Source of the DNA: Candidatus Nitrososphaera gargensis Ga9.2
GTDB lineage: Archaea; Thermoproteota; Nitrososphaeria; Nitrososphaerales; Nitrososphaeraceae
Direction: 5' to 3'
Assembly: GCF_000303155.1 (NCBI RefSeq)
Contig: NC_018719.1
Location: forward strand, 496,001-560,000
DNA: 64,000 nucleotides
Shown: one piece after another, positions 1 to 64,000 of the stretch
Layout of the letters: every line of letters begins with the position of its first letter
How positions within the stretch are numbered: position 1 is the stretch's first letter
Translations under genes and position numbers: made by a program
Notes under the pieces: generated by a model
Database searches by the model: none
Told to the model about the DNA's origin: nothing
Seen by the model: only the letters and a program-made list of their open reading frames with translations

Positions 1-10
1 ATCATGTGGT

Positions 11-217
11 ATGCCGGGCGAAGAATATCGCGACCTTGTGATCTGCAACAACTGCCTGTGGGCCATGTCGCTACTAAAGGGATCGCACGGCTTTATCGCC
101 TGCCAAATGTGCGGCAACATCAGCCTAGACGTCATCATCCCTGTCAACGACTATGAGGCATACACCATGAACGTCAGAAACAAGAATATCGAGCTGGAGT
201 TAACAAAGGAAAGGTAG
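11..217 (+). CDS. Small CxxC zinc-ribbon-like protein
   Basis: A 68-residue protein with two CxxC pairs (CNNC near residue 12 and CQMC near residue 31), the spacing of a small zinc ribbon. The rest is polar with an acidic C-terminus and shows no membrane segment. I do not recognise a named family. The window edge is only ten bases upstream, so the promoter cannot be judged and an upstream start is possible. It lies about 50 bases ahead of a tRNA on the same strand. A nucleic-acid or protein-binding role would be inference from the cysteine pattern only. Confidence 0.6.
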   Translation: MPGEEYRDLVICNNCLWAMSLLKGSHGFIACQMCGNISLDVIIPVNDYEAYTMNVRNKNIELELTKER

Positions 218-264
218 GTAAATTTCTGTAAGTTTAAAAGTGGTTAAACAATGTGACTTTTCGA

Positions 265-370
265 GGGGCCATAGTCTAGCTTGGTCTAGGATGTCAGAGG
301 TTGCTATAAAAAACAACCGACGAACCTGGGGCGCTGGAGATCGTGGGTTCAAATCCCACTGGCCCCACCA
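265..370 (+). tRNA. tRNA-Pro (GGG) with a noncanonical intron and encoded CCA
   Basis: The acceptor stem GGGGCCA (265-271) pairs with TGGCCCC (360-366), followed by discriminator A367 and a genomically encoded CCA. The T arm is GTGGG-TTCAAAT-CCCAC and the D stem GTCT/GGAT. The mature anticodon arm forms only if about 27 bases (298-324) are removed: TCAG(294-297)+C325 pairs with GCTGG(333-337), leaving loop CTGGGGC with anticodon GGG at 328-330. The intron therefore falls in the 5' anticodon stem (about position 30/31), not at the canonical 37/38. Its ends contain GGTTG/CAACC, able to form a bulge-helix-bulge-type fold. Exact splice points are uncertain by a base or two. Confidence 0.85.
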
Positions 371-513
371 TAGTAATGGGTTCACCTACTACTCTGGTTG
401 GGTATACTACGGTAACTAGTTACAGAAACGACCAAGACAACAAGAGGAGTGCAAAGACCCAAGCCGGCAAGGCCTGACCACAACACCAAAGGATGGTTTG
501 ACGAAAGCAAGCT

Positions 514-1164
514 GTGACTGCTCCAGCCATAGCGACGATCATGCTCAAGGAGTTTTGGGGTTCGGAGATTCCTTGGCCGCTGAATTCTCTGGTTGACGGA
601 TTGTTTAGAGCACAAATGGAGGTAAGTTTTGGTCACACTCTTGAAATAGAACCGCGGCTGTTTATAGAACGAGACCTGCACGACTTTCTGACTGTCACCG
701 GTTACAGGCAGCTGTACGACTATCTCTACAATGTCTACAGCTTGGAGTATAGCCAGCACCATTTGGAGCCTATGGACTGGGAGCTTGTAGGGAAATATGT
801 CCACACTCCACACTGGATTGAATACGAGGAGAAAGACCGATATCGCGACCGCCTGCCTATTCGCAGCCACATTGGCGGCGACAGGCCATACAGGACCATC
901 TCGGAATACAAACTGGATGCAACGATTCTAAAGGTCAGGAAGACATTTGAAGAATGGCTGGACAAAGGCACTCTTCACATAGAGCCAGACATACCGTCGC
1001 GCAGAGAACTTAAGGAGGCCTACAGCTTCTTTAGCTCTAAGGCTGAGCTTCGCAAGAGACTCGATGACTATATTGAGAATGTGAGGAAAGAACTTTACGC
1101 ATGTGGAATTTACTACAGAGCAAATGTGCTGTCTCACGTAGTTCGCCGATTGCTACTCGCATAA
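514..1164 (+). CDS. Hypothetical protein, 207-216 aa
   Basis: A long open frame rich in charged and aromatic residues with no signal peptide, membrane segment or motif I recognise. The GTG at 514 gives 216 residues; the ATG at 541 (beginning MLKEFWGSE) is an equally plausible start. The sequence looks soluble, with alternating helical segments and a basic C-terminus. It follows the tRNA by about 150 bases and precedes a decayed small ORF. Base composition resembles the neighbouring accessory genes. Function unknown. Confidence 0.6.
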   Translation: MTAPAIATIMLKEFWGSEIPWPLNSLVDGLFRAQMEVSFGHTLEIEPRLFIERDLHDFLTVTGYRQLYDYLYNVYSLEYSQHHLEPMDWELVGKYVHTPHWIEYEEKDRYRDRLPIRSHIGGDRPYRTISEYKLDATILKVRKTFEEWLDKGTLHIEPDIPSRRELKEAYSFFSSKAELRKRLDDYIENVRKELYACGIYYRANVLSHVVRRLLLA

Positions 1165-1192
1165 GATTTTTCTACTAGAAAAAATAGCACGC

Positions 1193-1541
1193 TTGTTGAA
1201 GCGGCTGAACCGTCTGTCGTTTTGGGACAGAATTAACAAGCTAGAAGAGGATTCAGGTTACAACCTGCTGTTCAGAGATTACATTGCGCCATACCGCGAA
1301 GGCAAGGATGTCGATGTTCCTCCAAAATTCCAGAAGGCATTCAACTTTGCAACCAAGATTGACGACCTATACTGGGATGCCGATTATCATGGCCTTGACT
1401 GCGCTGGCCAATCCTGCTCGTGCAAAGATACAACGCACAAGAAACGGACGTATCCAAAACTATGGAAAAAGGCTGGAGGAACTGGAAAAGCGCGTCGAGG
1501 CATGGAAAATAATGGTGGCCTGCAGGGCAGATAAAGCATGA
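1193..1541 (+). pseudogene. Small hypothetical gene, probably frameshifted
   Basis: The first frame (TTG at 1193) reads a plausible soluble protein through about residue 75 (motif near its end: YWDADYHGLDC) and then becomes unnatural. A second frame running to 1541 ends in a convincing coiled-coil stretch (GKRLEELEKRVEAWKIM). Joining them needs one frameshift near 1400-1460. No family recognised. It may be a broken gene or two short overlapping ORFs; the coiled-coil tail is the reason to prefer the first reading. Confidence 0.4.
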
Positions 1542-1625
1542 TTAGCCTCTGCGTGGAGGCGGAAGTAGACCCAGATCAGAACATCTGAGGAAGAATTTTT
1601 CGACAAACCTTGTTGTCTCTTCTCT

Positions 1626-2375
1626 CTATTTGACAAAGCTAACTTCGGGTTCAGAGCCAAACTGCCAAGATTGTTTCTGGCACAGGTGCTCAAACAGCTC
1701 TTCAAAATTGCTTCTAGCAGCCCAAGCTGGACCTGCGCTTTTTCAGGGCTCACAACAATGGTCTCCCTCTCCGGATCGTAGAATATTAGATATTCGGAAT
1801 CCGCAGATAACTTGACGTCGACTGCCTTGATATTGTAATGCTCTGCAAAGAGCCAGCACCCACCTCCAAAGAGGGCGGCCTGTCAAGTACTACGACCCTG
1901 AATATTTTTCGAACAACTTCGTCAGAAGGCAAATTAAAGCCTAGATACGGGATCCTGCGCTCCATGTAGTATTCAAGCAGCTTGTCTCTGGCAATCTCGT
2001 CTGCGGTTTGCAGCGATCCAAAATATGTCTTGATAAATGTCCTTACATCTTTATTGCCTGCGTGATGCGAGAGGATAATATATCGGGAGGTCCGCTGGCT
2101 TTTCCTTCATACATAAATTCTGATATCTGCTGGACGCAGTAGTTGTAGGCTTTCTTCATGTCATCTTGTCTGGCGCGATTGAGCTTGCGCTGATAGTATT
2201 CTAACAGAACCTTCAATTCATTCTTGGAGAGTGCGCGCATGTCTACGAGCTGATTTCTGGAGTCCATCTTGAAATATACCATATCCGTGGGATGCAAGAG
2301 CGCCAGCCCTTGCAACTCCGGAATATCCTGTATTCATATGCTGTGCTTTTTACCTTGACGCTGTATACGAAAAGT
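1626..2375 (-). pseudogene. Multiply frameshifted hypothetical gene
   Basis: Reading the minus strand gives one continuous protein only by changing frame at least three times: residues ending near HPTDMVYFKMD and KAYNYCVQQISEF (2315 to about 2050), then KTYFGSLQTADEIARDKLLE (to about 1890), then KAVDVKLSADSEYLIFYDP (to about 1710), then FEELFEHLCQKQSWQFGSE ending at a stop at 1626-1628. A further N-terminal piece in another frame (LFVYSVKVKSTAYEYR) lies up to about 2375. Each segment is coding-like and they abut without gaps, so this is a decayed single gene of roughly 240 residues. Family not recognised. Confidence 0.65.
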
Positions 2376-2456
2376 CTTGCAGACCGCTAACCTTAACTAA
2401 CCCTTCTACCTTCCATTGGATTCTCGCATTGGGTAGCGAAGGTCAGGTAGCATGTT

Positions 2457-2792
2457 ATGACGAGCTTGATAGAGCGAATTGGCAACAGGACGGTATTGTT
2501 GGACGCCTGCGTGTCTCCACGCCTAGTCAAGGCTCTGCGAAAAGCCGGCCTGTCAGTCAGACACATGAATGAAATCAAACCTAGTATGCCAGATGCTCAC
2601 ATAGAGTATCTGATAATGCTGCCATCCGATGTGCTGATAACGCATGACACATTCTTTGCCAGATTTCTGGGCCCAAAGAGGGCGATATTGCTCCACAGAA
2701 ACGAGATGGACAAGATAAGACAGAAAGACTGGTGTGTAGAAGCGACAGGCGGAATTGTCGATACAAAAGGCAGTGCAACTCGTCATTTTTGA
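2457..2792 (+). CDS. PIN-like DUF5615 family protein
   Basis: The N-terminal half carries the signature of the DUF5615/Mut7-C-like PIN-type fold: an early acidic LLDACVSPRLVKALRKAG segment, a following SVRHMNEIKP strand, DAHIEYLI, and the LITHDTFFAR strand with an Asp. These acidic residues form the metal site of PIN-like nucleases. Proteins of this family are usually toxins or nucleases with a small antitoxin nearby; no partner is visible here. The last 25 residues look unrelated and may be run-on sequence. The start ATG is well placed, directly after the decayed minus-strand gene. Confidence 0.65.
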   Translation: MTSLIERIGNRTVLLDACVSPRLVKALRKAGLSVRHMNEIKPSMPDAHIEYLIMLPSDVLITHDTFFARFLGPKRAILLHRNEMDKIRQKDWCVEATGGIVDTKGSATRHF

Positions 2793-3152
2793 TCTTCCTA
2801 TTTTTCTTTATTTGTCATATTTTATCGGGAATGGTCTGCAATCAGTTTCGGCTTCTTCTTTGGCGACGTCACGAGCCAGACCCTGTACTAGCTATGTCAG
2901 AATAGCCAGAAGCGAAAAGGTATTAACGTTGAGCCCCTAACCAACAACGGCACCAATGCCACGCATTTGCGTTCGCCAAATAGAGCAGGAAGATGGTGAA
3001 ATTATCAGGCTGGGCGATAGAATAAGATGCTGCCTAGGATAGAAGACGGCAGGATGATGCGTTCTAGGTTTGTAAACCGCGTGGGAACAATAAGGGGATT
3101 AAAGATAGAAAACCAGTAAGCTGGAAGAGATGGGTCCGGCAAAGAACGGTGG
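2793..3152. other. Gene-poor stretch with possible coding debris
   Basis: No complete gene is visible. Short plus-strand runs such as QIEQEDGEIIRLGDRIR (about 2970-3035) and RMMRSRFVNRVGTIRGLKIE (about 3050-3115) look coding-like but are in different frames and end in stops, suggesting a degraded gene ahead of the next ORF. Confidence 0.3.
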
Positions 3153-3446
3153 ATGAACTTCAAGATTGTTGTAGAATTTGATACAGACAATATAGGGACA
3201 AAGGAAAAGAGCGCGTACGACTTCTATGATGGGATAGACAACTACGAGATAGTTTCGAGGATAGTAGACGAACCAAAAGCGCAAGTCGGTGACAGGATCA
3301 GGGTGGGAAATGTATATGATTTTCAGCATTTGCCATGGCACAAAGGAGACATGGGCATAATGTATGACATTGAGACAACCGAGGATGGTTTGAGAAAATT
3401 ATGGGTGGGTAAAATGGGACAACGGCAAAGACCTATCCTTAGTTGA
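3153..3446 (+). CDS. Small hypothetical protein
   Basis: A 97-residue soluble protein beginning MNFKIVVEFDTDNIG, with beta-rich, acidic composition (AQVGDRIRVGNVYDF, GIMYDIETTEDGLRKLW). Hydrophobic and charged residues alternate as in a small beta-barrel. It has no membrane segment and no recognised motif. The final ten residues are basic and may be run-on after a lost stop. It is isolated, with coding debris upstream. Confidence 0.5.
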   Translation: MNFKIVVEFDTDNIGTKEKSAYDFYDGIDNYEIVSRIVDEPKAQVGDRIRVGNVYDFQHLPWHKGDMGIMYDIETTEDGLRKLWVGKMGQRQRPILS

Positions 3447-3595
3447 AGATGAGGTTGACATAGAAACAATGCGGTAGCTAAAGGCTCAAGATTCTATCAA
3501 AAACTATAAGGCTCGGTCTTGGAACCCGCCATGAGAACGCCAGGTCCCGCTAGTTCTGGCGAATTTGCCATTCTATATGGACTCTATCTTGGAGA

Positions 3596-3826
3596 TTAAA
3601 TTTTCTTTTTTAATATCCTTATTTCATTTTCTGCTTTCAAAAACTCGCGCTTGGATTTGACCAATTGTTGAATGAGCCCCAAAATGGCTTCGTAGATGTC
3701 CTCAATTTGCTGCTGAGTCTCCGCATTCCGGCTCGGTTTTTGAATTGCCTCATGTTTATACCTCTCAAACTTTATTGCCTAGTCCTCAAGGAACTCTGTC
3801 TCTTTAAGCCGGGTCTTAGATACCAT
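3596..3826 (-). pseudogene. Small coiled-coil gene with an in-frame TAG
   Basis: From the ATG at 3826 the frame reads a 76-codon helical protein, interrupted only by TAG at codon 16 (3781-3779). After it the reading continues as AIKFERYKHEAIQK, QQIEDIYEAILGLIQQLVK and EFLKAENEIRILKKKI before TAA at 3596-3598. The heptad-like pattern supports a coiled coil. A single nonsense change (for example CAG or GAG to TAG) explains the break. Re-initiation downstream is possible but no good start codon follows the stop. Confidence 0.5.
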
Positions 3827-3893
3827 AAAAATATGCAAAAGTCCAGATAGGTCAATTCAAAGTAGGATTAAAGGAATAGTAACAGATTATGCA

Positions 3894-4055
3894 GTGGCCT
3901 TGTCTTTATTCGCTTTTGGGTTAATTCTCTTGTACCTTTCAGTCGGCATAGGATTTTCAAACTGGATTCTATTTCCCTTTCCCTTTGGCATAGTAGCAAT
4001 CGCTGCCGGGGTAGTCAGTGCAGTGTTAATGCAATTCTTTACACATCGTCCTTAA
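3894..4055 (+). CDS. Short two-helix membrane protein, start uncertain
   Basis: The frame is open from about 3783 to TAA 4053-4055 and encodes two hydrophobic helices (ALSLFAFGLILLYLSVGIGF and FGIVAIAAGVVSAVLMQFF). No ATG, GTG or TTG occurs before the GTG at 3894, so the natural N-terminus (which would include RSIQSRIKGIVTDYA) has probably lost its start. Read it as a remnant or a very small membrane protein. Family unknown. Confidence 0.35.
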   Translation: MALSLFAFGLILLYLSVGIGFSNWILFPFPFGIVAIAAGVVSAVLMQFFTHRP

Positions 4056-4103
4056 TGGTCTAATGCAGCAGCTATAAAATGTGCCCGCAAGAAAAATTTT
4101 TTA

Positions 4104-4379
4104 CTATGTCACGACACGAGAAGGAAATGCCCTAATTATCTCTGGTCGTATGCTAAAAACAATAAGCGCAACATCAGAGATTATGAGGGCAATGATTCCT
4201 GCATACAAAAGAGAAATATCACATCCAGAATAAAATCCCGTACCGCCTGTTTCTGGACTTGGACAGCCTCCTCCTCCTTTGTTTAGCATATTATTCACTT
4301 CAAGAACGCCCGACCCAATCATTATTGTACCAACAAAAATACCTACAGACCTCAGAATCAGGGAGTAGCCTTGTATCAC
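4104..4379 (-). CDS. Small membrane protein with two transmembrane helices
   Basis: A 91-residue protein with hydrophobic helices at about residues 8-27 (SVGIFVGTIMIGSGVLEV) and 55-76 (SLLYAGIIALIISDVALIVF), joined by a glycine-rich loop holding two cysteines (GGGGCPSPETGGTGFYSGC) likely to face outside. The C-terminus is basic and should be cytoplasmic. No family recognised. The codons and hydropathy are consistent with a real gene. Confidence 0.55.
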   Translation of the reverse strand: MIQGYSLILRSVGIFVGTIMIGSGVLEVNNMLNKGGGGCPSPETGGTGFYSGCDISLLYAGIIALIISDVALIVFSIRPEIIRAFPSRVVT

Positions 4380-4509
4380 ATTCTCTCTATAGAGAGCAGC
4401 ACCATCCGCAATAATAAGAATTAAGATAAATTCAACCAGCTGCCGCCGACCCTCAGACCGCCCGCTTACCAGACAATCGGATACATACCGGAACTAGGTA
4501 GCCAAAGGC

Positions 4510-4788
4510 TCAAAGCCAGTCTTCACTAGTTACTCCATCGCTTATCTTGGTACCGTCATCATTCATGTATGACATAGTGAACTCATTTTTCTTAACTGGA
4601 ACTACAGATTGGATGGTGTGCAATGCAACAAGCCTTGGCACCATTCCATTTTTCATTTCAAACATCAGTCTTGTATTTGTAAGATAAAGCATGCCTTTTC
4701 CAAACTTTCTTCTACCATCGCTGAATAGCTCAACACTATCCCGCCTGATGAGATTTTCACCATTTTGCAATACTATCATATCTACCAA
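4510..4788 (-). CDS. GRAM/PH-like domain protein
   Basis: The 92 residues follow the pattern of small bacterial and archaeal GRAM/PH-like proteins: ENLIRRDSVELF, GRRKFGKGMLYLTNTRLMFE (the LTNTRLxF turn is characteristic), then LHTIQSVVPVKK. These domains bind lipids or act as protein-interaction modules. It starts three bases after the stop of the upstream gene ending at 4792, so the two are almost certainly cotranscribed. The C-terminus is short relative to the usual domain and may be truncated. Confidence 0.6.
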   Translation of the reverse strand: MVDMIVLQNGENLIRRDSVELFSDGRRKFGKGMLYLTNTRLMFEMKNGMVPRLVALHTIQSVVPVKKNEFTMSYMNDDGTKISDGVTSEDWL

Positions 4789-4791
4789 TAA

Positions 4792-5025
4792 TCACTCTTT
4801 GAAGAATGCGTTTCCTCCAGTTTCCTGAATCTGTTTAACCAGTTGTTCGTATCGTTTTCTATCTCTTTTTCCGATACACTCAAGATGCTCCTTTAGAACA
4901 GCCCGGAACACTTCGTCCTCAGGCACACTCCATCTTCTCTTCTCTTTTTTATCAAGTCCATCTTGACGTCGAGCATTACACCCTCGATAACGGAAATAGT
5001 CTCGGAAGATGGCCTTAAACTCCAC
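4792..5025 (-). CDS. Small basic helical hypothetical protein
   Basis: A 77-residue charged helical protein (KEKRRWSVPEDEVFRAVL, KRDRKRYEQLVKQIQE), starting at a GTG. A TATA-like stretch lies about 40-60 bases upstream on the minus strand. It is the first gene of a probable two-gene unit with the GRAM-like protein. One CxxxxR and one further cysteine are present but form no zinc motif. Function unknown. Confidence 0.5.
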   Translation of the reverse strand: MEFKAIFRDYFRYRGCNARRQDGLDKKEKRRWSVPEDEVFRAVLKEHLECIGKRDRKRYEQLVKQIQETGGNAFFKE

Positions 5026-5398
5026 GTTCTTTTATCTTTGTCAGCCGTACATCAATATATAGATAACATCTATAAATCTTTAATGTTTCCTAGACCTGAT
5101 TGGCATTTTATGACAATCTTGGCTACGCCTATCATTACAGAAAGCAATTCGACCGGACGGAAACATGAATGTCAGCAAGGCAGCCAAGCTTGTCGGTGTA
5201 TTGACAACTTGTTTATAAACAGCTTGTCAATTCCTGACCAAACTTTTTGTTGATATGGGTAATTTTAGTTGGCAGGTTATTGTTTGAGTCCAGAGCATCA
5301 AACATCATTTAGCAGGACTTGTGTTAGGAATATCACGATAATTACTGTGCTGTATATATGGGAACTTTGATAAGGTTTCTTATTATCCGGCCAGGCCC
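5026..5398. other. Intergenic stretch
   Basis: Apart from the AT-rich promoter region of the minus-strand gene ending at 5025, I see no convincing gene or structure here. No PIN toxin frame follows the AbrB gene on the minus strand. Confidence 0.4.
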
Positions 5399-5692
5399 TC
5401 ATGTACTTGTTCTATCCTTTCCGGATACTTCAGTGGATCTAGCTTCGTCAAGTAGCTTTTTGGATGTGCTGGTTTTGAAGAGCCTCTTCAAAGAGCCTAT
5501 CTCAGCCAACGGGTCGGGAACGGGTTTTATGAGCACCCCTTGATTGGTGTCTACTACAATCGCTCTATCTGCAATATGGTGCTTCTCTCTGAATTTCTTG
5601 GGTACTATGATCTGACCATTCTTTGTCACCGTAATAATGACTTCATCCATATCATCCGGGATACCGTATGGTAATACACAAACGTTATGCAT
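5399..5692 (-). CDS. AbrB/SpoVT-type antitoxin-like DNA-binding protein
   Basis: The core VIITVTKNGQIIVPKKFREK is the classic swapped-hairpin AbrB/MazE fold, followed by HHIADRAIVVDTNQGVLIKP. The usual start is probably the ATG at 5650 (MDEVIITVT), giving 84 residues; the 5692 start adds an unconserved tail. Such proteins are antitoxins of VapBC or similar pairs, or transcription regulators. No VapC partner is visible directly downstream, so it appears solitary. Confidence 0.75.
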   Translation of the reverse strand: MHNVCVLPYGIPDDMDEVIITVTKNGQIIVPKKFREKHHIADRAIVVDTNQGVLIKPVPDPLAEIGSLKRLFKTSTSKKLLDEARSTEVSGKDRTST

Positions 5693-6093
5693 GACTGAAG
5701 GTTTCAGACTTGATAATCCCTTGATCCCTGGTTGTATCTCCCTATGCTGGTAACTCTTCGCCGGATCGCTTGCGATATTACTAATGAAACAATTGCAGGT
5801 CAGTCTCAGAATTATTATGTTCCGCGGATGTCATAGCTTAGTTTTTTGCTAATACAGATTCAGACGGTTAAGCATTCCTGCCTATATTGTTTTATCGATA
5901 TTCGTGTGTATGCCTGCAGATCCATAAATTAATGTAGGCGCACCATGCCCGATGCCGAGACCAGAACCTTTCAAAGGCTTGGCAATATCACACTAAACTA
6001 GAGTTCGTCAGCAAAGGTTCAAGCAAAATCGGACTAAATTGGTGTAGCTGGCCTGCAGGCATATGTTTATAGGTGGGTATTATATTGTATGTA
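5693..6093. other. Intergenic stretch with the AbiEi promoter
   Basis: No gene is seen. The right end holds TGTTTATA at about 6064-6071, placed about 25 bases upstream of the ATG at 6094, which suits a leaderless transcript. Confidence 0.45.
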
Positions 6094-6948
6094 ATGTTGG
6101 AGAGTATGTCAGCCTCTAAAATGACACGAAATGTAAGACAAGGCCTGTCCAGAAAAGAGAGCCTCTTACTATCCTCCTTATCGGAGAAGGACAAGAAAAT
6201 CTTTGCTCTAAGGGACGTAGTAGACGAGTTGAGCTGTTCTTATGCCTACGCAAAGAACTTGGCAAAAACGCTGGCAAGGAAAAAGTGGGTCATAAACCTC
6301 AGCAGAGGCACCTACCTTATAGTGCCGCTGAGTGCAGGAGTGGAAGCAAAATACACAGAACACGAGTTTGTCGTAGGCTCACACATCGTATCCCCCTACT
6401 ACATCGCATATTGGAGCGCCCTGAACTTCTACAACTTTACTGAGCAGACGCCCTACACAGTATTCATAGCTACGACGAAGAGGGCAAAAAGCAGGACCAT
6501 TCTTGATGTAAAGTACAGCTTCATAACGCTGAACAAGAAAAAGTTCTTTGGATTTTCCGGCACCGCCGTTGGCACGGACAGGGTCAACATATCTGACAAG
6601 GAAAAGACCATTGCAGATGCGCTGGATCATCCCGAGTACTGCGGAGGCATGACAGAGGTCGCAAAGTGTTTGTGGAACGCCAGGGATTCGGTATCGTATG
6701 AAAAGATCCTGAGCTATGCAGAAAGGATGGGCAACTTGACCATAATCAAGAGGTTTGGGTATCTATTAGAATTGTTAAACATTGTAATGAAAGAAGATGT
6801 GGTTGTAAGGATGAAGGAATCGATATCACCAGGCATGTCTATTCTAGATCCGACGATGTCGCACAGTGGCAGGTACAACACCAGATGGAACCTGCTTGTT
6901 AATGTGTCGAAGGATTCGCTTGTCAGATGGAGAGAAGAAGAATATTGA
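6094..6948 (+). CDS. abiEi: AbiEi-type antitoxin / transcriptional regulator
   Basis: About 284 residues with an N-terminal winged helix (LSEKDKKIFALRDVVDEL, YAYAKNLAKTLARKKWV, GTYLIVP) and a C-terminal antitoxin domain (YYIAYWSALNFYNFTEQTP, KEKTIADALDHPEYCGG). This is the layout of AbiEi, the antitoxin and autorepressor of type IV toxin-antitoxin pairs. The start at 6094 is chosen because a TATA box lies about 25 bases upstream. It overlaps the toxin frame by 22 bases, so the two form an operon. It appears intact. Confidence 0.8.
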   Translation: MLESMSASKMTRNVRQGLSRKESLLLSSLSEKDKKIFALRDVVDELSCSYAYAKNLAKTLARKKWVINLSRGTYLIVPLSAGVEAKYTEHEFVVGSHIVSPYYIAYWSALNFYNFTEQTPYTVFIATTKRAKSRTILDVKYSFITLNKKKFFGFSGTAVGTDRVNISDKEKTIADALDHPEYCGGMTEVAKCLWNARDSVSYEKILSYAERMGNLTIIKRFGYLLELLNIVMKEDVVVRMKESISPGMSILDPTMSHSGRYNTRWNLLVNVSKDSLVRWREEEY

Positions 6949-7735
6949 TCGATGCAGAGCGGATACGTAGGCTGGCAAGGGAAGAAAAGATAGGAGCAGC
7001 GGTAGTAGAGAAGGACTATGCCCTCACTTGGCTCCTTAGTGGTTTCTTCCTAAAGGACAGCCAGCTGAAGGATAGCTTTGTTCTCAAGGGAGGCACCGCA
7101 ATAAGGAAGGCTTTCTTTCCGGGCAAATGGCGCTTTTCTGAAGATTTGGATTTCACGGTGGTTGACCGCAACGATGCGAATAGCATGAGTCTGTACAGAA
7201 AATCTTGGACTTGCTTCTTACAGAGAGCGGCATTGCCTATTCCGTACACTCATACCATGCTAACCCCGGAGCAATAATTGCATATGTCCAGTTCCGCGGA
7301 CCTCTGAACCATCCTAACAGAATCAAGCTGGATATATCGCTTTCAGAAAAGATGGCGCTGAAGCCGGAGTCAAGGATGATCAAAAGTGATTTTGCTGACC
7401 TGCCTGACTTTAAGATACTGGCTTATTCGCTTAAGGAAATAATGTCAGAGAAGATCAGAAGCATAATGCAAAGAGGGTATTCAAGAGATTACTATGATGT
7501 ATGGAGGCTCTTGAAAGAGAACGAGTTTGACAAGCAAGAAATCAAGGACCTATTAGTCAAAAAGTGCAAGCTCAAAGGAATACCGTACGAGCCCGGCCTG
7601 CTTTTCGATAAAACGCGGCTTGAAGAGGCTAGGGCACACTGGTCAAGAGGTCTCTCACACTTGGTCAAGGAACTACCGGACTTTGACGAAGTAATATCGG
7701 AGCTTAAGGCCGGGCTCCTATTCCTTCAGAAGTAA
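6927..7735 (+). pseudogene. abiEii: AbiEii-type nucleotidyltransferase toxin, frameshifted
   Basis: The first frame (6927 to about 7200) has the AbiEii/AbiGii nucleotidyltransferase motif: FVLKGGTAIRKAF followed by RFSEDLDFTV (GGT plus the DxD metal ligands). The second frame (from about 7200 to 7735) continues with VQKILDLLLTESGIAY, KLDISLSEKM, EIMSEKIRSIMQRGYSRDYYD and a helical tail. One frameshift near 7190-7210 splits the protein. The active-site half lacks the conserved YSRDxYD helix, so the toxin is probably inactive while its antitoxin survives. A sequencing indel is the alternative. Confidence 0.8.
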
Positions 7736-7871
7736 CGTCAGTTTCTCTACCTTGATAAAGATTGAATAGAAAGAGGGTTCTCTAGGCTAGCATCGCTCGC
7801 CCTCATGTTGCACGTCCGATATTGATTTTCCTGTGTTTTAAGTCCTCCAAAGTAACGCTGCCGTATATATC

Positions 7872-8576
7872 ATGCCTCAAGCGATAAGGTCCCTTTGGTT
7901 TGAAGAGATAAGTTTCATTCATGAAAAGTTCTTTGATACGCCAATCGGAAAATTGACTGTAAGGCAGGTTGCCATAGTTTTTGTATTTGGCGTCTCTGCA
8001 TGGGCGGCGTTTAACAGCGTAGGTGATGATGACATGCTAAAAGTTGCCGTAACAAGCCTTCTTGTAATACTTGCTCTCGCATTTGCGTTTCAGAGAATAA
8101 AGACGCTGACGCCGGAGCAGTCCATGATGTTTGCGCTATTTGCTCCCAAAACCAGTACAGGAAGAAGCCGAAGAATAAAAAAGAACACGAATACGCCTAT
8201 TTCGACACTGTCTGTCGATGTAGGACAACAGAAGGGTTCAGAAACCTTTGACATTTCTGTGCTGGATGCCAGCGACAACATCCAAGACGGCCAGATACAG
8301 AAGCTGGTGGTTCTTGTCAGGGATCCCCAAACTGGCCACCCTTTGCCCAATAGGGGATGCGGAATACTGGTGGACTCTGAGAGGATAGGAAGAAGGCTGA
8401 CAGACGAGGAGGGGTTTCTGACCATTCCGTTTGTGCCAAAACAAGGCATTAACACAATCGAAGTAAAACCAGAAGGTTATGCGGCAATTGTAAAGAATGT
8501 AACTGTTGATGTGCACATGCGACAGCAGGGAGAACAACTGCGTTCGAGCAAGACTGCACAGGTGGCCCGGAAATGA
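7872..8576 (+). CDS. PrgI-like membrane protein with Ig-like C-terminal domain
   Basis: The N-terminus (FIHEKFFDTPIGKLTVRQVA, then two hydrophobic helices at about residues 34-50 and 56-75 and TPEQSMMFALFAPK) resembles PrgI-family components of conjugative type IV secretion systems, which sit in the membrane beside VirB4. From about residue 130 a beta-rich domain follows (VLVRDPQTGHPLPNRGCGIL, RLTDEEGFLTIPFVP, IEVKPEGYAAIVKNVTV), like a carboxypeptidase-regulatory or Big-type Ig domain. Its stop overlaps the next gene by ATGA, so it is translationally coupled to the VirB4-like ATPase. It appears intact although its partner is dead. Confidence 0.65.
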   Translation: MPQAIRSLWFEEISFIHEKFFDTPIGKLTVRQVAIVFVFGVSAWAAFNSVGDDDMLKVAVTSLLVILALAFAFQRIKTLTPEQSMMFALFAPKTSTGRSRRIKKNTNTPISTLSVDVGQQKGSETFDISVLDASDNIQDGQIQKLVVLVRDPQTGHPLPNRGCGILVDSERIGRRLTDEEGFLTIPFVPKQGINTIEVKPEGYAAIVKNVTVDVHMRQQGEQLRSSKTAQVARK

Positions 8577-10278
8577 ACAGTCTTGCAGGCTTTCTGGGGC
8601 AATTATCCGGCAAAGACCGATTCAAGTACGTCTATGAAGTGCAGCCACTGAACTTTGTAATGCTGCCAAATGCAAAGCAGCAGGAGCTTATAGAGAGGTT
8701 CAGGCAGTTTCTCAATTCATTGAACAGCGGAATCCTACTTGTAGCCAAGAAAAGCAGCAAGGAAATTCCTATTGATGATGACTCCTACCAGATGCAGTTC
8801 TATCGGTATTTTGTCGAAAGCGATGAAAACATCGACGACAGGTTGTCAAGTTTCGGCCTGCTATACAACAGAATTTCGGAAATTCCATCGTATACAATCA
8901 TCAGAAAGATGAGCGACAGGATGATACTCCCTGAAGGAAAGATGGTCAAGACATTTGCCCTGTACAAGCTGTCGAGCACCCTGGTTGAAGGCTTTGTTAG
9001 CGAGACTTATGGAATTGCCGATGAGGTATCGATCGTGATTGTCCCAATAGCACAGGAGCAGGCTACAGCAAAGATGAACAAATACACAAAGTTCCTCAGT
9101 GGTATGATCCTTGCAGACCAGCAAAAACGCAGGACGTCACCTTACGAACTTGTCCAGAAGTACACGATGGCATAGCAGACTCTGGAGCTTCTAACAAACG
9201 GCCAGACAAGATTGTTCAAGATAATGGTGAATTTCGTTGTTGGAGGAAAAGATAGGAAGGATCTGAACAGGAATGTGAAACTGCTAAAAAATACGCTACA
9301 GGCCAGGCTGCTGTATCTCGACAGTCCGAGGTTTGTTCAAGAGCACCGACTCTCGGCACAAGCGGCAGTGGCAAGTCGTTTTCAACGAAGATAATTGTGA
9401 GCAGGATGCTGCAGAGAAATCCGGATGCCGCCCTATTTGTCTTTGATCCAGAAAACGAGTACATGAAGCTCAGAAACATATTGGAAGCCAATGTTGTTGA
9501 ATTTGATCCGCATTCGGATATGGGCTTAGACCCGCTGAAAATCTATCCCCCGATAGACGCTTCAGAGATAATCGCATCCATAACGAGCTTGCCGCAAGAC
9601 TACCATGCGACGCTTCGAACCATCGCAAATAAGGCAGACAACATAGGGGCACTCTACAACAACTCTCCCGAGGAAATGCGGGGCTACCTGAAAGATCTTG
9701 TTGGTGATGGCACATTGGCTCACGTCTTTAGAGGCAAGCCGGTAGAATTCACAAACCGGATGGTATTTTCCATGAAAGACATTGAGAGCAGCATCGAAAA
9801 GAACCTACTTTCCTTGCTCCTCTTTGGAAAGGTTTGGAACATGATAAACGACGAATCGTATCTGCCAAGAGCGGTACAGAAGATAGTCGTCGTAGACGAA
9901 GCATGGCTGTATCTAGCAATTCCAGCCGCAGCCAGATTTCTGGAAAGGACTGCAAGGCTTGGAAGAAAGCGAAATGTATGCTTCATAATCAATACCCAGA
10001 GGGCGGCAGATGTCCTTGGAGAATCCGACGAAAAGCCAGGACTTGGAAGGTCAATAATTGAAAATAGCGCAACCAAGATCCTGCTCAGGCAAGACGAGTT
10101 GTCTGCCGATGTAGTTGCAAGGGCCTTTGGCCTGTCTGAAAGGGAAAGAGAGCATCTTGTGGAGCTGGAGTCGGGAAACGGATTTCTGATAGCGTAGAAC
10201 GTACACGTGCCAATAAAGTTCATAGCATCGGAAGAGGAGGAGCAGATATTTACAACAAAACTATCAGACCAAGCATGA
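8573..10278 (+). pseudogene. virB4: VirB4/TraC-like conjugation ATPase, decayed
   Basis: One protein of about 565 codons is spread over two frames. The N-terminal part (LQPLNFVMLP-type VirB4 N-domain, 8573-9172) meets an in-frame TAG at 9173-9175, then continues in the same frame (FKIMVNFVVGGKDRKDLNRN) to about 9340. After a frameshift comes an intact Walker A, GTSGSGKS (9355-9378), then VFDPENEYMKLRN, Walker B IVVVDEAWLYL, and RKRNVCFIINTQRAADVL. A second in-frame TAG (10195-10197) precedes the expected C-terminal NVHVPIKFIASEEE. This motor powers DNA transfer across the membrane; here it cannot be made full length. Confidence 0.85.
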
Positions 10279-10433
10279 GAGGCTTGTTGCTACATTTGAT
10301 GCGAGCACCACATAGCAGAAGCCATTGAGAGGGCTCTGAGTCCATACCATTTTTTGATGATGCCTTATTGTTTTTGCTTTGACAAGAGAATGAAATAAAT
10401 TCCTACAAACGATCATGGATATCGAAGCATTAT

Positions 10434-11084
10434 TTGCACATGCTCATTAGGACTCTGACGAAGGTTGCGAGCAGGTATGCACCTAGCAGGGTACTTTCCT
10501 TTGATATGGTTCATATTTTCAAAGCTTTGCAGCTGATGGAGAATGAGGGTCACATAAGCAGAGCCCTATTAACAAAAGAATTAGGACTTGGCGAAGGTGC
10601 CATCAAGACATTGGTAAAGCATCTGAAAATGCAAAATCTTATTGAAACTTCTAAATCAGGTACAAGAATGACTCAGAAAGGTAGGGCCATATGTTCAGCA
10701 TTGGTCTCTGCGGTTCCTGCGGAGACTCGTTTACCAAAATGCTCTGTTGCACTTGGAAAATACAATCATGCAGTTTTGCTAAAAAATCTCAGCTTTGCTG
10801 TAAAATCAGGTATTGAACAAAGAGATGCAGCGGTGAAGATGGGCGCCATTGGGGCTACCACATTATCCTTCAAAGACAGCAAGTTTGTAATGCCTATGGA
10901 CAGCAGCGGATATGATTCATTGGAGAAAGAGCCTAACATAAGGAAACTTTTAGTTGAAAAGCTGAAGCCAGAGGAAGAAGATATTGTGATCATAGGTAGC
11001 GCCAACGACAGTTCAAGGACTGCAGAACTGGCAGCAAAGAATGCGGCACTTGTAACACTTGTGAATCATGAGAAGCATGATTGA
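10434..11084 (+). CDS. HTH regulator with DUF4443 domain
   Basis: About 216 residues. The N-terminal 90 hold a winged helix-turn-helix (HISRALLTKELGLGEGAIKT, LVKHLKMQNLIETSKSGTRM). The remainder matches the DUF4443 pattern, with VALGKYNHAVLLKNLS, AVKSGIEQRDAAVKMGAIGATTL and DIVIIGSANDSSRTAELAAK. Such proteins are archaeal regulators of uncertain ligand. It converges on the Zn/Mn-type ABC operon, so a metal-linked role is possible but only inferred. The true start may be the ATG at about 10507, near the HTH. Confidence 0.7.
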   Translation: MHMLIRTLTKVASRYAPSRVLSFDMVHIFKALQLMENEGHISRALLTKELGLGEGAIKTLVKHLKMQNLIETSKSGTRMTQKGRAICSALVSAVPAETRLPKCSVALGKYNHAVLLKNLSFAVKSGIEQRDAAVKMGAIGATTLSFKDSKFVMPMDSSGYDSLEKEPNIRKLLVEKLKPEEEDIVIIGSANDSSRTAELAAKNAALVTLVNHEKHD

Positions 11085-11099
11085 GACTATACAAAAGAA

Positions 11100-11252
11100 T
11101 CAAAAATATCCCGTGCTTGCAAGCTTCCGAAGACGTCCGAAGACATCATTAAATGAATTGAGAATAAGCATGATCCCTACAATCAAAGCAATAACTGCAA
11201 AGGCTATCATAATCCCCTTCCTAAATTTCCTGATCTTTTCATTATTAATCAT
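11100..11252 (-). CDS. 50-aa single-helix membrane protein
   Basis: A short minus-strand frame reads MINNEKIRKFRKG, a strong transmembrane helix (IMIAFAVIALIVGIMLIL), then NSFNDVFGRLRKLASTGYF and TGA. The basic N-terminus and single helix are typical of a small archaeal membrane protein. It lies 58 bases after the ABC permease and is probably the last gene of that operon, perhaps an accessory subunit. Confidence 0.5.
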   Translation of the reverse strand: MINNEKIRKFRKGIMIAFAVIALIVGIMLILNSFNDVFGRLRKLASTGYF

Positions 11253-11310
11253 CTGAATAAGCACCGTCACTTGCATCTGCAGTTATCAACACAACTGATC
11301 TGATAAGTTT

Positions 11311-12201
11311 TCAGTGTTCATGTCTATGTTCAGCGGTATGAGAATGTGGATGGACATGAACCATCCCTGCATGCGAATGTTCATGATATTTTCTTCGCAG
11401 AAATGCATAGAGAGCAGATATTCCAAATGCTGCTGCGCTGAACAAAACTATAGTGGCTCCTGACGCAGAATCAAGATAAAAGCTGGCATACATTCCTGCG
11501 AATGACGTGATAGCACCTATAACCGTCGAGATTATGATCATCTTTTGGAAGTTGTTTGTAAGCATCCTTGCAGATATTGCCGGAGCTACTATTGCGGCCG
11601 CAAGCAGAGTTACACCTATTGCAGACATCGAGGCTATTACAACTGTTGCAAGTACCAGCGAGAAAATAGTCTCCACATGCTCTGTCTTGACTCCGTATGC
11701 TTTGGCAGTCTCCTTGTCAAACAGCGTGAAAAGCAATCGCTTGTGGAAGAATATGACAAATAGTACGGTAATTGCCGATGCTACAAATATCATTAGCAAA
11801 TCCTGATCTGTAATGCCCAATATATTGCCAAAGAGGATAGCCTCAAAGTTTCTGGTAAAGCTCCTTGTTGTGCTTATCAGTAGTACCCCAACGGCAAATC
11901 CTGCTGTGGTTACAACTCCTATGGCAGCATCGGCCTTGATCTTGCTCCTCCTGCTAATTTCATTTATGAGAAAGGCTGAAAGAAAGCCCCAGAGCGCTGC
12001 GCCGATGTACAGGTTGATGTTTACAATATAGCTGACTGCGGCGCCTCCAAATACTGCATGCGACATGCCGTGACCTATGTAGCTCATGCCGCGCAGAACG
12101 ATGTATACTCCAAGAAGCCCACATGCCCCTCCAACCATTATTGCAACAACAATCCCACGTGTAAAGAACTCGTATTGAAATGGCTGGAGAAGAAAATCCA
12201 A
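11311..12201 (-). CDS. znuB: Zn/Mn-type ABC transporter permease (ABC-3 family)
   Basis: A 296-residue polytopic protein with about eight helices and the ABC-3 hallmarks: GGACGLLGVYIVLRGMSYIG near the N-terminus, SHAVFGGAAVSY, and LVLATVVIASMSAIGVTLLAAA in the coupling region. A histidine-rich tail (HEHSHAGMVHVHPHSHTAEH) suggests metal buffering at the cytoplasmic face. It forms the channel of a zinc or manganese importer. It follows the ATPase gene by 10 bases in the order binding protein, ATPase, permease. Confidence 0.88.
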   Translation of the reverse strand: MDFLLQPFQYEFFTRGIVVAIMVGGACGLLGVYIVLRGMSYIGHGMSHAVFGGAAVSYIVNINLYIGAALWGFLSAFLINEISRRSKIKADAAIGVVTTAGFAVGVLLISTTRSFTRNFEAILFGNILGITDQDLLMIFVASAITVLFVIFFHKRLLFTLFDKETAKAYGVKTEHVETIFSLVLATVVIASMSAIGVTLLAAAIVAPAISARMLTNNFQKMIIISTVIGAITSFAGMYASFYLDSASGATIVLFSAAAFGISALYAFLRRKYHEHSHAGMVHVHPHSHTAEHRHEH

Positions 12202-12211
12202 TGTGGATATA

Positions 12212-12982
12212 TCACCGGCCTACTGACTCAGTGTCAACCAGACCATATGTTTCTAATAGATTTTCAGTTGTAAGGACTTCTGTTGGCGGCCCTTCAGATA
12301 CTATGTGCTTGTTCATGCAAACCAGCCACGGCAGCCTCTTTGCAATTCCAGAAATGTCATGAGTGGTCAATATTATAGTGGTTCCCTTTTCGTTTAGATT
12401 CGCTAGCACTTCTAGGATTGTTTCTCTTGTGTTATAATCAACTCCTGATGTTGGCTCGTCTAACACAAGTATGTCTGGAAAGCGTATCATAGCTCTTGCA
12501 AGAAATACTCTCTGCTGTTCTCCGCCGGACAGCTCGCTTATCTGCCGTGTCATGTATTCTTCGATTCCCAGATTCTCAAGCACATACCTGATTTTCTCGC
12601 CTGCTACCTTGTTTATCATAGGCCCGGTGCCGGATTGGTTCCAGATTCCCATTGAAACTACTTCCCTTACCGTTACAGGAAAAGTCCAGTCCACACTTTC
12701 CACCTGCGGCACATATCCGATAACAGGTTTGCCACCGTTGTTGTAATGATAAAATTCGACAGTTCCATACCATGGCTTGTGAAGACCAGTGATTATCTTG
12801 AGAAGTGTCGTCTTGCCCGACCCGCTCGGTCCAAGTATTCCGACAAAACCACCCTTTGGTACTTGCAGGTTTATACCTTCAACTACCGGACGATTGTAAG
12901 AATAGCCAGAGGTGACCTCTTTTAGCTCAAGTGCATTGACATTGTTATTTTTTCTGCTAACTGTTTTGTCTTCCGTTCCCAT
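12212..12982 (-). CDS. znuC: Zn/Mn-type ABC transporter ATP-binding protein
   Basis: All ABC ATPase motifs are present: Walker A GILGPSGSGKTTLLK, Q-loop in IGYVPQVESVDWTFP (typical of the Zn/Mn subfamily), signature LSGGEQQRVFLARAMI, Walker B ILVLDEPTSGVD and the switch histidine in LTTHDIS. I place the start at the ATG at 12982 (MGTEDKTV), one base after the upstream stop, rather than the upstream in-frame codon that would overlap it by about 60 bases. It energises metal import together with the permease. Confidence 0.9.
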   Translation of the reverse strand: MGTEDKTVSRKNNNVNALELKEVTSGYSYNRPVVEGINLQVPKGGFVGILGPSGSGKTTLLKIITGLHKPWYGTVEFYHYNNGGKPVIGYVPQVESVDWTFPVTVREVVSMGIWNQSGTGPMINKVAGEKIRYVLENLGIEEYMTRQISELSGGEQQRVFLARAMIRFPDILVLDEPTSGVDYNTRETILEVLANLNEKGTTIILTTHDISGIAKRLPWLVCMNKHIVSEGPPTEVLTTENLLETYGLVDTESVGR

Positions 12983-12983
12983 T

Positions 12984-14048
12984 TCAACTCCTTGTGTAAG
13001 TGTTGCTTGGATCGATTCCTTCCAAAGCGTCAGTGTTTCCTCCAAGCGACGTTAGCATTGTATTCATGTTGGCAACCATCATTCCAACATAGGTATTCTC
13101 GGGGTCTCCCGGTTCGCCAGGCAAGTCGTCATCCCTGAGCGTTTCAACGATCTGCACATTGGCTTCTCTTGCTATTTGATCTACGACTTTGCTTGGAAAC
13201 ACTTCAGAAGCAAATATGGCTGGTACTCCTTCTGCACGTATTTGCTCTATTATTCTGGCTACCTCTTGCGGTGTAGGCTCTCCAAAATCTGATGGTTGCA
13301 CAGCGCCAATCACCGTCATTCCATAGCGGGGAGCAAAGTATGCCCAAGAGTCGTGATATGTGACAAGCTTTCTATTGTCAGGCGGAACCGTCTGGACTGA
13401 TTGCATTATACCTTGGTCTAATTCCTCAAGAAGTGCAAGATACTTTTTAGCATTTGAAGAATAATAATCACTGTTCGCAGGATCCATCTCTATCAACTTG
13501 TCTCGAACAAGCTCAGCATACTTCATTGCATGTTGCACGTTGAGCCAGAGGTGTGGATTGGGATCACCTTCCTCTTCAGGGAAGCTAAAATCAAATACCC
13601 ACTGATCACTTGTTATCGTATTATCGGCAAGCTTGAGCAGCTGCAGGTTAGGATTGCCAGCAGCATCAACAACTCTCTCAAAATCAACCTCGAGGTGCAA
13701 TCCATTAATGATGACAAGATCTGCACCTCTTACTACAACTGCATCTGATGGTGTCAGCTCAAATGTATGTGAATTGACCCCCTCTGGAACTATGCCAGTT
13801 AATTCTATCCTATCTCCTCCCACGTTTCTAACTATATTTGTTATTGGTGCAACAGAAGTTACAACATTTAGTTTTCTGGATGATACATTGTCCTCAGCGA
13901 CGGATGAAGAAATAGTATTATCGCTGTTATTATTACCACCGCCGGCTGCATACATGAATAATGATACCCCGGCGATTATTGCAGCAGCTACTCCTATTGC
14001 CACGGCAATTCCAATCAACTTTCCTCTAGAAGGCTGCTGGCTTGCCAT
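12984..14048 (-). CDS. znuA: Zn/Mn-type ABC transporter substrate-binding protein
   Basis: A 354-residue exported protein with an N-terminal helix (about residues 11-33, IGIAVAIGVAAAIIAGVSLF) that anchors it, a Ser/Asn-rich linker, then the cluster A-I binding-protein fold: VTSVAPITNIVRNVGGDRIE, GVNSHTFELTPSD (first His ligand), NPHLWLNV (second), TYHDSWAYFAPRYG (third) and a late acidic ligand. It captures divalent metal (Zn or Mn) outside the membrane. It is first in a tight operon with a TATA box near 14131-14140 and a perfect inverted repeat at the predicted transcription start. Confidence 0.9.
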   Translation of the reverse strand: MASQQPSRGKLIGIAVAIGVAAAIIAGVSLFMYAAGGGNNNSDNTISSSVAEDNVSSRKLNVVTSVAPITNIVRNVGGDRIELTGIVPEGVNSHTFELTPSDAVVVRGADLVIINGLHLEVDFERVVDAAGNPNLQLLKLADNTITSDQWVFDFSFPEEEGDPNPHLWLNVQHAMKYAELVRDKLIEMDPANSDYYSSNAKKYLALLEELDQGIMQSVQTVPPDNRKLVTYHDSWAYFAPRYGMTVIGAVQPSDFGEPTPQEVARIIEQIRAEGVPAIFASEVFPSKVVDQIAREANVQIVETLRDDDLPGEPGDPENTYVGMMVANMNTMLTSLGGNTDALEGIDPSNTYTRS

Positions 14049-14069
14049 TTATGACCTAGGACCTCACAT

Positions 14070-14107
14070 GCATAGGTATTACTTTTTGCACATTTAGTAA
14101 TACTATG
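14070..14107. promoter_or_regulatory. Inverted repeat at the metal ABC operon promoter
   Basis: Arms GCATAGGTATTACT (14070-14083) and AGTAATACTATGC (14095-14107) are complementary except for one extra G, separated by about 11 bases. On the minus strand the TATA-like TTTTTATAG lies about 25 bases upstream, so the dyad covers the expected transcription start of the binding-protein gene. This is where an archaeal metal-dependent repressor would sit. The regulator is unknown. Confidence 0.6.
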
Positions 14108-14462
14108 CGCATACCACGTCTTTGAAGAGGATCTATAAAAAGTTGCTAAATTTACCAGTAAACTACTTGGTTGAATTCTAATGCGTAGAATACACAAAGT
14201 AGAAGGTCTGCCGACATCGGCTAAATATCGTGTGAAAAATGGCTGCTCTTATTAGAGCAAGCATGATCTAGATTCAAGAAATATTATAGAATTGTGAATC
14301 TACGATAACAAATTCCTATCAATTTTTTCGCGATATTGTTACCTTGCTACCGGCAGCAGAAGAACATCTCTGTCATCCAAAATTCAACATTAACCAACAC
14401 AATTATGGTAAATGGATCTTCTTATGTTGAGCCCAATAATATTTGAAAACTACAACGAATTT
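14108..14462. other. Intergenic region upstream of the metal ABC operon
   Basis: Apart from the TATA-like element of the operon near 14131-14140, I find no gene or structured element here. The sequence is AT-rich. Confidence 0.4.
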
Positions 14463-14950
14463 TCACTTCTTCCCAAACTTTTTCGCTGCATATATTCCTA
14501 CGATAGATCCCGCAAATACATTGCAGCAATATCAGAGGGTTCCACATAGTGATAAGATACTATCGGCTTTAGATTACCTCTTGCGATCCCTGAATATGAA
14601 TTGATGCTAGGTGCTTGGTCATTAAGATAATGGTAAAAATATATGTCCTAATTATCATAATTTTGCGAGTCCATGCCATATGGAATCCACTCTATAAGGG
14701 TTCCATTTTTCTATAGCCCCACCATTTCCTCCTTTTTCATTTCTATCCAAGCACTTCCCTTAGATTCATAGTATCTGTCTGAAATTAAGTCTTGATTTTA
14801 TGGATAGCGATGCATCATGCATTGTTTGTCAAGCCAATCACTGTCATCTATACAAGAAGCAGGTGCTCTTTCAATTACAATTGTGAGAATTATTCCAGCA
14901 AACAGCACCAATATTATTGCTAATAATAATAACGTCATTGTCGTGCTCAT
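14463..14950 (-). pseudogene. Membrane-anchored protein gene with three in-frame stops and a frameshift
   Basis: The minus frame from ATG 14950 starts with a helix (MTLLLLAIILVLFAGIILT) and a short extracellular segment ending at TAA (14798-14800). The same frame then continues convincingly: LISDRYYESKGSAWIEMKKE, TAG, NGTLIEWIPYGMDSQNYDN, TAG, then YHYLNDQAPSINSYSGIARG and KPIVSYHYVEPSDIAAM. After a frameshift it ends in VFAGSIVGIYAAKKFGKK and TGA. This reads as a signal-anchored protein of about 160 residues in decay. Its ATG overlaps the upstream gene's stop (ATGA). A 50-residue N-terminal peptide could still be made. Confidence 0.6.
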
Positions 14951-15495
14951 AAAGAGGTGGTAGGAGCATCCTGCTGTTCTTGCTTTCGGAACATCTTTTC
15001 TATAAAGAAACCAAAGGCGGCAATTATCCCAGCAATGGCAACTGGATAAGGACCAAACCCTGTTACAACAATAGCGTTTATCAAATTCGCATCTACTCCG
15101 CTTGCAGCAGCTGCAGTTCTAAATGACTGAATTGCATCGATCCATGCAATGCCGGCAATTGTGGCCAATATTCCGGCCAGCAGCATTATTTTTGACAACC
15201 TTTTCACCCACAATGAAACAAGCGCGACAATCATAGCTCCGACTGATACTAAATATGTAATAATACTGAGAACCATATCGAATGTAATTTCTTGAGATAC
15301 TGATGTGAATCTCAGGAAGTTTGGTTTCTCATTGAAACTAGATGCGTTCCTATCATTCCCGTCAGTTATTCCCCTTACAATTTCAATAGGAGTGTAAAAC
15401 CATTGCCCACGAAAGTTAATTATTACCCATGGGATCGTAAGAGAAATCAAAAGTAAGACAATAGCCACGAGAATGAAAATGATAGAGTAATCCAA
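14947..15495 (-). CDS. Membrane protein with four transmembrane helices
   Basis: A 182-residue protein with helices at about residues 4-28, 74-96, 104-124 and 140-168, an extracellular loop (RGQWFYTPIEIVRGITDGND) after the first helix, and a charged C-terminal tail. No family is recognised. It overlaps the following decayed gene by ATGA, so the two formed an operon. It lies between two metal-transport loci, but nothing in the sequence itself shows a metal role. Confidence 0.6.
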   Translation of the reverse strand: MDYSIIFILVAIVLLLISLTIPWVIINFRGQWFYTPIEIVRGITDGNDRNASSFNEKPNFLRFTSVSQEITFDMVLSIITYLVSVGAMIVALVSLWVKRLSKIMLLAGILATIAGIAWIDAIQSFRTAAAASGVDANLINAIVVTGFGPYPVAIAGIIAAFGFFIEKMFRKQEQQDAPTTSL

Positions 15496-15707
15496 TACCT
15501 CATACCAGAAGCACTTATTATTATCAAGTCCGTATGGGTCATACTGAAGAATTTTCTTATAGTGTGATGGAAATTCGAATCGGCCATATTTTTATTGCAT
15601 CATATACATGGAGTGAAATGTTGGCGAATGATGTATTTTTTGTTCTATTGATTCGGAAAGATCATGAATAAACCAAAATTTTCAAGTATTCTCACTGCAA
15701 GGAGTTC

Positions 15708-16664
15708 TCATCGAATGCCTATCCCTGTTGCGAAGCTTATCGCCATGAGTAGCAACAAGACTGCAGTAATTTTTGGTAGATATTTGCTATATTTCACAAT
15801 CCTATGTTGAATGCGCTCATACACTTTCAGCGAAAGCAGAGTTATTCCCACTAACGCTGCTGCCACTGAACTCGCATACGCGATCATTAGACCCACTGGA
15901 TCACCTCCACCAGCAGCTAGTGCAAGAATAACAAATTCCTCTTCATGAGCAAATCCGAGTACAAACGCAAATCCGGCTATTGCTCTCAAACTACGCGCTG
16001 GCATTCTTTTTTTGTGTTGGTGAATATGGGAGTGTGAATGATAGCTAATCCGATGATGCCAGGCTTTACGTTCATGTTGATGATGTTCGTGATGATGATC
16101 AGGGTGCTCTGTAGTGCCGCGAAGAGAATCGTGTTGACTTTCAATAGGATCGTGATCGTCTTCCTCCTTCCAAAATATGTATGCTAATATTCCTAGCGCA
16201 ATAGCAGCACTGAGGCGCAAGTAGAGGTTAGGTATTGTCACTAAAGTGGTAAGGAATATGTACGCTACAACCACAGCTATTGCAGAAACGAAATGTGCGC
16301 CTGCAATTATTCCAGAGCTTATTAAACCGTAAAAAACCGGGCGAGGTCTACGCATAGAGTACAATATAGCAACCGGCCAGCCATGCCCAGGGCTTAAGCC
16401 ATGCAATAAACCAAATAGAATTACAGCTGGCAACACCACACCTGCCGCAGTTTCATCTAAAGAGGGAGTAGGAATTCCGAAAATATGCAATGTGTAGACA
16501 CCGCTCACTCTACCCGTAGATAGATCGATACCACAAAAGACTTCTATTGGATCAGTGCTAATGCATTCTGCATTGGCACTCTGCAGAAAAAATGATAGAA
16601 AAATCAAATATCCTCCCAGGAGAATAGCCGTCACCGAGAGTTTAACTTCAACATAGCCATCCAT
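15708..16664 (-). CDS. NicO/RcnA-type nickel-cobalt transporter
   Basis: About 318 residues with six or more helices. The hallmark GLLHGLSPGHGWP motif (first core helix) and a second FVLGFAHEEEF motif are present, separated by a long histidine-rich loop (DHHHEHHQHE, HSHSHIHQHKK) expected to bind Ni or Co. NicO/RcnA-family proteins move these ions either outward or inward. The ATG at 16664 is preferred over the GTG three codons upstream. It is encoded next to and downstream of nikR, fitting nickel-dependent control. Confidence 0.8.
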   Translation of the reverse strand: MDGYVEVKLSVTAILLGGYLIFLSFFLQSANAECISTDPIEVFCGIDLSTGRVSGVYTLHIFGIPTPSLDETAAGVVLPAVILFGLLHGLSPGHGWPVAILYSMRRPRPVFYGLISSGIIAGAHFVSAIAVVVAYIFLTTLVTIPNLYLRLSAAIALGILAYIFWKEEDDHDPIESQHDSLRGTTEHPDHHHEHHQHERKAWHHRISYHSHSHIHQHKKRMPARSLRAIAGFAFVLGFAHEEEFVILALAAGGGDPVGLMIAYASSVAAALVGITLLSLKVYERIQHRIVKYSKYLPKITAVLLLLMAISFATGIGIR

Positions 16665-16825
16665 TCGCAACACAGTGTTGTTATCTTTTCGCTAATATTG
16701 GAGACCTTTGTTCATTATGAAACAATCGCATGTAAGAAACAGCAAAAATACTATCGTTCGTTCTTGTTTTACTCTCAGCAGGCTATTCTCTGCCGTATGC
16801 ATCCAAAAAGCCTACTACAGTCTAT

Positions 16826-17302
16826 TCATATTATCGCAACAAAATGCACTTTCAGACTCTTGATTCCGCGATTTTCCGACAGGCTCTTGGCAAGCTCCTT
16901 TATCTTTCTGATCTCTCCTCTGACCATGATTGTTTCTAGGCAGTTGTCATGGTCAAGGTGCATGTGAGTAGTAGCACTTATTATGTCACTATACCTGTGC
17001 TGTATATGCGTGCCAGCGTCATCGTGACTGTATGCATGATTATCGTAGAGCATCATTATTGCTCCAGCTCCATTTCTGCTATCCTCTCCTTTATCCCAGT
17101 CATTTTGGTCAATGAATGAGTGGAGAGCTGTCTGAATTGCCTTTGATCTGTCAGAAAATCCTGCCTTTTTCATGGATTTGTCAAATTCTGATAGCAATCC
17201 TGGCGGTAAAGACATGCTTATGCGCTCAACAGTACCATCTTTCTGTTGTTGCTGTTTCTTTTCCCGTGGGTGTTTGTGGCGTTGATGCTGATCTTTTGGC
17301 AA
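16826..17302 (-). CDS. nikR: NikR nickel-responsive regulator
   Basis: After a basic, glutamine-rich tail come the ribbon-helix-helix domain (VERISMSLPPGLLSEFDKSM, FSDRSKAIQTALHSF) and an ACT-like nickel domain with the conserved ligands (TTHMHLDHDNCLETI: His, His and Cys; a further His in IQHRYSD). NikR tetramers bind palindromic operators when loaded with nickel. It is encoded divergently from the broken binding-protein gene at 17564; GGGCAAGCCC (17322-17331) lies just upstream of its own start. It appears intact. Confidence 0.9.
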   Translation of the reverse strand: MPKDQHQRHKHPREKKQQQQKDGTVERISMSLPPGLLSEFDKSMKKAGFSDRSKAIQTALHSFIDQNDWDKGEDSRNGAGAIMMLYDNHAYSHDDAGTHIQHRYSDIISATTHMHLDHDNCLETIMVRGEIRKIKELAKSLSENRGIKSLKVHFVAII

Positions 17303-17505
17303 GAATGTATGTTCTTAAAAAGGGCAAGCCCATTTTAAGCTTTAAGTATAGTGATATTTTTGAAAAATTTTGCTACTTGAATCCTTTTTTATTGCAACAG
17401 GAATAACAAAGGCTGTTCTTTTGTCATAAGAGCTTGTAAAAGAAGTAGATGTATATGTGAATTTGATACTCCTATTCCGCTGATAGATAGTCGGCAAGAA
17501 AAGTG

Positions 17506-17555
17506 TTGGATAAACCATCCAAGGCTTTTTATACATCCTTGGATGCATCGTCCAA
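17506..17555 (+). promoter_or_regulatory. Promoter with two TTGGAT-N5-ATCCAA-type operators
   Basis: TTGGAT-AAACC-ATCCAA (17506-17522) is a perfect 6+5+6 palindrome directly upstream of a TATA box (TTTTTATAC, about 17525-17533). A second, near-perfect copy TTGGAT-GCATC-GTCCAA (17539-17555) covers the predicted transcription start. The first 17 bases recur exactly before cbtB. Because both downstream genes handle Ni or Co and nikR is the divergent neighbour, NikR is the leading candidate binder; this is inference. Confidence 0.7.
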
Positions 17556-17563
17556 CCATCCGT

Positions 17564-18505
17564 ATGAGGAAAACAATAACATTAAATGCCATGTTATTTT
17601 CTGTATTTGCCTGTCCTCTATTTCTGAACTCTATATTGGCACCAGTTCAAGCACAAGTCCAAAACTCCACTAAATATGGGGGCACACTTATCATCGTCAC
17701 AGGCAGTGGCTGAGAAACACCTACGCTCAATCCAGCGCTATATGGCATCGTCGGAGAATCGTCAAAAATCTTCAGCAGTCTTGTACAGCATGATCTTGAG
17801 TTAAACCCACAACCGGACCTCGCAGAGAGCTGGGGTGTTTCAGAAGACGGCAAAACATATACATTCCATCTTGTGAGAAATGCAACTTTTCACGATGGAA
17901 AGCCGGTTACAAGTGCTGATGTAAAATTCACCAGAGGTGGTGATTCCTTACGATCCTCTTGGCAAAGTCGTTTGGGAAGACTTGACTCGATAGAAACGCC
18001 TGACGAGTATACTGTTGTCTTCAAACTAAAACAGCCTTTTTCTGCCCTGATTTTCATGCTTGACATGGGCTCTGGAGGTCCTCCAATTCTTCCAAAGCAT
18101 CTCTATGAAGGAACTGGCATTCCAAACAACCCGTACAACCAGAAACCAATTGGTAGCGGTCCATTCAAGCTTGTCAGCTGGGAAAAAGGCAACCAAATTG
18201 TTCTTGAAAGGAATGAAAACTACTTCAAAAAGGGCTTGCCATACCTTGACAGAATAATCATGAGAATTATGGCTGACCAAACGGCACTGGCGCTTGCGAT
18301 TGAAAACGGTGAGATAGACTATGCTCCTGTAGGATTATCGTTCTCCGATGCCGAAAGGCTGAAAGAACTAGAAAATATTGATGTTGTCTATTCTGGCCGG
18401 GAAGGATTGGGAGTATTGTTGACACTTGTAATGAATCTAGACAATCCCATTTCAGCTAACCAGAAAGTCATGCAATCAAACAGCTATCCAAGCATGGATT
18501 GTTGA
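17564..18505 (+). pseudogene. Nickel/peptide ABC binding protein, nonsense-mutated and truncated
   Basis: A signal peptide (MRKTITLNAMLFSVFACPLF) leads into the SBP_bac_5 fold: YGGTLIIVTGSG, in-frame TGA (17711-17713), TLNPALYGIVGESSKIFSSL, DLAESWGVSEDGKTYTFHL, FHDGKPVTSADVKF, and NQKPIGSGPFKLVSWEKG. The frame ends at 18505, about 310 codons in, where the family normally runs past 500 residues, so the C-terminal third is missing. It would have bound nickel or oligopeptides for an ABC importer; no permease or ATPase genes follow, and thiC begins instead. Confidence 0.85.
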
Positions 18506-18582
18506 CTTTTTAAACAAAGCCGCCCTGAAGGTACTGTTTATATTCTATTTCAATATCTGGAGTAATGGAATAGCGATCTAGA

Positions 18583-19977
18583 ATGGACACTCAAATGGGC
18601 AGTGCAAAAAGAGGAATAGCAACTGATGAAATGGTCCAAGTTGCAAAAGACGAGGACGTTGGATTAAACTGGCTCGTACAGAGGGTTGCAAATGGTTCTA
18701 TTATAATCCCAAAGAATAATGCAAGGAAGCAAAAGATTAAAGTAGTTGGAATAGGGCATGGGCTGAAAACAAAGGTCAACGTAAACATTGGAACCTCTAC
18801 CCTACATCAGAACCTTGATGAAGAAATTTCCAAGGCAAAAGTAGCAGTCAAGTATGGCGCCGACACCATAATGGACTTGTCAGATGGTGGAAACCTTGAC
18901 ACCATTCGTCAGACACTGCTTGAAGCAGCGCCAATAACCTTTGGAACGGTTCCTGTGTACCAGGCATACTGGCATGGCGTCGAGAAATACAAGAATCCTC
19001 TAAATATTACAGAAGACGACTTTCTCAATGCATTTGAAAAGAATGTCAAAGACGGAGTTGATTACACCACAATACATTCTGGCATTACAAAAGAGCTGGC
19101 CAAAAGAGTGCTTGAGGTAAAGCGACATGGCGGCATAGTTTCAAAAGGCGGCACGATAACAGCGGCTTGGATGCTCAAGTACGACAAGGAGAATCCATAT
19201 TTTGAACACTTTGACTACATGTGCGAAATTGCAAGAAAATATGATGTTACCTTTAGCTTGGGCGATGCTCTCAGACCGGGTTCAATTCTTGACTCCCACG
19301 ATGAGCTGCAAGTCGCAGAAATGATAAACGTTGCCCGGCTTGCAAAACGGGCTCATGAAAAGGATGTTCAGGTAATGATCGAAGGCCCAGGTCATGTACC
19401 GCTGAACGAAGTTGCTGCCAATGTAAGGCTTGCAAAATCATTGATTGGTGATGTTCCCTACTATGTCCTCGGTCCACTAGTTACAGACGTGGCAGCAGGC
19501 TATGACCATATTGCAAGTGCTATTGGAGCCGCAGTATCAGCCGCCGAAGGCGTAGATCTACTGTGCTACCTGACACCGGCGGAACATCTGGCACTACCAA
19601 CTGCAGAAGAGGTCAAAGAGGGGCTAATCGCTTACAGGATTGCCGCCCATGCTGGCGACTTGGTAAAGATAAGAGACAAGGCAATCAAATGGGATGCGGC
19701 GATCACGGAAGCAAGGCGCACGTTAAACTGGGAGAAGCAGATAGCCCTGTCTATAAACCCAGAAGAAGCTGCCAGAATCCATTACAGAGAAGGGCAGCAT
19801 GAAGGAAACAATGTTCCATGCACGATGTGCGGTTCAGCATGCGTATACATCATGCTCCCGCAGCAGAGGCAACAGAAACAAAGAAGAATCGATATTACCA
19901 GCAATAATGATGATATCTATAACGATGGCGGCGGTGTTAAAGAAGAAAGCACAGCTACAATGTCACCACCATCATAA
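18583..19977 (+). CDS. thiC: Phosphomethylpyrimidine synthase ThiC
   Basis: A 464-residue radical-SAM-type enzyme that rearranges aminoimidazole ribotide into the thiamine pyrimidine HMP-P. Family segments are clear: TQMGSAKRGIATDEMVQVA, GADTIMDLSDGGNLDTIR, PVYQAYWHG, DYTTIHSGITKELAKRV, SKGGTITAAWML, SLGDALRPGSILDSHDE, MIEGPGHVPLNEV and YVLGPLVTDVAAGYDHI. The cluster-binding cysteines are at CTMCGSACVY near residue 413. The acidic, Ser/Asn-rich C-terminal tail is lineage-specific. A TATA-like TGTTTATATT lies about 45 bases upstream. No TPP riboswitch is apparent. Confidence 0.95.
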   Translation: MDTQMGSAKRGIATDEMVQVAKDEDVGLNWLVQRVANGSIIIPKNNARKQKIKVVGIGHGLKTKVNVNIGTSTLHQNLDEEISKAKVAVKYGADTIMDLSDGGNLDTIRQTLLEAAPITFGTVPVYQAYWHGVEKYKNPLNITEDDFLNAFEKNVKDGVDYTTIHSGITKELAKRVLEVKRHGGIVSKGGTITAAWMLKYDKENPYFEHFDYMCEIARKYDVTFSLGDALRPGSILDSHDELQVAEMINVARLAKRAHEKDVQVMIEGPGHVPLNEVAANVRLAKSLIGDVPYYVLGPLVTDVAAGYDHIASAIGAAVSAAEGVDLLCYLTPAEHLALPTAEEVKEGLIAYRIAAHAGDLVKIRDKAIKWDAAITEARRTLNWEKQIALSINPEEAARIHYREGQHEGNNVPCTMCGSACVYIMLPQQRQQKQRRIDITSNNDDIYNDGGGVKEESTATMSPPS

Positions 19978-20217
19978 CTGAATGCTCCCCTGTGGGGTGA
20001 TATGAAGTATATATATATACAAACGCAAACGCACCAAGTAAAGGTGAAGACTTTCATCGTAAAAGAAACCACTGCAGTAAAACTTCTTTTTTAATCGTTC
20101 TCCATGCATTCTCCATTTTCATGTCCACTCCTCTTTTACCTTATCATACATTTTCTGTCCTTTTTGTGCTCGTCCGTAAGTAAGGTACATTCTTGTTGTT
20201 CAATCATCACATGCGCT

Positions 20218-20613
20218 TCATTCAAAATTTGTCTTTACAAGCTGCGTGATACTCATTATCACTCCGTGCAATTGCTGATGCCTTCTCTTCATGGCCCTCA
20301 ACCTCTTTTTCAAATTGCTCATCTTGCAATGGTAGTTGTTGTAGTGGTTTACATCCATCTTGTTCTTGCCTAGGTATATCATCTGGACTTTGCCAGAAAC
20401 TCTTCTTTCAAGGTAGTAGTACGGCCCATGCCCCTTTGTTCTCCTTGCGCAGTAGCAGTTTGGACTTCCGCATCTGATAAACCGCACCTGTATTGAGCCG
20501 CCGTATTGACCAAATAGCTCGTCGACCTCTTTTTGCACCTGCTTGATCTGCTCTGCAAGAACTTTTTCTTCTTTAATCATTCTGCTCAGCTGCGAGTATA
20601 AACCAGCGCTCAT
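20218..20613 (-). CDS. DUF6788-like protein
   Basis: 131 residues: a helical N-terminus (LSRMIKEEKVLAEQIKQVQ), then the family core GGSIQVRFIRCGSPNCYCAR followed by GHGPYYYLERRVSGK and IYLGKNK, and a basic helical tail. The CxxxxCxC plus HGPYYYL pattern is the DUF6788 signature, common in thaumarchaea and often multicopy near mobile DNA. The cysteines suggest metal binding. Function is not established. Confidence 0.65.
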   Translation of the reverse strand: MSAGLYSQLSRMIKEEKVLAEQIKQVQKEVDELFGQYGGSIQVRFIRCGSPNCYCARRTKGHGPYYYLERRVSGKVQMIYLGKNKMDVNHYNNYHCKMSNLKKRLRAMKRRHQQLHGVIMSITQLVKTNFE

Positions 20614-20647
20614 CTGTTAGTGCGAATTTTGAAAGTTGATAAGGTGC

Positions 20648-20782
20648 CTAGCACTCCATTGGTTCGAAGTGGCAGAGCAACTTTTTGCCCTTCGGCATTC
20701 CCTTGTAGTTTTTGCTGCTCTCTCCCCGAACCAGAACTCCGTCCTGGATCTTGTAGTAGCAGAAGCACAAGCACAAGAACAT
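20648..20782 (-). CDS. Possible 44-aa cysteine-containing peptide
   Basis: A short frame from ATG 20782 reads a hydrophobic start (MFLCLCFCYYKIQDGVLV) and a basic tail (KNYKGMPKGKKLLCHFEPME). It sits about 35 bases upstream of the DUF6788 gene on the same strand and could be its leader. An alternative frame across the same bases gives no better protein. Weakly supported. Confidence 0.2.
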   Translation of the reverse strand: MFLCLCFCYYKIQDGVLVRGESSKNYKGMPKGKKLLCHFEPMEC

Positions 20783-20890
20783 GATATCTAACAGAATGAT
20801 GCATAGAAGCAATTCTGAATTAACGGCTACTGCATGCTTATAGAGAGGATATTTTGCGCCTTAAACTTGCTGTAAACAAAGGAATGCAGA

Positions 20891-21028
20891 TTGTCCAAAA
20901 TTAACCGTTCATGTTCTAGCAACAACAATTCATGCATTTACTGTAAAATCAGATGCGCAGAGATATTCCAAGTCAATGGTGACTTCTGTCTGGATTGCTG
21001 GCAAGAGTTGACGCACCCGGATGTCTAA
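20891..21028 (+). CDS. 45-aa zinc-ribbon peptide
   Basis: From TTG 20891 the frame reads MSKINRSCSSNNN, then CIYCKIRCAEIF and FCLDCWQELTHPDV. Two CxxC pairs 16-17 residues apart define a minimal zinc ribbon. It is 73 bases upstream of the prepilin peptidase gene. Many thaumarchaeal micro-proteins look like this; the function is unknown. Confidence 0.5.
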   Translation: MSKINRSCSSNNNSCIYCKIRCAEIFQVNGDFCLDCWQELTHPDV

Positions 21029-21101
21029 CTGATCTGATCAGCAATTATATTACACTCTCTCTGCCTTTCTGGCTTTTTACCTTTGCAAATAAAAATAGTC
21101 A

Positions 21102-21851
21102 TTGCTATCCATTCTCTTCATAAGAGAAATCCTATGCTTTGCAATGCTTTCTATCGGCGCTTACTACGATCTCAAAACAAGAGAAGTCGATGACGGATTA
21201 TGGATGGTTTTTGGTGGCGCAGGATCGGTTCTCTATGCATGGGAATATGTGTCTGGAGCAATGGCGGATGCGCAGATAATTCTGGTCTTCATATCTTTGA
21301 CCGCTGTGATTGCATTAGCTCTATACAGGTATGGCTTCTTTGGTGGCGCAGATGCTAAAGCGCTTGTGACCATTTCTGTGATTCTGCCTGTTTACTATCC
21401 ATTGATACCCTTCTATATGCATCCGATAACAGGAATTACAGTGCTGACAAACGCAGTGCTTTTTGCCATGGTGGTGCCTCTGTACAATGCGCTGAGCAAT
21501 CTGGTAAAGGTGGCAAGGGGAGAGCGGATCTTTGAATGCTTGGAGGAGGAGCCAACATGGAGAAAGGTGCTGGCATGCTTTGTAGGGACTCCGTCAAATA
21601 GGCCAATACGTCATCATTTGGTGATCGAGTACTCGGCAGGCGAAGGGAAAAAGAAGAAGTTTTCTTTCCGCTTAAACTATGGTGATGACGAGGGATATGG
21701 CAGCAGTGGCAACAGGTCCTGCTATGCAAGATCTTCTACAGACAGTAAGAGATGGCTCTCCCAGAATCTGCCGTTCTTGTTATTCATGCTTGCGGGGTTC
21801 TTGGCTACTATGTTATTTGGGGACGTGTTATTGCAGGTACTACTAAATTAA
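21102..21851 (+). CDS. Archaeal prepilin peptidase (A24 family)
   Basis: 249 residues with about six helices. The two catalytic aspartates are visible: the first in GAYYDLKTREVDDGLW and the second in GFFGGADAKALV (the GxGD-type motif). These membrane aspartyl proteases process class III signal peptides of archaellins, pilins and related binding proteins. A soluble loop (about residues 150-210) interrupts the last two helices. The TTG at 21102 is the only plausible start in frame before the first helix. Confidence 0.8.
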   Translation: MLSILFIREILCFAMLSIGAYYDLKTREVDDGLWMVFGGAGSVLYAWEYVSGAMADAQIILVFISLTAVIALALYRYGFFGGADAKALVTISVILPVYYPLIPFYMHPITGITVLTNAVLFAMVVPLYNALSNLVKVARGERIFECLEEEPTWRKVLACFVGTPSNRPIRHHLVIEYSAGEGKKKKFSFRLNYGDDEGYGSSGNRSCYARSSTDSKRWLSQNLPFLLFMLAGFLATMLFGDVLLQVLLN

Positions 21852-21916
21852 CGATTAATGCTGCTGCTATCATGGCTATTTTACAAAACAAGTAAAGACA
21901 TGCAGAGTCAGGAATT

Positions 21917-22111
21917 CTATTTTTTGCCGTCTTTTGCTGTCTCTGATTCTTTCAGCTGCTTTAGTGCAAAATTAATCGCATGTGAGTAGCTACCAAATCT
22001 CAATTTTTCAATTTCTTTTGTAACCCACTGATACAGCTCATCTTCCAGCGTTATCTGCAATCTTTTCATCTCTTTTATCGCTCTGTGTATATTTGTGTAT
22101 GAATGCATCAT
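21917..22111 (-). CDS. Ribbon-helix-helix DNA-binding protein (minus member of a divergent pair)
   Basis: The core RLQITLEDELYQWVTKEIEK then FGSYSHAINFALKQL is a typical RHH fold (strand followed by two helices). The start is either the ATG at 22111 (64 residues, suited to a leaderless transcript from the TATA near 22135-22145) or the ATG at 22069 (50 residues). It is divergent from a second RHH gene whose sequence is related in the helix-2 region (SHAxxxxxxxL). Likely an antitoxin or repressor. Confidence 0.7.
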   Translation of the reverse strand: MMHSYTNIHRAIKEMKRLQITLEDELYQWVTKEIEKLRFGSYSHAINFALKQLKESETAKDGKK

Positions 22112-22178
22112 AAAGACATTGTTATACATAATCTTTATATTATACAGCAAATGTGTAGAGTTGTGTATAGAGTGTATG
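22084..22178. promoter_or_regulatory. Phased TGTGTAT repeats between divergent RHH genes
   Basis: TGTGTAT occurs at 22084 and 22094, and TGTGTAG at 22152, TGTGTAT at 22162 and AGTGTAT at 22171, so copies are about ten bases (one helical turn) apart on each side. Between them lie AT-rich TATA elements (TTATACATAATC, CTTTATATTATAC). Such phased direct repeats are typical operators of RHH dimers. Confidence 0.5.
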
Positions 22179-22343
22179 CCTAGAATTAATCTGACTGTAA
22201 ACGACGATAACTACCAATTCCTGAAAGACATGAAGGATTCTGGAAAAGCTGCTTCGCTAAGCCATGCTGTGAGGCTGGTCATACAGGAGTATCGGAGGCT
22301 GCATGAAAAACCAAGCACAAGAAAAAGAAGAGGTTCCGCATAG
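22176..22343 (+). CDS. Ribbon-helix-helix DNA-binding protein (plus member of a divergent pair)
   Basis: 55 residues: RINLTVNDDNYQFLKDMKDSG then SLSHAVRLVIQEYRRL, an RHH domain, and a basic tail (KPSTRKRRGSA). The ATG at 22176 lies about 35 bases after CTTTATATTATAC and inside the last TGTGTAT-like repeat, so the protein may bind its own start region. It overlaps the next gene by about 40 bases, which suggests an operon running to 23550. Confidence 0.7.
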   Translation: MPRINLTVNDDNYQFLKDMKDSGKAASLSHAVRLVIQEYRRLHEKPSTRKRRGSA

Positions 22344-22587
22344 GATGGTAGACGCTAAACGAACCCCTTCGCAGTCATGTCGTCTCTGCTCCGCATTGAA
22401 GAAGGAAATTGCGCGAACTCGTACACAGGGTGAAACTGAAAGGGAAGGCCTGTTGAATTTCTTGCTAAAAGGACACCAAGAAGCTTGCCATGCCGCTAAT
22501 AATGCCGTTCTACCATCATGTCATAAAGATCCAGATATGGCAAATACTAGGAAAGATCTCTATAAATGGGAGACAAGGATGGTATGA
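22303..22587 (+). CDS. Small cysteine/histidine-containing hypothetical protein
   Basis: 94 hydrophilic residues with scattered Cys and His (SCRLCSALKK, GHQEACHAANN, LPSCHKDP). CxxC followed by H/C pairs may bind zinc, but no standard finger is formed. It overlaps its neighbours on both sides by 20-40 bases, consistent with a compact operon behind the RHH regulator. Unrecognised. Confidence 0.4.
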   Translation: MKNQAQEKEEVPHRMVDAKRTPSQSCRLCSALKKEIARTRTQGETEREGLLNFLLKGHQEACHAANNAVLPSCHKDPDMANTRKDLYKWETRMV

Positions 22588-23153
22588 ACGTGTTCCTTGG
22601 CCATGGTGTTCACAAAAAGATACAATTCTGGTCTGATGCCCAAGGAAAAGAGTTTGCTGTTCGCCTTTCAAATGAACCGGACTTTAGGGCAGTTTCAAAC
22701 CCTTCTGTAAAATACATCAAGCTGGTCGAGGAAGCAGACTATTTCAGTGACATGAATTATGACTGGAAATTCCTGCTGGAATACTGGATGGGTGTAAAAA
22801 ACGGGAAGATCGAACCTTTTGGTTTGAATGGGAAGGAGGAACCAAATCATATCACATTAGATTTGATTGACACACAAACCGCCTCAGTCAAGGCTGATAA
22901 GAAACGGATCAAACGAGATAGGGCTAGGCCCCTTCTAAAGTGCCGCTACTGCATGCTATCTTACAATTCTGAAAAGGAAAGGCAAGAGCATGAGCTCGCC
23001 TGGCACGCTGAAAAGATGAAAAAGGATTCTTCTGGTCAAGCAAACAACAAGTTGTTGTTAAAGTCAAGTAGTAGCAATAATAATAATAGTTTGAAGTTTA
23101 GCAGCGATGCCAATGATGATCCGGGCCGGAATAAGATGAGGGGTAATGGTTGA
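22566..23153 (+). CDS. Hypothetical protein with C2H2-like zinc finger
   Basis: 195 residues. The N-terminal two thirds look globular and acidic (FLGHGVHKKIQFWSDAQGK, DMNYDWKFLLEYWMGVKNGK). A C2H2 finger follows at about residues 125-150 (LLKCRYCMLSYNSEKERQEH plus ELAWH), then a low-complexity Ser/Asn tail. Single fingers with this spacing recur in this window (30860, 32237, 48977). It overlaps the next gene by 8 bases. DNA or RNA binding is inferred. Confidence 0.6.
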   Translation: MGDKDGMNVFLGHGVHKKIQFWSDAQGKEFAVRLSNEPDFRAVSNPSVKYIKLVEEADYFSDMNYDWKFLLEYWMGVKNGKIEPFGLNGKEEPNHITLDLIDTQTASVKADKKRIKRDRARPLLKCRYCMLSYNSEKERQEHELAWHAEKMKKDSSGQANNKLLLKSSSSNNNNSLKFSSDANDDPGRNKMRGNG

Positions 23154-23550
23154 CGAACAATACTTTGCTAGCTTTTGTCACCAAATACTAAACGAGCATC
23201 CATCGATCAGGTTTGTTGGGCTTGCAGATAGGCAAGGACATTTGATAACAACTGCATATAGAAAGAATTTGGTTCCTCTAATGGATAGCAAAGACACTGA
23301 AAAATACACCTTTCAAACAGTTATCCGTGCATCCATGCGTGAGGTATTTGAAGACAAGATAGGCAAGCAAAGGTATGCTGTTGGATTGTATGAAAAGTTG
23401 ATTAGAGCAACAATACCAATTGCATTTAGCAGCAACAAGAACAGGAAGTTCTATCTCTTAATGTCCTTTGATCTGGATTCAGATTATGGTCACATAATTG
23501 AAAGAAAAATACTCCCAATTATCAAAGAACATAAAGAGTATTTCATGTAA
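23146..23550 (+). CDS. DUF6659-like thaumarchaeal protein
   Basis: 134 residues beginning MVDEQYFASFCHQIL, then IRFVGLADRQGHLITTAYR, LVPLMDSKDTEKYTFQTVIR and FYLLMSFDLDSD. It resembles roadblock-like or profilin-like proteins widespread in thaumarchaea (DUF6659). A frameshifted paralogue lies at 48547-48934. Probably a small sensory or scaffold protein; the activity is unknown. It closes the operon that starts at the RHH gene. Confidence 0.6.
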   Translation: MVDEQYFASFCHQILNEHPSIRFVGLADRQGHLITTAYRKNLVPLMDSKDTEKYTFQTVIRASMREVFEDKIGKQRYAVGLYEKLIRATIPIAFSSNKNRKFYLLMSFDLDSDYGHIIERKILPIIKEHKEYFM

Positions 23551-23684
23551 AAAAGAAGCTTGCATGTTATTATCCAAGGTCTCATTGTATTCTTTCATGT
23601 ACCACCAAAATCAAAATATAATAATAAATTTAATAGAAAAATCTCATATTACAAGCTTCATGCAGAAATTTAAGCAAGATAGCG

Positions 23685-24402
23685 CTAGGAAAGCTTCCCT
23701 ACAGGATGCACGTAGGGCTGGCGGCCAGCAGAGTGGTCTCCAGGAGAGAAATAGGCGGCCGGGTGACGCTCGTATATGCGTTGCATCTGCAGCGCGAACG
23801 ATATGGAATGACACAGGTCGTCGTATACGCCTGTAATGCGTAGAGTCACTGTAGGAATGTCTCCTCGCTCGGCATGGATCACCTCCTCGGTCTTGATCTT
23901 TGATTCTGGATAGGCCCACTTTCGAGGAATATCAAGCGGCGAGTCTTCGTTGATAAGAACTCATGGTGTAGAGGGAGCGTGAACCAGGGCAGAAGATGAA
24001 CTGTTCTACGTTGAAATCTTCTTCTTGGAGCAGCTGCAGCAGCTGTCGGGTTCCCTGCACAGTGACCTTATCATATAGGGGGCTAGCTGCACCTGAGAAA
24101 TCATCATAGGCCGCAAGGTGAATTACGGAAGCAATGCGGTCACCGTGAAGGTCCCGTATGGCCTGCAGTCCACGGCGCAAACTTTTTTCTTTGGTCAAGT
24201 CAACATGCAAACATTCCGCACTTGGCGAAGGATATGATGGTGCTTTGCGGTCAAAGCCGACTACATTGTAAGATGGTTGTTGATGTTGCTCCTCCGCCAA
24301 CCTCTTTGCCACGGGGTAGCCAATCCCGCCGCTAGTACCAGTAACCAGTATCGTTTCTTTTTTCTGTTCGCTCATCTTCCACTTGCCCTTTTCCGCCGGC
24401 AA
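23685..24402 (-). pseudogene. NAD-dependent epimerase/dehydratase, frameshifted
   Basis: The N-terminal frame (24402-23932) has the Rossmann motif ILVTGTSGGIGYPVAKRLAE, then DLTKEKSLRRGLQAI and ASVIHLAAYDDF. Downstream, in another frame, the family continues: INEDSPLDIPRKW, then AYPESKIKTEEVIHAERG (the catalytic Tyr and Lys of the YxxxK motif) and VTLRITGVYDD up to a stop at 23685. At least one frameshift near 23980-24000 plus a TGA break it, and the C-terminus is short. It would have acted on nucleotide sugars. Confidence 0.75.
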
Positions 24403-24664
24403 TTATATTATCATTATCCTCTTTCTTGGCTTGCCGTAGAGTCGAGTGTTTTTTCGGTGCATAACGCCTGATGCCTTTACGACTCGACATCAAGAATTAA
24501 GTAAGTTTCAGCTTGCAAACGTAAAAGTACAAGATACAGATAGCTCATGCTCGGTTAGGCAGGATTACTTTGCAGTTGCAATGCGCGTTCATTTAGTGGA
24601 TTATACCACTGCACTGCAGAGTATTCGGATAGCATAAATCTGCAGACTGCCAATACAATATCGC

Positions 24665-25108
24665 ATGGCAAGCAAGTATGTTTGGGTAGGTATTGCAGTG
24701 GGCCTCTTCCTATTAGGAGTAGCAGTAGGCTACGGAATTTTTGTCTCAGCACAGCCGCAGATGCCTATGAACCAGCAGCAACAGATGCTCCGCCAGATGA
24801 TGAACCAGTGGAACCAGCAAATGATGAATGACCAGACTGGAAGGCAGCAGATGATGATGTCAATGATGCAGAACCAACAGTTTATGCAGGAAATGATGAA
24901 CGACACACAGTTCCAGAGTCGGATGATAGAGAACATGAGGGAGAATCATGACTTTATGCAGAGTATGTTCATGCAGATGATGGATGATCCTGAAATTAGA
25001 GGACAGATGATCGGCCATATGATAGAGAATCAGCAATTCATGGAACAGCTGCGACAGAATGTGGGCAACAACCCGAGCAGCTCTGGCGATATGGGAATGA
25101 TGCAATGA
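24665..25108 (+). CDS. Membrane-anchored Met/Gln-rich protein
   Basis: 147 residues: an N-terminal signal anchor (WVGIAVGLFLLGVAVGYGIF), then an exported region of which about a quarter is methionine, in clusters such as MMNQWNQQMMND and QQMMMSMMQNQQF, with two His near the end. Methionine clusters of this kind bind Cu(I) in copper-handling proteins, so copper binding outside the membrane is a reasonable inference. It precedes two exported beta-propellers and a YHS protein on the same strand. Confidence 0.65.
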   Translation: MASKYVWVGIAVGLFLLGVAVGYGIFVSAQPQMPMNQQQQMLRQMMNQWNQQMMNDQTGRQQMMMSMMQNQQFMQEMMNDTQFQSRMIENMRENHDFMQSMFMQMMDDPEIRGQMIGHMIENQQFMEQLRQNVGNNPSSSGDMGMMQ

Positions 25109-25222
25109 AAAGCGATAGTCTTTGGACTGTCACATCATGTGCTCGGACTTGTTAATAAGCGACAAAAATTGATGAAATCTGACATAAAGACTAAGTAAGG
25201 CAAAACGGCGGAGTCAAAGCAT

Positions 25223-26857
25223 ATGGTGAATTCCCTGATTGCTCTTCTTCATATCCAGATAATAGCGATAGCTCTGCTTGCTACTGTTTTCATCGCGTCC
25301 GCTGCCTTCGCGACATTTCAAATTTCGTATGCCCAGCAAATACCGGGTTCGTTTGAAGAGCTGGTGACCTACGAAAAGGATAGCAGCTTTATCAGAGAAT
25401 ACCCACTAGATGTAGAGCAGCCAGGACTGAGGGGGGTTACCACAGATTCAGAAGGAAATGTCTGGGCAATATACTCAACCAATAAAACAACCACTATAAT
25501 TCGGTTAGAACCGCAAAGCGGTAAATTGACCGAATATCATGTAGGAGGAGACACACAAGCAGACGATGCAGTCATTAACCTTGCAGCAGGTCAGCTCACT
25601 TTTGACAGACTCAGAAATGTTGTATGGTTTACAGACGCCCGAACAAATTCTATAGGGAAATTGGATCTGGCAAATAACAAAGTAGATCTTTTGCAAATTC
25701 CTAATGGTATGGCAGGCCCCATGGGACTTGCGCTCTCTCAAGACAACGCAAGCCTGTGGTTTACTGAAATTACCGGCGACAAGATAGGCAGAGTTGACAT
25801 AGAGTCCTTAAAGATCACTGAATATCTTGTAGGACAAGACAGCGGGCCGACACTTTTAACTTTTGACGACAAAGGCATTCTGTGGGTCACGCTATCCTTC
25901 TCAAACAGTATCTTGCGTGTGGATACTCAAGCCCTTACATCGGGCCAATCTTCTGCCATGACTGAGCTAAGGCTTCTAGGAGAAGATACGTTCTCGCCCT
26001 TTGGAATTGCAGTAGTCGATGACAAAGTCTACATCTCTGACCATGGTTCAAGCAGAATAGTTGTTGCAGACACAGGCTTTGCTAACCACCAATCATACTG
26101 GACCACACCTGCCGTGGCATTTCCCGCCAGTCTTCCTAGCCAAGTAGTTGCAGACAAGTATGGGAACATTTACTTCCCACAGCATGGCGGCAATCGCATT
26201 TCCATGATTGACAATGCAACAGGAGTCATGACTGAATATGAAATACCAACAGGTCCTTTGGCAACAGCTGTCTTCATCGCTGCTTCAGACGACGGCAAAG
26301 TCTGGTTCACAGAGTGGGCTGCAAACAAAATAGCTTACCTAGATACTACAGCAAAAGCGCCATTCACGATTGGTGTGGAAAAAACAACAGTAACTTTGGA
26401 TACGGACACGCCGCAGAGCATAGGTGTTTCACTCAATTCTTCAGTAGGTGGAACGGACTCTGTTTCTATTTTACAAGTTGAAATAGGGCTCACTGGAATG
26501 ACTGAGTCTGGTCTCAAGGGTGTGACATACGAAGCTCAGCCGCCAAGAGTGAATCTGCAACAGACCGGATCGGCTGAATCCCAAATACAAATCAGTACTT
26601 TGGAAAATGCAATTCCTGGTGACTATGTTGCCATGGTAAGAGCATTCGCTCCAGAGCAGGACGGACTGGTTGTCTCAAAGCTCTATCCTGTTGAACTGGT
26701 TCTAGATGTGCCAGAGCCTATTGCTAGCCAAGACAGCAACCAGCCACAGAATGCAGACACCACGCTCCAGAATGCACTTAGAATAGGTGCTCCACTGGCA
26801 GCAGCCGGATTAATTGCAGTTGCGATATACCGGTGGAAAAGGGCGAGAAAGTCTTAA
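25223..26857 (+). CDS. Exported Vgb/NHL-type beta-propeller with C-terminal anchor
   Basis: 544 residues: signal peptide (to about 38), then six or seven propeller blades with the Vgb-like repeats GNVWAIYSTN, RNVVWFTDARTNSIGKLDL, ASLWFTEITGDKIGRVDI, GILWVTLSFSNSILRVD, GNIYFPQHGGNRISMID and GKVWFTEWAANKIAYLD. A beta-sandwich follows (about 390-500) and then a transmembrane helix (LAAAGLIAVAIYRWKRARKS). It is held on the cell surface. The ligand is unknown; streptogramin-lyase catalysis is unlikely to be its role. Confidence 0.75.
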   Translation: MVNSLIALLHIQIIAIALLATVFIASAAFATFQISYAQQIPGSFEELVTYEKDSSFIREYPLDVEQPGLRGVTTDSEGNVWAIYSTNKTTTIIRLEPQSGKLTEYHVGGDTQADDAVINLAAGQLTFDRLRNVVWFTDARTNSIGKLDLANNKVDLLQIPNGMAGPMGLALSQDNASLWFTEITGDKIGRVDIESLKITEYLVGQDSGPTLLTFDDKGILWVTLSFSNSILRVDTQALTSGQSSAMTELRLLGEDTFSPFGIAVVDDKVYISDHGSSRIVVADTGFANHQSYWTTPAVAFPASLPSQVVADKYGNIYFPQHGGNRISMIDNATGVMTEYEIPTGPLATAVFIAASDDGKVWFTEWAANKIAYLDTTAKAPFTIGVEKTTVTLDTDTPQSIGVSLNSSVGGTDSVSILQVEIGLTGMTESGLKGVTYEAQPPRVNLQQTGSAESQIQISTLENAIPGDYVAMVRAFAPEQDGLVVSKLYPVELVLDVPEPIASQDSNQPQNADTTLQNALRIGAPLAAAGLIAVAIYRWKRARKS

Positions 26858-26964
26858 GGGATACATTAGAGACTGCATTTTAAGACATCATCTTGCTTGG
26901 AATTAGGATTTTACAATTGTAAACTACAGTGCTTATCTATGCTGCCATACCTGCAAATAGTAGT

Positions 26965-27111
26965 ATGTTCAAAGACCCTGTTTGTAATATGATGATGGTG
27001 GATGAAAAGAAAGCGAAATGTATATCAGATTCAGGAGGAAGGAAGGTATACCTTTCCTCCGAAATGTGCAAGAGCGAGTTTGATGCAAACCCGCGAAAAT
27101 ATGGCTACTAA
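26965..27111 (+). CDS. YHS-domain metal-binding protein
   Basis: 48 residues from the ATG at 26965: MFKDPVCNMMM, KAKCISDSGGRKVYLSSEMC and FDANPRKYGY. This is a YHS domain with DPVCNM at the start, as in P-type ATPase-linked and copper or mercury trafficking proteins; the cysteines form the metal site. The longer frame from 26929 adds unconserved residues. Its place among exported copper-type proteins supports a metal-trafficking role. Confidence 0.8.
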   Translation: MFKDPVCNMMMVDEKKAKCISDSGGRKVYLSSEMCKSEFDANPRKYGY

Positions 27112-27190
27112 CAGAAGATAGCAGGTTTTGGAATGAATATAGAAAAAGTCCTTCATAGCAAAACACAGGCTTGCAAGGTGAACCGATAGA

Positions 27191-28168
27191 ATGGGCAAGC
27201 ATGAAAAGAAAAAATCATCACCAACAGTTAAAAGCTCAAAGTCCGGTAAGACCAAGTTCATTGCTATAGGCGTTGGAATAGCAATCGTGGTCGCTATTGG
27301 AATAGGGCTGGCAATTTCAATGGGCAATAACGTTCCCTCAGATTCTAGTAATTCTCGAACAGTGCCTTGGATTCATGTGCATGGATTGGGGATAGATCCT
27401 TCTGACGCCAGCGTTCTTTACATAGCTACCCATGGCGACTTTTACAAAAGCGTGGATGGCGGCGTCCCAGTAAAGGTGGACAAGCAAAGGGCAGACTATA
27501 TGGCTTTTAACGCACCTCTGACTGAAGGAGTTCCGTTATACTCCAGCGGACACCCTTCAACCGGTGGAAACACTGGCCTGATAAAGAGTACTGACGGTGG
27601 GCAAACATGGCAGGTTGTTTCAACTGTTCTAGACCCGCCAGTAGACTTTCATGCAATGTCGGTAAGTGCAAGCGACCCGGACACCATCATTGGATTTGAT
27701 AGTGGCGAAAGGGGTCTGTTCAAGACTACGGATGCTGGCAGCACATGGGACAAGTTTGACTATCCGGGCAAATATGTTATTGCATTGGCAATTGCACCAG
27801 ACGATCCTAATGTGATATTTGCTGGTACTCCTAGCGGTCTGTTTCAATCAAACGATAGTGCTGAAAGCTGGACGCAGCTTGACCAGTACAAGGGGATTGC
27901 AGTGATGGCGCTTACCTTTGATGCAGAAGGCAACCTTTATGCCTCAACTGAAGAATTTGGCCTAGCAAAATCCTCAGATCTTGGTAAGAGTTGGGAGAAT
28001 ATCAATCGCCCACCTGATAACCTCATAGCAACATCAATAGCAGTTGACTCTGAAAATAAGCTGTTGTACGTTGCAGGTCATTCAGCTTCACAAGGATACC
28101 AAGAGGTATTTAGGGGAAGTCTAGACGGTTCTGACTGGCAGCTGGTAGGCACAAATAAAGCATTGTGA
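27191..28168 (+). CDS. Membrane-anchored BNR/Ycf48-like beta-propeller
   Basis: 325 residues: a basic N-terminus, one transmembrane helix (about 18-40), then a propeller of BNR/sialidase-like blades: HVHGLGIDPSDASVLYIATH, GLIKSTDGGQTWQVVS, GLFKTTDAGSTWDKFD, GLFQSNDSAESWTQLD and GLAKSSDLGKSWENIN. The SxDxGxxW boxes define each blade. The active-site arginines of true sialidases are not evident. It lies 80 bases behind the YHS gene, probably in the same exported-protein group. Confidence 0.75.
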   Translation: MGKHEKKKSSPTVKSSKSGKTKFIAIGVGIAIVVAIGIGLAISMGNNVPSDSSNSRTVPWIHVHGLGIDPSDASVLYIATHGDFYKSVDGGVPVKVDKQRADYMAFNAPLTEGVPLYSSGHPSTGGNTGLIKSTDGGQTWQVVSTVLDPPVDFHAMSVSASDPDTIIGFDSGERGLFKTTDAGSTWDKFDYPGKYVIALAIAPDDPNVIFAGTPSGLFQSNDSAESWTQLDQYKGIAVMALTFDAEGNLYASTEEFGLAKSSDLGKSWENINRPPDNLIATSIAVDSENKLLYVAGHSASQGYQEVFRGSLDGSDWQLVGTNKAL

Positions 28169-28387
28169 GATTATTAACTTTGGGCAATACATGACTCCTG
28201 CTTATATGCATGAACTGTCAATAAGGATGTACAATGAAACAAGCGCATCCTATTGAGATATTTTCTGCGTCTGCCACTAAAAGGAAGCTGACGGGCCTCT
28301 CTCTTACAATGGCGGTGTGTCTTGTTTGAAATGATCAATAACTTGTTGGACGGTCACAGGCATGGGCGGAGAGAAGAGAATCGGCGG

Positions 28388-29288
28388 ATGGCAATGCAGC
28401 TTGGAATCATTGGTCTGGGCAAGGTGGGTGGAAACCTCGCTTTACAAGCTAACGAGAAAAAATAGCAGTCATAGGTAAAGCGCGCAACAAAAAGCCCAAG
28501 CTAGAAAAGCAAGGAATCAAAGTGGTAAGCGATTATGCATCATTTGTTGGCTTTTTGAAGCATCCAAGGGTCATTTATCTATCATTGCCAGCGGGTTCAA
28601 CTGTTGATTCAGTGCTAAATGAGCTGATACCTTTTCTTGAAAAAGAAGATGTATTGATGGACGGTGGCAATTTGTTCTATCTGGACTCTATCGAGGGGAA
28701 AAAGAGAATTTCTGAACGAGGCATCCATTTTCTGGATCGTGGCACAAATAGTGGGTTAGAAGATGCCCGGTATGGGGCTTGTTTTATGGTTGGCGGGAAG
28801 GAGGAAGATATTAGAATACCAGAGCCTATTTTGATTGCACTGGCCGTCAACAAGGATGGGTATATCCATACAGGCCAACCTGGCACCAGTCATTTCGTAA
28901 AGTTAGTTCATAACGGAATTGAATCTGGCATGCTGCAATCAATAGGCGAAGGGGTTGAGCTACTGCACAAAAGTGGCTTTGAGCTAGACCTGGCTGCAAT
29001 TTTTAAGAACTGGTCAAATGGTTCTATGATTAGAAGCTGCTTGCCGAGCTTATGGAAAGAGGCTTTAGAGAGCAGGTCTTGGCCAAGACTGAAAGTTACA
29101 TAGAAGACACAGGTGAAGTAAACTGGCTTGTGCTGGATGCCATCAACAAGGAAGTTCCTATACCTGTGATATCGCAATCCATAATGGAGCTACTCAAGTC
29201 TAGGATGAATGAGAGTGATGCTTACAAATCAATCGCGCTTATGCGCCATGGTTTTGGTGGACATCCATTTGGCAAAATGAAGGAATAA
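28388..29288 (+). pseudogene. gnd: 6-phosphogluconate dehydrogenase, twice frameshifted
   Basis: The pieces assemble into a YqeC/GntZ-type enzyme of about 300 residues. The NAD site MQLGIIGLGKVGGNLA is in the first frame, which shifts in an A-run near 28462-28470. The second frame reads VIYLSLPAGSTVDSVL, VLMDGGNLFYLDS, FLDRGTNSGLEDARYGACFM and HFVKLVHNGIESGMLQ (the catalytic Lys/His-Asn motif). A shift near 29040 leads to the third frame, SYIEDTGEVNWLVLDAINKE and MRHGFGGHPFG. It would oxidatively decarboxylate 6-phosphogluconate. The decay may be real or partly a homopolymer error. Confidence 0.8.
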
Positions 29289-29362
29289 TCAAGGAAAGGA
29301 AGACAGGCAGGATCCAGAAAGTTGAGCAAGAATCAACGCTTATCCAATTGAGCAGGCATAGC

Positions 29363-30784
29363 TCATGCTTTCACATTCATATCTGTATTTTTACTTAGAT
29401 GCTTCATTTGCCCAAGAATGTCTGTTATAGAAATTCGTATAGTCGATATCCCTGTTCTGAATGGAAATGCCCCGCCCCTTTTTCCTGTAATGGGATTCAC
29501 CCACTCGCAAAATGCTAGAAGATCTCCGTTTATATCATAACCTGTCATGTACGAAAATAGCGCGGCGCACTCGTCATACCTTTTAAATCGACTCCTTGCT
29601 AGCATCTCAAGTGCGGTAGCCCATGGCCAGAATGTGTGATTGTGATATACATTAGGATTCAGAACCCACGGGCCGGTGCTTTTCATCTCTATCTCTGTTA
29701 CCAGCGGCCATTTATCCTTCCGTGCCCTGCTTTTGATTGCATCCAATGTGGACTTTGCATGAACAGCTAGAGACTTTTCGTCAACAGAAAACCTCCTTAT
29801 TGGCAGCAATTCTCCGTCATCGCCTTTGGTTTGGCGCTGGATTTCACTACCTAGCCTATCGCGGACTGTTTTTTCGGTTGTAGCAATAAGATACAAGGAT
29901 ACGTCCTGTGTAAGTGTCTTGTATGATTTGCCTAGGTGGTGGCTTTCCTGCATGTCAATATAGCATTCTTCTTCCTCCGACCATAGCTGTTTCTCAACTG
30001 CTGAAACGGTCTTGTCTGCTAACTGCAGCATTTTGGATGCTTCCCTCTCCATTTTGATATGGGAAAGAAGCAAGGAGAGGTTTGTCAGTCCCATTATCCA
30101 ACAGGCTTGGGTGTAAACAATCTTGCCGGCTCTGAGCACAGAATCCATCCAATCTTCGTTATGATCCTGTTCTAGCAATCCATCATTATCTATGTCCCTA
30201 CTCTGCAAATATTCGACCGCCTTGAGCATTTTGGGCACTGTAGAATCAATTATTTCTGAAGGGTTTTGCACCTGTATTTTTGCAGGAGCCTTGGATCTAC
30301 CTTGGATTCCTGGCAAGAAATCTGAGTTTGACGCTAGACCAGCTCCCAAGTAAGCATCAAAAATCCACGAAGTAGTAGAAATCATTAAAGCCGTTGAATC
30401 AATGTCAGGATTCTTCCCAAACACTTCAGAATGCCCACGGAAAATGCTGGTGGGAAGAGCCCCTTCAAATTTTTTCTCAAAATCAGAATTTGCTACTTGG
30501 GACAGGTATTTCATTTCTGGCGAGCCCCTGCCGTAGACAATTTTCTCTTTTTTAGGTTCTATCTGATGCGACCAGATTGTTGTAATTTCCTGCATAACAG
30601 AGTCTACAGCGCCAGAGAGAAACCAGTCCTTTAGAATATAGGATGCATCTCTGCACCAGCAAGCCTTGTAGTAGCCGCCGGGGTTGACACCCTGTTCCAC
30701 AAACTTTTCAGTTCTTTGAACAAAATCTTGGGCCTCCTTGGAAAAGGACTGCCAATCCCCTCTAACACCTGCAGAGCGGTTCAA
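29363..30784 (-). CDS. GH15/debranching-type (alpha/alpha)6 glycosidase, intact copy
   Basis: 473 residues, soluble, no signal peptide. Conserved segments are GGYYKACWCRDASYILKDW (about 36-54), IVYGRGSPEMKYL (about 82-94), NPDIDSTALMIST, DNDGLLEQDHNEDWMDS (about 200-215) and NHTFWPWATALEMLARSRF (about 390). The acidic NEDWMD and RDASY motifs fit the active-site barrel of glucoamylase or glycogen-debranching enzymes, suggesting hydrolysis of an alpha-glucan or trehalose-like sugar inside the cell. A broken paralogue lies at 32496-33915 in the opposite orientation. Confidence 0.7.
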   Translation of the reverse strand: MNRSAGVRGDWQSFSKEAQDFVQRTEKFVEQGVNPGGYYKACWCRDASYILKDWFLSGAVDSVMQEITTIWSHQIEPKKEKIVYGRGSPEMKYLSQVANSDFEKKFEGALPTSIFRGHSEVFGKNPDIDSTALMISTTSWIFDAYLGAGLASNSDFLPGIQGRSKAPAKIQVQNPSEIIDSTVPKMLKAVEYLQSRDIDNDGLLEQDHNEDWMDSVLRAGKIVYTQACWIMGLTNLSLLLSHIKMEREASKMLQLADKTVSAVEKQLWSEEEECYIDMQESHHLGKSYKTLTQDVSLYLIATTEKTVRDRLGSEIQRQTKGDDGELLPIRRFSVDEKSLAVHAKSTLDAIKSRARKDKWPLVTEIEMKSTGPWVLNPNVYHNHTFWPWATALEMLARSRFKRYDECAALFSYMTGYDINGDLLAFCEWVNPITGKRGGAFPFRTGISTIRISITDILGQMKHLSKNTDMNVKA

Positions 30785-30859
30785 TTTTACTCCAAATTTG
30801 TAGGCATTTTATCGCTTTTCTACGTTGCATGTATGTATGGGACACAATTGTTATTTGCA

Positions 30860-31030
30860 ATGTCGTCTAAGAAAAGTTGGGGAAAGCAAATATTGTCTAG
30901 ACAGTCGCAAGCAGAATATAGATGCAGAGCATGTGGAAAGCAATTTGAAATCCTAGGAGATTTACAAACACATATTCTTTTGGAGCATCACCAAAAGGGG
31001 GACATACCTGACGAGGCAGAGGCGGCATAA
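30860..31030 (+). CDS. C2H2 zinc-finger micro-protein
   Basis: 56 residues from the ATG at 30860: a basic start (MSSKKSWGKQILSRQS), then one C2H2 finger (YRCRACGKQFEILGDLQTHI plus LLEHH) and the tail QKGDIPDEAEAA. It is divergent from the intact glycosidase. A clearly related finger (CRSCGKEF, HMQKGDIP) lies beside the broken glycosidase, so the pair of genes was duplicated together. It may regulate its divergent neighbour, but this is inferred. Confidence 0.65.
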   Translation: MSSKKSWGKQILSRQSQAEYRCRACGKQFEILGDLQTHILLEHHQKGDIPDEAEAA

Positions 31031-31136
31031 CAATGAAAAAGGAAGGGCGAGGAGTTAGAGTCCTTAGTCCTCGAACTTATATGAGAATTGAGCTATTATT
31101 CCATCAGAAAGTGCATCTGTCATGTGCATCCCCTAC

Positions 31137-31809
31137 TCATGGACTTTTATCAAACGCTTCTATGTCCGCCTCATAGTCACTCTGTAATCTTGCAACTGCT
31201 TCATCTTTTGTCACCTTCAGATGATCATGCAGCATGTGGCTTAGCTCGTCCTCATCCCAGTTTGGATTTGCCTTAGCCAAAAATGCTGCAATATCGTCTG
31301 CATTGTCTGACCATCTCTGATCTGCATCTGCCACTGCGCTATTATCTCCAGCTTTTGCCGCGTTGACCAAATCAGCAGCAATCAGGATATGCTCCTTTAG
31401 GAGCTTTGTCAACTGATCGCCAGCTTTTTCACCATAGTAAGGCTTTACTGCATTACCAATGTCTTCTTGGTTGTCAAGCAATCTTTCAGATGTTTGGTCA
31501 AGAGAAGGCAAATCGTATGCAGAATCAACGATAAACTGTCTCATGTAAAAACGATATGGTCAACCCATAGTTCGCGCATTATATTTCTAAATTCCATTTC
31601 ACTGGCTGTAGATGTTGTCGTTAATGTATCATCGTCATGGTCATTGTCGCTGCGCTCATTGTCTGCTGCAGCTAGTGGCAAGTAGCTGACGTTCAGGCCC
31701 AAAAAACAAGCCCAAACAGCAAGATGCTGGACAGTATTTCTGCAACAACAATTCGTTTCTTTTTAAGGACTCTTTTTCCATATGCCCTCGATTCTTGCCA
31801 GCTCAACAT
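31137..31809 (-). pseudogene. Secreted helical protein gene, two frameshifts
   Basis: From ATG 31809 the frame gives a basic N-terminus and signal helix (RIVVAEILSSILLFGLVFWA), then shifts to LNVSYLPLAAADNE, an acidic linker and MEFRNIMRELWVDHIVFT. A second shift at about 31545 leads to RQFIVDSAYDLPSLDQTSER, GNAVKPYYGEKAGDQLTKLL and the rest of a helical domain, ending at 31137. The ELWVDHIVFTRxFI...ERLL pattern matches my recollection of a secreted or membrane-linked bacterial family of unknown function. The last 135 residues alone look intact but lack the export signal. Confidence 0.6.
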
Positions 31810-31906
31810 GGTAAATACGACTTTAGTCGAAATCCCATCTTTGCCAATCAAGCTGCAAAAACCTTCTGATATAACTCTTTTAACTTATTTTGTGCCGTAG
31901 TAACAA

Positions 31907-32167
31907 ATGGCAGAGGGAACTGCTGCTTCTATAAACAAAGGCACAAACCAGCCGATGGATAACTGCTGTTTTGACATTATGACCCAAACAGAAAAGAAAG
32001 CAGATTTTCTTTACCATGCTGCTGACAGGTACATACAAGATGCTCAGGCTGCAAACAGGCCGGAGCTTGCGCATCTTTGGAATATGATAAAACAAGACGA
32101 ACAGCGGCATCTCGATATGCTAAAGCGAGAATTGGCAAAGGACGTTCAAGAAGGAAGATTGCGATAG
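31907..32167 (+). CDS. Small ferritin-like helical protein
   Basis: 86 residues, mostly two long helices: MTQTEKKADFLYHAADRYIQ and LAHLWNMIKQDEQRHLDML. The ExxH-type arrangement (DEQRHLD) resembles half of a ferritin-like or rubrerythrin-like bundle, though only one metal-ligand helix is clear. A leading Cys-Cys pair (DNCCFD) is unusual. It lies between the two arms of the inverted glycosidase duplication. Function unknown; a stress role would be a guess. Confidence 0.5.
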   Translation: MAEGTAASINKGTNQPMDNCCFDIMTQTEKKADFLYHAADRYIQDAQAANRPELAHLWNMIKQDEQRHLDMLKRELAKDVQEGRLR

Positions 32168-32236
32168 CGTGCCACCATCATTTTTTTAAAAGGAGATTGC
32201 TTTGAAACCTATTTGGATATGCAAATGCTTTAACAG

Positions 32237-32380
32237 TTACGGAATATCGCCTTTTTGCATATGCTCTGTCATTATGTACTTTTGCATATCTCCAAAACTA
32301 TCAAACTCTTTTCCACATGATCTACACTTGAAATATTTTGAAAGATCTCCGTCGTAGCTAACATTTTCACTTGTATTCAA
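32237..32380 (-). CDS. C2H2-like zinc-finger micro-protein, second copy
   Basis: 47 residues from TTG 32380: MNTSENVSYDGDLSKY, then FKCRSCGKEFDSFGDMQKYI, MTEH and MQKGDIP. It is homologous to the finger at 30860, but the first histidine position reads Tyr (QKYI against QTHI), so zinc binding may be impaired. Divergent from the broken glycosidase, in the same relative arrangement as the intact pair. Confidence 0.5.
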   Translation of the reverse strand: MNTSENVSYDGDLSKYFKCRSCGKEFDSFGDMQKYIMTEHMQKGDIP

Positions 32381-32495
32381 TTATCGCATCATCTCCTACG
32401 GTGTTTCTTTTAGTCTCTATTCCTGAAAAGGATTTGATTTGGTAGAATTGTATAACCCATAATACCAAAGACAAATAACGATTACATAATAAGAA

Positions 32496-33915
32496 TTGGT
32501 GCGCAATATTCCACCGGGTCCATGGGGCTCATTCATTGCAAAAGCTGACGTATTTATGACAAAGACTGAGGAGCATGTTCTCCAAGGCGTAAACCCCGGA
32601 GATTGTTATCAAGTGATTTGGTGCAGGGATGCATCATACATCCTGCGTGATTGGAACCTGTCCGGCAATATGACATCCGCTCTTCAGTAGCTGTACCTTA
32701 TTTGGTCTCACTAAATAGCGCCGGGAAGAGAAAATTGTCTACGGCAGGGGCTCGCCAGAAATGAAATTCATGTCAGAAGAGGCAAAAGAAGACAAGCAAA
32801 AAGAATTTGCTGGAGTGCTGCCTACAACAATATACCAAGCCGGCTTTTCCGAAGTATATGATCAGAATCCAGACATAGACTCTACAGCATTGATGATTTC
32901 GACAACCGCGAGAATTTTGAACAGGGCTTTGAAGAAAATTGCAACCTCTCCAGTTACCGATCCAACATCCATCTCTACCATAGCTTCGGAACATTCTGCA
33001 GACTATGTTCATGACCTGCTGCTAAAACTCGGAATAACAGATCCAACAAAAGCAATTGATTTCCTTGTTCCTAGGATGCTACTGGCAGTTGACTATCTTG
33101 CAAAACGCGATATAGATAGTGATGGATTGCTAGAGCAGAACCATAACGAGGACTGGATGGATACTGTCCTTCGAGCTGGCAAGATAGTCTACAGTCAGGC
33201 ATGCTGGATACTTACATTGAAGAACCTGGCGGCCTTGTTAGTAACTGTTGATAGACAAGATGCAGCTGATAAGATTAGAAACATGGCGGATAAAGCAATC
33301 CAAGCTGTAGAAGACAAGTTATGGTCTTAAGAAGACTGCGCTTACATAGATATTCAGGAAACTCATCATATCGAAGGTCCCTATAGAACTTTCACCCAAG
33401 ATGTTTCGCTATATCTCGCAGCTCTTTCAGAAAAGTCTAGCAAAGACAACTCCCAGACAATAGTAGGGAGCAGGGTCAACGGGAACAGGTGAAAAAGGCG
33501 GATTTCGATAGACACACACACATATCACTAGAGCAAATAGAACTCTTGATGCTCTCAAAAGTAGGACATGGAAAGAAAACTGGCCACTTGTAACTGAAGT
33601 GTTGCTAAAAGCTACCGGGCCTTGGACTCTCAAACCTTACCAGTACCACAACTACATCTTTTGGCCTTGGATAACTGGAATAGAGATGCTTGCTAGAAGT
33701 CGGTTTGCTAGGGTGGAAGAATGCAACTTGTTGCTAACTACTCTTACTTCTGAGAGCAAGCTCAATATGCACACATTCTATGAATGGGTAGACCCAATTA
33801 AGGGGGAAGGAAATGGCGCTTTCCATTCAGAACAGGGATTCCTGCCGTCCGAGTAGCCATAATTGATATCTTTAGCAATATTAGGACTAGGCTATCATCA
33901 GCTACCGAGACATAG
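32496..33915 (+). pseudogene. Second glycosidase copy, heavily decayed
   Basis: Homologous along its length to the intact enzyme at 29363-30784. WCRDASYILRDWNLSGN is followed by TAG (32688-32690, where the intact copy has Glu) and TAA (Gln in the intact copy), then a frameshift into VYGRGSPEMKFM. NPDIDSTALMISTTARI and DSDGLLEQNHNEDWMDT are preserved. TAA at about 33328 replaces the Glu after VEDKLWS, and further frameshifts precede YNYIFWPW-like and FYEWVDPIKGEGNGAFHSE. The stops are base substitutions relative to the paralogue, which argues for real decay and against sequencing error. Confidence 0.9.
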
Positions 33916-33927
33916 TAATTGCGACGA

Positions 33928-34725
33928 TTAAGCTGCTTCCAATGATGGGCCAAACGCGGGATACAGTGTCATTCCACCATCTACAAAGTATATGCTGCCA
34001 GTAACATAGCTACCTTTGTCTGACGCTAGAAACTCTACCACATTTGCCACCTCTTGAGTGGTGCCTATTCTCTCAAGGGGTATTCTTCTTAGGACGTTTC
34101 TCAATTCTGCCTCATCTACTTTCAGCTCTCGGTTCATCTCTGTCTCTATAGCACCGGGAGCCACTGCATTTACCCTTATGTTGTATCGTGCAAGCTCAAG
34201 CGCCATTGTCTTTGTCATCATTTTGATTCCTGCTTTTGCAGCAGCATATGCCACATAGAACGGTTTTGGAATTTCCTGGTGCACAGAAGAGATGTTTATG
34301 ATGCATCCCACTTTTGGATTTTGATTTTTCATCATATGCTTTACCGCTTCTCTACTGCAAACAAATGGGCCTGTCAGATCGACATCTATGATCTTTTGCC
34401 AAATCTCTTTCGATGTCTCTTCAAAAGGGACTTCATGCTGTATACCTGCATTGTCAACAAGAACGTCTATTCTACCATAGTGCGTGGTGGTTTCTTCAAT
34501 CAGCTTGATGCAATCATTTTCTTTTGACATATCCGCCTCAATTGCAATACAATCGGATTTGCCAAGTGATATTATCTCCTCTGCAGTTTGCTCTGCCTCG
34601 GCCTGCTTCCTAGAGTTTACAACAATGCCCCGATATTCTCCGGACTTTGCGAAAGCCAATGCTATTGTTTTGCCTATGCCCTTACTAGAGCCTGTCACGA
34701 CTGCAATTTTCCTTCCTGTATTCAT
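33928..34725 (-). CDS. Short-chain dehydrogenase/reductase (glucose 1-dehydrogenase-like)
   Basis: 265 residues with the classical SDR pattern: cofactor site VVTGSSKGIGKTIALAFAKS, DVLVDNAGIQHE, catalytic Ser in IINISSVHQEIPKPF, YVAYAAAKAG (Tyr and Lys), then VNAVAPGAIETEMNRE and SYVTGSIYFVDGG. The adenosine-pocket NSRKQAE suggests NADP. It reduces or oxidises a carbonyl or sugar substrate in the cytoplasm. It lies 21 bases downstream of the Rieske-FNR gene, so it may be cotranscribed. Confidence 0.85.
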   Translation of the reverse strand: MNTGRKIAVVTGSSKGIGKTIALAFAKSGEYRGIVVNSRKQAEAEQTAEEIISLGKSDCIAIEADMSKENDCIKLIEETTTHYGRIDVLVDNAGIQHEVPFEETSKEIWQKIIDVDLTGPFVCSREAVKHMMKNQNPKVGCIINISSVHQEIPKPFYVAYAAAKAGIKMMTKTMALELARYNIRVNAVAPGAIETEMNRELKVDEAELRNVLRRIPLERIGTTQEVANVVEFLASDKGSYVTGSIYFVDGGMTLYPAFGPSLEAA

Positions 34726-34746
34726 AGTCTTATAATCTGCCTGCTA

Positions 34747-35928
34747 CTAGTATCCAGTGAACACTTCAACTTTGAGCCTGTCTTTTGGAATTTGCATCTC
34801 TTTTTGCAGCAATTCCTGCATGGCCTTGAGCATGCCGGGCGGACCACAGATATAAAACACTGCTTCGCCGATTTCGTCCCTTGTCAAATGCCTCTCTAGC
34901 ATTGACTTGTCTATTCTACCACGTTCTCCGCTCCAACTTGCATCATGCTGCTCTTCTTCAGTGACCGTATAAATTACTTTGAGATTCTTATTTTGGTTGG
35001 CCCAGCTATCAAATTCATCCTTGTATAAAATGTCTTGCTGGGTCTTGTTTGAATCAAACATTGTTATCTTGACTGGCAGCTGCTTGTCGGTGGCATACTT
35101 TATCATGCTTCTAAATGGCGTAACACCAATGCCGCCAGACAGAAATACAGCCGGCCTATCTTCTTGCAGCACAAATTCTCCTTCTGGGCCCCATGCAGTA
35201 ATTTTTGTACCCTCTTGAAGCAATGCTAGCCTTTGCTTGTACGGAGTGCGTCGTATTCTGGTGCTTATCATTACGTAGTCTTGCTCGGTTGGTGAAGATG
35301 CGATGGAAAAATGTCTAATGGGTCCCTTGGAATCGTTTTGAACTCCATCTAATTTGAAATACGCGTATTGTCCAGCTATGTAATCTATTCTCTCCCTTGA
35401 AAACTTGAAGGTCATGATGTCTGTTCCTTCTAGTTTTTCTTTTGAGAGCAATTCGAGCGAAAGCTTGTTATCAGCAGCTCTTCTCTCCTCTTCCTCGTAG
35501 TATTTCTTTTGCAAAGTGTCAGAATCCTGTTCTTCTTCTTGTCCGGCTTGCTGCTGCACGGTTGCTTCTCGTCCCCCTCCGTCAGCTGGCTTTGTTGTTT
35601 GCAAGCTCACCATAATGTCACCAGTCGCCTCATCCACCTTTACAGGATATGACTGCAGGTCTGTAGCCCAGACTGTCTGGTCTGAGACCTTGGCGTTTCG
35701 TACATCAAATATAGCATAGTGCCATGGACATTTCAGCTCGTACCCTTCTAAAGTACCGTCTTCCAACGGACCGCCCTCATGCGAACAGACTGCGTCCATC
35801 GCATAGACCTTGCCATTAACCCTTGCTAGAACAATGGGCTTGCCATTTGGTTCAACTCTGAGAAGACCGCCTTCTTTCAAGTCGTTCTTGGATGCTACCT
35901 TTTGATAGCCTCCTTCCTTTGCCATCAT
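34747..35928 (-). CDS. Rieske ferredoxin fused to an FNR-type reductase
   Basis: 393 residues. Residues 1-115 form a Rieske domain with the 2Fe-2S ligands in CSHEGGPL and CPWHYAIFD. A charged Gln/Glu-rich linker (about 120-160) follows. The rest is a ferredoxin-NADP reductase: RHFSIASSPTE (flavin-binding RxxS), VFLSGGIGVTPFRSMIKYA (nucleotide site) and FYICGPPGMLKAMQELL. It should pass electrons between NAD(P)H, FAD and the Rieske cluster, and onward to an unknown oxygenase or reductase. No oxygenase gene is adjacent. Confidence 0.88.
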   Translation of the reverse strand: MMAKEGGYQKVASKNDLKEGGLLRVEPNGKPIVLARVNGKVYAMDAVCSHEGGPLEDGTLEGYELKCPWHYAIFDVRNAKVSDQTVWATDLQSYPVKVDEATGDIMVSLQTTKPADGGGREATVQQQAGQEEEQDSDTLQKKYYEEEERRAADNKLSLELLSKEKLEGTDIMTFKFSRERIDYIAGQYAYFKLDGVQNDSKGPIRHFSIASSPTEQDYVMISTRIRRTPYKQRLALLQEGTKITAWGPEGEFVLQEDRPAVFLSGGIGVTPFRSMIKYATDKQLPVKITMFDSNKTQQDILYKDEFDSWANQNKNLKVIYTVTEEEQHDASWSGERGRIDKSMLERHLTRDEIGEAVFYICGPPGMLKAMQELLQKEMQIPKDRLKVEVFTGY

Positions 35929-36012
35929 ATGGACAGAATAGTGAGCAAAAAGCTATTTACGGATTAAATCTCCATTTTCCCTAAGAACTTTTAGAAGGCA
36001 ACAGAACGGATT

Positions 36013-36180
36013 GTGGATTCTACCAAACTAACTTGTTGCAATAATATTCACAAGATCATTGAAAATAATGCAATTCCCACAGAGACTCTTAGACTCACTC
36101 AAAAGGATCAGAGAGATGAGACAATAGGCTTAATAGTTACAGTAGCGGGGGCCATTGTCATATTTTATGCTCCGCACTAA
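36013..36180 (+). CDS. Small tail-anchored protein
   Basis: A 55-residue frame from GTG 36013 reads a polar N-terminus (IHKIIENNAIPTETLRL, TQKDQRDET) and ends in a hydrophobic segment (IGLIVTVAGAIVIFYAPH). The layout suits a small tail-anchored or subunit-like membrane protein. It is the only coding candidate in the 430 bases between the Rieske and cupredoxin genes. Weak support. Confidence 0.35.
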   Translation: MDSTKLTCCNNIHKIIENNAIPTETLRLTQKDQRDETIGLIVTVAGAIVIFYAPH

Positions 36181-36358
36181 TTTGGTTATCACGATTATCA
36201 CATCTTTCACAACAACGTTGACTTAGTGCCATAAAGCAAAATGTGACGTCAGGAGTTACCTTGCCTCGCGGGAGTTACATCTGATTGACTGGTGGAAACA
36301 AGACGGCCAGAAGGAATCTCTGATTCTAGAAAAAAGAAAAAAGAAAAGATCAGTTATC

Positions 36359-38260
36359 TTACTGACCTATTGGATTCTGCTGTTCTGAGGTCAGCTGGCT
36401 CTTCAAGGTAGCAGGAAGGTTCTGCACCCATCCGTTGTATGGAATCGGTGTTGCAAGAACGCCCTGTCCTCCCATGCCAGCGTTTCCTGTGATTGTGTCG
36501 TCTTTTGCTGTTGTGCTTGACGCTGTCAGCAGTATCCTGCCTGCAATCTTTGCATCTGACACATTTCCATCGTTGTTCGGGTCAGCATCCACTACCAGAA
36601 GCGAGTTTGAGAACTTGCTTGCCACGTATGCATAATAGCCGCCGCCGTTCTTGGCACCAAACTGGACACCATGGCATCCTGCATCGCATCCAAGCATTGT
36701 CACTACCTCGTCTGTAGCAGTGTCAACTATTGTTATAGTTGCAGTCAGCGTGTTGGCAGTGACCATGTATTTGCCGTTTGGCGAGACTGGTGTCTGAATT
36801 GGCAGTGCGCCTACTGGGCCTGTAATTGCACCGCTTATCGGATCATAGTTCTCTATCAGGTTTATGGTCTTGATTACCTGACCAAATGTTGTCGAGTTTT
36901 CGTCCATGTCTATGACGCTGATTGTACTATCAAGCAGGTTTGCAACATAGTATTTGCTGTCGTCTGGCATCATGCCTGTTGCAATTGGGATTGCGCCTGT
37001 TGTCGGTTTTGCTTCAATGCTATCTGAATCAAAGCTATACAGAGTCGAGTCAGCAGAGAATGCGTTTGGCGTGACCATCTTTTGTCCATCAGAACTCATC
37101 CAGTGTGCATGAGGATGCGATTCTGGCTCGCCTTCTTTCTGCATCGGAATTTCTCTCTGAATTCCGGTGGCCTTCGGTGCCAGTTCTACGACTGCCTCCT
37201 CGCCATTGAGTGTCACGTGTACCTGGTCTGTGTCTGTCCTTGTCATTACGTGAGCTGGTGATTCTCCAACAGATATGTTCTTCACTAGTTTGCCAGTTGC
37301 AGCATCGAAAACTGTTAGCTTGCTATCGAACCACTGAGTCTGGTAGATCAGCTTCTGATCTCTGTCAGTCCACATGTTGTGCGGGTTGTTCATGTTAATT
37401 GATGGCAGTGCAACCTTGCGCTCAATGTCCCATGTCGTAGTATCAATCTTTGTGGCAGTTCCTGGCTTGCTCTTGTTCTTTGTTAGCTCAAACTGCGTGT
37501 CTACCCATACTTTGCCTACGCCTGCGGTTGATGGGTCAAATGGTGCTTCAAGAGCAATGTCGTTTCCATACCTTGCATTTAGAACGGTTGGAAGGTTCAC
37601 TACTGCGCCGCCTGCAATTCTAATATCAACATTCGGATACGTCACATGCCATGTTGACTGCCTGTAGTCTTGCCAGTTGGATGGTGCTGTAGCAATGAAG
37701 AATGTTCTCAGCAATCTTGTTGCCAAGTCGCTGCTTGTTGGTACTGTAATGCCATTTACTAGGCTGATGTTCTCACCAAGGTCAAGTCCTTGCGTCTGTG
37801 GGTCGTCAACAATCACCGCTCCAAACATGTATGGATGTACCTTGCACGTAAACACGTACAGACCCGGTGTCTGAAGTGTAACAGACTGCGAGCTCTTTGA
37901 TGCCTTTGGCTGGTCAAATGGCATTCCTTGTGCGTTCTGTGGGAATATCAGGCTTGTGACTGTGTGGACAGTGTTTGATCTGATGTTAAAATCAACCCTT
38001 ACCCCAGGTGTTCCAACAGCTAGTGATTGTGTTCCACTGTTTGTGATGTCACCTGCTACGTTTTTGAACCATCTGCCTGGTTCATCGACTAGGTCGAATT
38101 GAACTCTGTTCTCTGAAGAGCTGCCGCTGCTACCGCTTCCACTTGCTGCAAGCGCCATTTGAAATGAATTTGTGATGCTCAATGGCGCTATGAAAATCAT
38201 TGCAGTAAGAATCAGCGATACAGCAACTCCTGAAAACATTAGCTTATTGAGTGCTGTCAT
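36359..38260 (-). CDS. Exported cupredoxin fused to a YVTN-type beta-propeller
   Basis: 633 residues: signal peptide (to about 40), then a cupredoxin domain with ligands in NTVHTVTSL (His) and YVFTCKVHPYMFGAVIV (Cys, His, Met), a type 1 copper site. From about 240 a propeller follows with blades such as QLIYQTQWFDSKLTVFDAA, TGKLVKNISVG, YVANLLDSTISVIDMDE and KYMVTANTLTATITIVDTA. Thaumarchaea use such proteins in extracellular electron transfer or copper handling; the partner is unknown. Its promoter carries the half-site TTGGATAAAC upstream of a TATA-like CTTTATATGG. Confidence 0.8.
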   Translation of the reverse strand: MTALNKLMFSGVAVSLILTAMIFIAPLSITNSFQMALAASGSGSSGSSSENRVQFDLVDEPGRWFKNVAGDITNSGTQSLAVGTPGVRVDFNIRSNTVHTVTSLIFPQNAQGMPFDQPKASKSSQSVTLQTPGLYVFTCKVHPYMFGAVIVDDPQTQGLDLGENISLVNGITVPTSSDLATRLLRTFFIATAPSNWQDYRQSTWHVTYPNVDIRIAGGAVVNLPTVLNARYGNDIALEAPFDPSTAGVGKVWVDTQFELTKNKSKPGTATKIDTTTWDIERKVALPSINMNNPHNMWTDRDQKLIYQTQWFDSKLTVFDAATGKLVKNISVGESPAHVMTRTDTDQVHVTLNGEEAVVELAPKATGIQREIPMQKEGEPESHPHAHWMSSDGQKMVTPNAFSADSTLYSFDSDSIEAKPTTGAIPIATGMMPDDSKYYVANLLDSTISVIDMDENSTTFGQVIKTINLIENYDPISGAITGPVGALPIQTPVSPNGKYMVTANTLTATITIVDTATDEVVTMLGCDAGCHGVQFGAKNGGGYYAYVASKFSNSLLVVDADPNNDGNVSDAKIAGRILLTASSTTAKDDTITGNAGMGGQGVLATPIPYNGWVQNLPATLKSQLTSEQQNPIGQ

Positions 38261-38338
38261 AGCGCCATCGGGTAGAAGACTGTTCCATATAAAGTGCTGA
38301 GTAGTTTATCCAATTTGAGAATAGGGCATGCCTTTAGG

Positions 38339-38366
38339 TTGGATAAACCATCCAAGCTCTTAAATA
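38339..38366 (+). promoter_or_regulatory. cbtB promoter with TTGGAT-N5-ATCCAA palindrome
   Basis: TTGGAT-AAACC-ATCCAA (38339-38355) is identical over 17 bases to the site at 17506-17522 and likewise sits immediately upstream of a TATA box (CTTAAATA, about 38359-38366). Initiation about 25 bases after the TATA would fall at the ATG at 38390, supporting a leaderless cbtB start. Confidence 0.7.
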
Positions 38367-38389
38367 TGACGCGTAGCGCTCTGCTTCAA

Positions 38390-38614
38390 ATGTCAGCAGA
38401 CATAAAGAGAAATGTAAGCCAAACAACAACGGGACGGAAACCCAAGATCACAGTTGGAATATTGCTTGGCGTCATGGTTTTTGGCCTTTTCATAGTAGGA
38501 TTTGATCAAGGTCATCTTTTTAGCATTGCACAAGGTGAACAGGCGTACGAGGACCTGTGGATGCACGAGTTCTATCACGATATGAGACACGCAGCAGGAT
38601 TTCCCTGTCATTAG
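38390..38614 (+). CDS. cbtB: CbtB cobalt transporter subunit
   Basis: 74 residues from the ATG at 38390: a basic start, one transmembrane helix (about 17-38, KITVGILLGVMVFGLFIVGF), then the diagnostic metal-binding C-terminus DLWMHEFYHDMRHAAGFPCH. CbtB works with CbtA in cobalt (or nickel) uptake. The ATG at 38390 is chosen because the alternative ATG at 38366 overlaps the TATA box. It appears intact, but the cbtA gene 14 bases downstream is broken. Confidence 0.85.
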   Translation: MSADIKRNVSQTTTGRKPKITVGILLGVMVFGLFIVGFDQGHLFSIAQGEQAYEDLWMHEFYHDMRHAAGFPCH

Positions 38615-38628
38615 TGGTGGTTGAAAAA

Positions 38629-39328
38629 ATGAAAGCAAAAACATTCATTGCAATAACCATTCTTGCTGGAGCTATTGCAAGCACGATTCTTGCGACAATC
38701 AACATTGTAGTTATCGAGCCGTATATCGACAGAGCTATTGAGATCGAAAACCAAAATGCTGCAGCAGCTGGTGAAATGATCAATCCTATTGAATTCCTCA
38801 ATTACAGGCTATTGTAAAAGGGCGGCGAAATATCCACTGGCACTATTCTTGGGATGTCCCTCGGCGCGCTTTTTGGGTAGTCTTTGCATACAGCAGAAGC
38901 TCGATACCGGCATCAAATAACAAAAAGAAGGCTCTGATTCTGGCTGGAATCATGTTTTTCGTTCTCTTTCTAGTACCCCTCAAACCCACCAGCAGTAGGC
39001 GATCCTGAGACAGTCTACTATCGGCAAAGTCTGTACTTGGCAATATCGGGTTTTGGAGCTTTGGGACTTGCATTTCTCTATATAGAAAGATGGGCACAAA
39101 TCAGGTAAAGAAAGTCATTATTCCAGCCCTGTACGCTACGGTAATGATAAGCGCATACTTGGGAATGCCGCCAAACCCTGACGAAATCACAGCGCCAATG
39201 GACTTGGTAACCTGCTTCAGGATCGCAAGTGCCTTTATGACGGCAATGTTCTGAGGACTGCTGGGACTAATCCTAGGTGCGTTCTGGGACAAGACAAAGC
39301 CACATGAGATGGCAAGGATTTCCATATA
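38629..39328 (+). pseudogene. cbtA: CbtA cobalt transporter subunit, decayed
   Basis: MKAKTFIAITILAGAIASTI (first helix) and EPYIDRAIEIENQNA lead to TAA at about 38815. KGGEISTGTILGMSLGALFG then shifts frame to VFAYSRSSIPASNNKKKALI and LAGIMFFVLFLVPLK, shifts again to VGDPETVYYRQSLYLA and LGLAFLYIERWAQI, and once more to KKVIIPALYATVMISAYLGM. A TGA in MF-stop-GLLGLILGAFWD probably replaces Trp. The assembled protein matches the polytopic CbtA family. At least two stops and three frameshifts make it non-functional. Confidence 0.85.
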
Positions 39329-39441
39329 GTGGGACTTTTTGGTTAAGCCGGTTCTTCTTTATAACCTGACCTAATTATTTAGTATAGAAAATATATATTA
39401 ATTTTCTATAGGAGGACTATGTTTTCCATTTAAGTACTATA

Positions 39442-41190
39442 TTGCGTCGTGGATACGGCGTGACATTTTTGAAAGAAGTCACTAAAAGAGTAACTGTAAA
39501 TGCACTGTTCATCGCCAGCATGCTTGTTTTTTCAGTGCTTGCTATGGCTAGTGTATATGGGATAGAAGGACCCGCCCAGAATCCCTCACAACCTGGAATT
39601 GACGAAATAAATTCTGGCCCCCAACCAACCACCGATAAACTGAATTTGCCTGAAGGCTATTCTGCAGAAGCGGTTCTATGGAACCTGACCCTTCCAACGA
39701 GTGTTACATTTGATGGCAACGGATCAATGTATGTTGCAGAATCAGGCTATATTTACGGAGAGCTGAGACCACAGCCAAAGATACTGAAGGTCGATCAGAA
39801 CGGTAATGTCTCTGTCTTTTTAGACAGACTTTTGAGCCCTCCTGTCAATGACATCGAATTTAACAAACACAATGGTTTGCTGTATATTTCGCATAGAGGA
39901 ATGGTATCTACAGTAGACTCAGGCGGTGTTGTAAAGAACATAATTGTTGGACTGCCTTCAATGGGCGACCATCACAACAACGAAATAGAGTTTGGACTGG
40001 ATGGCAGAGTATACGTAACTATCGGTGTACTGACAAACAGCGGAGTTGTAGGACCAGATAATGCCTTGCATGGATGGGGACCGCTTATGACGAAGTTGCA
40101 TGATGTGCCTGGACAAGATATCACATTGACAGGACAGAGCTTTGAATCAGACAATCCGCTGACAGCAGATCCGAATGATAAAGCAACAACAGGAGCTTTT
40201 GTACCTTTTGGTAATACAACTGAACAAGGTCAGGTTGTAAAAGGTAATGTATTGTGCAATGGATGTGTAATTAGTGCCAATCCTGACGGCTCTGACCTTC
40301 AACTAGAAGCATGGGGACTTCGTAACCCATTTGGTCTGGAGTTCAATGACGAAGGAAGGCTCTTTGCTTCAGACAATGGTGCAGATGAAAGAGGCAGTAG
40401 ACCAATAAAGGATGATGATGACAAATTCCAAGAAATCAGGATTGACGAAGACAAGCCGCGATTCTATGGATGGCCAGACTTCTTTGGCAATGCAGAGCCG
40501 GTGACAGATCCCAAGTTCCAGTCTCCTAGAGCAAATGGCACACAGCTAGAATTTCTAATGGAAGACCATCCAGAAGTGGAGAAGCCGTTAGCATTAATTG
40601 ACCATGCCGCTGCAGCAACCGCTGTTGAATTTGCTGGCGATGAATTTGGCTTGGAAGGAAAGGCTCTAGTAGGCGAATTTGGAACAATGGCACCAACAAC
40701 ACATTCACCACATGGTGAAATAGCTAAAGCATTAGAAGGGAAAGCGATTATTGGACAAAAAGTCATTGCGATAGATTTGGAGACAGGCAACTATACTGAC
40801 TTTATCTCGCTCAACACTCCAGATCCTGCCTTTAGACCCGTAGGCTTGGCATACAATGAAGACGAAAATGCGCTCTATATTGTAACCATTGCAAAAGCTG
40901 AAATAAAGATGGAGACGCCTCTAGGCAAACCACTGCCAGAGCCGATACCATGGGGCTATCCATTCACAGGTGCTGTATGGAAGGTAACGATGGACGATAC
41001 AACTACAGCAGGTGGCGAGGAGGTTATGACTACCAACAACCAGACGATAACAACAGCTGACGTCACTGCAGACACACCATCTAGTGCCACAACATCTGCC
41101 AATATGACAGGAATCTGGCCGGTACCAAACGCTACAAACAACACAAATACCACAACAACACGCGATGATACCGATGACGACGATCATTAA
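39442..41190 (+). CDS. Exported PQQ-type sugar dehydrogenase-like propeller
   Basis: About 580 residues: a signal segment (ALFIASMLVFSVLAMASVYG), then a soluble glucose/sorbosone dehydrogenase-like six-bladed propeller: LPEGYSAEAVLWNLTLPTSV, SMYVAESGYIYGE, GDHHNNEIEFGLDGRVYVTI, WGLRNPFGLEFNDEGRLFAS (typical of the family), DKPRFYGWPDFFG and PVGLAYNEDENALYIV. The C-terminus is a Thr/Asn-rich, acidic tail, likely glycosylated. It may oxidise sugars with PQQ or only share the fold. Start: TTG 39442 or GTG 39460, behind a very AT-rich promoter with a GGAGG at 39414-39418. Confidence 0.78.
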   Translation: MRRGYGVTFLKEVTKRVTVNALFIASMLVFSVLAMASVYGIEGPAQNPSQPGIDEINSGPQPTTDKLNLPEGYSAEAVLWNLTLPTSVTFDGNGSMYVAESGYIYGELRPQPKILKVDQNGNVSVFLDRLLSPPVNDIEFNKHNGLLYISHRGMVSTVDSGGVVKNIIVGLPSMGDHHNNEIEFGLDGRVYVTIGVLTNSGVVGPDNALHGWGPLMTKLHDVPGQDITLTGQSFESDNPLTADPNDKATTGAFVPFGNTTEQGQVVKGNVLCNGCVISANPDGSDLQLEAWGLRNPFGLEFNDEGRLFASDNGADERGSRPIKDDDDKFQEIRIDEDKPRFYGWPDFFGNAEPVTDPKFQSPRANGTQLEFLMEDHPEVEKPLALIDHAAAATAVEFAGDEFGLEGKALVGEFGTMAPTTHSPHGEIAKALEGKAIIGQKVIAIDLETGNYTDFISLNTPDPAFRPVGLAYNEDENALYIVTIAKAEIKMETPLGKPLPEPIPWGYPFTGAVWKVTMDDTTTAGGEEVMTTNNQTITTADVTADTPSSATTSANMTGIWPVPNATNNTNTTTTRDDTDDDDH

Positions 41191-41322
41191 CCACCCACCT
41201 TTTCTTTTTTTGACTTCCAAAAATGATATCTTGGTTGTTTTATATGGTCAGGATAGGCGAAGCCTTATCCAATTTGGACACTCACTATCAGATTTTTTCT
41301 TTTTAGATATCCCAAAGGACTG

Positions 41323-42173
41323 TCAAGCTGCTGCAACTCTGCCAAATGCTTCAATCTCTCGTATGAACTCTAGTCCTTTTTTTGTCACATACTCGTAATT
41401 TCTGTCCGCTATATTTGGTTCAAAGCTCACATAACCATCGTAGCTGATTTTCTGCAGACTTGTTACGATTGTTTTAAAGTTGATGTGCGCAAACCCTGGC
41501 ATCTTTCTATTGTTATCGGCAAAGTGAGTATGTACAAGAAAATCCCTGCTGGCAAATATCGCTTCTTCAAATGAATCCTCTTCAATATTCATGTGAAATG
41601 TATCCAAAAGAATGCCAAGATTATCCACATGCCGGGCTAACAAAAGTGCATCAGACGCAGTGGCGCAGTACGGCGTGCTATATCTATTGAGGGGTTCCAG
41701 AACCAGGCTAATGCCGCTGTCTCTTGCTTCTTTGCATAACTTTCGTAACATGGGCGATGCCCTTGAAAGAATTTGCTTTTTCTGTTCAATCGTAATTGTT
41801 CCATGCGTTTTGTCAAAAACTCTGCAATTTCATTTGCAAATAGGCAGATATTCATCTCCTTGCCGCCCAGCTGGCTGCACATTCTAATACAGTCCTTTAC
41901 ATATTTCTCAGATGCTGTCACCAAGCTATGGTCAGTGCTCAAAAGTTTCCGTTTCCATCCTTGCGTACTTGCTCTTCCCCACATGCCTGTTATCCCGCAC
42001 ACTGGAAGTCTGGCTGTGCTAAGGGCATCCTTCAATTTCTTCAAGTCTACCTCCTCTGGCTCGCCGTACATTTCTACTGCATCAAAACCCTGCTTAGCAA
42101 GTCTTGCAAGCGTTTCCTCAATTGGCTCTATCTTTCTAAATGATGCAAGAGTGATTGAATACTTCATCATCAT
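41323..42173 (-). pseudogene. Sugar phosphate isomerase/epimerase (TIM barrel), one frameshift
   Basis: The first part (MMMKYSITLASFRKIEPIEE, GFDAVEMYGEPEEVDLKKL, VCGITGMWGRAS, MNICLFANEIAEF) and the second part (THGTITIEQKKQILSRASPM, LVLEPLNRYSTPYCATASDA, LGILLDTFHMNIEE, THFADNNRKMPGF) form an AP-endonuclease-2/xylose-isomerase-like barrel of about 280 residues with metal ligands Glu, Asp and His. They are split by a one-base shift in a T5 run near 41815; six T would restore AEFFDKTHGT. It is last in the ebo-like cluster and its ATG overlaps the stop of eboF. Either a very recent mutation or a sequencing error. Confidence 0.75.
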
Positions 42174-43483
42174 GCTGCTGCCAAACACTTTATGATATCT
42201 GTACATTTTGCAATGCCAGATTTTGTGATGTCGTGTTTGCTGCTTGAAGCATAAAACGCAAGCCCCTCGCCTGTCTCAAGATCAGCAGGTCTCCCATGCG
42301 AACCCCTGACCAAGCTTGCATCAAGCGGTATTGATTTTGTCTTTGGGTCAACAAAAAGTTCCACTGGATCGTAACCGGGTTTTCTGTGTATGTCCACCTT
42401 GCGAGCAAAGGCGGGCGCCTTTTTTTCATCATGCCACCAGTAATAGCTAAACCACTTGTCGCGCTCTGCGATGGCAACAAGCTCACCACTTCGCTCATGA
42501 TCTATTTTTAGTCTCTTTTTTCCTTCACTATCTAACACTTTGTCAATTCCAGCCGTTGCTTCAAGTATCTTCCTTGCTGCTCTCTCAAATCCATCCTTTA
42601 CAAAAATGTGTGCCGCTTGATGGTCTACCATCGCAAATGCCTTGCTAAACTCAAAGTCAAGGTATTCTTTGTCCTGAATCTCTCGGACTGCAAGCAAGCC
42701 AGCATCACGCAAGACAAGGTTGAGCGGAATGGCACCTTGTACATCATTAAATGAATATTCTGATATTATGATAAATTGTGTCTTATCTTTAATTCCAAGC
42801 TCTGATGTTTTTTGAACCAGCCTGCCCACTATATCATCTGCTTTTTTCAAATCGTCACGTGCGCGAGCATCCGATTTTCCAAAGCGCTGTACTGAATAGT
42901 CAACATGAGGAATATATGCAAAAAGCTGGTTTGGCCGGTGTTTCTCCAGCGTGTATTCTGCTGCATTAGCTATCCACTCGCTTGACCTAGGCGATGCAAG
43001 CGGCCCCCAGTAACTTGCCAGATCAAACTCTCCGAGCTTGTCCCTCAGCTCTTCATAGTATCCTACCGGCTTTGAGTAACACCACATTACTACTCCATCA
43101 TCCAGGTGAATTGGTCGCGGAGTGACTACAATATCCGAATTGGCGTACATCGTATTTTGCCAAAACAGCACAGCTGAAGTACAGCTATTACGCCTATCCC
43201 AGATTCGTTCTGCTCTGACAAGTGAGCTGGGCTGCTCCCAAAAAGACACAAAATAGGCGTTTCTGTCGTAGAGTCCATTTGCCACAATGCCATGCTCATT
43301 TGGGTATTTGCCAGACAATAGGCTAGCTTGAACTGTACATGTAACTGCTGGAAAGACCGGCTCTAATTTTGCATACTCGCCGTCGTTAGCAATCTTTGCA
43401 ATATTTGGGACTAGTCCAGAATTAAGATGCTCCACCTCCAATCCGACAATGTCGAGCACGATAGAATATTCTGGAGCGACCAT
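42170..43483 (-). CDS. eboF: EboF-like alkaline phosphatase-superfamily enzyme
   Basis: 437 residues of the nucleotide pyrophosphatase/phosphodiesterase type: VLDIVGLEVEHLN with the N-terminal metal Asp, FPAVTCTVQASLLSGKYPNE with the nucleophile Thr, HGIVANGLYDRNAYFVSFW, DVVVTPRPIHLDDG-like DIVVTPRPIHLDDG, YIPHVDYSVQRFGKS, ISEYSFNDV, AFAMVDHQAAHIF and FARKVDIHRKPGYDPVELF followed by LVRGSHGRP. The combination is specific to EboF rather than generic phosphatases. In bacteria the ebo cluster serves export or traffic of secondary-metabolite precursors. It overlaps the downstream isomerase. Confidence 0.85.
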   Translation of the reverse strand: MVAPEYSIVLDIVGLEVEHLNSGLVPNIAKIANDGEYAKLEPVFPAVTCTVQASLLSGKYPNEHGIVANGLYDRNAYFVSFWEQPSSLVRAERIWDRRNSCTSAVLFWQNTMYANSDIVVTPRPIHLDDGVVMWCYSKPVGYYEELRDKLGEFDLASYWGPLASPRSSEWIANAAEYTLEKHRPNQLFAYIPHVDYSVQRFGKSDARARDDLKKADDIVGRLVQKTSELGIKDKTQFIIISEYSFNDVQGAIPLNLVLRDAGLLAVREIQDKEYLDFEFSKAFAMVDHQAAHIFVKDGFERAARKILEATAGIDKVLDSEGKKRLKIDHERSGELVAIAERDKWFSYYWWHDEKKAPAFARKVDIHRKPGYDPVELFVDPKTKSIPLDASLVRGSHGRPADLETGEGLAFYASSSKHDITKSGIAKCTDIIKCLAAA

Positions 43484-43540
43484 CTTCTTGCCTGCTTGTC
43501 ATATCCCTGTATTGCTTAAATGAGTTATAATACAACAATA

Positions 43541-44434
43541 TCAGGTGACGTACAGCTTTTTTGCCAGTAGCACTGCAGGTATGATAAAGAGCAGAGTTGA
43601 CAGACTATACAGCAAGCCGGCCGTACCTGCAACAAACACAGAATCAAGTATTATTATCGAAAGGACCATGTTCTTGACGGCTTGAGGAACAGACGAGCCA
43701 GAAGTTGCCGTCAACAGCTGCTTGAAAATGACTGCCATAACAGCAGTAAATATTGCCAAGTTCATAAGAAATACCCATTGAAACTGCACTAGTAAGCCAA
43801 TGGCAACTATTGATGCAATAACTCCAAAGATAATTGAAAATGCTGCAAAAACCTTAGGCTTTTCATTCCCAACTTCCTTTCTGCTAAGTATCATAATCGC
43901 AATGACATATGCAAAGAGTAATGCGGCAGCAAATATCGCAGTTCCTATGCCCGATGATGCGGACATTACAATGCTTGCACCTAGAATTACGTTGAGGAAC
44001 CTTGTGCTACCCATTGAGAATGCTGCTGCCCGCCCGCGCTTGAGGCGATAGTCGTAGGCAATTATGGCTGCCGTCAGGGTAAGGGACATGGCAAAGCTTG
44101 TGGGGCTTGCAGCCAGCGCAATTATGTTTGCGGCAGCTATAGCCGCCAGCGCAATTGCCATGGCATGTTCTTTTGGAATACTGCCAGAAGGCAGCGGCCG
44201 GAAAGGACGCTCACGCCTGTCTACTTCGATATCAAAATAATCGTTTAGAACAATGCCGGCGATGTAAAGCAGGCCAGAAGAGACCATGAGTGACGCAAGG
44301 TGAAAGCCATTTGTCTCAACAAGCGGAATGGTAGCAAAGTATCCCACCATTATGTCTGAAGGCGCGGTAAATACATTTGGCAGCCTGATTAAAAGCAGGT
44401 ATTGTCTCAGCGTATCGATTCTATGATGCTGCAA
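43541..44434 (-). CDS. eboC: EboC-like UbiA-family prenyltransferase
   Basis: 297 residues, about eight helices. The first Asp-rich motif is NDYFDIEVDRRERPFRPLPS in helix 2-3 and the second is in YDYRLKRGRAAA. LIRLPNVFTAPSDIMVGYFA at the N-terminus and the RPFRPLPSGSIP stretch match EboC. UbiA enzymes attach isoprenoid chains to ring or polar acceptors in the membrane. Its start lies 28 bases inside the preceding isomerase gene, so the two are translationally coupled. Confidence 0.82.
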   Translation of the reverse strand: MQHHRIDTLRQYLLLIRLPNVFTAPSDIMVGYFATIPLVETNGFHLASLMVSSGLLYIAGIVLNDYFDIEVDRRERPFRPLPSGSIPKEHAMAIALAAIAAANIIALAASPTSFAMSLTLTAAIIAYDYRLKRGRAAAFSMGSTRFLNVILGASIVMSASSGIGTAIFAAALLFAYVIAIMILSRKEVGNEKPKVFAAFSIIFGVIASIVAIGLLVQFQWVFLMNLAIFTAVMAVIFKQLLTATSGSSVPQAVKNMVLSIIILDSVFVAGTAGLLYSLSTLLFIIPAVLLAKKLYVT

Positions 44435-45249
44435 AGATGGCTGTACGCCTCCTGTGCCGCCTGCACGGGACTGTCTTGATAAGGATAGAGCTCAACTGTG
44501 ACAAAGCCCTCGTAGCCTATATCCTCCATTGCTGCAAAGACAGAATGAAAGTCAATCTCACCTCTTCCGGGGATCAGGTGGTTATGCACCCTGTTTTCAA
44601 TATCGGCAAGGTGAAAATGCTCGATATAATCCACTAGCTCATATACCAGCTTGGCAGGGTCTTCATTTACACAGTAAAAATGGCTAATGTCAAAGTTGAG
44701 CTTCACATAATCAGAATTGACATTTTTAATGAATCTTTTGAACTGGCTTGAATTTTCAATGAGCAGACCTGGCTCCGGCTCGATTAGGAGCTTGATGCCT
44801 TCCTCTTCTGCTGCCTTTGACGCAGGAACTAAAGTCTCTAGGAATACCTTTTCAAGCTTATTTGAATCTCTGTTAGAAGGAATCGGTCCGCCCGGCTCTG
44901 TAGATAGATTTTTGGCCCCTAACTTTTTTGCGAGCTGTACACAGTCAATCGTATGCTGAACGCGTACCTGCCTTGAATGCTCATCCTGTTCTATCCAAGA
45001 GGGGTGGTAGACATCGCCACCTCCTACTATTGCATAAAGTGTAAACGCATTAAGGTTGGAGATTTGCATTCCATGTGATGATATAACATCTTTCAGCTGC
45101 CACGCCTTATCATCTCCAAAATCAGGTGGGTATGCATGTGGTACATCACAAAGAATCTCTACTCCTTTATATCCTATTTTCGCTATCTCTTTTATCGAGT
45201 CTTGCAGTGAATATTTTTTGAAAGCATTTGTGCTAAATGCAAGCTTCAT
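44407..45249 (-). CDS. Sugar phosphate isomerase/epimerase of the ebo-like cluster
   Basis: 280 residues of TIM-barrel type: MKLAFSTNAFKKYSLQDSIK, GYKGVEILCDVPHAYPPDFG, NLNAFTLYAIVGGGDVYHPS, LGAKNLSTEPGGPIPSNRDS, LLIEPEPGLLIENS (metal Glu), VKLNFDISHFYC (Asp, His), IEHFHLADIENRVHNHLIPG and GFVTVELYPYQDSP. It is a candidate EboE counterpart, but bacterial EboE proteins are longer, so I leave the symbol blank. It starts two bases after the eboB stop. Confidence 0.8.
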   Translation of the reverse strand: MKLAFSTNAFKKYSLQDSIKEIAKIGYKGVEILCDVPHAYPPDFGDDKAWQLKDVISSHGMQISNLNAFTLYAIVGGGDVYHPSWIEQDEHSRQVRVQHTIDCVQLAKKLGAKNLSTEPGGPIPSNRDSNKLEKVFLETLVPASKAAEEEGIKLLIEPEPGLLIENSSQFKRFIKNVNSDYVKLNFDISHFYCVNEDPAKLVYELVDYIEHFHLADIENRVHNHLIPGRGEIDFHSVFAAMEDIGYEGFVTVELYPYQDSPVQAAQEAYSHLCSIIESIR

Positions 45250-45250
45250 G

Positions 45251-46063
45251 CTAAGGCTTCCATGTGAATTTAGGTGATTGTCTAAAGAACTCATATGCGT
45301 TGTAAAAGGTTACACGTTCAATCTCGCTGATGCTGAATCCAGCTTTCCTCATTTCCCTTGCAACCAGAGGGACGCTCAATGGGTCTGATACGCCCCAATC
45401 GGCTGCACTATGTATCATTATCCTCTCAGTGCCATACTTTTTGATGATGCTCATCGCGCGCTCTGGTGACAGCTTTGTAACAGGGTAAACAGATAGACCT
45501 GCCCACATGCCAAGCTCCAGCGTTTTTCCAATCGTCTCTTCAACATTATGGTCGACCAGTATCTTGTTCCGCTTGTACCGCTTACCATTTTCACTATTCA
45601 AGATGCGCTCAATCCTGCGCATGCCTTCTGGTTTGTTGTTGTGCGGCAGATGAACAGTCATTAGCATGTCCTTATCAGCGGCAATGTCCATTTGCTTTAC
45701 AAAGACTTCTTCTTCAAGATCATTTATCAGATTATAACCTAATTCACCTACTGCAATAACTCTTTCTCGGTCTAGATATTTTGTCATAGCCTTCAGAGCA
45801 TCCAACGCAAGGGGCCTTTCCATGGCCTCTTTTGGATTTACAGAGATGCACACAAAGTGCTCTATCCCAAAGTCCTTCGCTCTCTTTGTTTCAAAAGTTA
45901 TCATGTGCTCCCAGTAGTCTTCGAATGTGCTAACCCCTGTACGGGGAGTGCCAAGCCAAAAAGATGGTTGAACTATTACCTCTATTCCTGCTTTTGACAT
46001 TGCATCATAATCATCGGTAGTGCGAGAATACATATGGATATGGGGCTCAAATAGCCTTGTCAT
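45251..46063 (-). CDS. eboB: EboB-like TatD-family metal hydrolase
   Basis: 270 residues: FEPHIHMYSRTTDDYDAMSK (HxH metal ligands), IVQPSFWLGTPRTGVSTFED, HFVCISVNPKEAME, IAVGELGYNL (Glu), MTVHLPHNNKPEGMRR, KILVDHNVEETIG, LGMWAGLSVYPVTKLSPERA and MIHSAADWGVSDPLSVPLVA with the last metal Asp. The VYPVTKLS and AADWGVSDPL stretches are hallmarks of EboB within TatD-like hydrolases. The start is placed at the ATG at 46063 because the longer frame adds unconserved residues. It is first in the minus-strand cluster and divergent from the Zn alcohol dehydrogenase. Confidence 0.85.
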   Translation of the reverse strand: MTRLFEPHIHMYSRTTDDYDAMSKAGIEVIVQPSFWLGTPRTGVSTFEDYWEHMITFETKRAKDFGIEHFVCISVNPKEAMERPLALDALKAMTKYLDRERVIAVGELGYNLINDLEEEVFVKQMDIAADKDMLMTVHLPHNNKPEGMRRIERILNSENGKRYKRNKILVDHNVEETIGKTLELGMWAGLSVYPVTKLSPERAMSIIKKYGTERIMIHSAADWGVSDPLSVPLVAREMRKAGFSISEIERVTFYNAYEFFRQSPKFTWKP

Positions 46064-46154
46064 TATAATGACACAGATACTATAACACTTTTTAGATTTG
46101 TAGAACAAACTTACTGTAGTCTGTCGTTTGGAAGGAAATTGCAACAATGGCACG

Positions 46155-47225
46155 ATGATGAAAGATATGCAAGCAGCGGTTTTTTACGGCCCAAATAATA
46201 TCTCGGTGCAAAGCGCACCCTTTTTGCAAGATCGGGCCGCGCTCAAAGTAAACGCTTGTGCTGTATGTGGCTATGATGTACGCGTTTTCAGAAAGGGGCA
46301 CCGTAAAGTTAGTCCTCCTGTAATACTTGGGCACGAAGTGTGTGGTCAAATAACAGAAAATGTCAATATGAATTCTGGAACAATACAAGCGGACACAAGG
46401 GTGGCCCTGTGCCCAATAATTCCGTGCCTTGACTGTCCGTACTGCCATAGTAGTCAGTACAACATGTGCACAAATCTCAAGGAGGTAGGCTCAACCGTAA
46501 ATGGCGGTTTCGCCGAGTACGTCGGAATACCAGAGCAGACTATCAAAATAGGAGGGCTGGTTCGAGTTCCTGATAACCTGAGTGATGAAGAGGCCTCGCT
46601 TCTTGAGCCACTTGCCTGCTGCTTAAATGGTCTATGTCAGCTAGGTCCCTTTGCAGAACCAAGACCTGCAGTTATAATTGGCGATGGCCCAGTGGGGCTG
46701 TTGCACCTGCAGCTGTTCAAAAACCTTGTGGGTGCAGGAGCGGCGGTAGTAGGCAAGGTTCAGTCAAGAATGCAAAAAGCAAGGTCCATTGGCGCAGATG
46801 CAGTATTTGAATACAGCGAGAATGTTGCATCAGACATACTTGACTTTACTGGCAAGGCTGGTGCAGGCACTATCGTGATTGCAACGAGCAGCCCCTCTGT
46901 CTTTGATCTTGCAGGAAAGATTGCAGGCAAAAACTCCAAGATAAGCCTATTTGCTGGCATGCCAAATGAGCAAAAGTTTTCCATTGATGCCAACTGGTTG
47001 CATTATAATCAGGTGACTATCGTTGGAGCCTTCAGCTCCCTTCCGCCCACCTTGGAAGAAGCTGCCAAGATTGCAGAAGAGGGAATAGTCGATTTGTCGC
47101 AGATAGTTACTCATCGATACTCGTTAACAGAGGTTGAGAAAGCGATTCAGACGACTGAAACATGCAGCGGTCTGAGGGGGGTTATTAACAAATTTCCTTC
47201 TCTTGGTAAAGAGAGGTTATGTTAA
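46155..47225 (+). CDS. Zn-dependent medium-chain alcohol dehydrogenase
   Basis: About 356 residues. Catalytic zinc ligands lie in NACAVCGYDVR (Cys) and VILGHEVCGQI (His, Glu); the structural zinc site is CPIIPCLDCPYCHSSQYNMC. The cofactor fold has AVIIGDGPVGLLHLQLFKNL. It is closest to threonine/sorbitol-type dehydrogenases, oxidising a secondary alcohol. The ATG at 46155 is chosen over the upstream in-frame start. It is transcribed divergently from the ebo-like genes across about 90 bases, so it may supply or consume a polyol intermediate of the same pathway; that is inference. Confidence 0.85.
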   Translation: MMKDMQAAVFYGPNNISVQSAPFLQDRAALKVNACAVCGYDVRVFRKGHRKVSPPVILGHEVCGQITENVNMNSGTIQADTRVALCPIIPCLDCPYCHSSQYNMCTNLKEVGSTVNGGFAEYVGIPEQTIKIGGLVRVPDNLSDEEASLLEPLACCLNGLCQLGPFAEPRPAVIIGDGPVGLLHLQLFKNLVGAGAAVVGKVQSRMQKARSIGADAVFEYSENVASDILDFTGKAGAGTIVIATSSPSVFDLAGKIAGKNSKISLFAGMPNEQKFSIDANWLHYNQVTIVGAFSSLPPTLEEAAKIAEEGIVDLSQIVTHRYSLTEVEKAIQTTETCSGLRGVINKFPSLGKERLC

Positions 47226-47403
47226 CTTACTGTCAGCTAGATTCTATATAGTGTATTGTTGAGCAGGTGAAAAGTTAACGATACCCAATTCAGTTACCTA
47301 GCCGTTTGGTTGGATATTTTGTTTCAACAAGCTTGAACTAGTGCAATTGACAGGACAGTAAATTAGTTGTTTACTGGTAGGTTATGTTGCTTTCTTCCTC
47401 TAA

Positions 47404-48027
47404 TCATTCTTCAGTCATAGAATCCTCATCCTGATGCAGCCTCTTGCTATGCGTACTCATATTTGTCACCTCTGAATGGTAACCTACAGTCATGCTACTT
47501 TTCGTATTCTTTTCTCTTCCAGAGATTTGCAGCTTCTGAATGATAGCCGATATTCATGCCATGTTTTTGATCGGCTATTGGAAGATTGGCGCATTCAGAG
47601 TGATAACCTATTACGCATACCATCTATGTCTTCTAGCTTACATTCGCAGCTTCTGAATGGTAGCCCACTCTTATCCCGTTTGTCATCGTTGGATCTGTGG
47701 TTGTGCTGGGGACATCCTCCTCCTTCTTTCTCGTGTCCTTTCGGCGAGTTTTTGGATGCAGCGGCCTGCCTTGATTATTTTTACTGGTTACTATCAAACT
47801 CCTTCTTTCAATCTCTCTTAATGACTATGTCGCAGGAATCTTGTACCAAGGCCTCCTTGGCCACAGGAACCACTTTACTATCAGCGATATGCCCCAAACC
47901 AGCCTATTGCTATTATCGGTTCAACCCCGTTGGGATTGTTGATGCCCGGTTGGATTCCCATCGCAGGCTCTATTCCAAAAAGCAGAATTGCACTTATTGC
48001 TGCAGGCATAATTGCTGTGAATGCCAA
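47404..48027 (-). pseudogene. Membrane protein with GYHSE peptide repeats, decayed
   Basis: A minus-strand gene begins with hydrophobic segments (LAFTAIMPAAISAILLFGIE and, after a frameshift, GLVWGISLIVKWFLWPRRPW). A charged linker (RRKDTRKKEEDVPSTTT) leads to four repeats of about 20 residues: IRVGYHSEAANVS, CVIGYHSECANLPIADQKHG, MNIGYHSEAANLWKRKEYEK and MTVGYHSEVTNMSTHSK, ending SMTEE and TGA. TAG codons interrupt the frame before and between the repeats, and a frameshift precedes the last one. I do not recognise the family. Confidence 0.6.
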
Positions 48028-48063
48028 CAGATCTCAAAAGTGATGTGGTCAGGAAAAAGTCTG

Positions 48064-48396
48064 TTAAGCAAAGGCTTGATGTGAGTTTGTTTGCCCGCCC
48101 TTAGGTCTGCGGGTCTTTCTCCTTTTTTCTAATTCTGATATAATTTGCTGGCGAACAACCTCAGCCGTATTTGCTCCAAGTATTCTGTCTAGCAATTCAT
48201 CAAAACGCTCAAGGTTAGAAGGTATCGCATTCCTTTCTAGCTTATAAACCAGTTTTAGCGTTTTGAAAAACAGCATTTTGGTTTCTGCTCCAAGAGCATG
48301 CTCAATACCAGTCTCTATGGCTTCTAGTATATGCTGCTCATCTAAACCTTTGGCAGCCTCTTGTAGCGTTGAAGACCGCTTGTTATCTTTCTTCAT
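48064..48396 (-). CDS. Small helical hypothetical protein
   Basis: 110 residues, almost entirely helical and charged: LDEQHILEAIETGIEHALGA, TKMLFFKTLKLVYKLERNAI, ERFDELLDRILGANTAEVVR and QQIISELEKRRKTRRPKGG. No signal peptide or metal motif. The shape recalls small archaeal proteins with NitrOD5/DUF3227-type helical domains, but I cannot assign one firmly. It appears intact beside decayed neighbours. Confidence 0.5.
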   Translation of the reverse strand: MKKDNKRSSTLQEAAKGLDEQHILEAIETGIEHALGAETKMLFFKTLKLVYKLERNAIPSNLERFDELLDRILGANTAEVVRQQIISELEKRRKTRRPKGGQTNSHQAFA

Positions 48397-48546
48397 GAGG
48401 TAGGATACTAATTGGTTTCAGTAACCAAATAAAGAGTGTGAGCCGTCACACATTTTCAGTTGTTGTTATTATCATAATTTGGAATTATTATGATACGGTC
48501 AGCAAGAATTAATAATCTATTATGATTTCTGCAAGAAACAATAATT

Positions 48547-48934
48547 TTGAATTACAAGCAGCTATGCAAGCAGATACTTCAAAAGGATAATGCAATTAGG
48601 TTTGCTGGTGTTGCTACGGTAGAAGAAAATAATGCTGCTGAAGAGTATCAGGAAGGTCTAGTTCCATTATTGACACGCGAAGAGTCAGAGCTTTCTATCA
48701 TGCAGCCTGTCATAAGGACAAGCACAAGAAAGACATTTGAGTCTAAATTGGGCAAAACCATTTACTCTTACACAGAATACCAAAAAATAAAGCGGGCATC
48801 CTTTGTCTTGTACAACCAAGAAACTTGAGTGCAAATCCATTCTACTCTTGTCCTTTGACAAAGAAGCCGACCATAACAGCATAGTTGGAAACAAGATAAA
48901 GCTTCTCTTGAGAGAGATTGGGAAAGGTCTTTGA
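48547..48934 (+). pseudogene. DUF6659-like protein, frameshifted paralogue
   Basis: MNYKQLCKQILQKDNAIRFA, then LVPLLTREESELSIMQPVIR and KTFESKLGKTIYSYTEYQK parallel the intact protein at 23146-23550 (IRFVGLAD, LVPLMDSKD, QTVIRASMREVFEDKIG). After about residue 88 the frame is lost, and the C-terminal part resumes one frame over as KSILLLSFDKEADHNSIVGN and LLLREIGKGL, ending at 48934. One frameshift near 48815-48830 accounts for it. Confidence 0.7.
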
Positions 48935-48976
48935 CACAAGGTATAGCTAGGACACATATCATATTCTATAAACTCA

Positions 48977-49310
48977 CTAGCTGAAAAATGGAAATTCCTT
49001 GATTTTATCATGACCTGTTGCTAGTTGTTGATGCTCTTTGGCATCTTCTGCAAAAATGAAGATAGAACTACATTTTTCGCATAGAATCTGTTGATGACAT
49101 TTTTCTTTTGCTCTTTTTCAAGGGCATAACGAGCCCTCGGAGTAAGCACTTGCATTTACCTTTTTCATTCTGCAGAATCAAATCAAGCATATAGAAGCTA
49201 CATTGCTCTTGACTAATAAACACCGGTTTTTTCTTTGCGTTGGTCTGAACGTCAGGTCTGAAATAATACCGCGCAAATACAACATAAACTTTATCCACAC
49301 AAGTCTTCAT
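48977..49310 (-). pseudogene. C2H2 zinc-finger protein, frameshifted
   Basis: From ATG 49310 the frame reads MKTCVDKVYVVFARYYFRPD and VFISQEQCSFYMLDLILQNE. In another frame the C-terminal half is a clean finger, LCEKCSSIFIFAEDAKEHQQ followed by LATGHDKIKEF, ending at TAG 48977. A frameshift near 49130-49150 and a TGA separate the two. Its promoter is shared with the divergent creatininase pseudogene. Confidence 0.5.
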
Positions 49311-49318
49311 TGGTTTAT

Positions 49319-49907
49319 ATGAACAGTGATAATTGTGACAAGATTCGCAATATTCTGTCCGAGATGAATATGCAGCAAATCTACAACAGCTTGTAAATGC
49401 AGATACTGTCGCAGTACTAATTTTTGGAGCATATGAAAACCATGGAGACCACATACCTTTTGGTTCTGATTTTATCATGCCATATGAGATGGCAACATTG
49501 TTCCTATCGAAATAGCTTCAAGAGCAATAAAAGAAAGGAACCCACATGTTATCATTTCCTGCGTTGAATCTTGGTGGACTTTAGTTGGACAAATTGACAA
49601 AGGACTTTTTGATGTTTGCGGTGGTATGGGCCATGGAAGCGAAGGCGAGACCTCTGTAATGCTTGCTGTAAGGCCTGACCTAGTTGATATGACCTTGGCG
49701 CCACAAGAGGTTGTACCAAAGTTACCAGATAACATTAAGATATACTGGAAGTTCAATGAATTAACTACGACAGCGGCCACTGGAGCTCCTAGGAAAGCTA
49801 CTGCGAAGAAAGGTCAGAAAATAATGCAAATTCTTGAAAATGTACTGCTAGGCTTTATTACCGATATGGACAAGAACCAATGGAAATATGGCAATGCAAG
49901 AGTCTAA
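49319..49907 (+). pseudogene. Creatininase-family amidohydrolase, decayed with internal loss
   Basis: The N-terminal part (ADTVAVLIFGAYENHGDHIP, FGSDFIMPYEMA) holds the ExHGxHxP metal motif, and the C-terminal frame has GGMGHGSEGETSVMLAVRPD (family GHAGExETS motif) and TLAPQEVVPKLPDN. Frames change near 49360 and 49500. Creatininases usually run to 240 residues or more; here the block with the NGHGGN motif is absent, so an internal deletion is likely. It would have cleaved a cyclic amide or a related bond. Confidence 0.75.
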
Positions 49908-50025
49908 GAGAATATGGTAGGGTTAAAATGTATTCTAGCAACATTTTTTGAACCTCTAAACAACGTCTTCCTATAGGTTTAGAAGTGATTCTCTCCCAGA
50001 AAAGTGATTGGCTTATTATCTGTCT

Positions 50026-50340
50026 TCATAAAATAGGCTTAACTTCATCGTACTTTTTGATGGCATTTTCTATAGGTGTAGAGGGAATCATCTTTACGTT
50101 GTTCCATTGTTGCATTCCACTCTGATTAATGAACTCATCCAGTGTTTCTACATCTTGCGCTTCAACAACACACGTAACCATATGTTCATTGTTAACTAGG
50201 GGCTCGCTCACTAACTTCACTCCTAGTTTCTCTGCCATGTTCTTCCACTCTGGGACAGCCTTTAGGACATGCTCTCTAACCTTGGAGTTTGTCAGAGGGC
50301 ACATATCCGGCGAGTGTGTTGCAAGAATAAGAAAGAGCAT
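50026..50340 (-). CDS. Small ferredoxin-fold (DUF3303/muconolactone-isomerase-like) protein
   Basis: 104 residues: MLFLILATHSPDMCPL, a helix (VREHVLKAVPEWKNMAEKLG), a strand (VKLVSEPLVNNEHMVTCVVE), a second helix (VETLDEFINQSGMQQWNNV) and a final strand. The beta-alpha-beta-beta-alpha-beta order suggests a dimeric alpha-beta barrel. The HSPDxCP start recurs in small archaeal proteins of unknown function. Family naming is tentative. Confidence 0.6.
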   Translation of the reverse strand: MLFLILATHSPDMCPLTNSKVREHVLKAVPEWKNMAEKLGVKLVSEPLVNNEHMVTCVVEAQDVETLDEFINQSGMQQWNNVKMIPSTPIENAIKKYDEVKPIL

Positions 50341-50539
50341 ATTGTGGCTATAACCATAGCAAAGACCACCAGATATTATTTAACTATTTTTACTCTGATA
50401 GGTTGTTGCGTCAAAAAATGTGTGCATATGTAACTATTCTTGACTGTCCTACATAGAGGGTGGTGATCTCTAAAGGAAGATAATAAACATGCTACCCAGT
50501 TTTCCGGTAAATCTTACTGTTATAATATATATATGCTGA

Positions 50540-50839
50540 TTGATTCACCGCGTTAAAGAAAGGCTCAAAAAGGAACTGAAAGCAAGAAATGACGAAATTA
50601 TAATGCTGAAGAGGGCTTTCACTAAGTCACTAGACAAAATAATGACGTCTTCTCTTGTATTAACCATAAATCGACCTACTATAAAACAAAATTGCCCGAA
50701 AAAAGTAGTGCAGGGAGATACTGATTCCTACCAAGAGAGGTATTTTGAACCATGCAGGAATATTGTAGTAACTTCTAGAGCAAAAGGAGATAGCCTAGAC
50801 AATTGTGGCAACAGACATAATGATGGGTGCCGCAGCTGA
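50540..50839 (+). CDS. Small basic hypothetical protein
   Basis: From TTG 50540 the frame begins with a convincing amphipathic helix (MIHRVKERLKKELKARNDE, IIMLKRAFTKSLDKIM) and then becomes less protein-like. A strongly AT-rich element (TGTTATAATATATATATG) lies just upstream. It may be a short coiled-coil protein of about 40 residues whose stop was lost. Weak. Confidence 0.3.
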   Translation: MIHRVKERLKKELKARNDEIIMLKRAFTKSLDKIMTSSLVLTINRPTIKQNCPKKVVQGDTDSYQERYFEPCRNIVVTSRAKGDSLDNCGNRHNDGCRS

Positions 50840-50980
50840 ACAAAAGAAATAGCAGCAACTATCGCTAGGATGTACTAGTTCATTGGACTAGATATGTGTT
50901 CCATAGTGATTTAAATTGCAGGATCTTGTACAGCGGATGGAACAAAGAAAAAGACCAAAGAGTGGTGAGTAAAGGATAGA

Positions 50981-51229
50981 ATGGCAAAAGGAAAGCGCAT
51001 TTATGTTCTAACAAATCAAATAAAAAATAAAATACTTAGAGAGAGTGCAATAACAATGCACAAACGTATTGCCGGAAAGGTGTTTCTCATACGGGGTAAA
51101 CTCCGGACCATTCATTGCAGACGATGCAGCAAGGAAATTGACATAGGCGAAGTCGTCGTAAGCAGCAGAGCAAGGAAAAGACAAAACCTTTACCATGTCA
51201 GATGCGCAGCTTCCGTTAATTTGATTTGA
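50981..51229 (+). CDS. Small zinc-binding hypothetical protein
   Basis: 82 residues: a basic helical N-terminus (KGKRIYVLTNQIKNKILRES), then LRTIHCRRCSKEIDIGEVVV and NLYHVRCAASVNLI. CxxC plus HxxC makes a treble-clef-like zinc site. Similar small proteins are frequent in thaumarchaea. Intact, isolated. Confidence 0.6.
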   Translation: MAKGKRIYVLTNQIKNKILRESAITMHKRIAGKVFLIRGKLRTIHCRRCSKEIDIGEVVVSSRARKRQNLYHVRCAASVNLI

Positions 51230-51289
51230 TCTTGAATAATGACAATATAACAGTAAAAGAGACCTACTTTGACTTCCCACTATTAATAA

Positions 51290-51527
51290 TATGGGCCTAT
51301 TACAGGAACGCTGCTTGGCGGGCACGATGCAACGGACTATGAACCAATAGATGTTCCCGGTTTAGAGCTGGGAACTGATTACCGTATCAAGTGGGCGGAC
51401 AACAACATACAAAGTGGCTGTAGCAGACTATGGCAGCTATGTCTTTGATCACTGGTCAGACGGCAGTACAAACAGATTCCACGATGCTGCAGCTGGTGAC
51501 AGCCTGATGGCGGTATACCGGAACTAG
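51290..51527 (+). pseudogene. Fragment of a secreted repeat-domain protein
   Basis: Two adjoining frames read TGTLLGGHDATDYEPIDVPG followed by ELGTDYRIKWADNN, then KVAVADYGSYVFDHWSDGST and NRFHDAAAGDSLMAVYRN before TAG 51525-51527. The VADYGSYxFDHWSDGSTN...AVYRN ending is one I associate with C-terminal domains of large exported thaumarchaeal proteins. No N-terminal body or start is present, so only the tail survives. Confidence 0.5.
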
Positions 51528-51582
51528 AACCCACTCACCTTTTTCCTTCTTTTTTAATTAGGCAAGTCTCAGATGCAGAGAG

Positions 51583-52122
51583 TTATTTGATCACGATCGT
51601 CCCCTTCATGTACGGATGCAATGTGCAAATGTACTCGTGCTCACCCGCCCCGATCTCTTCAGCAGCTATGCTATAGCTTTCACCTGGGTTTATGATGCTA
51701 GAATCAAACAGCTTGCCGCTCGTAGCCGTGTGCGGCACTGAATCGTCATTTTTCCACACAACCGTCCGGCCGATGCTTGCCTGTGCAGTTTCAGGGTCAT
51801 AGGCGGGATTGCCTTGTACAGAAGCACCCTGCAATATGGAGATGGTCACTGCATCAGGAGGTATGGCGGCAGTCTGATCTCCACCTGTAGTGTTTGCGCC
51901 CGACTCTTGTCCAGCTCCTGCAGTGGCAGTCTCTCCTTCTTGGCCCTCCTTTATCTCTCCAGTAGGAATCCCTGCAGGCGTCGGCTCGAAAAATTGTCCC
52001 GACGTAAAGAGCGGCCCGGGCGCTGCCTGGCTGAAGAGTATGTATGAAAGGATACCGGTAACAGCGCCAAGAGCGATGATGATTGGAAAGGCAACTTTTC
52101 CTGGCTTGATTGGCATATACAT
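51583..52122 (-). CDS. Membrane-anchored plastocyanin-like blue copper protein
   Basis: 179 residues: an N-terminal anchor (VAFPIIIALGAVTGILSYIL), a Gly/Thr/Glu-rich linker (about 35-85), then a cupredoxin domain VTISILQGASVQGNPAYDP, VVWKNDDSVPHTATSG (first His) and GEHEYICTLHPYMKGTIVI (Cys, His, Met). All four type 1 copper ligands are present. It is an extracellular one-electron carrier, as in the copper-based respiratory chain of ammonia-oxidising archaea. Confidence 0.9.
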   Translation of the reverse strand: MYMPIKPGKVAFPIIIALGAVTGILSYILFSQAAPGPLFTSGQFFEPTPAGIPTGEIKEGQEGETATAGAGQESGANTTGGDQTAAIPPDAVTISILQGASVQGNPAYDPETAQASIGRTVVWKNDDSVPHTATSGKLFDSSIINPGESYSIAAEEIGAGEHEYICTLHPYMKGTIVIK

Positions 52123-52227
52123 TTAGTACATGGTTTTTCTCGTTATTAAGAGGAAAGGTGTGCATGGAGAACCCTCTGTATGAGAGAGATAGTTATGTTT
52201 ATCTGTAATGAACTTGCATCATTTTTA

Positions 52228-53394
52228 ATGGCTTCGGAGGATCTTCAGATAAGAATCAACGGCGTGCTTCCTGACATCGACGCAGGGGCAACAGCAGCAA
52301 ACACTTCACTTTCAATGTTCTACCAAGGCTTTCACCTGCTGGTTGACGCGGGCAGCGGGGTGCAGGAAAGCATCAAGAAAAATGCCGGTATGCCGGACGC
52401 GGTATTGATTACCAACGCAAAGATGCAGCACATAAGCGACCTCCCTTCGCTGGTAAAGGAGAAAAATGCCAAAGTGTACTGCACGGCCGAGTGCGGCCAA
52501 CAGATCGCAAAAGAGCTGCCGTCGATTGGATCGCCGTCTTCATCATTCGTTCACGTTAGCCCCGGGACACCGTTTGAAGTAGGCCCGTTTTCAGTAGTTC
52601 CGATAGCAGCCGACAATGCCGGCGACCGGCCCGGCATGCCCGGCTCTGTAATCTATGTCATCAGGGCAGGATCAAGGAAGGTGGTCGCAGGGTGGGATTT
52701 CCTAAAGCTGCCCGGAGCTGACGAAAGAATACTATGGAATCCTGATCTTCTTGTGCTTGGGACAGAGACGTATAACGAACATCCGTCCACGGGCATGATC
52801 TCTGTCTCTGAAGCCTATAATATTGTACGGAGATGGAACGCCAAGCTATGCTACGTCCTGCATTACAGTGGCGAAAAGGACAGGGAAGACGCCAAGAACC
52901 AGTGGCACAGGGGGCCCGCCAGACCGCTGTCGCCGGACGAGCTCCAAAAGGCCATAGACGATCACCTGCTGGTGTCGGGCGCAGAAGGCAAGTACGTGAT
53001 CAAGGTTGCCCGTGAAGGGATGACATGGAGCCCGGCAGAAGAAACAGTCGAGGAAGAAGGGCCTACCGGCAAAAGGATAGAAGTCGATGCGCTTGACCGG
53101 CACACGTTTGCCATCGAAAAAATGGACGATGGCAAGGTAGCGCTCACCATCGAGGACAGCATCAACCGCCTGACTGCCGAGTTCGTCAACCCCAAATCCG
53201 GGGAAAATTCCCTTCATGGGAATGCGATAAAAAACATGATGATGAAGGGGCCAGAGCTTGAGCTGACTGTCTCTGGAAACACTGTCAGGATCGATATAAC
53301 AAAGGGCAAGAAGACGCTATTCGCAGGAGACATGCAGGTGAGCGAAAGAGATTCCAAGAGGATAATCCGGTACCTTCATGAGAACTTTCACTAG
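52228..53394 (+). CDS. MBL-fold-like hydrolase with C-terminal beta domain
   Basis: About 388 residues. The first 250 resemble a metallo-beta-lactamase fold: IRINGVLPDIDAGATAANTS, LLVDAGSGVQESIKKNAG, AVLITNAKMQHISDLPSLV (the usual HxHxDH is reduced to QHISD), VVAGWDFLKLPG, LLVLGTETYNEHPSTG and LCYVLHYSGEKDRED. The weakened metal motif makes catalysis uncertain. A beta-rich domain of about 110 residues follows. The ATG at 52228 (MASEDLQIRING) is preferred over 52180. The third-position GC is higher than in the genes before it, marking the start of the core-like part of the window. Confidence 0.65.
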   Translation: MASEDLQIRINGVLPDIDAGATAANTSLSMFYQGFHLLVDAGSGVQESIKKNAGMPDAVLITNAKMQHISDLPSLVKEKNAKVYCTAECGQQIAKELPSIGSPSSSFVHVSPGTPFEVGPFSVVPIAADNAGDRPGMPGSVIYVIRAGSRKVVAGWDFLKLPGADERILWNPDLLVLGTETYNEHPSTGMISVSEAYNIVRRWNAKLCYVLHYSGEKDREDAKNQWHRGPARPLSPDELQKAIDDHLLVSGAEGKYVIKVAREGMTWSPAEETVEEEGPTGKRIEVDALDRHTFAIEKMDDGKVALTIEDSINRLTAEFVNPKSGENSLHGNAIKNMMMKGPELELTVSGNTVRIDITKGKKTLFAGDMQVSERDSKRIIRYLHENFH

Positions 53395-53397
53395 TTC

Positions 53398-53562
53398 TTA
53401 CTCTTCTTCTTCCTCTCCTCTTTCTCTTGGACCGGCTGCCTTGACCAGCTCTGTCTTGTCAGAAGTTGTCAGGTCGTAGATAGGCTCAGGTGGAGGCCGG
53501 CCCATCACACCTTCACCCTTGTTTTTTCTTTCTTCATGCCTTTCTGATGATTTTTCGCTCAT
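53398..53562 (-). CDS. Small acidic/proline-containing hypothetical protein
   Basis: 54 hydrophilic residues from the ATG at 53562: MSEKSSERHEERKNKGEGVM, GRPPPEPIYDLTTSDKTELV, ending GPRERGEEEEE. Likely disordered. It converges on the MBL-like gene with only three bases between stops. Function unknown. Confidence 0.45.
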   Translation of the reverse strand: MSEKSSERHEERKNKGEGVMGRPPPEPIYDLTTSDKTELVKAAGPRERGEEEEE

Positions 53563-53751
53563 ACTGCGAGATGATGGATCATTATCGTTTAAGAAAGCTG
53601 CACACACATACATACCGCACCGAATTTGCAGATATATACTAAAAAGATCATATGACACATTCTCTACCAACTGCTAGAATATCTAGTCTCCATAATAATA
53701 GCAATCAAGCTGGAGCAATGTTTTTCATTCTATTATCAGAGAGCTGCACCA

Positions 53752-54275
53752 ATGGATCCTGACGATTTCAGGGAGCTGTATATGCGTACAATCACAAAGT
53801 CGGGACAAGCTACATCGAATCGCTGCGCAAGAACCTCTCGTGGGACGATTTCGTAAAGAACTGGGAGACTGCGTGGTTGTCGATCAAGGATACGCTCTTG
53901 CATATAATATGGGCAGAGGATTCGTGGATCAACTATTCCATCCGCGGCCTGGAAGACCTGCGCCGGCCTTTTCCTTTCAAGGATTACCAGAGCTGGGAGG
54001 CGATAATCGATTACAACGACAAGGTGGTTGCACAAGTGAACGAATATCTATCAGAACTTGCAGAACCTGAACTTGGCCGCAAAGTATGGCGGGTAAACAA
54101 CGACGGCATCAGGTGAACGATCGCATTCAAGGATGTTCTCTTCCACATCTTCACTGAAGAGCTGCACCACAGAGGAGAGATAATCGCGATGCTGTGGCAG
54201 ATGAACGTCCAGCCAGCAGACATGGGTTGGCCCTCAAGCATGGGCAGGATGGATCCACCTTGGACTATATGGTAA
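53752..54275 (+). pseudogene. DinB-family protein, frameshift plus in-frame TGA
   Basis: The start MDPDDFRELY shifts frame near 53780 into YNHKVGTSYIESLRKNLSWD. DFVKNWETAWLSIKDTLLHI, AEDSWINYSIRGLED and the middle follow to TGA 54114-54116, after which the same frame continues FKDVLFHIFTEELHHRGEII and QMNVQPADMGWP to TAA. DinB four-helix bundles carry a three-His metal site, here from LLHI, FHIF and LHHRGE. The ligands survive but the gene is broken twice. Confidence 0.8.
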
Positions 54276-54342
54276 ATGAATTGATTGTCTGAATTATTTA
54301 ACACCCTTAAATGTTTGATTATAATTATCGTGGTTCAAAGCT

Positions 54343-54597
54343 TCAAGAACTTTTAGCAGAACTAAAACATTTGCGCTGCCGGCCTGTCCAGATATCGCAA
54401 GGCAAGCGGACTTTGAAGAAAGGTGATAAGGCAGGCATGCCTGTCCTGCGTTCTTCCTCAATCCTTCGCAACATCTGCCAGAGGTTCCTTTCAACTCTTG
54501 CAAGCTGGTCTTCGTCCGGGTACGTCTTTCTCAATGCGTCGGCATCGATTTCAACTCCATATCTTTTCAGCTGTTGGCATACGTCCTTAAGCGACAC
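54343..54597 (-). CDS. Small helical hypothetical protein
   Basis: 84 residues: MSLKDVCQQLKRYGVEIDAD, LRKTYPDEDQLARVERNLWQ and MLRRIEEERRTGMPALSPFF, a compact basic helical protein with a possible HTH-like first half. A plus-strand ORF over the same bases looks like a shadow. Unrecognised. Confidence 0.45.
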   Translation of the reverse strand: MSLKDVCQQLKRYGVEIDADALRKTYPDEDQLARVERNLWQMLRRIEEERRTGMPALSPFFKVRLPCDIWTGRQRKCFSSAKSS

Positions 54598-54706
54598 GGG
54601 CAGTCGCCGTTAGCTGGCGTTCTCTTAATAACCACATGACAACTAGTTCTAGAACATTTTAATATCTTGTTGAGACATCGATCAACACTATTTTTGACCA
54701 CTCTTG

Positions 54707-54761
54707 AATATTTTTGAGATTTCAAAAATATTGCCAAGCGTTACTCACAGCTTGTGAGTAA
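54707..54761. promoter_or_regulatory. Two stacked perfect inverted repeats upstream of a small membrane gene
   Basis: AATATTTTTGA-GATT-TCAAAAATATT (54707-54732) has perfect 11-base arms. TTACTCACA-GCT-TGTGAGTAA (54741-54761) has perfect 9-base arms and directly precedes the TATA-like TTTTAAAATTAA. Both lie 50-100 bases before the ATG at 54810. They could be operators, or hairpins if transcribed. Confidence 0.6.
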
Positions 54762-54809
54762 GTTTTAAAATTAATTTTTGGATTACTAATGCCGAGGTGT
54801 CGATAGGAA

Positions 54810-55088
54810 ATGGTGTCAATGCCGACAATTCAACCTTTGGCAGCGCTCTTGCAGCAGACAGGCCAAGTTCAGGAAATATTGGAACTGGCAAGGCAAAAAG
54901 TAGAGATTGCTACAAACCCAAGTGCCTTCGGTAATGGAGTGCCAATATTCGATAACTTCACAGAGGCTCTGTCTGCTGTTGGAATGGCAACTGCTATAGC
55001 AGCTGCCGCAACGGCTGTTGGGGGCTACTTTCTATATCTCTGGACGAAGAACAGGCGTGCTATGCTCAAGACCGTTAGCACGGCCTGA
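54810..55088 (+). CDS. Small membrane protein with one transmembrane helix
   Basis: 92 residues: a helical N-terminal half (PLAALLQQTGQVQEILELAR), a linker, then one helix (about 56-78, AVGMATAIAAAATAVGGYFL) and a basic cytoplasmic tail (WTKNRRAMLKTV). No family recognised. The promoter carries two perfect palindromes, so expression is probably controlled. The ISH3-like element has inserted 28 bases after its stop. Confidence 0.55.
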   Translation: MVSMPTIQPLAALLQQTGQVQEILELARQKVEIATNPSAFGNGVPIFDNFTEALSAVGMATAIAAAATAVGGYFLYLWTKNRRAMLKTVSTA

Positions 55089-55116
55089 CAGTTTTTCTTT
55101 ATGTTTTGTACATAAT

Positions 55117-56445
55117 CAGTACTTGGCAATAACGAGTTTGTGAGCAGCTTTTTAGTCGATTGTTGAAGGGCGTCCCTGGCAACAGCTAAAGCTGCCACCA
55201 GAGACGCATGGTTTGTGAGAACCCTGCCAATCCAGTGCGGTACATTTACCCAAGAACCTACCGACAAACATTTTTTGACACATGAGAGAGTACTTGGTAA
55301 TGCAGTAAACGTACTGCTGCCAGTCTTCAGGCCAGCCGATTTCAGAAAAAGGCGGTATTCAGTAGTCGATATAGCAAATTCTGTGGTCTATGCCTGTACC
55401 GGTGGGACATCCATAACACAAGCCTGCTGTACTCTGGCCAGCACCCCGTCCAGGAGGGATGTCCAGTACCACGTGTCCAAGATTGACATTTCGTGGATTC
55501 AGTCGGCCGCCAACAGGCTGCTGCAGAAAAGGGTGGCGGAGACCCTGCACAATCGAGCTGTCGACATAGCCATCGACATGACAGACGTTCCCTACCACGG
55601 CGAGCCTGAGAATGAGGGGGATGTCAGACGCGGCAGGGCCAGGAGCGGCACGACCCACTTTTTCACGTACGCCAGCGCCTACGTGATGCTCCATGGAAGG
55701 AGGTTCACCTTGGCCACCAGGTACATCCGGGAGGGGGAAGCACTGGTTGGAGTAGTCAGGTACCTGCTTGCAGAGGTACAGAAGGCGAGCATCGTGATAA
55801 AATGCCTGTTCCTTGACAAGGGGTTCTTTACAGCAGCTGTAATGAGCTACCTCAATTCCATGCGTATCCCGTACATCATAGCCGCTTTTCCAAGAGGCAG
55901 GAAAGGCGGCACGTTATCCAGACTGACCCGGAAAAGAAGGGATAGTTTCGTCGTACCGGACTGCGAAATGACAGATTCTGCCACCGGCGAGAAATGCACA
56001 TTCAGGCTGTATGCCGTTGCCAAATACCGGAAGAAAAGGTACAGGAAGAAACGCGGCGTCCAGTACATGTACTATGCCGCAGGCCTTGTCAATATCCCGG
56101 TAGGGCGGATGTTTGACGAGTACCGGAGGAGATTTGGCATAGAATCGTCATACAGGGCGATGGGAAAGAGCAGGGCCAGGACGTCATCCAGGAGTCCAGC
56201 ACTGCGCTTCCTCTATGTTCTGGCATCGCTTGTTATACAGAATGAGTGGGTGTACATCAAGTGGCAGTACCTCAGCAAGGCGACGCGCGGAAGGTACGGG
56301 AGAAGATACGATGCAGAATTTACGTACTTTCATATGCTGCTTTTTCTGCGGCTGGGACTGGAGCAGAAATACGGCGCGGTGTACTCGGTACAGATCAAAA
56401 ACAGCAGGTCAGTTATAATTGATGGTGGCTAATTGCCAGGTACTG
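55117..56445 (+). mobile_element. ISH3-like insertion sequence, complete, with ATAAT target duplication
   Basis: Terminal inverted repeats begin CAGTACTTGGCAATAA (55117) and, read from the other end, CAGTACCTGGCAATTA (56445). They match at 14 of 16 positions. Both ends are flanked by the direct repeat ATAAT (55112-55116 and 56446-56450), a 5-bp target duplication. The 1,329-base element carries one uninterrupted transposase gene. The well-kept ends and exact duplication point to a recent insertion. Confidence 0.85.
55215..56432 (+). CDS. DDE transposase, ISH3/IS4-type
   Basis: 405 residues. DDE-fold elements are AVDIAIDMTDVPYHGEPENE (first Asp), IVIKCLFLDKGFFTAAVMSY (second Asp in FLDKGFF) and MFDEYRRRFGIESSYRAMGK (the Y-x-R-x-E signature with the catalytic Glu). 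A basic N-terminal domain should bind the ends. It is intact, so the element is potentially active. The GTG at 55215 is the first start; a shorter N-terminus is possible. Confidence 0.85.
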   Translation: MRTLPIQCGTFTQEPTDKHFLTHERVLGNAVNVLLPVFRPADFRKRRYSVVDIANSVVYACTGGTSITQACCTLASTPSRRDVQYHVSKIDISWIQSAANRLLQKRVAETLHNRAVDIAIDMTDVPYHGEPENEGDVRRGRARSGTTHFFTYASAYVMLHGRRFTLATRYIREGEALVGVVRYLLAEVQKASIVIKCLFLDKGFFTAAVMSYLNSMRIPYIIAAFPRGRKGGTLSRLTRKRRDSFVVPDCEMTDSATGEKCTFRLYAVAKYRKKRYRKKRGVQYMYYAAGLVNIPVGRMFDEYRRRFGIESSYRAMGKSRARTSSRSPALRFLYVLASLVIQNEWVYIKWQYLSKATRGRYGRRYDAEFTYFHMLLFLRLGLEQKYGAVYSVQIKNSRSVIIDGG

Positions 56446-56485
56446 ATAATCCTTATGGCAGCTTGCAATTGCCAAGGATAGATGG

Positions 56486-56518
56486 TTTAAATAACGCCAC
56501 TTAATTAGGTAAGCCTAA
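56486..56518 (+). promoter_or_regulatory. FTR1 promoter: TATA box and DtxR/IdeR-type iron box
   Basis: TTTAAATA (about 56486-56493) is a good archaeal TATA box. TTAGG-TAAG-CCTAA (56505-56518) is a perfect 5+4+5 palindrome matching the TTAGG...CCTAA core of DtxR/IdeR/SirR iron boxes, and covers the predicted transcription start. Iron-dependent repression of the iron permease is the natural reading. Confidence 0.75.
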
Positions 56519-56551
56519 CTACCGTCGCAGGACGGCTATTGGTTGCTTGAA

Positions 56552-58900
56552 ATGATATCCCCGCTCAAAAACCCATCAACGGTGATCGTTCCCACACTCG
56601 TGATGCTCTTCCTCATCATATCGCCGCTTGCTGCTTTTGCGCAACAGCAGACCAACAACGATGATGCACTAATAATCATGGTGAACATGGAAAGGATAAG
56701 GACGCAACTGCAGCTGGCAGACCAGAGCCTGGCTGCTGGCGACACTGAAGCGGCATTTGCGCATGCGTTCATCCCGCATACGACGACCTTTCCTTCGATA
56801 AAGGGACAGCTGGAAGAGCTTGACGAACAGTCGGCAACCGAGCTGGAGGTGCGCCTGACTGACCTGCCGATCGACATTAGGACAGGCGATCAATCGGTAG
56901 ATGCGCTGCGGCAGGAAATTTCGGGCATAAACGCACTGCTTGATGGCATCCTTGCCAAGCTGGGCTTGCCTGCCTCTGACAAGGGTATGGTGTCTCAGAC
57001 GGTGGTATTTCTCCTGAGGGACGCAGTCCAGTCCTATCAGTTATCTAATGGCGGCTCTAACCAAGTCGAATATGAAAACACGATCGGGCTTGTCAATGTT
57101 GCAGAATCGAAATACCAGTCAATAGCAGCGTCGTTTGACGAGCGGCGGAGCGCAGAAATAAATTCATTCTTTGCCGAGCTGAATAGCTTGCTTGAACAAA
57201 AGGCGGATAATGGATCAATAGCGCGACTTGCAACTGCTATAGAGCGTGACTTTGCTGAAGAATTGTCTTTGAGCGCCGGCAGCAGTAGCGCAGGCGAACA
57301 TGCCACGTACTTTTCCACTATCAGGGAGCTTTTGGCAAACGTAGTGACAGAAGTCAACAATGGCAACTATGAGCTGGCCGACCAGTACGCCATCACTGCT
57401 TACCTTGACAACTACGAATACCTTGAAACGCCTATTGAAAAGCATGACCATGAGCTCATGCTCGCAATCGAGATAGAGATGAGGGAAGAGCTCATTCAAA
57501 TGATACGAGCCGAAGAACCGCCTGCCGCGATTGAAGAGCATGTCAATGGCATTCTTACAAAGCTTGATCAGGCTGAGGAAATCTTGGCAAATGACCCATC
57601 CTTCAGCAAAGGCTCTGGCACGCCCGCAGGCTTTGCCAACATTGAAGAACTGGCAGCCGGCTTTGGCACCTATACCGGCGAGCGCAGGGAGATGGGTGAA
57701 GCAAACGACCCCGCCAAGGCCGCAGTTCGCAACAACATCGACAAGATAAGGATAAAGCTTGATGAAACGCTCCGGCTCTACAAAGATGGCAATGCTGAAG
57801 GCGCGCTCTTGACATCGCGCGCTGCCTATCTTGACAGCTATGAAAATGTAGAGATCCCCCTGAGACCAATCGACCCTGACTTTACACTTGAAATGGAGAT
57901 AAAATTTGCAGAGCTTCGCAACCTGATCCAGGCACGAGCTCCATACGAGCAGGTGGAAGGAAAGGTAATAGAAATCAGGCGCGGACTTGACGAATCTGAG
58001 CGGCTGGTGTCTGGCACGGGTGTGTTGGCTCCTGCAATTGCTTTCTCTACCTCGTTTTCAATCATATTCAGAGAGGGGCTTGAATCTGCGCTCATTGTCG
58101 GTGCCATCTTGACGTATCTCGAGGCATCAAGAAATGAGCGGTTCAAAAAACACGTCTACTATGGCATAGTCCTTGCATTTGCTGCAACCGCAGTTACTTG
58201 GTTTGTCGCCCAGTTTATCATTGAAATTTCTGGCGCAAGCAGGGAGCTGATAGAGGCCATAGCTGGTGTGTCTGCAGTCGCTGTGCTCTTCTGGGTCAGC
58301 TTTTGGATTCTGAACAAGGTGGAGACAAAGAAGTGGATCGAGTTTGTCAAGGCAAAGGTGTGGAAGGCAACCACCACTGGTAGTGTCATGGTCTTTGTCA
58401 TGCTGTCATTCTTTACGGTTTATCGGGAGGGCTTTGAGACCGTCCTCTTTTATCAGGCCATGATATCGTTTGCAAAGTACATGGAGTGGTACGTGGTCGC
58501 CGGCATGGTAGTCGGACTCGGCGTAATAACCGCTGTTACGTTTGTAGTAAGAAGGCTGGGCAAGAAACTTCCTCTGCGCGTGCTCTTTGGCCTGACTATG
58601 GGCATCGGCGCATACATGTCGATAGCGTTCATGGGCAATGCGGTGCGCGAGTTCCAAGAAGTGGGCTACATTCCAACCACCCACCTCATTGGCACCGTGC
58701 CGAGACTTGACATCAACACTGCCACAATGACTGGCATCCACCCAACTCTTGAGACAATAGTGGCGCAGCTCGTGCTGCTTGGAGTGTACCTGGCCGGCTC
58801 GCTCTATGTCCTTGTAATACAGCCAAGACGCAACCGGGCTATCGAGTCTGCAAGAAAGTCACACGCCGATCTGGCCAAGAAAAAGGAAGACGTACAGTAG
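56552..58900 (+). CDS. FTR1-family iron permease with large extracellular N-domain
   Basis: About 782 residues: signal peptide (TVIVPTLVMLFLIISPLAAF), about 470 residues of helical extracellular repeats (three AxAAYLDNYEYLETPIEKHD-like units: ITAYLDNYEYLETPIEKHDH, SRAAYLDSYENVEIPLRPID and an earlier diverged one), then the seven-helix FTR1 core with both REGxE motifs, IIFREGLESALIVGAILTYL and TVYREGFETVLFYQAM. FTR1 imports iron coupled to a ferroxidase or a periplasmic metal-binding domain, here probably the N-domain. The ATG at 56552 is preferred over the TTG at 56543. An iron box overlaps the promoter. Confidence 0.88.
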   Translation: MISPLKNPSTVIVPTLVMLFLIISPLAAFAQQQTNNDDALIIMVNMERIRTQLQLADQSLAAGDTEAAFAHAFIPHTTTFPSIKGQLEELDEQSATELEVRLTDLPIDIRTGDQSVDALRQEISGINALLDGILAKLGLPASDKGMVSQTVVFLLRDAVQSYQLSNGGSNQVEYENTIGLVNVAESKYQSIAASFDERRSAEINSFFAELNSLLEQKADNGSIARLATAIERDFAEELSLSAGSSSAGEHATYFSTIRELLANVVTEVNNGNYELADQYAITAYLDNYEYLETPIEKHDHELMLAIEIEMREELIQMIRAEEPPAAIEEHVNGILTKLDQAEEILANDPSFSKGSGTPAGFANIEELAAGFGTYTGERREMGEANDPAKAAVRNNIDKIRIKLDETLRLYKDGNAEGALLTSRAAYLDSYENVEIPLRPIDPDFTLEMEIKFAELRNLIQARAPYEQVEGKVIEIRRGLDESERLVSGTGVLAPAIAFSTSFSIIFREGLESALIVGAILTYLEASRNERFKKHVYYGIVLAFAATAVTWFVAQFIIEISGASRELIEAIAGVSAVAVLFWVSFWILNKVETKKWIEFVKAKVWKATTTGSVMVFVMLSFFTVYREGFETVLFYQAMISFAKYMEWYVVAGMVVGLGVITAVTFVVRRLGKKLPLRVLFGLTMGIGAYMSIAFMGNAVREFQEVGYIPTTHLIGTVPRLDINTATMTGIHPTLETIVAQLVLLGVYLAGSLYVLVIQPRRNRAIESARKSHADLAKKKEDVQ

Positions 58901-58950
58901 AACATTCAATCTATCTTTATTAAGAGAGAGTTGCATAGGTAGGTGGGAAT

Positions 58951-59916
58951 ATGGTTGACCTGATCTATGGCCGCGGCATAACCGACCTCTTGCGCGAAAT
59001 GCCGTTTTACATTAGCATATTCAAAAAGATGACAGCGTACAAGCTCTTCCACATCAAGCAGCCAATGTACGGCTCTGTGGATGTCAACAATGTTTGCAAC
59101 CTCCACTGCACGCACTGCTACTGGTGGCTCAACCGCAAGGAAGAGAGGGACATTACGGTCGAGGACTGGAGGAAGATAATTAAGGAAAAGTTCAACAAGC
59201 AGCATATCTTTGTCACCACGCTTGTGGGAGGCGAGCCGACCCTGCGCTCTGACATTATCGAGCTCTTTTGCAAAGAGATGCCCAAGAGGATATGCGTCGT
59301 GACAAACGCCACGTTTCCGTTAAAGAGGTACGATGGCCTGTACTTTTACTGGGTGTCAATGGACGGTACTGAGGAGGTGCACGATCGCATCCGCGGGAAA
59401 GGATCGTACGCAAAGACAAGGAAGAACATACTTGACTACATCTCTGGGCCGGACAGGAACGGCAAGCCGGCGTGGAAGGACATCTGGATCACGATGACTA
59501 TCAACTCCCAAAACTACATGACGGTCGAAGACCTTGCAGAGGAGTGGCGCGGCAAGATCAACAAGATCGGCTTCCAGTTCCATACGCCGTTTGCCAAGGG
59601 CGACCCGCTGATGCTGCCGTTTGGCGAGCTGCGCAATTCAGTAGTTGACAAGCTGATCGCATTAAAGAAAAAGTATCCCAACTATATAGTCAACCCTATC
59701 AGCCAGATGTCCCTGATGAAGGGCAACTGGGGTGGAGTAGGGACGACGCCAGTGGACTGCCCCTCATGGGCTATACTGTCGCTTGACCACATGGGAAGGG
59801 TCAAGCAGCCCTGCTGCATAGGCAGCGCTGACCCAAAGAGCATGAAGCCAATATGCGAAGAGTGCGGCCTTGGCTGCTACTCGATTCTGGTGGCGCAGGG
59901 AATAAGGGGCAACTGA
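58951..59916 (+). CDS. Radical SAM protein with C-terminal cysteine cluster
   Basis: 321 residues. The radical SAM cluster motif is VNNVCNLHCTHCYWWL (CxxxCxxC, about residues 47-54), with VGGEPTLRSDII as the GGE motif. A SPASM-like auxiliary region is CPSWAILSLDHMG, QPCCIGSADPK and ICEECGLGCYSI. It uses SAM and Fe-S clusters to modify a peptide, cofactor or lipid. The N-terminal LIYGRGITDLLREMPFYI is membrane-proximal in style. It follows FTR1 by 50 bases; a link to iron is only inferred. Confidence 0.8.
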   Translation: MVDLIYGRGITDLLREMPFYISIFKKMTAYKLFHIKQPMYGSVDVNNVCNLHCTHCYWWLNRKEERDITVEDWRKIIKEKFNKQHIFVTTLVGGEPTLRSDIIELFCKEMPKRICVVTNATFPLKRYDGLYFYWVSMDGTEEVHDRIRGKGSYAKTRKNILDYISGPDRNGKPAWKDIWITMTINSQNYMTVEDLAEEWRGKINKIGFQFHTPFAKGDPLMLPFGELRNSVVDKLIALKKKYPNYIVNPISQMSLMKGNWGGVGTTPVDCPSWAILSLDHMGRVKQPCCIGSADPKSMKPICEECGLGCYSILVAQGIRGN

Positions 59917-59996
59917 GAGATTTTCTTTATATATTGACCATCGTGTGCCAAGAACGCTTATAAAAAAGGAGATTTCCTATACGTAGGAAGAATAAC

Positions 59997-60269
59997 TTGG
60001 CAAACACCTCTTTCCGGGTGCAGACACACAAGTTCAGTCAGGACAGCATTCAGACTACTCTCGTGTGCAGCAAGTGTGACGAAGTGTTCTCTAAAGAGTT
60101 CCCTCTAGACCTTGAGGGGCAGACCATCGAGTTCAAGTGCCCTGTCTGCGGAGCGCCCGGCGAGGCCGACCTTCCCTACAAGAGTGCAGAAGAGCGAGAG
60201 GAGCTCGAAGAGGACTTTGAAGAGGTTGAGGAAGAGGAAAGCGGCGAGGAATTCGAGGAAGAATACTAG
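59997..60269 (+). CDS. Zinc-ribbon protein with acidic tail
   Basis: 90 residues from TTG 59997: MANTSFRVQTHKFSQDSIQT, LVCSKCDEVFSKEFPLDLEG, FKCPVCGAPGEADLPYK and a tail of about 30 residues that is mostly Glu. Two CxxC knuckles form one zinc ribbon. Such acidic-tailed ribbons are common near archaeal information-processing genes. No specific role can be assigned. Confidence 0.6.
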   Translation: MANTSFRVQTHKFSQDSIQTTLVCSKCDEVFSKEFPLDLEGQTIEFKCPVCGAPGEADLPYKSAEEREELEEDFEEVEEEESGEEFEEEY

Positions 60270-60350
60270 AGGACTTGTACATGCATATGCGTGTATGTAT
60301 GATCCATGACTTTCAAAGCCTTATCTTGTATATGCCCGTAAAGGTACCTA

Positions 60351-60566
60351 ATGTCGTGCGATTCATGCGGCCACCCAAGGATGGCGCACAAGGAAACAAC
60401 CTTATCGGTCTACTTTTGTAACCAGTGTCAGAAGGTGGAGTCACATGTCACTTTCATCCTAGAGAAAAAAGTAGCTGAGAAATCGAATGGGCCTGAAGAC
60501 ATGCTGAGCGAGCTGTACTGGAATTACAAGGCATTCCGGCGCTCTACTCCCTTTACTGTTTCTTAG
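60351..60566 (+). CDS. Small zinc-ribbon protein
   Basis: 71 residues: MSCDSCGHPRMAHKETTLSV and YFCNQCQKVESHVTFILEKK, then a helical tail (GPEDMLSELYWNYKAFRRST). Two CxxC pairs with an intervening His. Its stop overlaps the convergent RFC gene by 14 bases. Function unknown. Confidence 0.55.
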   Translation: MSCDSCGHPRMAHKETTLSVYFCNQCQKVESHVTFILEKKVAEKSNGPEDMLSELYWNYKAFRRSTPFTVS

Positions 60567-61539
60567 CTCCCAGTTTTCCAAGCTGGGCAAGGAGCGCTGA
60601 TAGCTGGATATCTGGGTGCGCGCCCGCTGCCAGCCTATAGTCGTATTCAGCCATTATGGCAGCAAACTCGTCAGGTTTTTCGATCTTCATTTCGTACGCC
60701 TCCTGGTTTGCATATTTCATAAAATCAGTCTCGGACATACCGTAGACCTGCGTCAGCTCGAGCAACTTTGCGCGGGCTTCATTGAACTTGCCTGACAGTG
60801 CCAGCTTTAACACTTCGTTCACCCTTGCCCTGCCCGAGAGCCCCATGGCTGCGATGACGTTGGCAGAGGACACCGAGCCCATGCCGGCGGCCGCCTGCAT
60901 GATGTTGATCGAATGCCGCATGTCGCCGCCAGTAGCGTCATAGATCTGGGCAAGCGCCTTTTCTTCAAATTTCACCTTCTCTTTCTCACATATCATTTTC
61001 AAATAATCGATGACGTCTTCCCTTGGCAGGCGGGTGAACCGGAAGACGACGCACCTGCTCTGTATCGGCTCGATTATCTGCGACAGGTAGTTGCATATGA
61101 TGATAAAGCGCGTTGTCCTTGCGCTGTCCTCGATAATGCGCCTGAGCGCCGTCTGCGCCTCGGAGGTCATCTCGTCGGCCTCGTCAAGTATGATTATCTT
61201 GGGTGTCCCAAATTCCTTGTCGCCGGCAAGCTTGATAGACGCTGCGAACTCTTTGACGCGCTCGCGGACCATCTTTATCCCGCGCTCGTCAGACGCATTG
61301 AGCTCAAGCGTGTTCTTTTTCCACTCTTCGCCTAAGAGCTCCATTGCGATGCACAGCGCCGTGGTGGTCTTGCCGACCCCTGCCGGCCCGGAGAACAGCA
61401 TATGCGGTATGTCAGGGCTCTTTATCATGTTGCTGATGCCCTTGATTATCTCCTTCTGGTTAACCACTTCGGCAAGCTTTTTCGGCCTGTACTTCTCAGA
61501 CCACATCAGGTTTGCCAGATCGGTTTCCTTGGCCGACAT
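60553..61539 (-). CDS. rfcS: Replication factor C small subunit
   Basis: 328 residues of the archaeal clamp loader: WSEKYRPKKLAEVVNQKEII (RFC box II), Walker A LFSGPAGVGKTTTALCIAME, ELNASDERGIKMVRERVKEF, Walker B IIILDEADEMTSEAQTALRR, sensor 1 FIIICNYLSQIIEPIQSRC and the SRC motif, then GDMRHSINIMQAAAG. It loads the PCNA sliding clamp at primer ends using ATP. The length and motifs are complete. It is about 1.4 kb from GINS and MCM, with a tnpB element between. Confidence 0.96.
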   Translation of the reverse strand: MSAKETDLANLMWSEKYRPKKLAEVVNQKEIIKGISNMIKSPDIPHMLFSGPAGVGKTTTALCIAMELLGEEWKKNTLELNASDERGIKMVRERVKEFAASIKLAGDKEFGTPKIIILDEADEMTSEAQTALRRIIEDSARTTRFIIICNYLSQIIEPIQSRCVVFRFTRLPREDVIDYLKMICEKEKVKFEEKALAQIYDATGGDMRHSINIMQAAAGMGSVSSANVIAAMGLSGRARVNEVLKLALSGKFNEARAKLLELTQVYGMSETDFMKYANQEAYEMKIEKPDEFAAIMAEYDYRLAAGAHPDIQLSALLAQLGKLGAKKQ

Positions 61540-61621
61540 CGTGAATGCGTTTCTTAATCGAGTTATTAAACCATTAATATCTTGCTATCTCTGCTACTAA
61601 TCTTCTCATAATGGAGGGTAT

Positions 61622-62880
61622 GGGAACCAAAGAAAACCCACACCTTTTCAAGGGTGGGATGAATCTGGTTCCCGTTAATGAATCTCCCCCCTTCCACCAA
61701 GGTGCTCCAGACGTTAAATAGTAGTAGTGCATACAAAAAGAATAAAAAAACGATGCTGAACTACAAGTTCCGCCTATATCCGACAAAAGAGCAGGAGCTT
61801 GTGTTAGAACAGACACTTGACGGCTGCAGATGGCTGTACAACTACTTGCTTGACAAAAACAACATGTCAGAATATGACATGAACTACGCATTAACAGAAT
61901 TGAAGGAGCAGCACCTATGGCTCAGGAACTACCATTCCAAGATGCTCCAGATGGTAGCAAAGCAGGTTGCTGCTGCAAGAAAGGTAGTGGCAAAGGGCGG
62001 CAAGCTTTCGTACAGAAAGAAAGAAGATTTCAATTCATTTACTTATAACCAGTCTGGCTTTCGGCTCGAGAGTGACAAACAGCTATCACTTTCCAAGATA
62101 GGCAGCATAAGGATTGTACTCCATAGAAAGCCGGTAAACGTCAAGCAGGTTACAATATGCCGCAGCAAGGCTGGCAGGTGGTACGCACTAGTAGCATGCC
62201 AGCTGCCGCGCAGGTCCTTCACCGTAATCAGGTACAGAAATCCTGTGGGCATTGATGTAGGGATTGCCAAGTTCTGTCATGACTCTGACGACCATGTGGA
62301 AGACAATCCACAGTTCCTGACAAGGATGTTAAGGCCACTGAGGAGGGCTCACAGGAGGGTATCGAGAAGGCAGATAGGCAGCAGCAACCACGAAAAGGCA
62401 AAGCACATGCTGGCTAGGCTGTACGAGCGCATAAGCAACAATAGAAGGGATTTCCTGCACAAGCTGTCAACGTACTACAGCAGCCGCTACGACCTGATAT
62501 TTCTAGAACGCTTGAGAGTATCAAACCTGACCAGAAACCACAGGCTTGCGCGCAAAATCCTGGACGCAAGCTGGTCTACATTCAAGCAAATGCTGCAGTA
62601 CAAGGCTAATAGAGTGATAGAGGTAGAACCAGCGTACACATCGGTTGACTGCTCAAGATGTGGACACCCAGTACCAAAATCATTGGCTGTAAGAACGCAT
62701 GTTTGTACAAAATGCAGAGCTGTACTTGACAGGGACTACAACGCTTCTCTCAACATCCGTAAGCGAGGGCTGGAATCACTGTTGCTGCTGCTACCGGTGG
62801 AACGCCGGGAAGTCACGCCTGCAGAGATCGTACAGCGGTCGCTGAAGCAGGAAGAAGCCCACGAATTTATTCGTGGGTAG
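61622..62880 (+). mobile_element. IS200/IS605-type tnpB element with end hairpins
   Basis: The left end shows GGGAACCA (61622-61629) pairing with TGGTTCCC (61666-61673), enclosing a second stem CCCACACCTT/AAGGGTGGG (61637-61658). At the right end, CCCACGAA-TTTA-TTCGTGGG (62858-62877) overlaps the last codons of tnpB. Subterminal hairpins of this sort are recognised by TnpA single-strand transposases. No tnpA is present, so the element depends on a TnpA elsewhere. Exact cleavage sites cannot be set from one copy. Confidence 0.7.
61753..62880 (+). CDS. tnpB: TnpB RNA-guided nuclease
   Basis: 375 residues from ATG 61753: MLNYKFRLYPTKEQELVLEQ (OrfB N-terminal HTH), DGCRWLYNYLLDKNNMSEYD, then the split RuvC domain with Asp in VGIDVGIAKFC, Glu in LIFLERLRVSNLTRN and Asp in LDRDYNASLNIRKRG. 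The zinc ribbon is CSRCGHPVPKSLAVRTHVCT followed by KC. All catalytic residues are present. TnpB cuts DNA using an RNA from the element's right end, where the terminal hairpin sits. Sited between rfcS and GINS. Confidence 0.9.
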   Translation: MLNYKFRLYPTKEQELVLEQTLDGCRWLYNYLLDKNNMSEYDMNYALTELKEQHLWLRNYHSKMLQMVAKQVAAARKVVAKGGKLSYRKKEDFNSFTYNQSGFRLESDKQLSLSKIGSIRIVLHRKPVNVKQVTICRSKAGRWYALVACQLPRRSFTVIRYRNPVGIDVGIAKFCHDSDDHVEDNPQFLTRMLRPLRRAHRRVSRRQIGSSNHEKAKHMLARLYERISNNRRDFLHKLSTYYSSRYDLIFLERLRVSNLTRNHRLARKILDASWSTFKQMLQYKANRVIEVEPAYTSVDCSRCGHPVPKSLAVRTHVCTKCRAVLDRDYNASLNIRKRGLESLLLLLPVERREVTPAEIVQRSLKQEEAHEFIRG

Positions 62881-62968
62881 TTCACAGAACGATAGACTTT
62901 AAGCTGCAAGCTAGCTTTAGCTGTTAAAAGCTGATATATTAGATACCAAGTTCTATCAGCTCCCCAAC

Positions 62969-63508
62969 ATGTCGACAGATGCTCGGGCAGAGCCCAGAAT
63001 AGAAGCTATACAGAATGCCTACCAGTTGGGCTACATGGCCGAGGAGGTCAGGGTGTCCTACAAAAAGGACGTCAGGATCACTGTGGGCAACATTGACATC
63101 GACGCAAAAGAGGGCGATATGTCGTCACTCCAGCGCTGGGTCGCTAAGATCCTTGCCGAGCAGGGCGCGGTCGAAATCCAATCACCTGATTCTGCTGGCT
63201 ATATTTCGCGGGCAATGAACCGCGAGCGGATCGCCAAGCCCCACGACCTGTCTGGCATCGACATCGACTTTTACGTCCGGGTCAACGACTACCTTGAAGG
63301 GCTAAAGGATCGCGAAAGGGAGAACCTGCTAGTCTCGCTCAACACCTTTGTCGCCACGCGGCTTGAAAAAATAGTCAAGCTGGCGGCCGCGTCGCCGCTG
63401 TCGCCAGAGCTTGAAGCAAAGCTGTCGGCGGAAGAAAAAGAGCTCTATATTTTGATAAACAACGCTTCAACAAAATTCAAGAAAGGAGTGCTAAAGAAAT
63501 TTGGCTGA
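62969..63508 (+). CDS. GINS complex subunit (Gins15/51 type)
   Basis: 179 residues. The alpha-helical A domain (EAIQNAYQLGYMAEEVRVSY, YVRVNDYLEGLKDRERENLL, TFVATRLEKIVKLAAASPL) and the small B-domain pieces follow the archaeal Gins15/51 arrangement. It activates MCM helicase as part of the CMG-like complex. It overlaps the mcm start by eight bases, and this GINS-MCM pairing is typical of archaea. Confidence 0.8.
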   Translation: MSTDARAEPRIEAIQNAYQLGYMAEEVRVSYKKDVRITVGNIDIDAKEGDMSSLQRWVAKILAEQGAVEIQSPDSAGYISRAMNRERIAKPHDLSGIDIDFYVRVNDYLEGLKDRERENLLVSLNTFVATRLEKIVKLAAASPLSPELEAKLSAEEKELYILINNASTKFKKGVLKKFG

Positions 63509-64000
63509 GCAACAGCAGACTGCGGCCGCGCTTGCAAACGACCTTGAAAAATTCCTAAAAGCGTTCAAGGATCGCGACGGCAACTACAAGTATTTTGATA
63601 GGATAAATAACATGATGGCGCTTGGCGCCCAGTCGCTCGTGATCGATTACATCGACCTCGACTCCTTCAGCCCCACCCTTGCAAAAGAGATAACGCACCA
63701 GCCAGACGAATACTTTGCAGCGTTCAACGAAGCAGTGCTCTCGATCCTACGCGAGATCCACCCAGACTACGAGCAGGAGATCCGGGAAAAGGTCAGGGTC
63801 AGGATAGGCAACTATACTGTGCAAAAGGGCCTGCGAGAGATAAACGCCGACCTGATAGACAAGCTTGTAAGCGTCTCTGGCATGGTGGTGCGCTCGTCGG
63901 AGGTCAAGCCCCTTGCAAAAAAAGTCGCATACAGGTGCACCAACTGCAACACGGTGACCGAAGCCCAACTGAAGGGCCTCGTGCTGAAAAAGCCGCAAAA
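63501..64000 (+). CDS. mcm: MCM replicative helicase, N-terminal part (runs off the window)
   Basis: The frame opens at TTG 63501 (MAEQQQTAAALANDLEKFLK) inside the GINS 3' end and stays open to the edge. It shows the MCM N-terminal domain: VIDYIDLDSFSPTLAKEIT, EILREIHPDY-like SILREIHPDYEQEI, REINADLIDKLVSVSGMVVR (OB fold) and the start of the zinc knuckle, YRCTNCNTV. About 166 codons are present; the AAA+ domain lies beyond the window. Confidence 0.92.
   Translation, partial: MAEQQQTAAALANDLEKFLKAFKDRDGNYKYFDRINNMMALGAQSLVIDYIDLDSFSPTLAKEITHQPDEYFAAFNEAVLSILREIHPDYEQEIREKVRVRIGNYTVQKGLREINADLIDKLVSVSGMVVRSSEVKPLAKKVAYRCTNCNTVTEAQLKGLVLKKPQ

Follow-up and report, generated by a model that had tools for sequence, protein, structure and literature searches.

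Two genes in a 64,000-nucleotide stretch of the Candidatus Nitrososphaera gargensis chromosome (the window, the whole stretch of DNA that we analyzed) share a 17-bp palindrome in their promoters, and the question is which protein reads this sequence and what it controls. A sequence-only reading of the window had proposed a nickel/cobalt regulon in which the palindrome serves as an archaeal NikR box. The palindrome itself was found as described: TTGGATAAACCATCCAA occurs exactly at 17506-17522 and at 38339-38355, on the forward strand in both cases, and TTGGATGCATCGTCCAA at 17539-17555 departs from TTGGAT-N5-ATCCAA by one mismatch. Both exact copies had been placed beside a TATA box, and TATA-like boxes indeed start 3 to 4 bp downstream of each. 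The features to which we refer are as follows.

10434..11084, + strand: DUF4443/PH0730-family winged-helix protein, candidate regulator; one of two in the genome; structure model matches 2P8T
16826..17302, − strand: nikR (PF08753, E = 5.8e-27), divergent from the solute-binding protein (SBP) pseudogene; relatives 2BJ1 and others
17506..17522, + strand: putative operator copy 1, TTGGATAAACCATCCAA, exact; model E = 5.7e-5; upstream of the SBP gene
17526..17533, + strand: TATA-like box TTTTTATA, by sequence reading, 3 bp 3' of the putative operator
17539..17555, + strand: second operator-like copy, TTGGATGCATCGTCCAA, 1 mismatch; 33 bp downstream of copy 1, in the start region
17564..18505, + strand: family-5 SBP, apparent pseudogene; in-frame TGA at codon 50, truncated end
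38297..38313, − strand: doubtful degenerate operator, TTGGATAAACTACTCAG; 3 mismatches; genome-wide model E = 2.7
38339..38355, + strand: putative operator TTGGATAAACCATCCAA upstream of cbtB, exact; model E = 1.0e-6
38360..38366, + strand: TATA-like box TTAAATA, by sequence reading
38393..38614, + strand: cbtB, intact (CbtB, PF09489, E = 3.7e-11)
38632..39325, + strand: cbtA remnant; open for 61 aa, followed by frameshifts and stops

The two exact copies are the only perfect matches to TTGGAT-N5-ATCCAA in the whole single-contig genome of 2,833,868 bp, of which the window spans bases 496001-560000 and in which chance would yield 5e-4 copies of the exact 17-mer and 0.24 of the pattern. Seven sites carry one mismatch. 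One of these, TTGGATAAACCATCCGA at C1:952571, has the same spacer as TTGGATAAACCATCCAA, abuts a TATA box, and lies upstream of an intact second cbtB-cbtA operon; it was outside the view of the earlier reader and is an independent confirmation of the palindrome. We also scanned the genome with a 33-bp promoter model whose training set consisted of cbtB promoters from other genomes, this genome being excluded. At an E value below 0.1, exactly three sites were reported, at window position 38338 (E = 1.0e-6), C1:952570 (E = 1.2e-6), and window position 17505 (E = 5.7e-5). The copy at 17539 was a weak match (E = 1 for the window), and none of the other one-mismatch sites (C1:742386, 929758, 1070533, 1314735, and 1412835) was reported by the model. 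With only two perfect matches and three strong model sites, the genome-wide scan that had been suggested as a check rejects random occurrence across the genome. A loose pattern allowing three mismatches showed no enrichment in the window (28 matches versus 40 expected), and weak matches alone therefore carry no meaning. The degenerate site TTGGATAAACTACTCAG at 38297 abuts the TATA-like box of the divergent gene at 36359-38260 and was not seen upstream of two orthologues of that gene.

The identities given earlier to cbtB (PF09489, 38393-38614) and nikR (PF08753, 16826-17302) were confirmed. The gene at 17564, taken for a nickel/peptide-binding protein, fared less well: it is truncated, its codon 50 is an in-frame TGA, and its best named models scored 53 to 57 bits against cut-offs of 393 to 650, so that nickel specificity is not established. 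The nearest plasmid-borne relatives listed for it are bacterial ABC substrate-binding proteins with 42 to 45% identity. Orthologues of this gene, which might have shown whether the 17506 site is conserved, were found in none of the 69 other genomes of the family; the site hence lacks an independent phylogenetic footprint, and its support comes from the model trained on other genomes. Both transport units downstream of the window operators are decaying, and the 17564 gene looks like a pseudogene. The reading frames at 17564-18505 and 38632-39325 are broken, yet the putative operators upstream of them are intact. An intact cbtA paralogue lies at L031:7870-8598, and the intact cbtBA operon at C1:952 kb has retained both a matching operator and a divergent DUF4443 gene, which occupies C1:951876-952526.

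To place the palindrome in a wider context, we surveyed 201 genomes of the order, which hold 132 cbtB genes in 105 genomes, and read all the upstream stretches. Within 300 bp upstream of cbtB, the palindrome was present with at most two mismatches at 100 of the 132 genes (33 perfect, 45 with one mismatch, and 22 with two), against an expectation of 2.5 from shuffled sequences, which bears out the conservation in promoters of relatives that had been suggested earlier as a check. The strict pattern gave 44 sites in the 201 genomes versus 1 for a reversed control, and the trained 33-position model found sites in 102 of them. When 58 cbtB promoters with a clear TATA box were aligned, TTGGATAAAYYATCCAA was followed by 3 or 4 bp and then by TATA, and both arms of the palindrome were conserved. 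A chance origin of the palindrome is ruled out by the expected counts, the reversed control, the shuffled sequences, and the trained model. As judged from these comparisons, the palindrome is a conserved promoter operator across ammonia-oxidising archaea, mostly located 3 to 4 bp 5' of TATA. Three relatives of the same genus (L113, L108, and L119) carry two back-to-back copies upstream of cbtB, of the TTGGATAAACCGTCCAG-TTGGACAAACCATC type. Separately, cbtB promoters that lack the palindrome (L067, L243, L271, and similar ones) often retain the TATA-proximal arm ATCCAAGAGCTTAAATA.

Its position beside TATA could mean that the palindrome is a general promoter element, or an RNA hairpin, rather than the site of a regulator, and the persistence of the TATA-adjacent arm ATCCAA in promoters missing the other arm (e.g., L067) would agree with this; we nevertheless consider it highly improbable, given that a 2.83-Mb genome holds only three strong sites restricted to a functional gene set, that both arms are conserved, and that most promoters have the palindrome 5' of TATA, so that it is not expected in mRNA.

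If a protein binds the palindrome, the most conspicuous candidate is encoded next to it. A winged-helix gene of the DUF4443/PH0730 type is divergent from and near 71 of the 132 cbtB genes, in 69 of the 105 genomes. Among cbtB-bearing genomes, the palindrome was present in 87 of 91 with DUF4443 versus 3 of 14 without it (Fisher p = 1.8e-9), and the association persisted when stratified by genus (p = 5.6e-5; the strata are genera, which is not a full tree test). Within the single genus g43, 15 of 16 genomes with DUF4443 had the palindrome versus 0 of 6 without. From the other direction, 49 of 80 DUF4443 loci in named genomes carry the palindrome with at most one mismatch. The exceptions are four genomes that have DUF4443 and no palindrome at cbtB, and three (G141, G177, and G197) without DUF4443 that nevertheless have a site within 300 bp of cbtB; in G141, a 63-aa open reading frame beside cbtB resembles the DUF4443 N terminus (a sequence reading, unscored).

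The same genomes bear on the NikR proposal, under which nickel-loaded NikR would bind the palindrome and repress Ni/Co uptake genes. Its attraction in the window is plain: a canonical NikR (PF08753), a relative of Pyrococcus horikoshii NikR (2BJ1), is encoded divergently from the SBP gene, and, as with the Escherichia coli NikR operator, the palindrome stands at metal-uptake promoters. However, when we fetched 29 other canonical nikR loci, the palindrome was found in none. NikR_C proteins occur in 159 of the 201 genomes, including all 14 cbtB-bearing genomes without DUF4443, and 11 of these 14 lack the palindrome. Conversely, G131, G143, G161, and G182 have no NikR_C match and keep a one-mismatch palindrome upstream of cbtB, although the absence of NikR from three of these four is uncertain, their assemblies being estimated as less than 90% complete. 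The E. coli NikR site is GTATGA-N16-TCATAC (PMC7055735), a different sequence with its arms 22 bp apart, twice the 11 bp of TTGGAT-N5-ATCCAA. That NicO permeases, which are among the genes behind the palindrome, can carry nickel also speaks for NikR, but the targets as a whole belong to cobalt and B12, as described below. G147 can be read both ways, since a NikR-like gene adjoins its cbtB, yet this genome, devoid of DUF4443, has no palindrome. Taken together, the nikR loci, the co-occurrence across genomes, and the site geometry do not support NikR as the regulator of the palindrome, and we consider an archaeal NikR box quite unlikely; the case against it is weakest for the 17506 site, since no orthologous site occurs in other genomes. 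The NikR-like gene of G147 (L222, G147:C2:109194-109907) belongs to a second, lower-scoring class and lies directly upstream of cbtB; as G147 has lost both DUF4443 and the palindrome, this is possibly a change of regulator.

We therefore return to DUF4443 as the candidate regulator. The protein encoded at L031:6877-7527 matches both DUF4443 (PF14544, E = 9.7e-34) and the PH0730-like winged helix (PF22167, E = 1.2e-7). An AlphaFold model of the window copy (pLDDT 91) has as its best match PH0730 of P. horikoshii (PDB 2P8T; Foldseek E = 2e-10), followed by the CggR DNA-binding domain, and a phmmer comparison of the DUF4443 protein with PH0730 gave E = 1.6e-12. PH0730, a hypothetical protein of the same DUF4443 family, has neither a known target nor a known ligand. 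The winged-helix fold is similar to that of the CggR DNA-binding domain (7OYK) and of DtxR/MntR, the MntR and DtxR matches being weak; unlike proteins with the CggR effector domain or the DtxR metal-binding domain, the C-terminal domain here is DUF4443, with no invariant Cys or His. The window gene at 10434-11084 (+) is 65% identical to the cbtBA-linked copy, lies 28 kb from the window cbtB, and adjoins a cluster of metal ABC transporter genes, among them a ZnuA-like one on the − strand at 12984-14048.

We then considered the genes that follow the palindrome at sites without cbtB. It was found upstream of NicO-family permeases (L159, L160, L166, L168, and L295; the family names at L159 and L166 and that of the NiCoT at L168 rest on likeness to L160 and L295), the CbiX cobaltochelatase (L163 and L304), a MetE protein (L297), and CbtA (L299, L300, and L302). 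At L171, two operators in tandem, as at 17506 and 17539 but 30 bp apart, precede a BtuFCD-like importer, which is followed by DUF4443; at L168, CbiX and DUF4443 are divergent from NiCoT. At L293 and L294, the site overlaps the start of an ECF S-component gene (a match under its cut-off), downstream of TATA, with DUF4443 downstream of the operon. Further sites precede CsoR-type genes, either paired with a His-rich membrane protein (L161, L301, L303, and L305) or alone (L167), and some precede genes of unassigned role (L162, L164, L169, and L170); the CsoR-type targets and the large secreted protein of L162 are a poor fit to B12; at L172 to L174, pattern matches fall inside genes. DUF4443 itself shares operons with CbiX (L168), the BtuFCD-like importer (L171), NiCoT (L166), the ECF S component (L293), and CobB/CbiA (L107). 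In family f13, CobB/CbiA follows DUF4443, yet the palindrome was not found there, so other DUF4443 members may read other operators.

The pairing of palindrome and DUF4443 extends to Bathyarchaeota, in which the names of neighboring genes were assigned by sequence reading: L374 has a letter-identical operator upstream of a BtuFCD-like operon with DUF4443 nearby, and L375 and L389 have one-mismatch sites in the region that separates DUF4443 from a divergent S-component operon. In all, CbtBA, NicO permeases, BtuFCD-like importers, CbiX, and MetE each stand behind a site in at least one genome, B12 transport and MetE resting on few genomes. This gene set points to a regulon of cobalt/B12 genes rather than nickel genes. 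The proposed Ni/Co-uptake regulon hence stands in part: the operator is shared by metal-uptake genes, while targets such as CbiX, BtuFCD-like importers, and MetE suggest cobalt and B12 rather than nickel.

It could also be that the palindrome is bound by an unlinked regulator, for example, the second class of NikR-like proteins, a CsoR-type repressor, or a DtxR-family protein, with DUF4443 being only a neighbor in the same pathway. The shape of the palindrome alone names no protein, and the sites at CsoR-type genes (L161, L167, L301, L303, and L305, in a survey of such genes that covered part of the genomes) are what autoregulation would produce. Against these points, DUF4443 is itself a predicted DNA-binding protein that is adjacent and divergent in most genomes, the site is lost together with DUF4443 inside genus g43, and sites accompany DUF4443 in Bathyarchaeota too, which makes an unlinked regulator unlikely. 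On the combined sequence comparisons, we consider it likely that a DUF4443/PH0730 winged-helix factor regulates cobalt and cobalamin supply in Nitrososphaeria and Bathyarchaeia, with the palindrome as its operator.

Cobalamin riboswitches are known to control the transport of both cobalt and B12, the biosynthesis of B12, and isozymes of B12-dependent enzymes (PMC3766115). The targets found here (CbtBA and NiCoT, BtuFCD-like importers, CbiX, and MetE) fall mostly into the same classes as the bacterial cobalamin riboswitch (RF00174) regulon. Unlike RF00174, which is a leader RNA, the element here is a DNA palindrome beside TATA with a linked predicted DNA-binding protein. RF00174 was missing from 200 of the 201 genomes of the order, this genome included; the sole match, L313 (G005:C5:1565-1799, 66.9 bits), may stem from contaminating DNA in a draft genome.

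Which ligand DUF4443 might sense was approached from the protein and from its targets. Across 38 aligned DUF4443 sequences, no invariant Cys or His that could form a metal site was found, and thus the ligand is not readable from sequence; His27 and His63 are present in 37 of the 38 rows, and an H-x-x-H motif near the C terminus in 27. The lack of an invariant Cys or His leans slightly toward a corrinoid or another small molecule, the CsoR-type targets lean toward a metal, and the target genes overall would favor cobalt or a corrinoid. We see a slightly less than even chance that DUF4443/PH0730 is an undescribed, ancient archaeal factor that senses cobalamin itself and, through the 17-bp operator, does the job of the bacterial B12 riboswitch in Nitrososphaeria and Bathyarchaeia, governing the import of cobalt and of B12, corrin synthesis, and the MetE isozyme.

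Our working model is that DUF4443 acts as a one-component transcription factor that regulates how much cobalt and cobalamin (B12) the cell obtains. The operator has 6-bp arms 11 bp apart from center to center, about one helical turn, and a DUF4443 dimer would bind TTGGATAAAYYATCCAA directly upstream of the BRE/TATA element and, where a second copy is present, also over the start region. An ample supply of cobalt or of a corrinoid would lead to repression of cbtBA and the other cobalt/B12 genes, and scarcity to their release; the effector would be cobalamin or Co2+. We propose repression rather than activation because sites cover the start region (17539; L293 and L294).

In the open-access literature, we found no paper that mentions the DUF4443 family, and PH0730 appears there only as an entry in a transcription factor family table, with no published function found. 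If our proposal is true, it would provide the first function for Pfam DUF4443. A 2015 study by Doxey et al., cited in PMC7819960, reportedly implicated ammonia-oxidising archaea in global cobalamin production, and cobalt/B12 control in these organisms can now be tested with a predicted operator, a candidate regulator that has a solved, unannotated structure (2P8T), and a list of targets. Among archaea, a 2009 survey of nickel and cobalt use found CbtX as the sole "other predicted cobalt transporter" (PMC2667541).

Two further groups of genes recurred in the survey. In Nitrosopumilales-like genomes, a His-rich membrane protein is repeatedly paired with a CsoR-type repressor gene (L161, L165, L301, L303, and L305). 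A family of small proteins without a Pfam match (151 aa in L169) has the palindrome upstream in two genera (L164:1-202, L169:2464-2919, and L170:2174-2629) and is a possible new member of the regulon.
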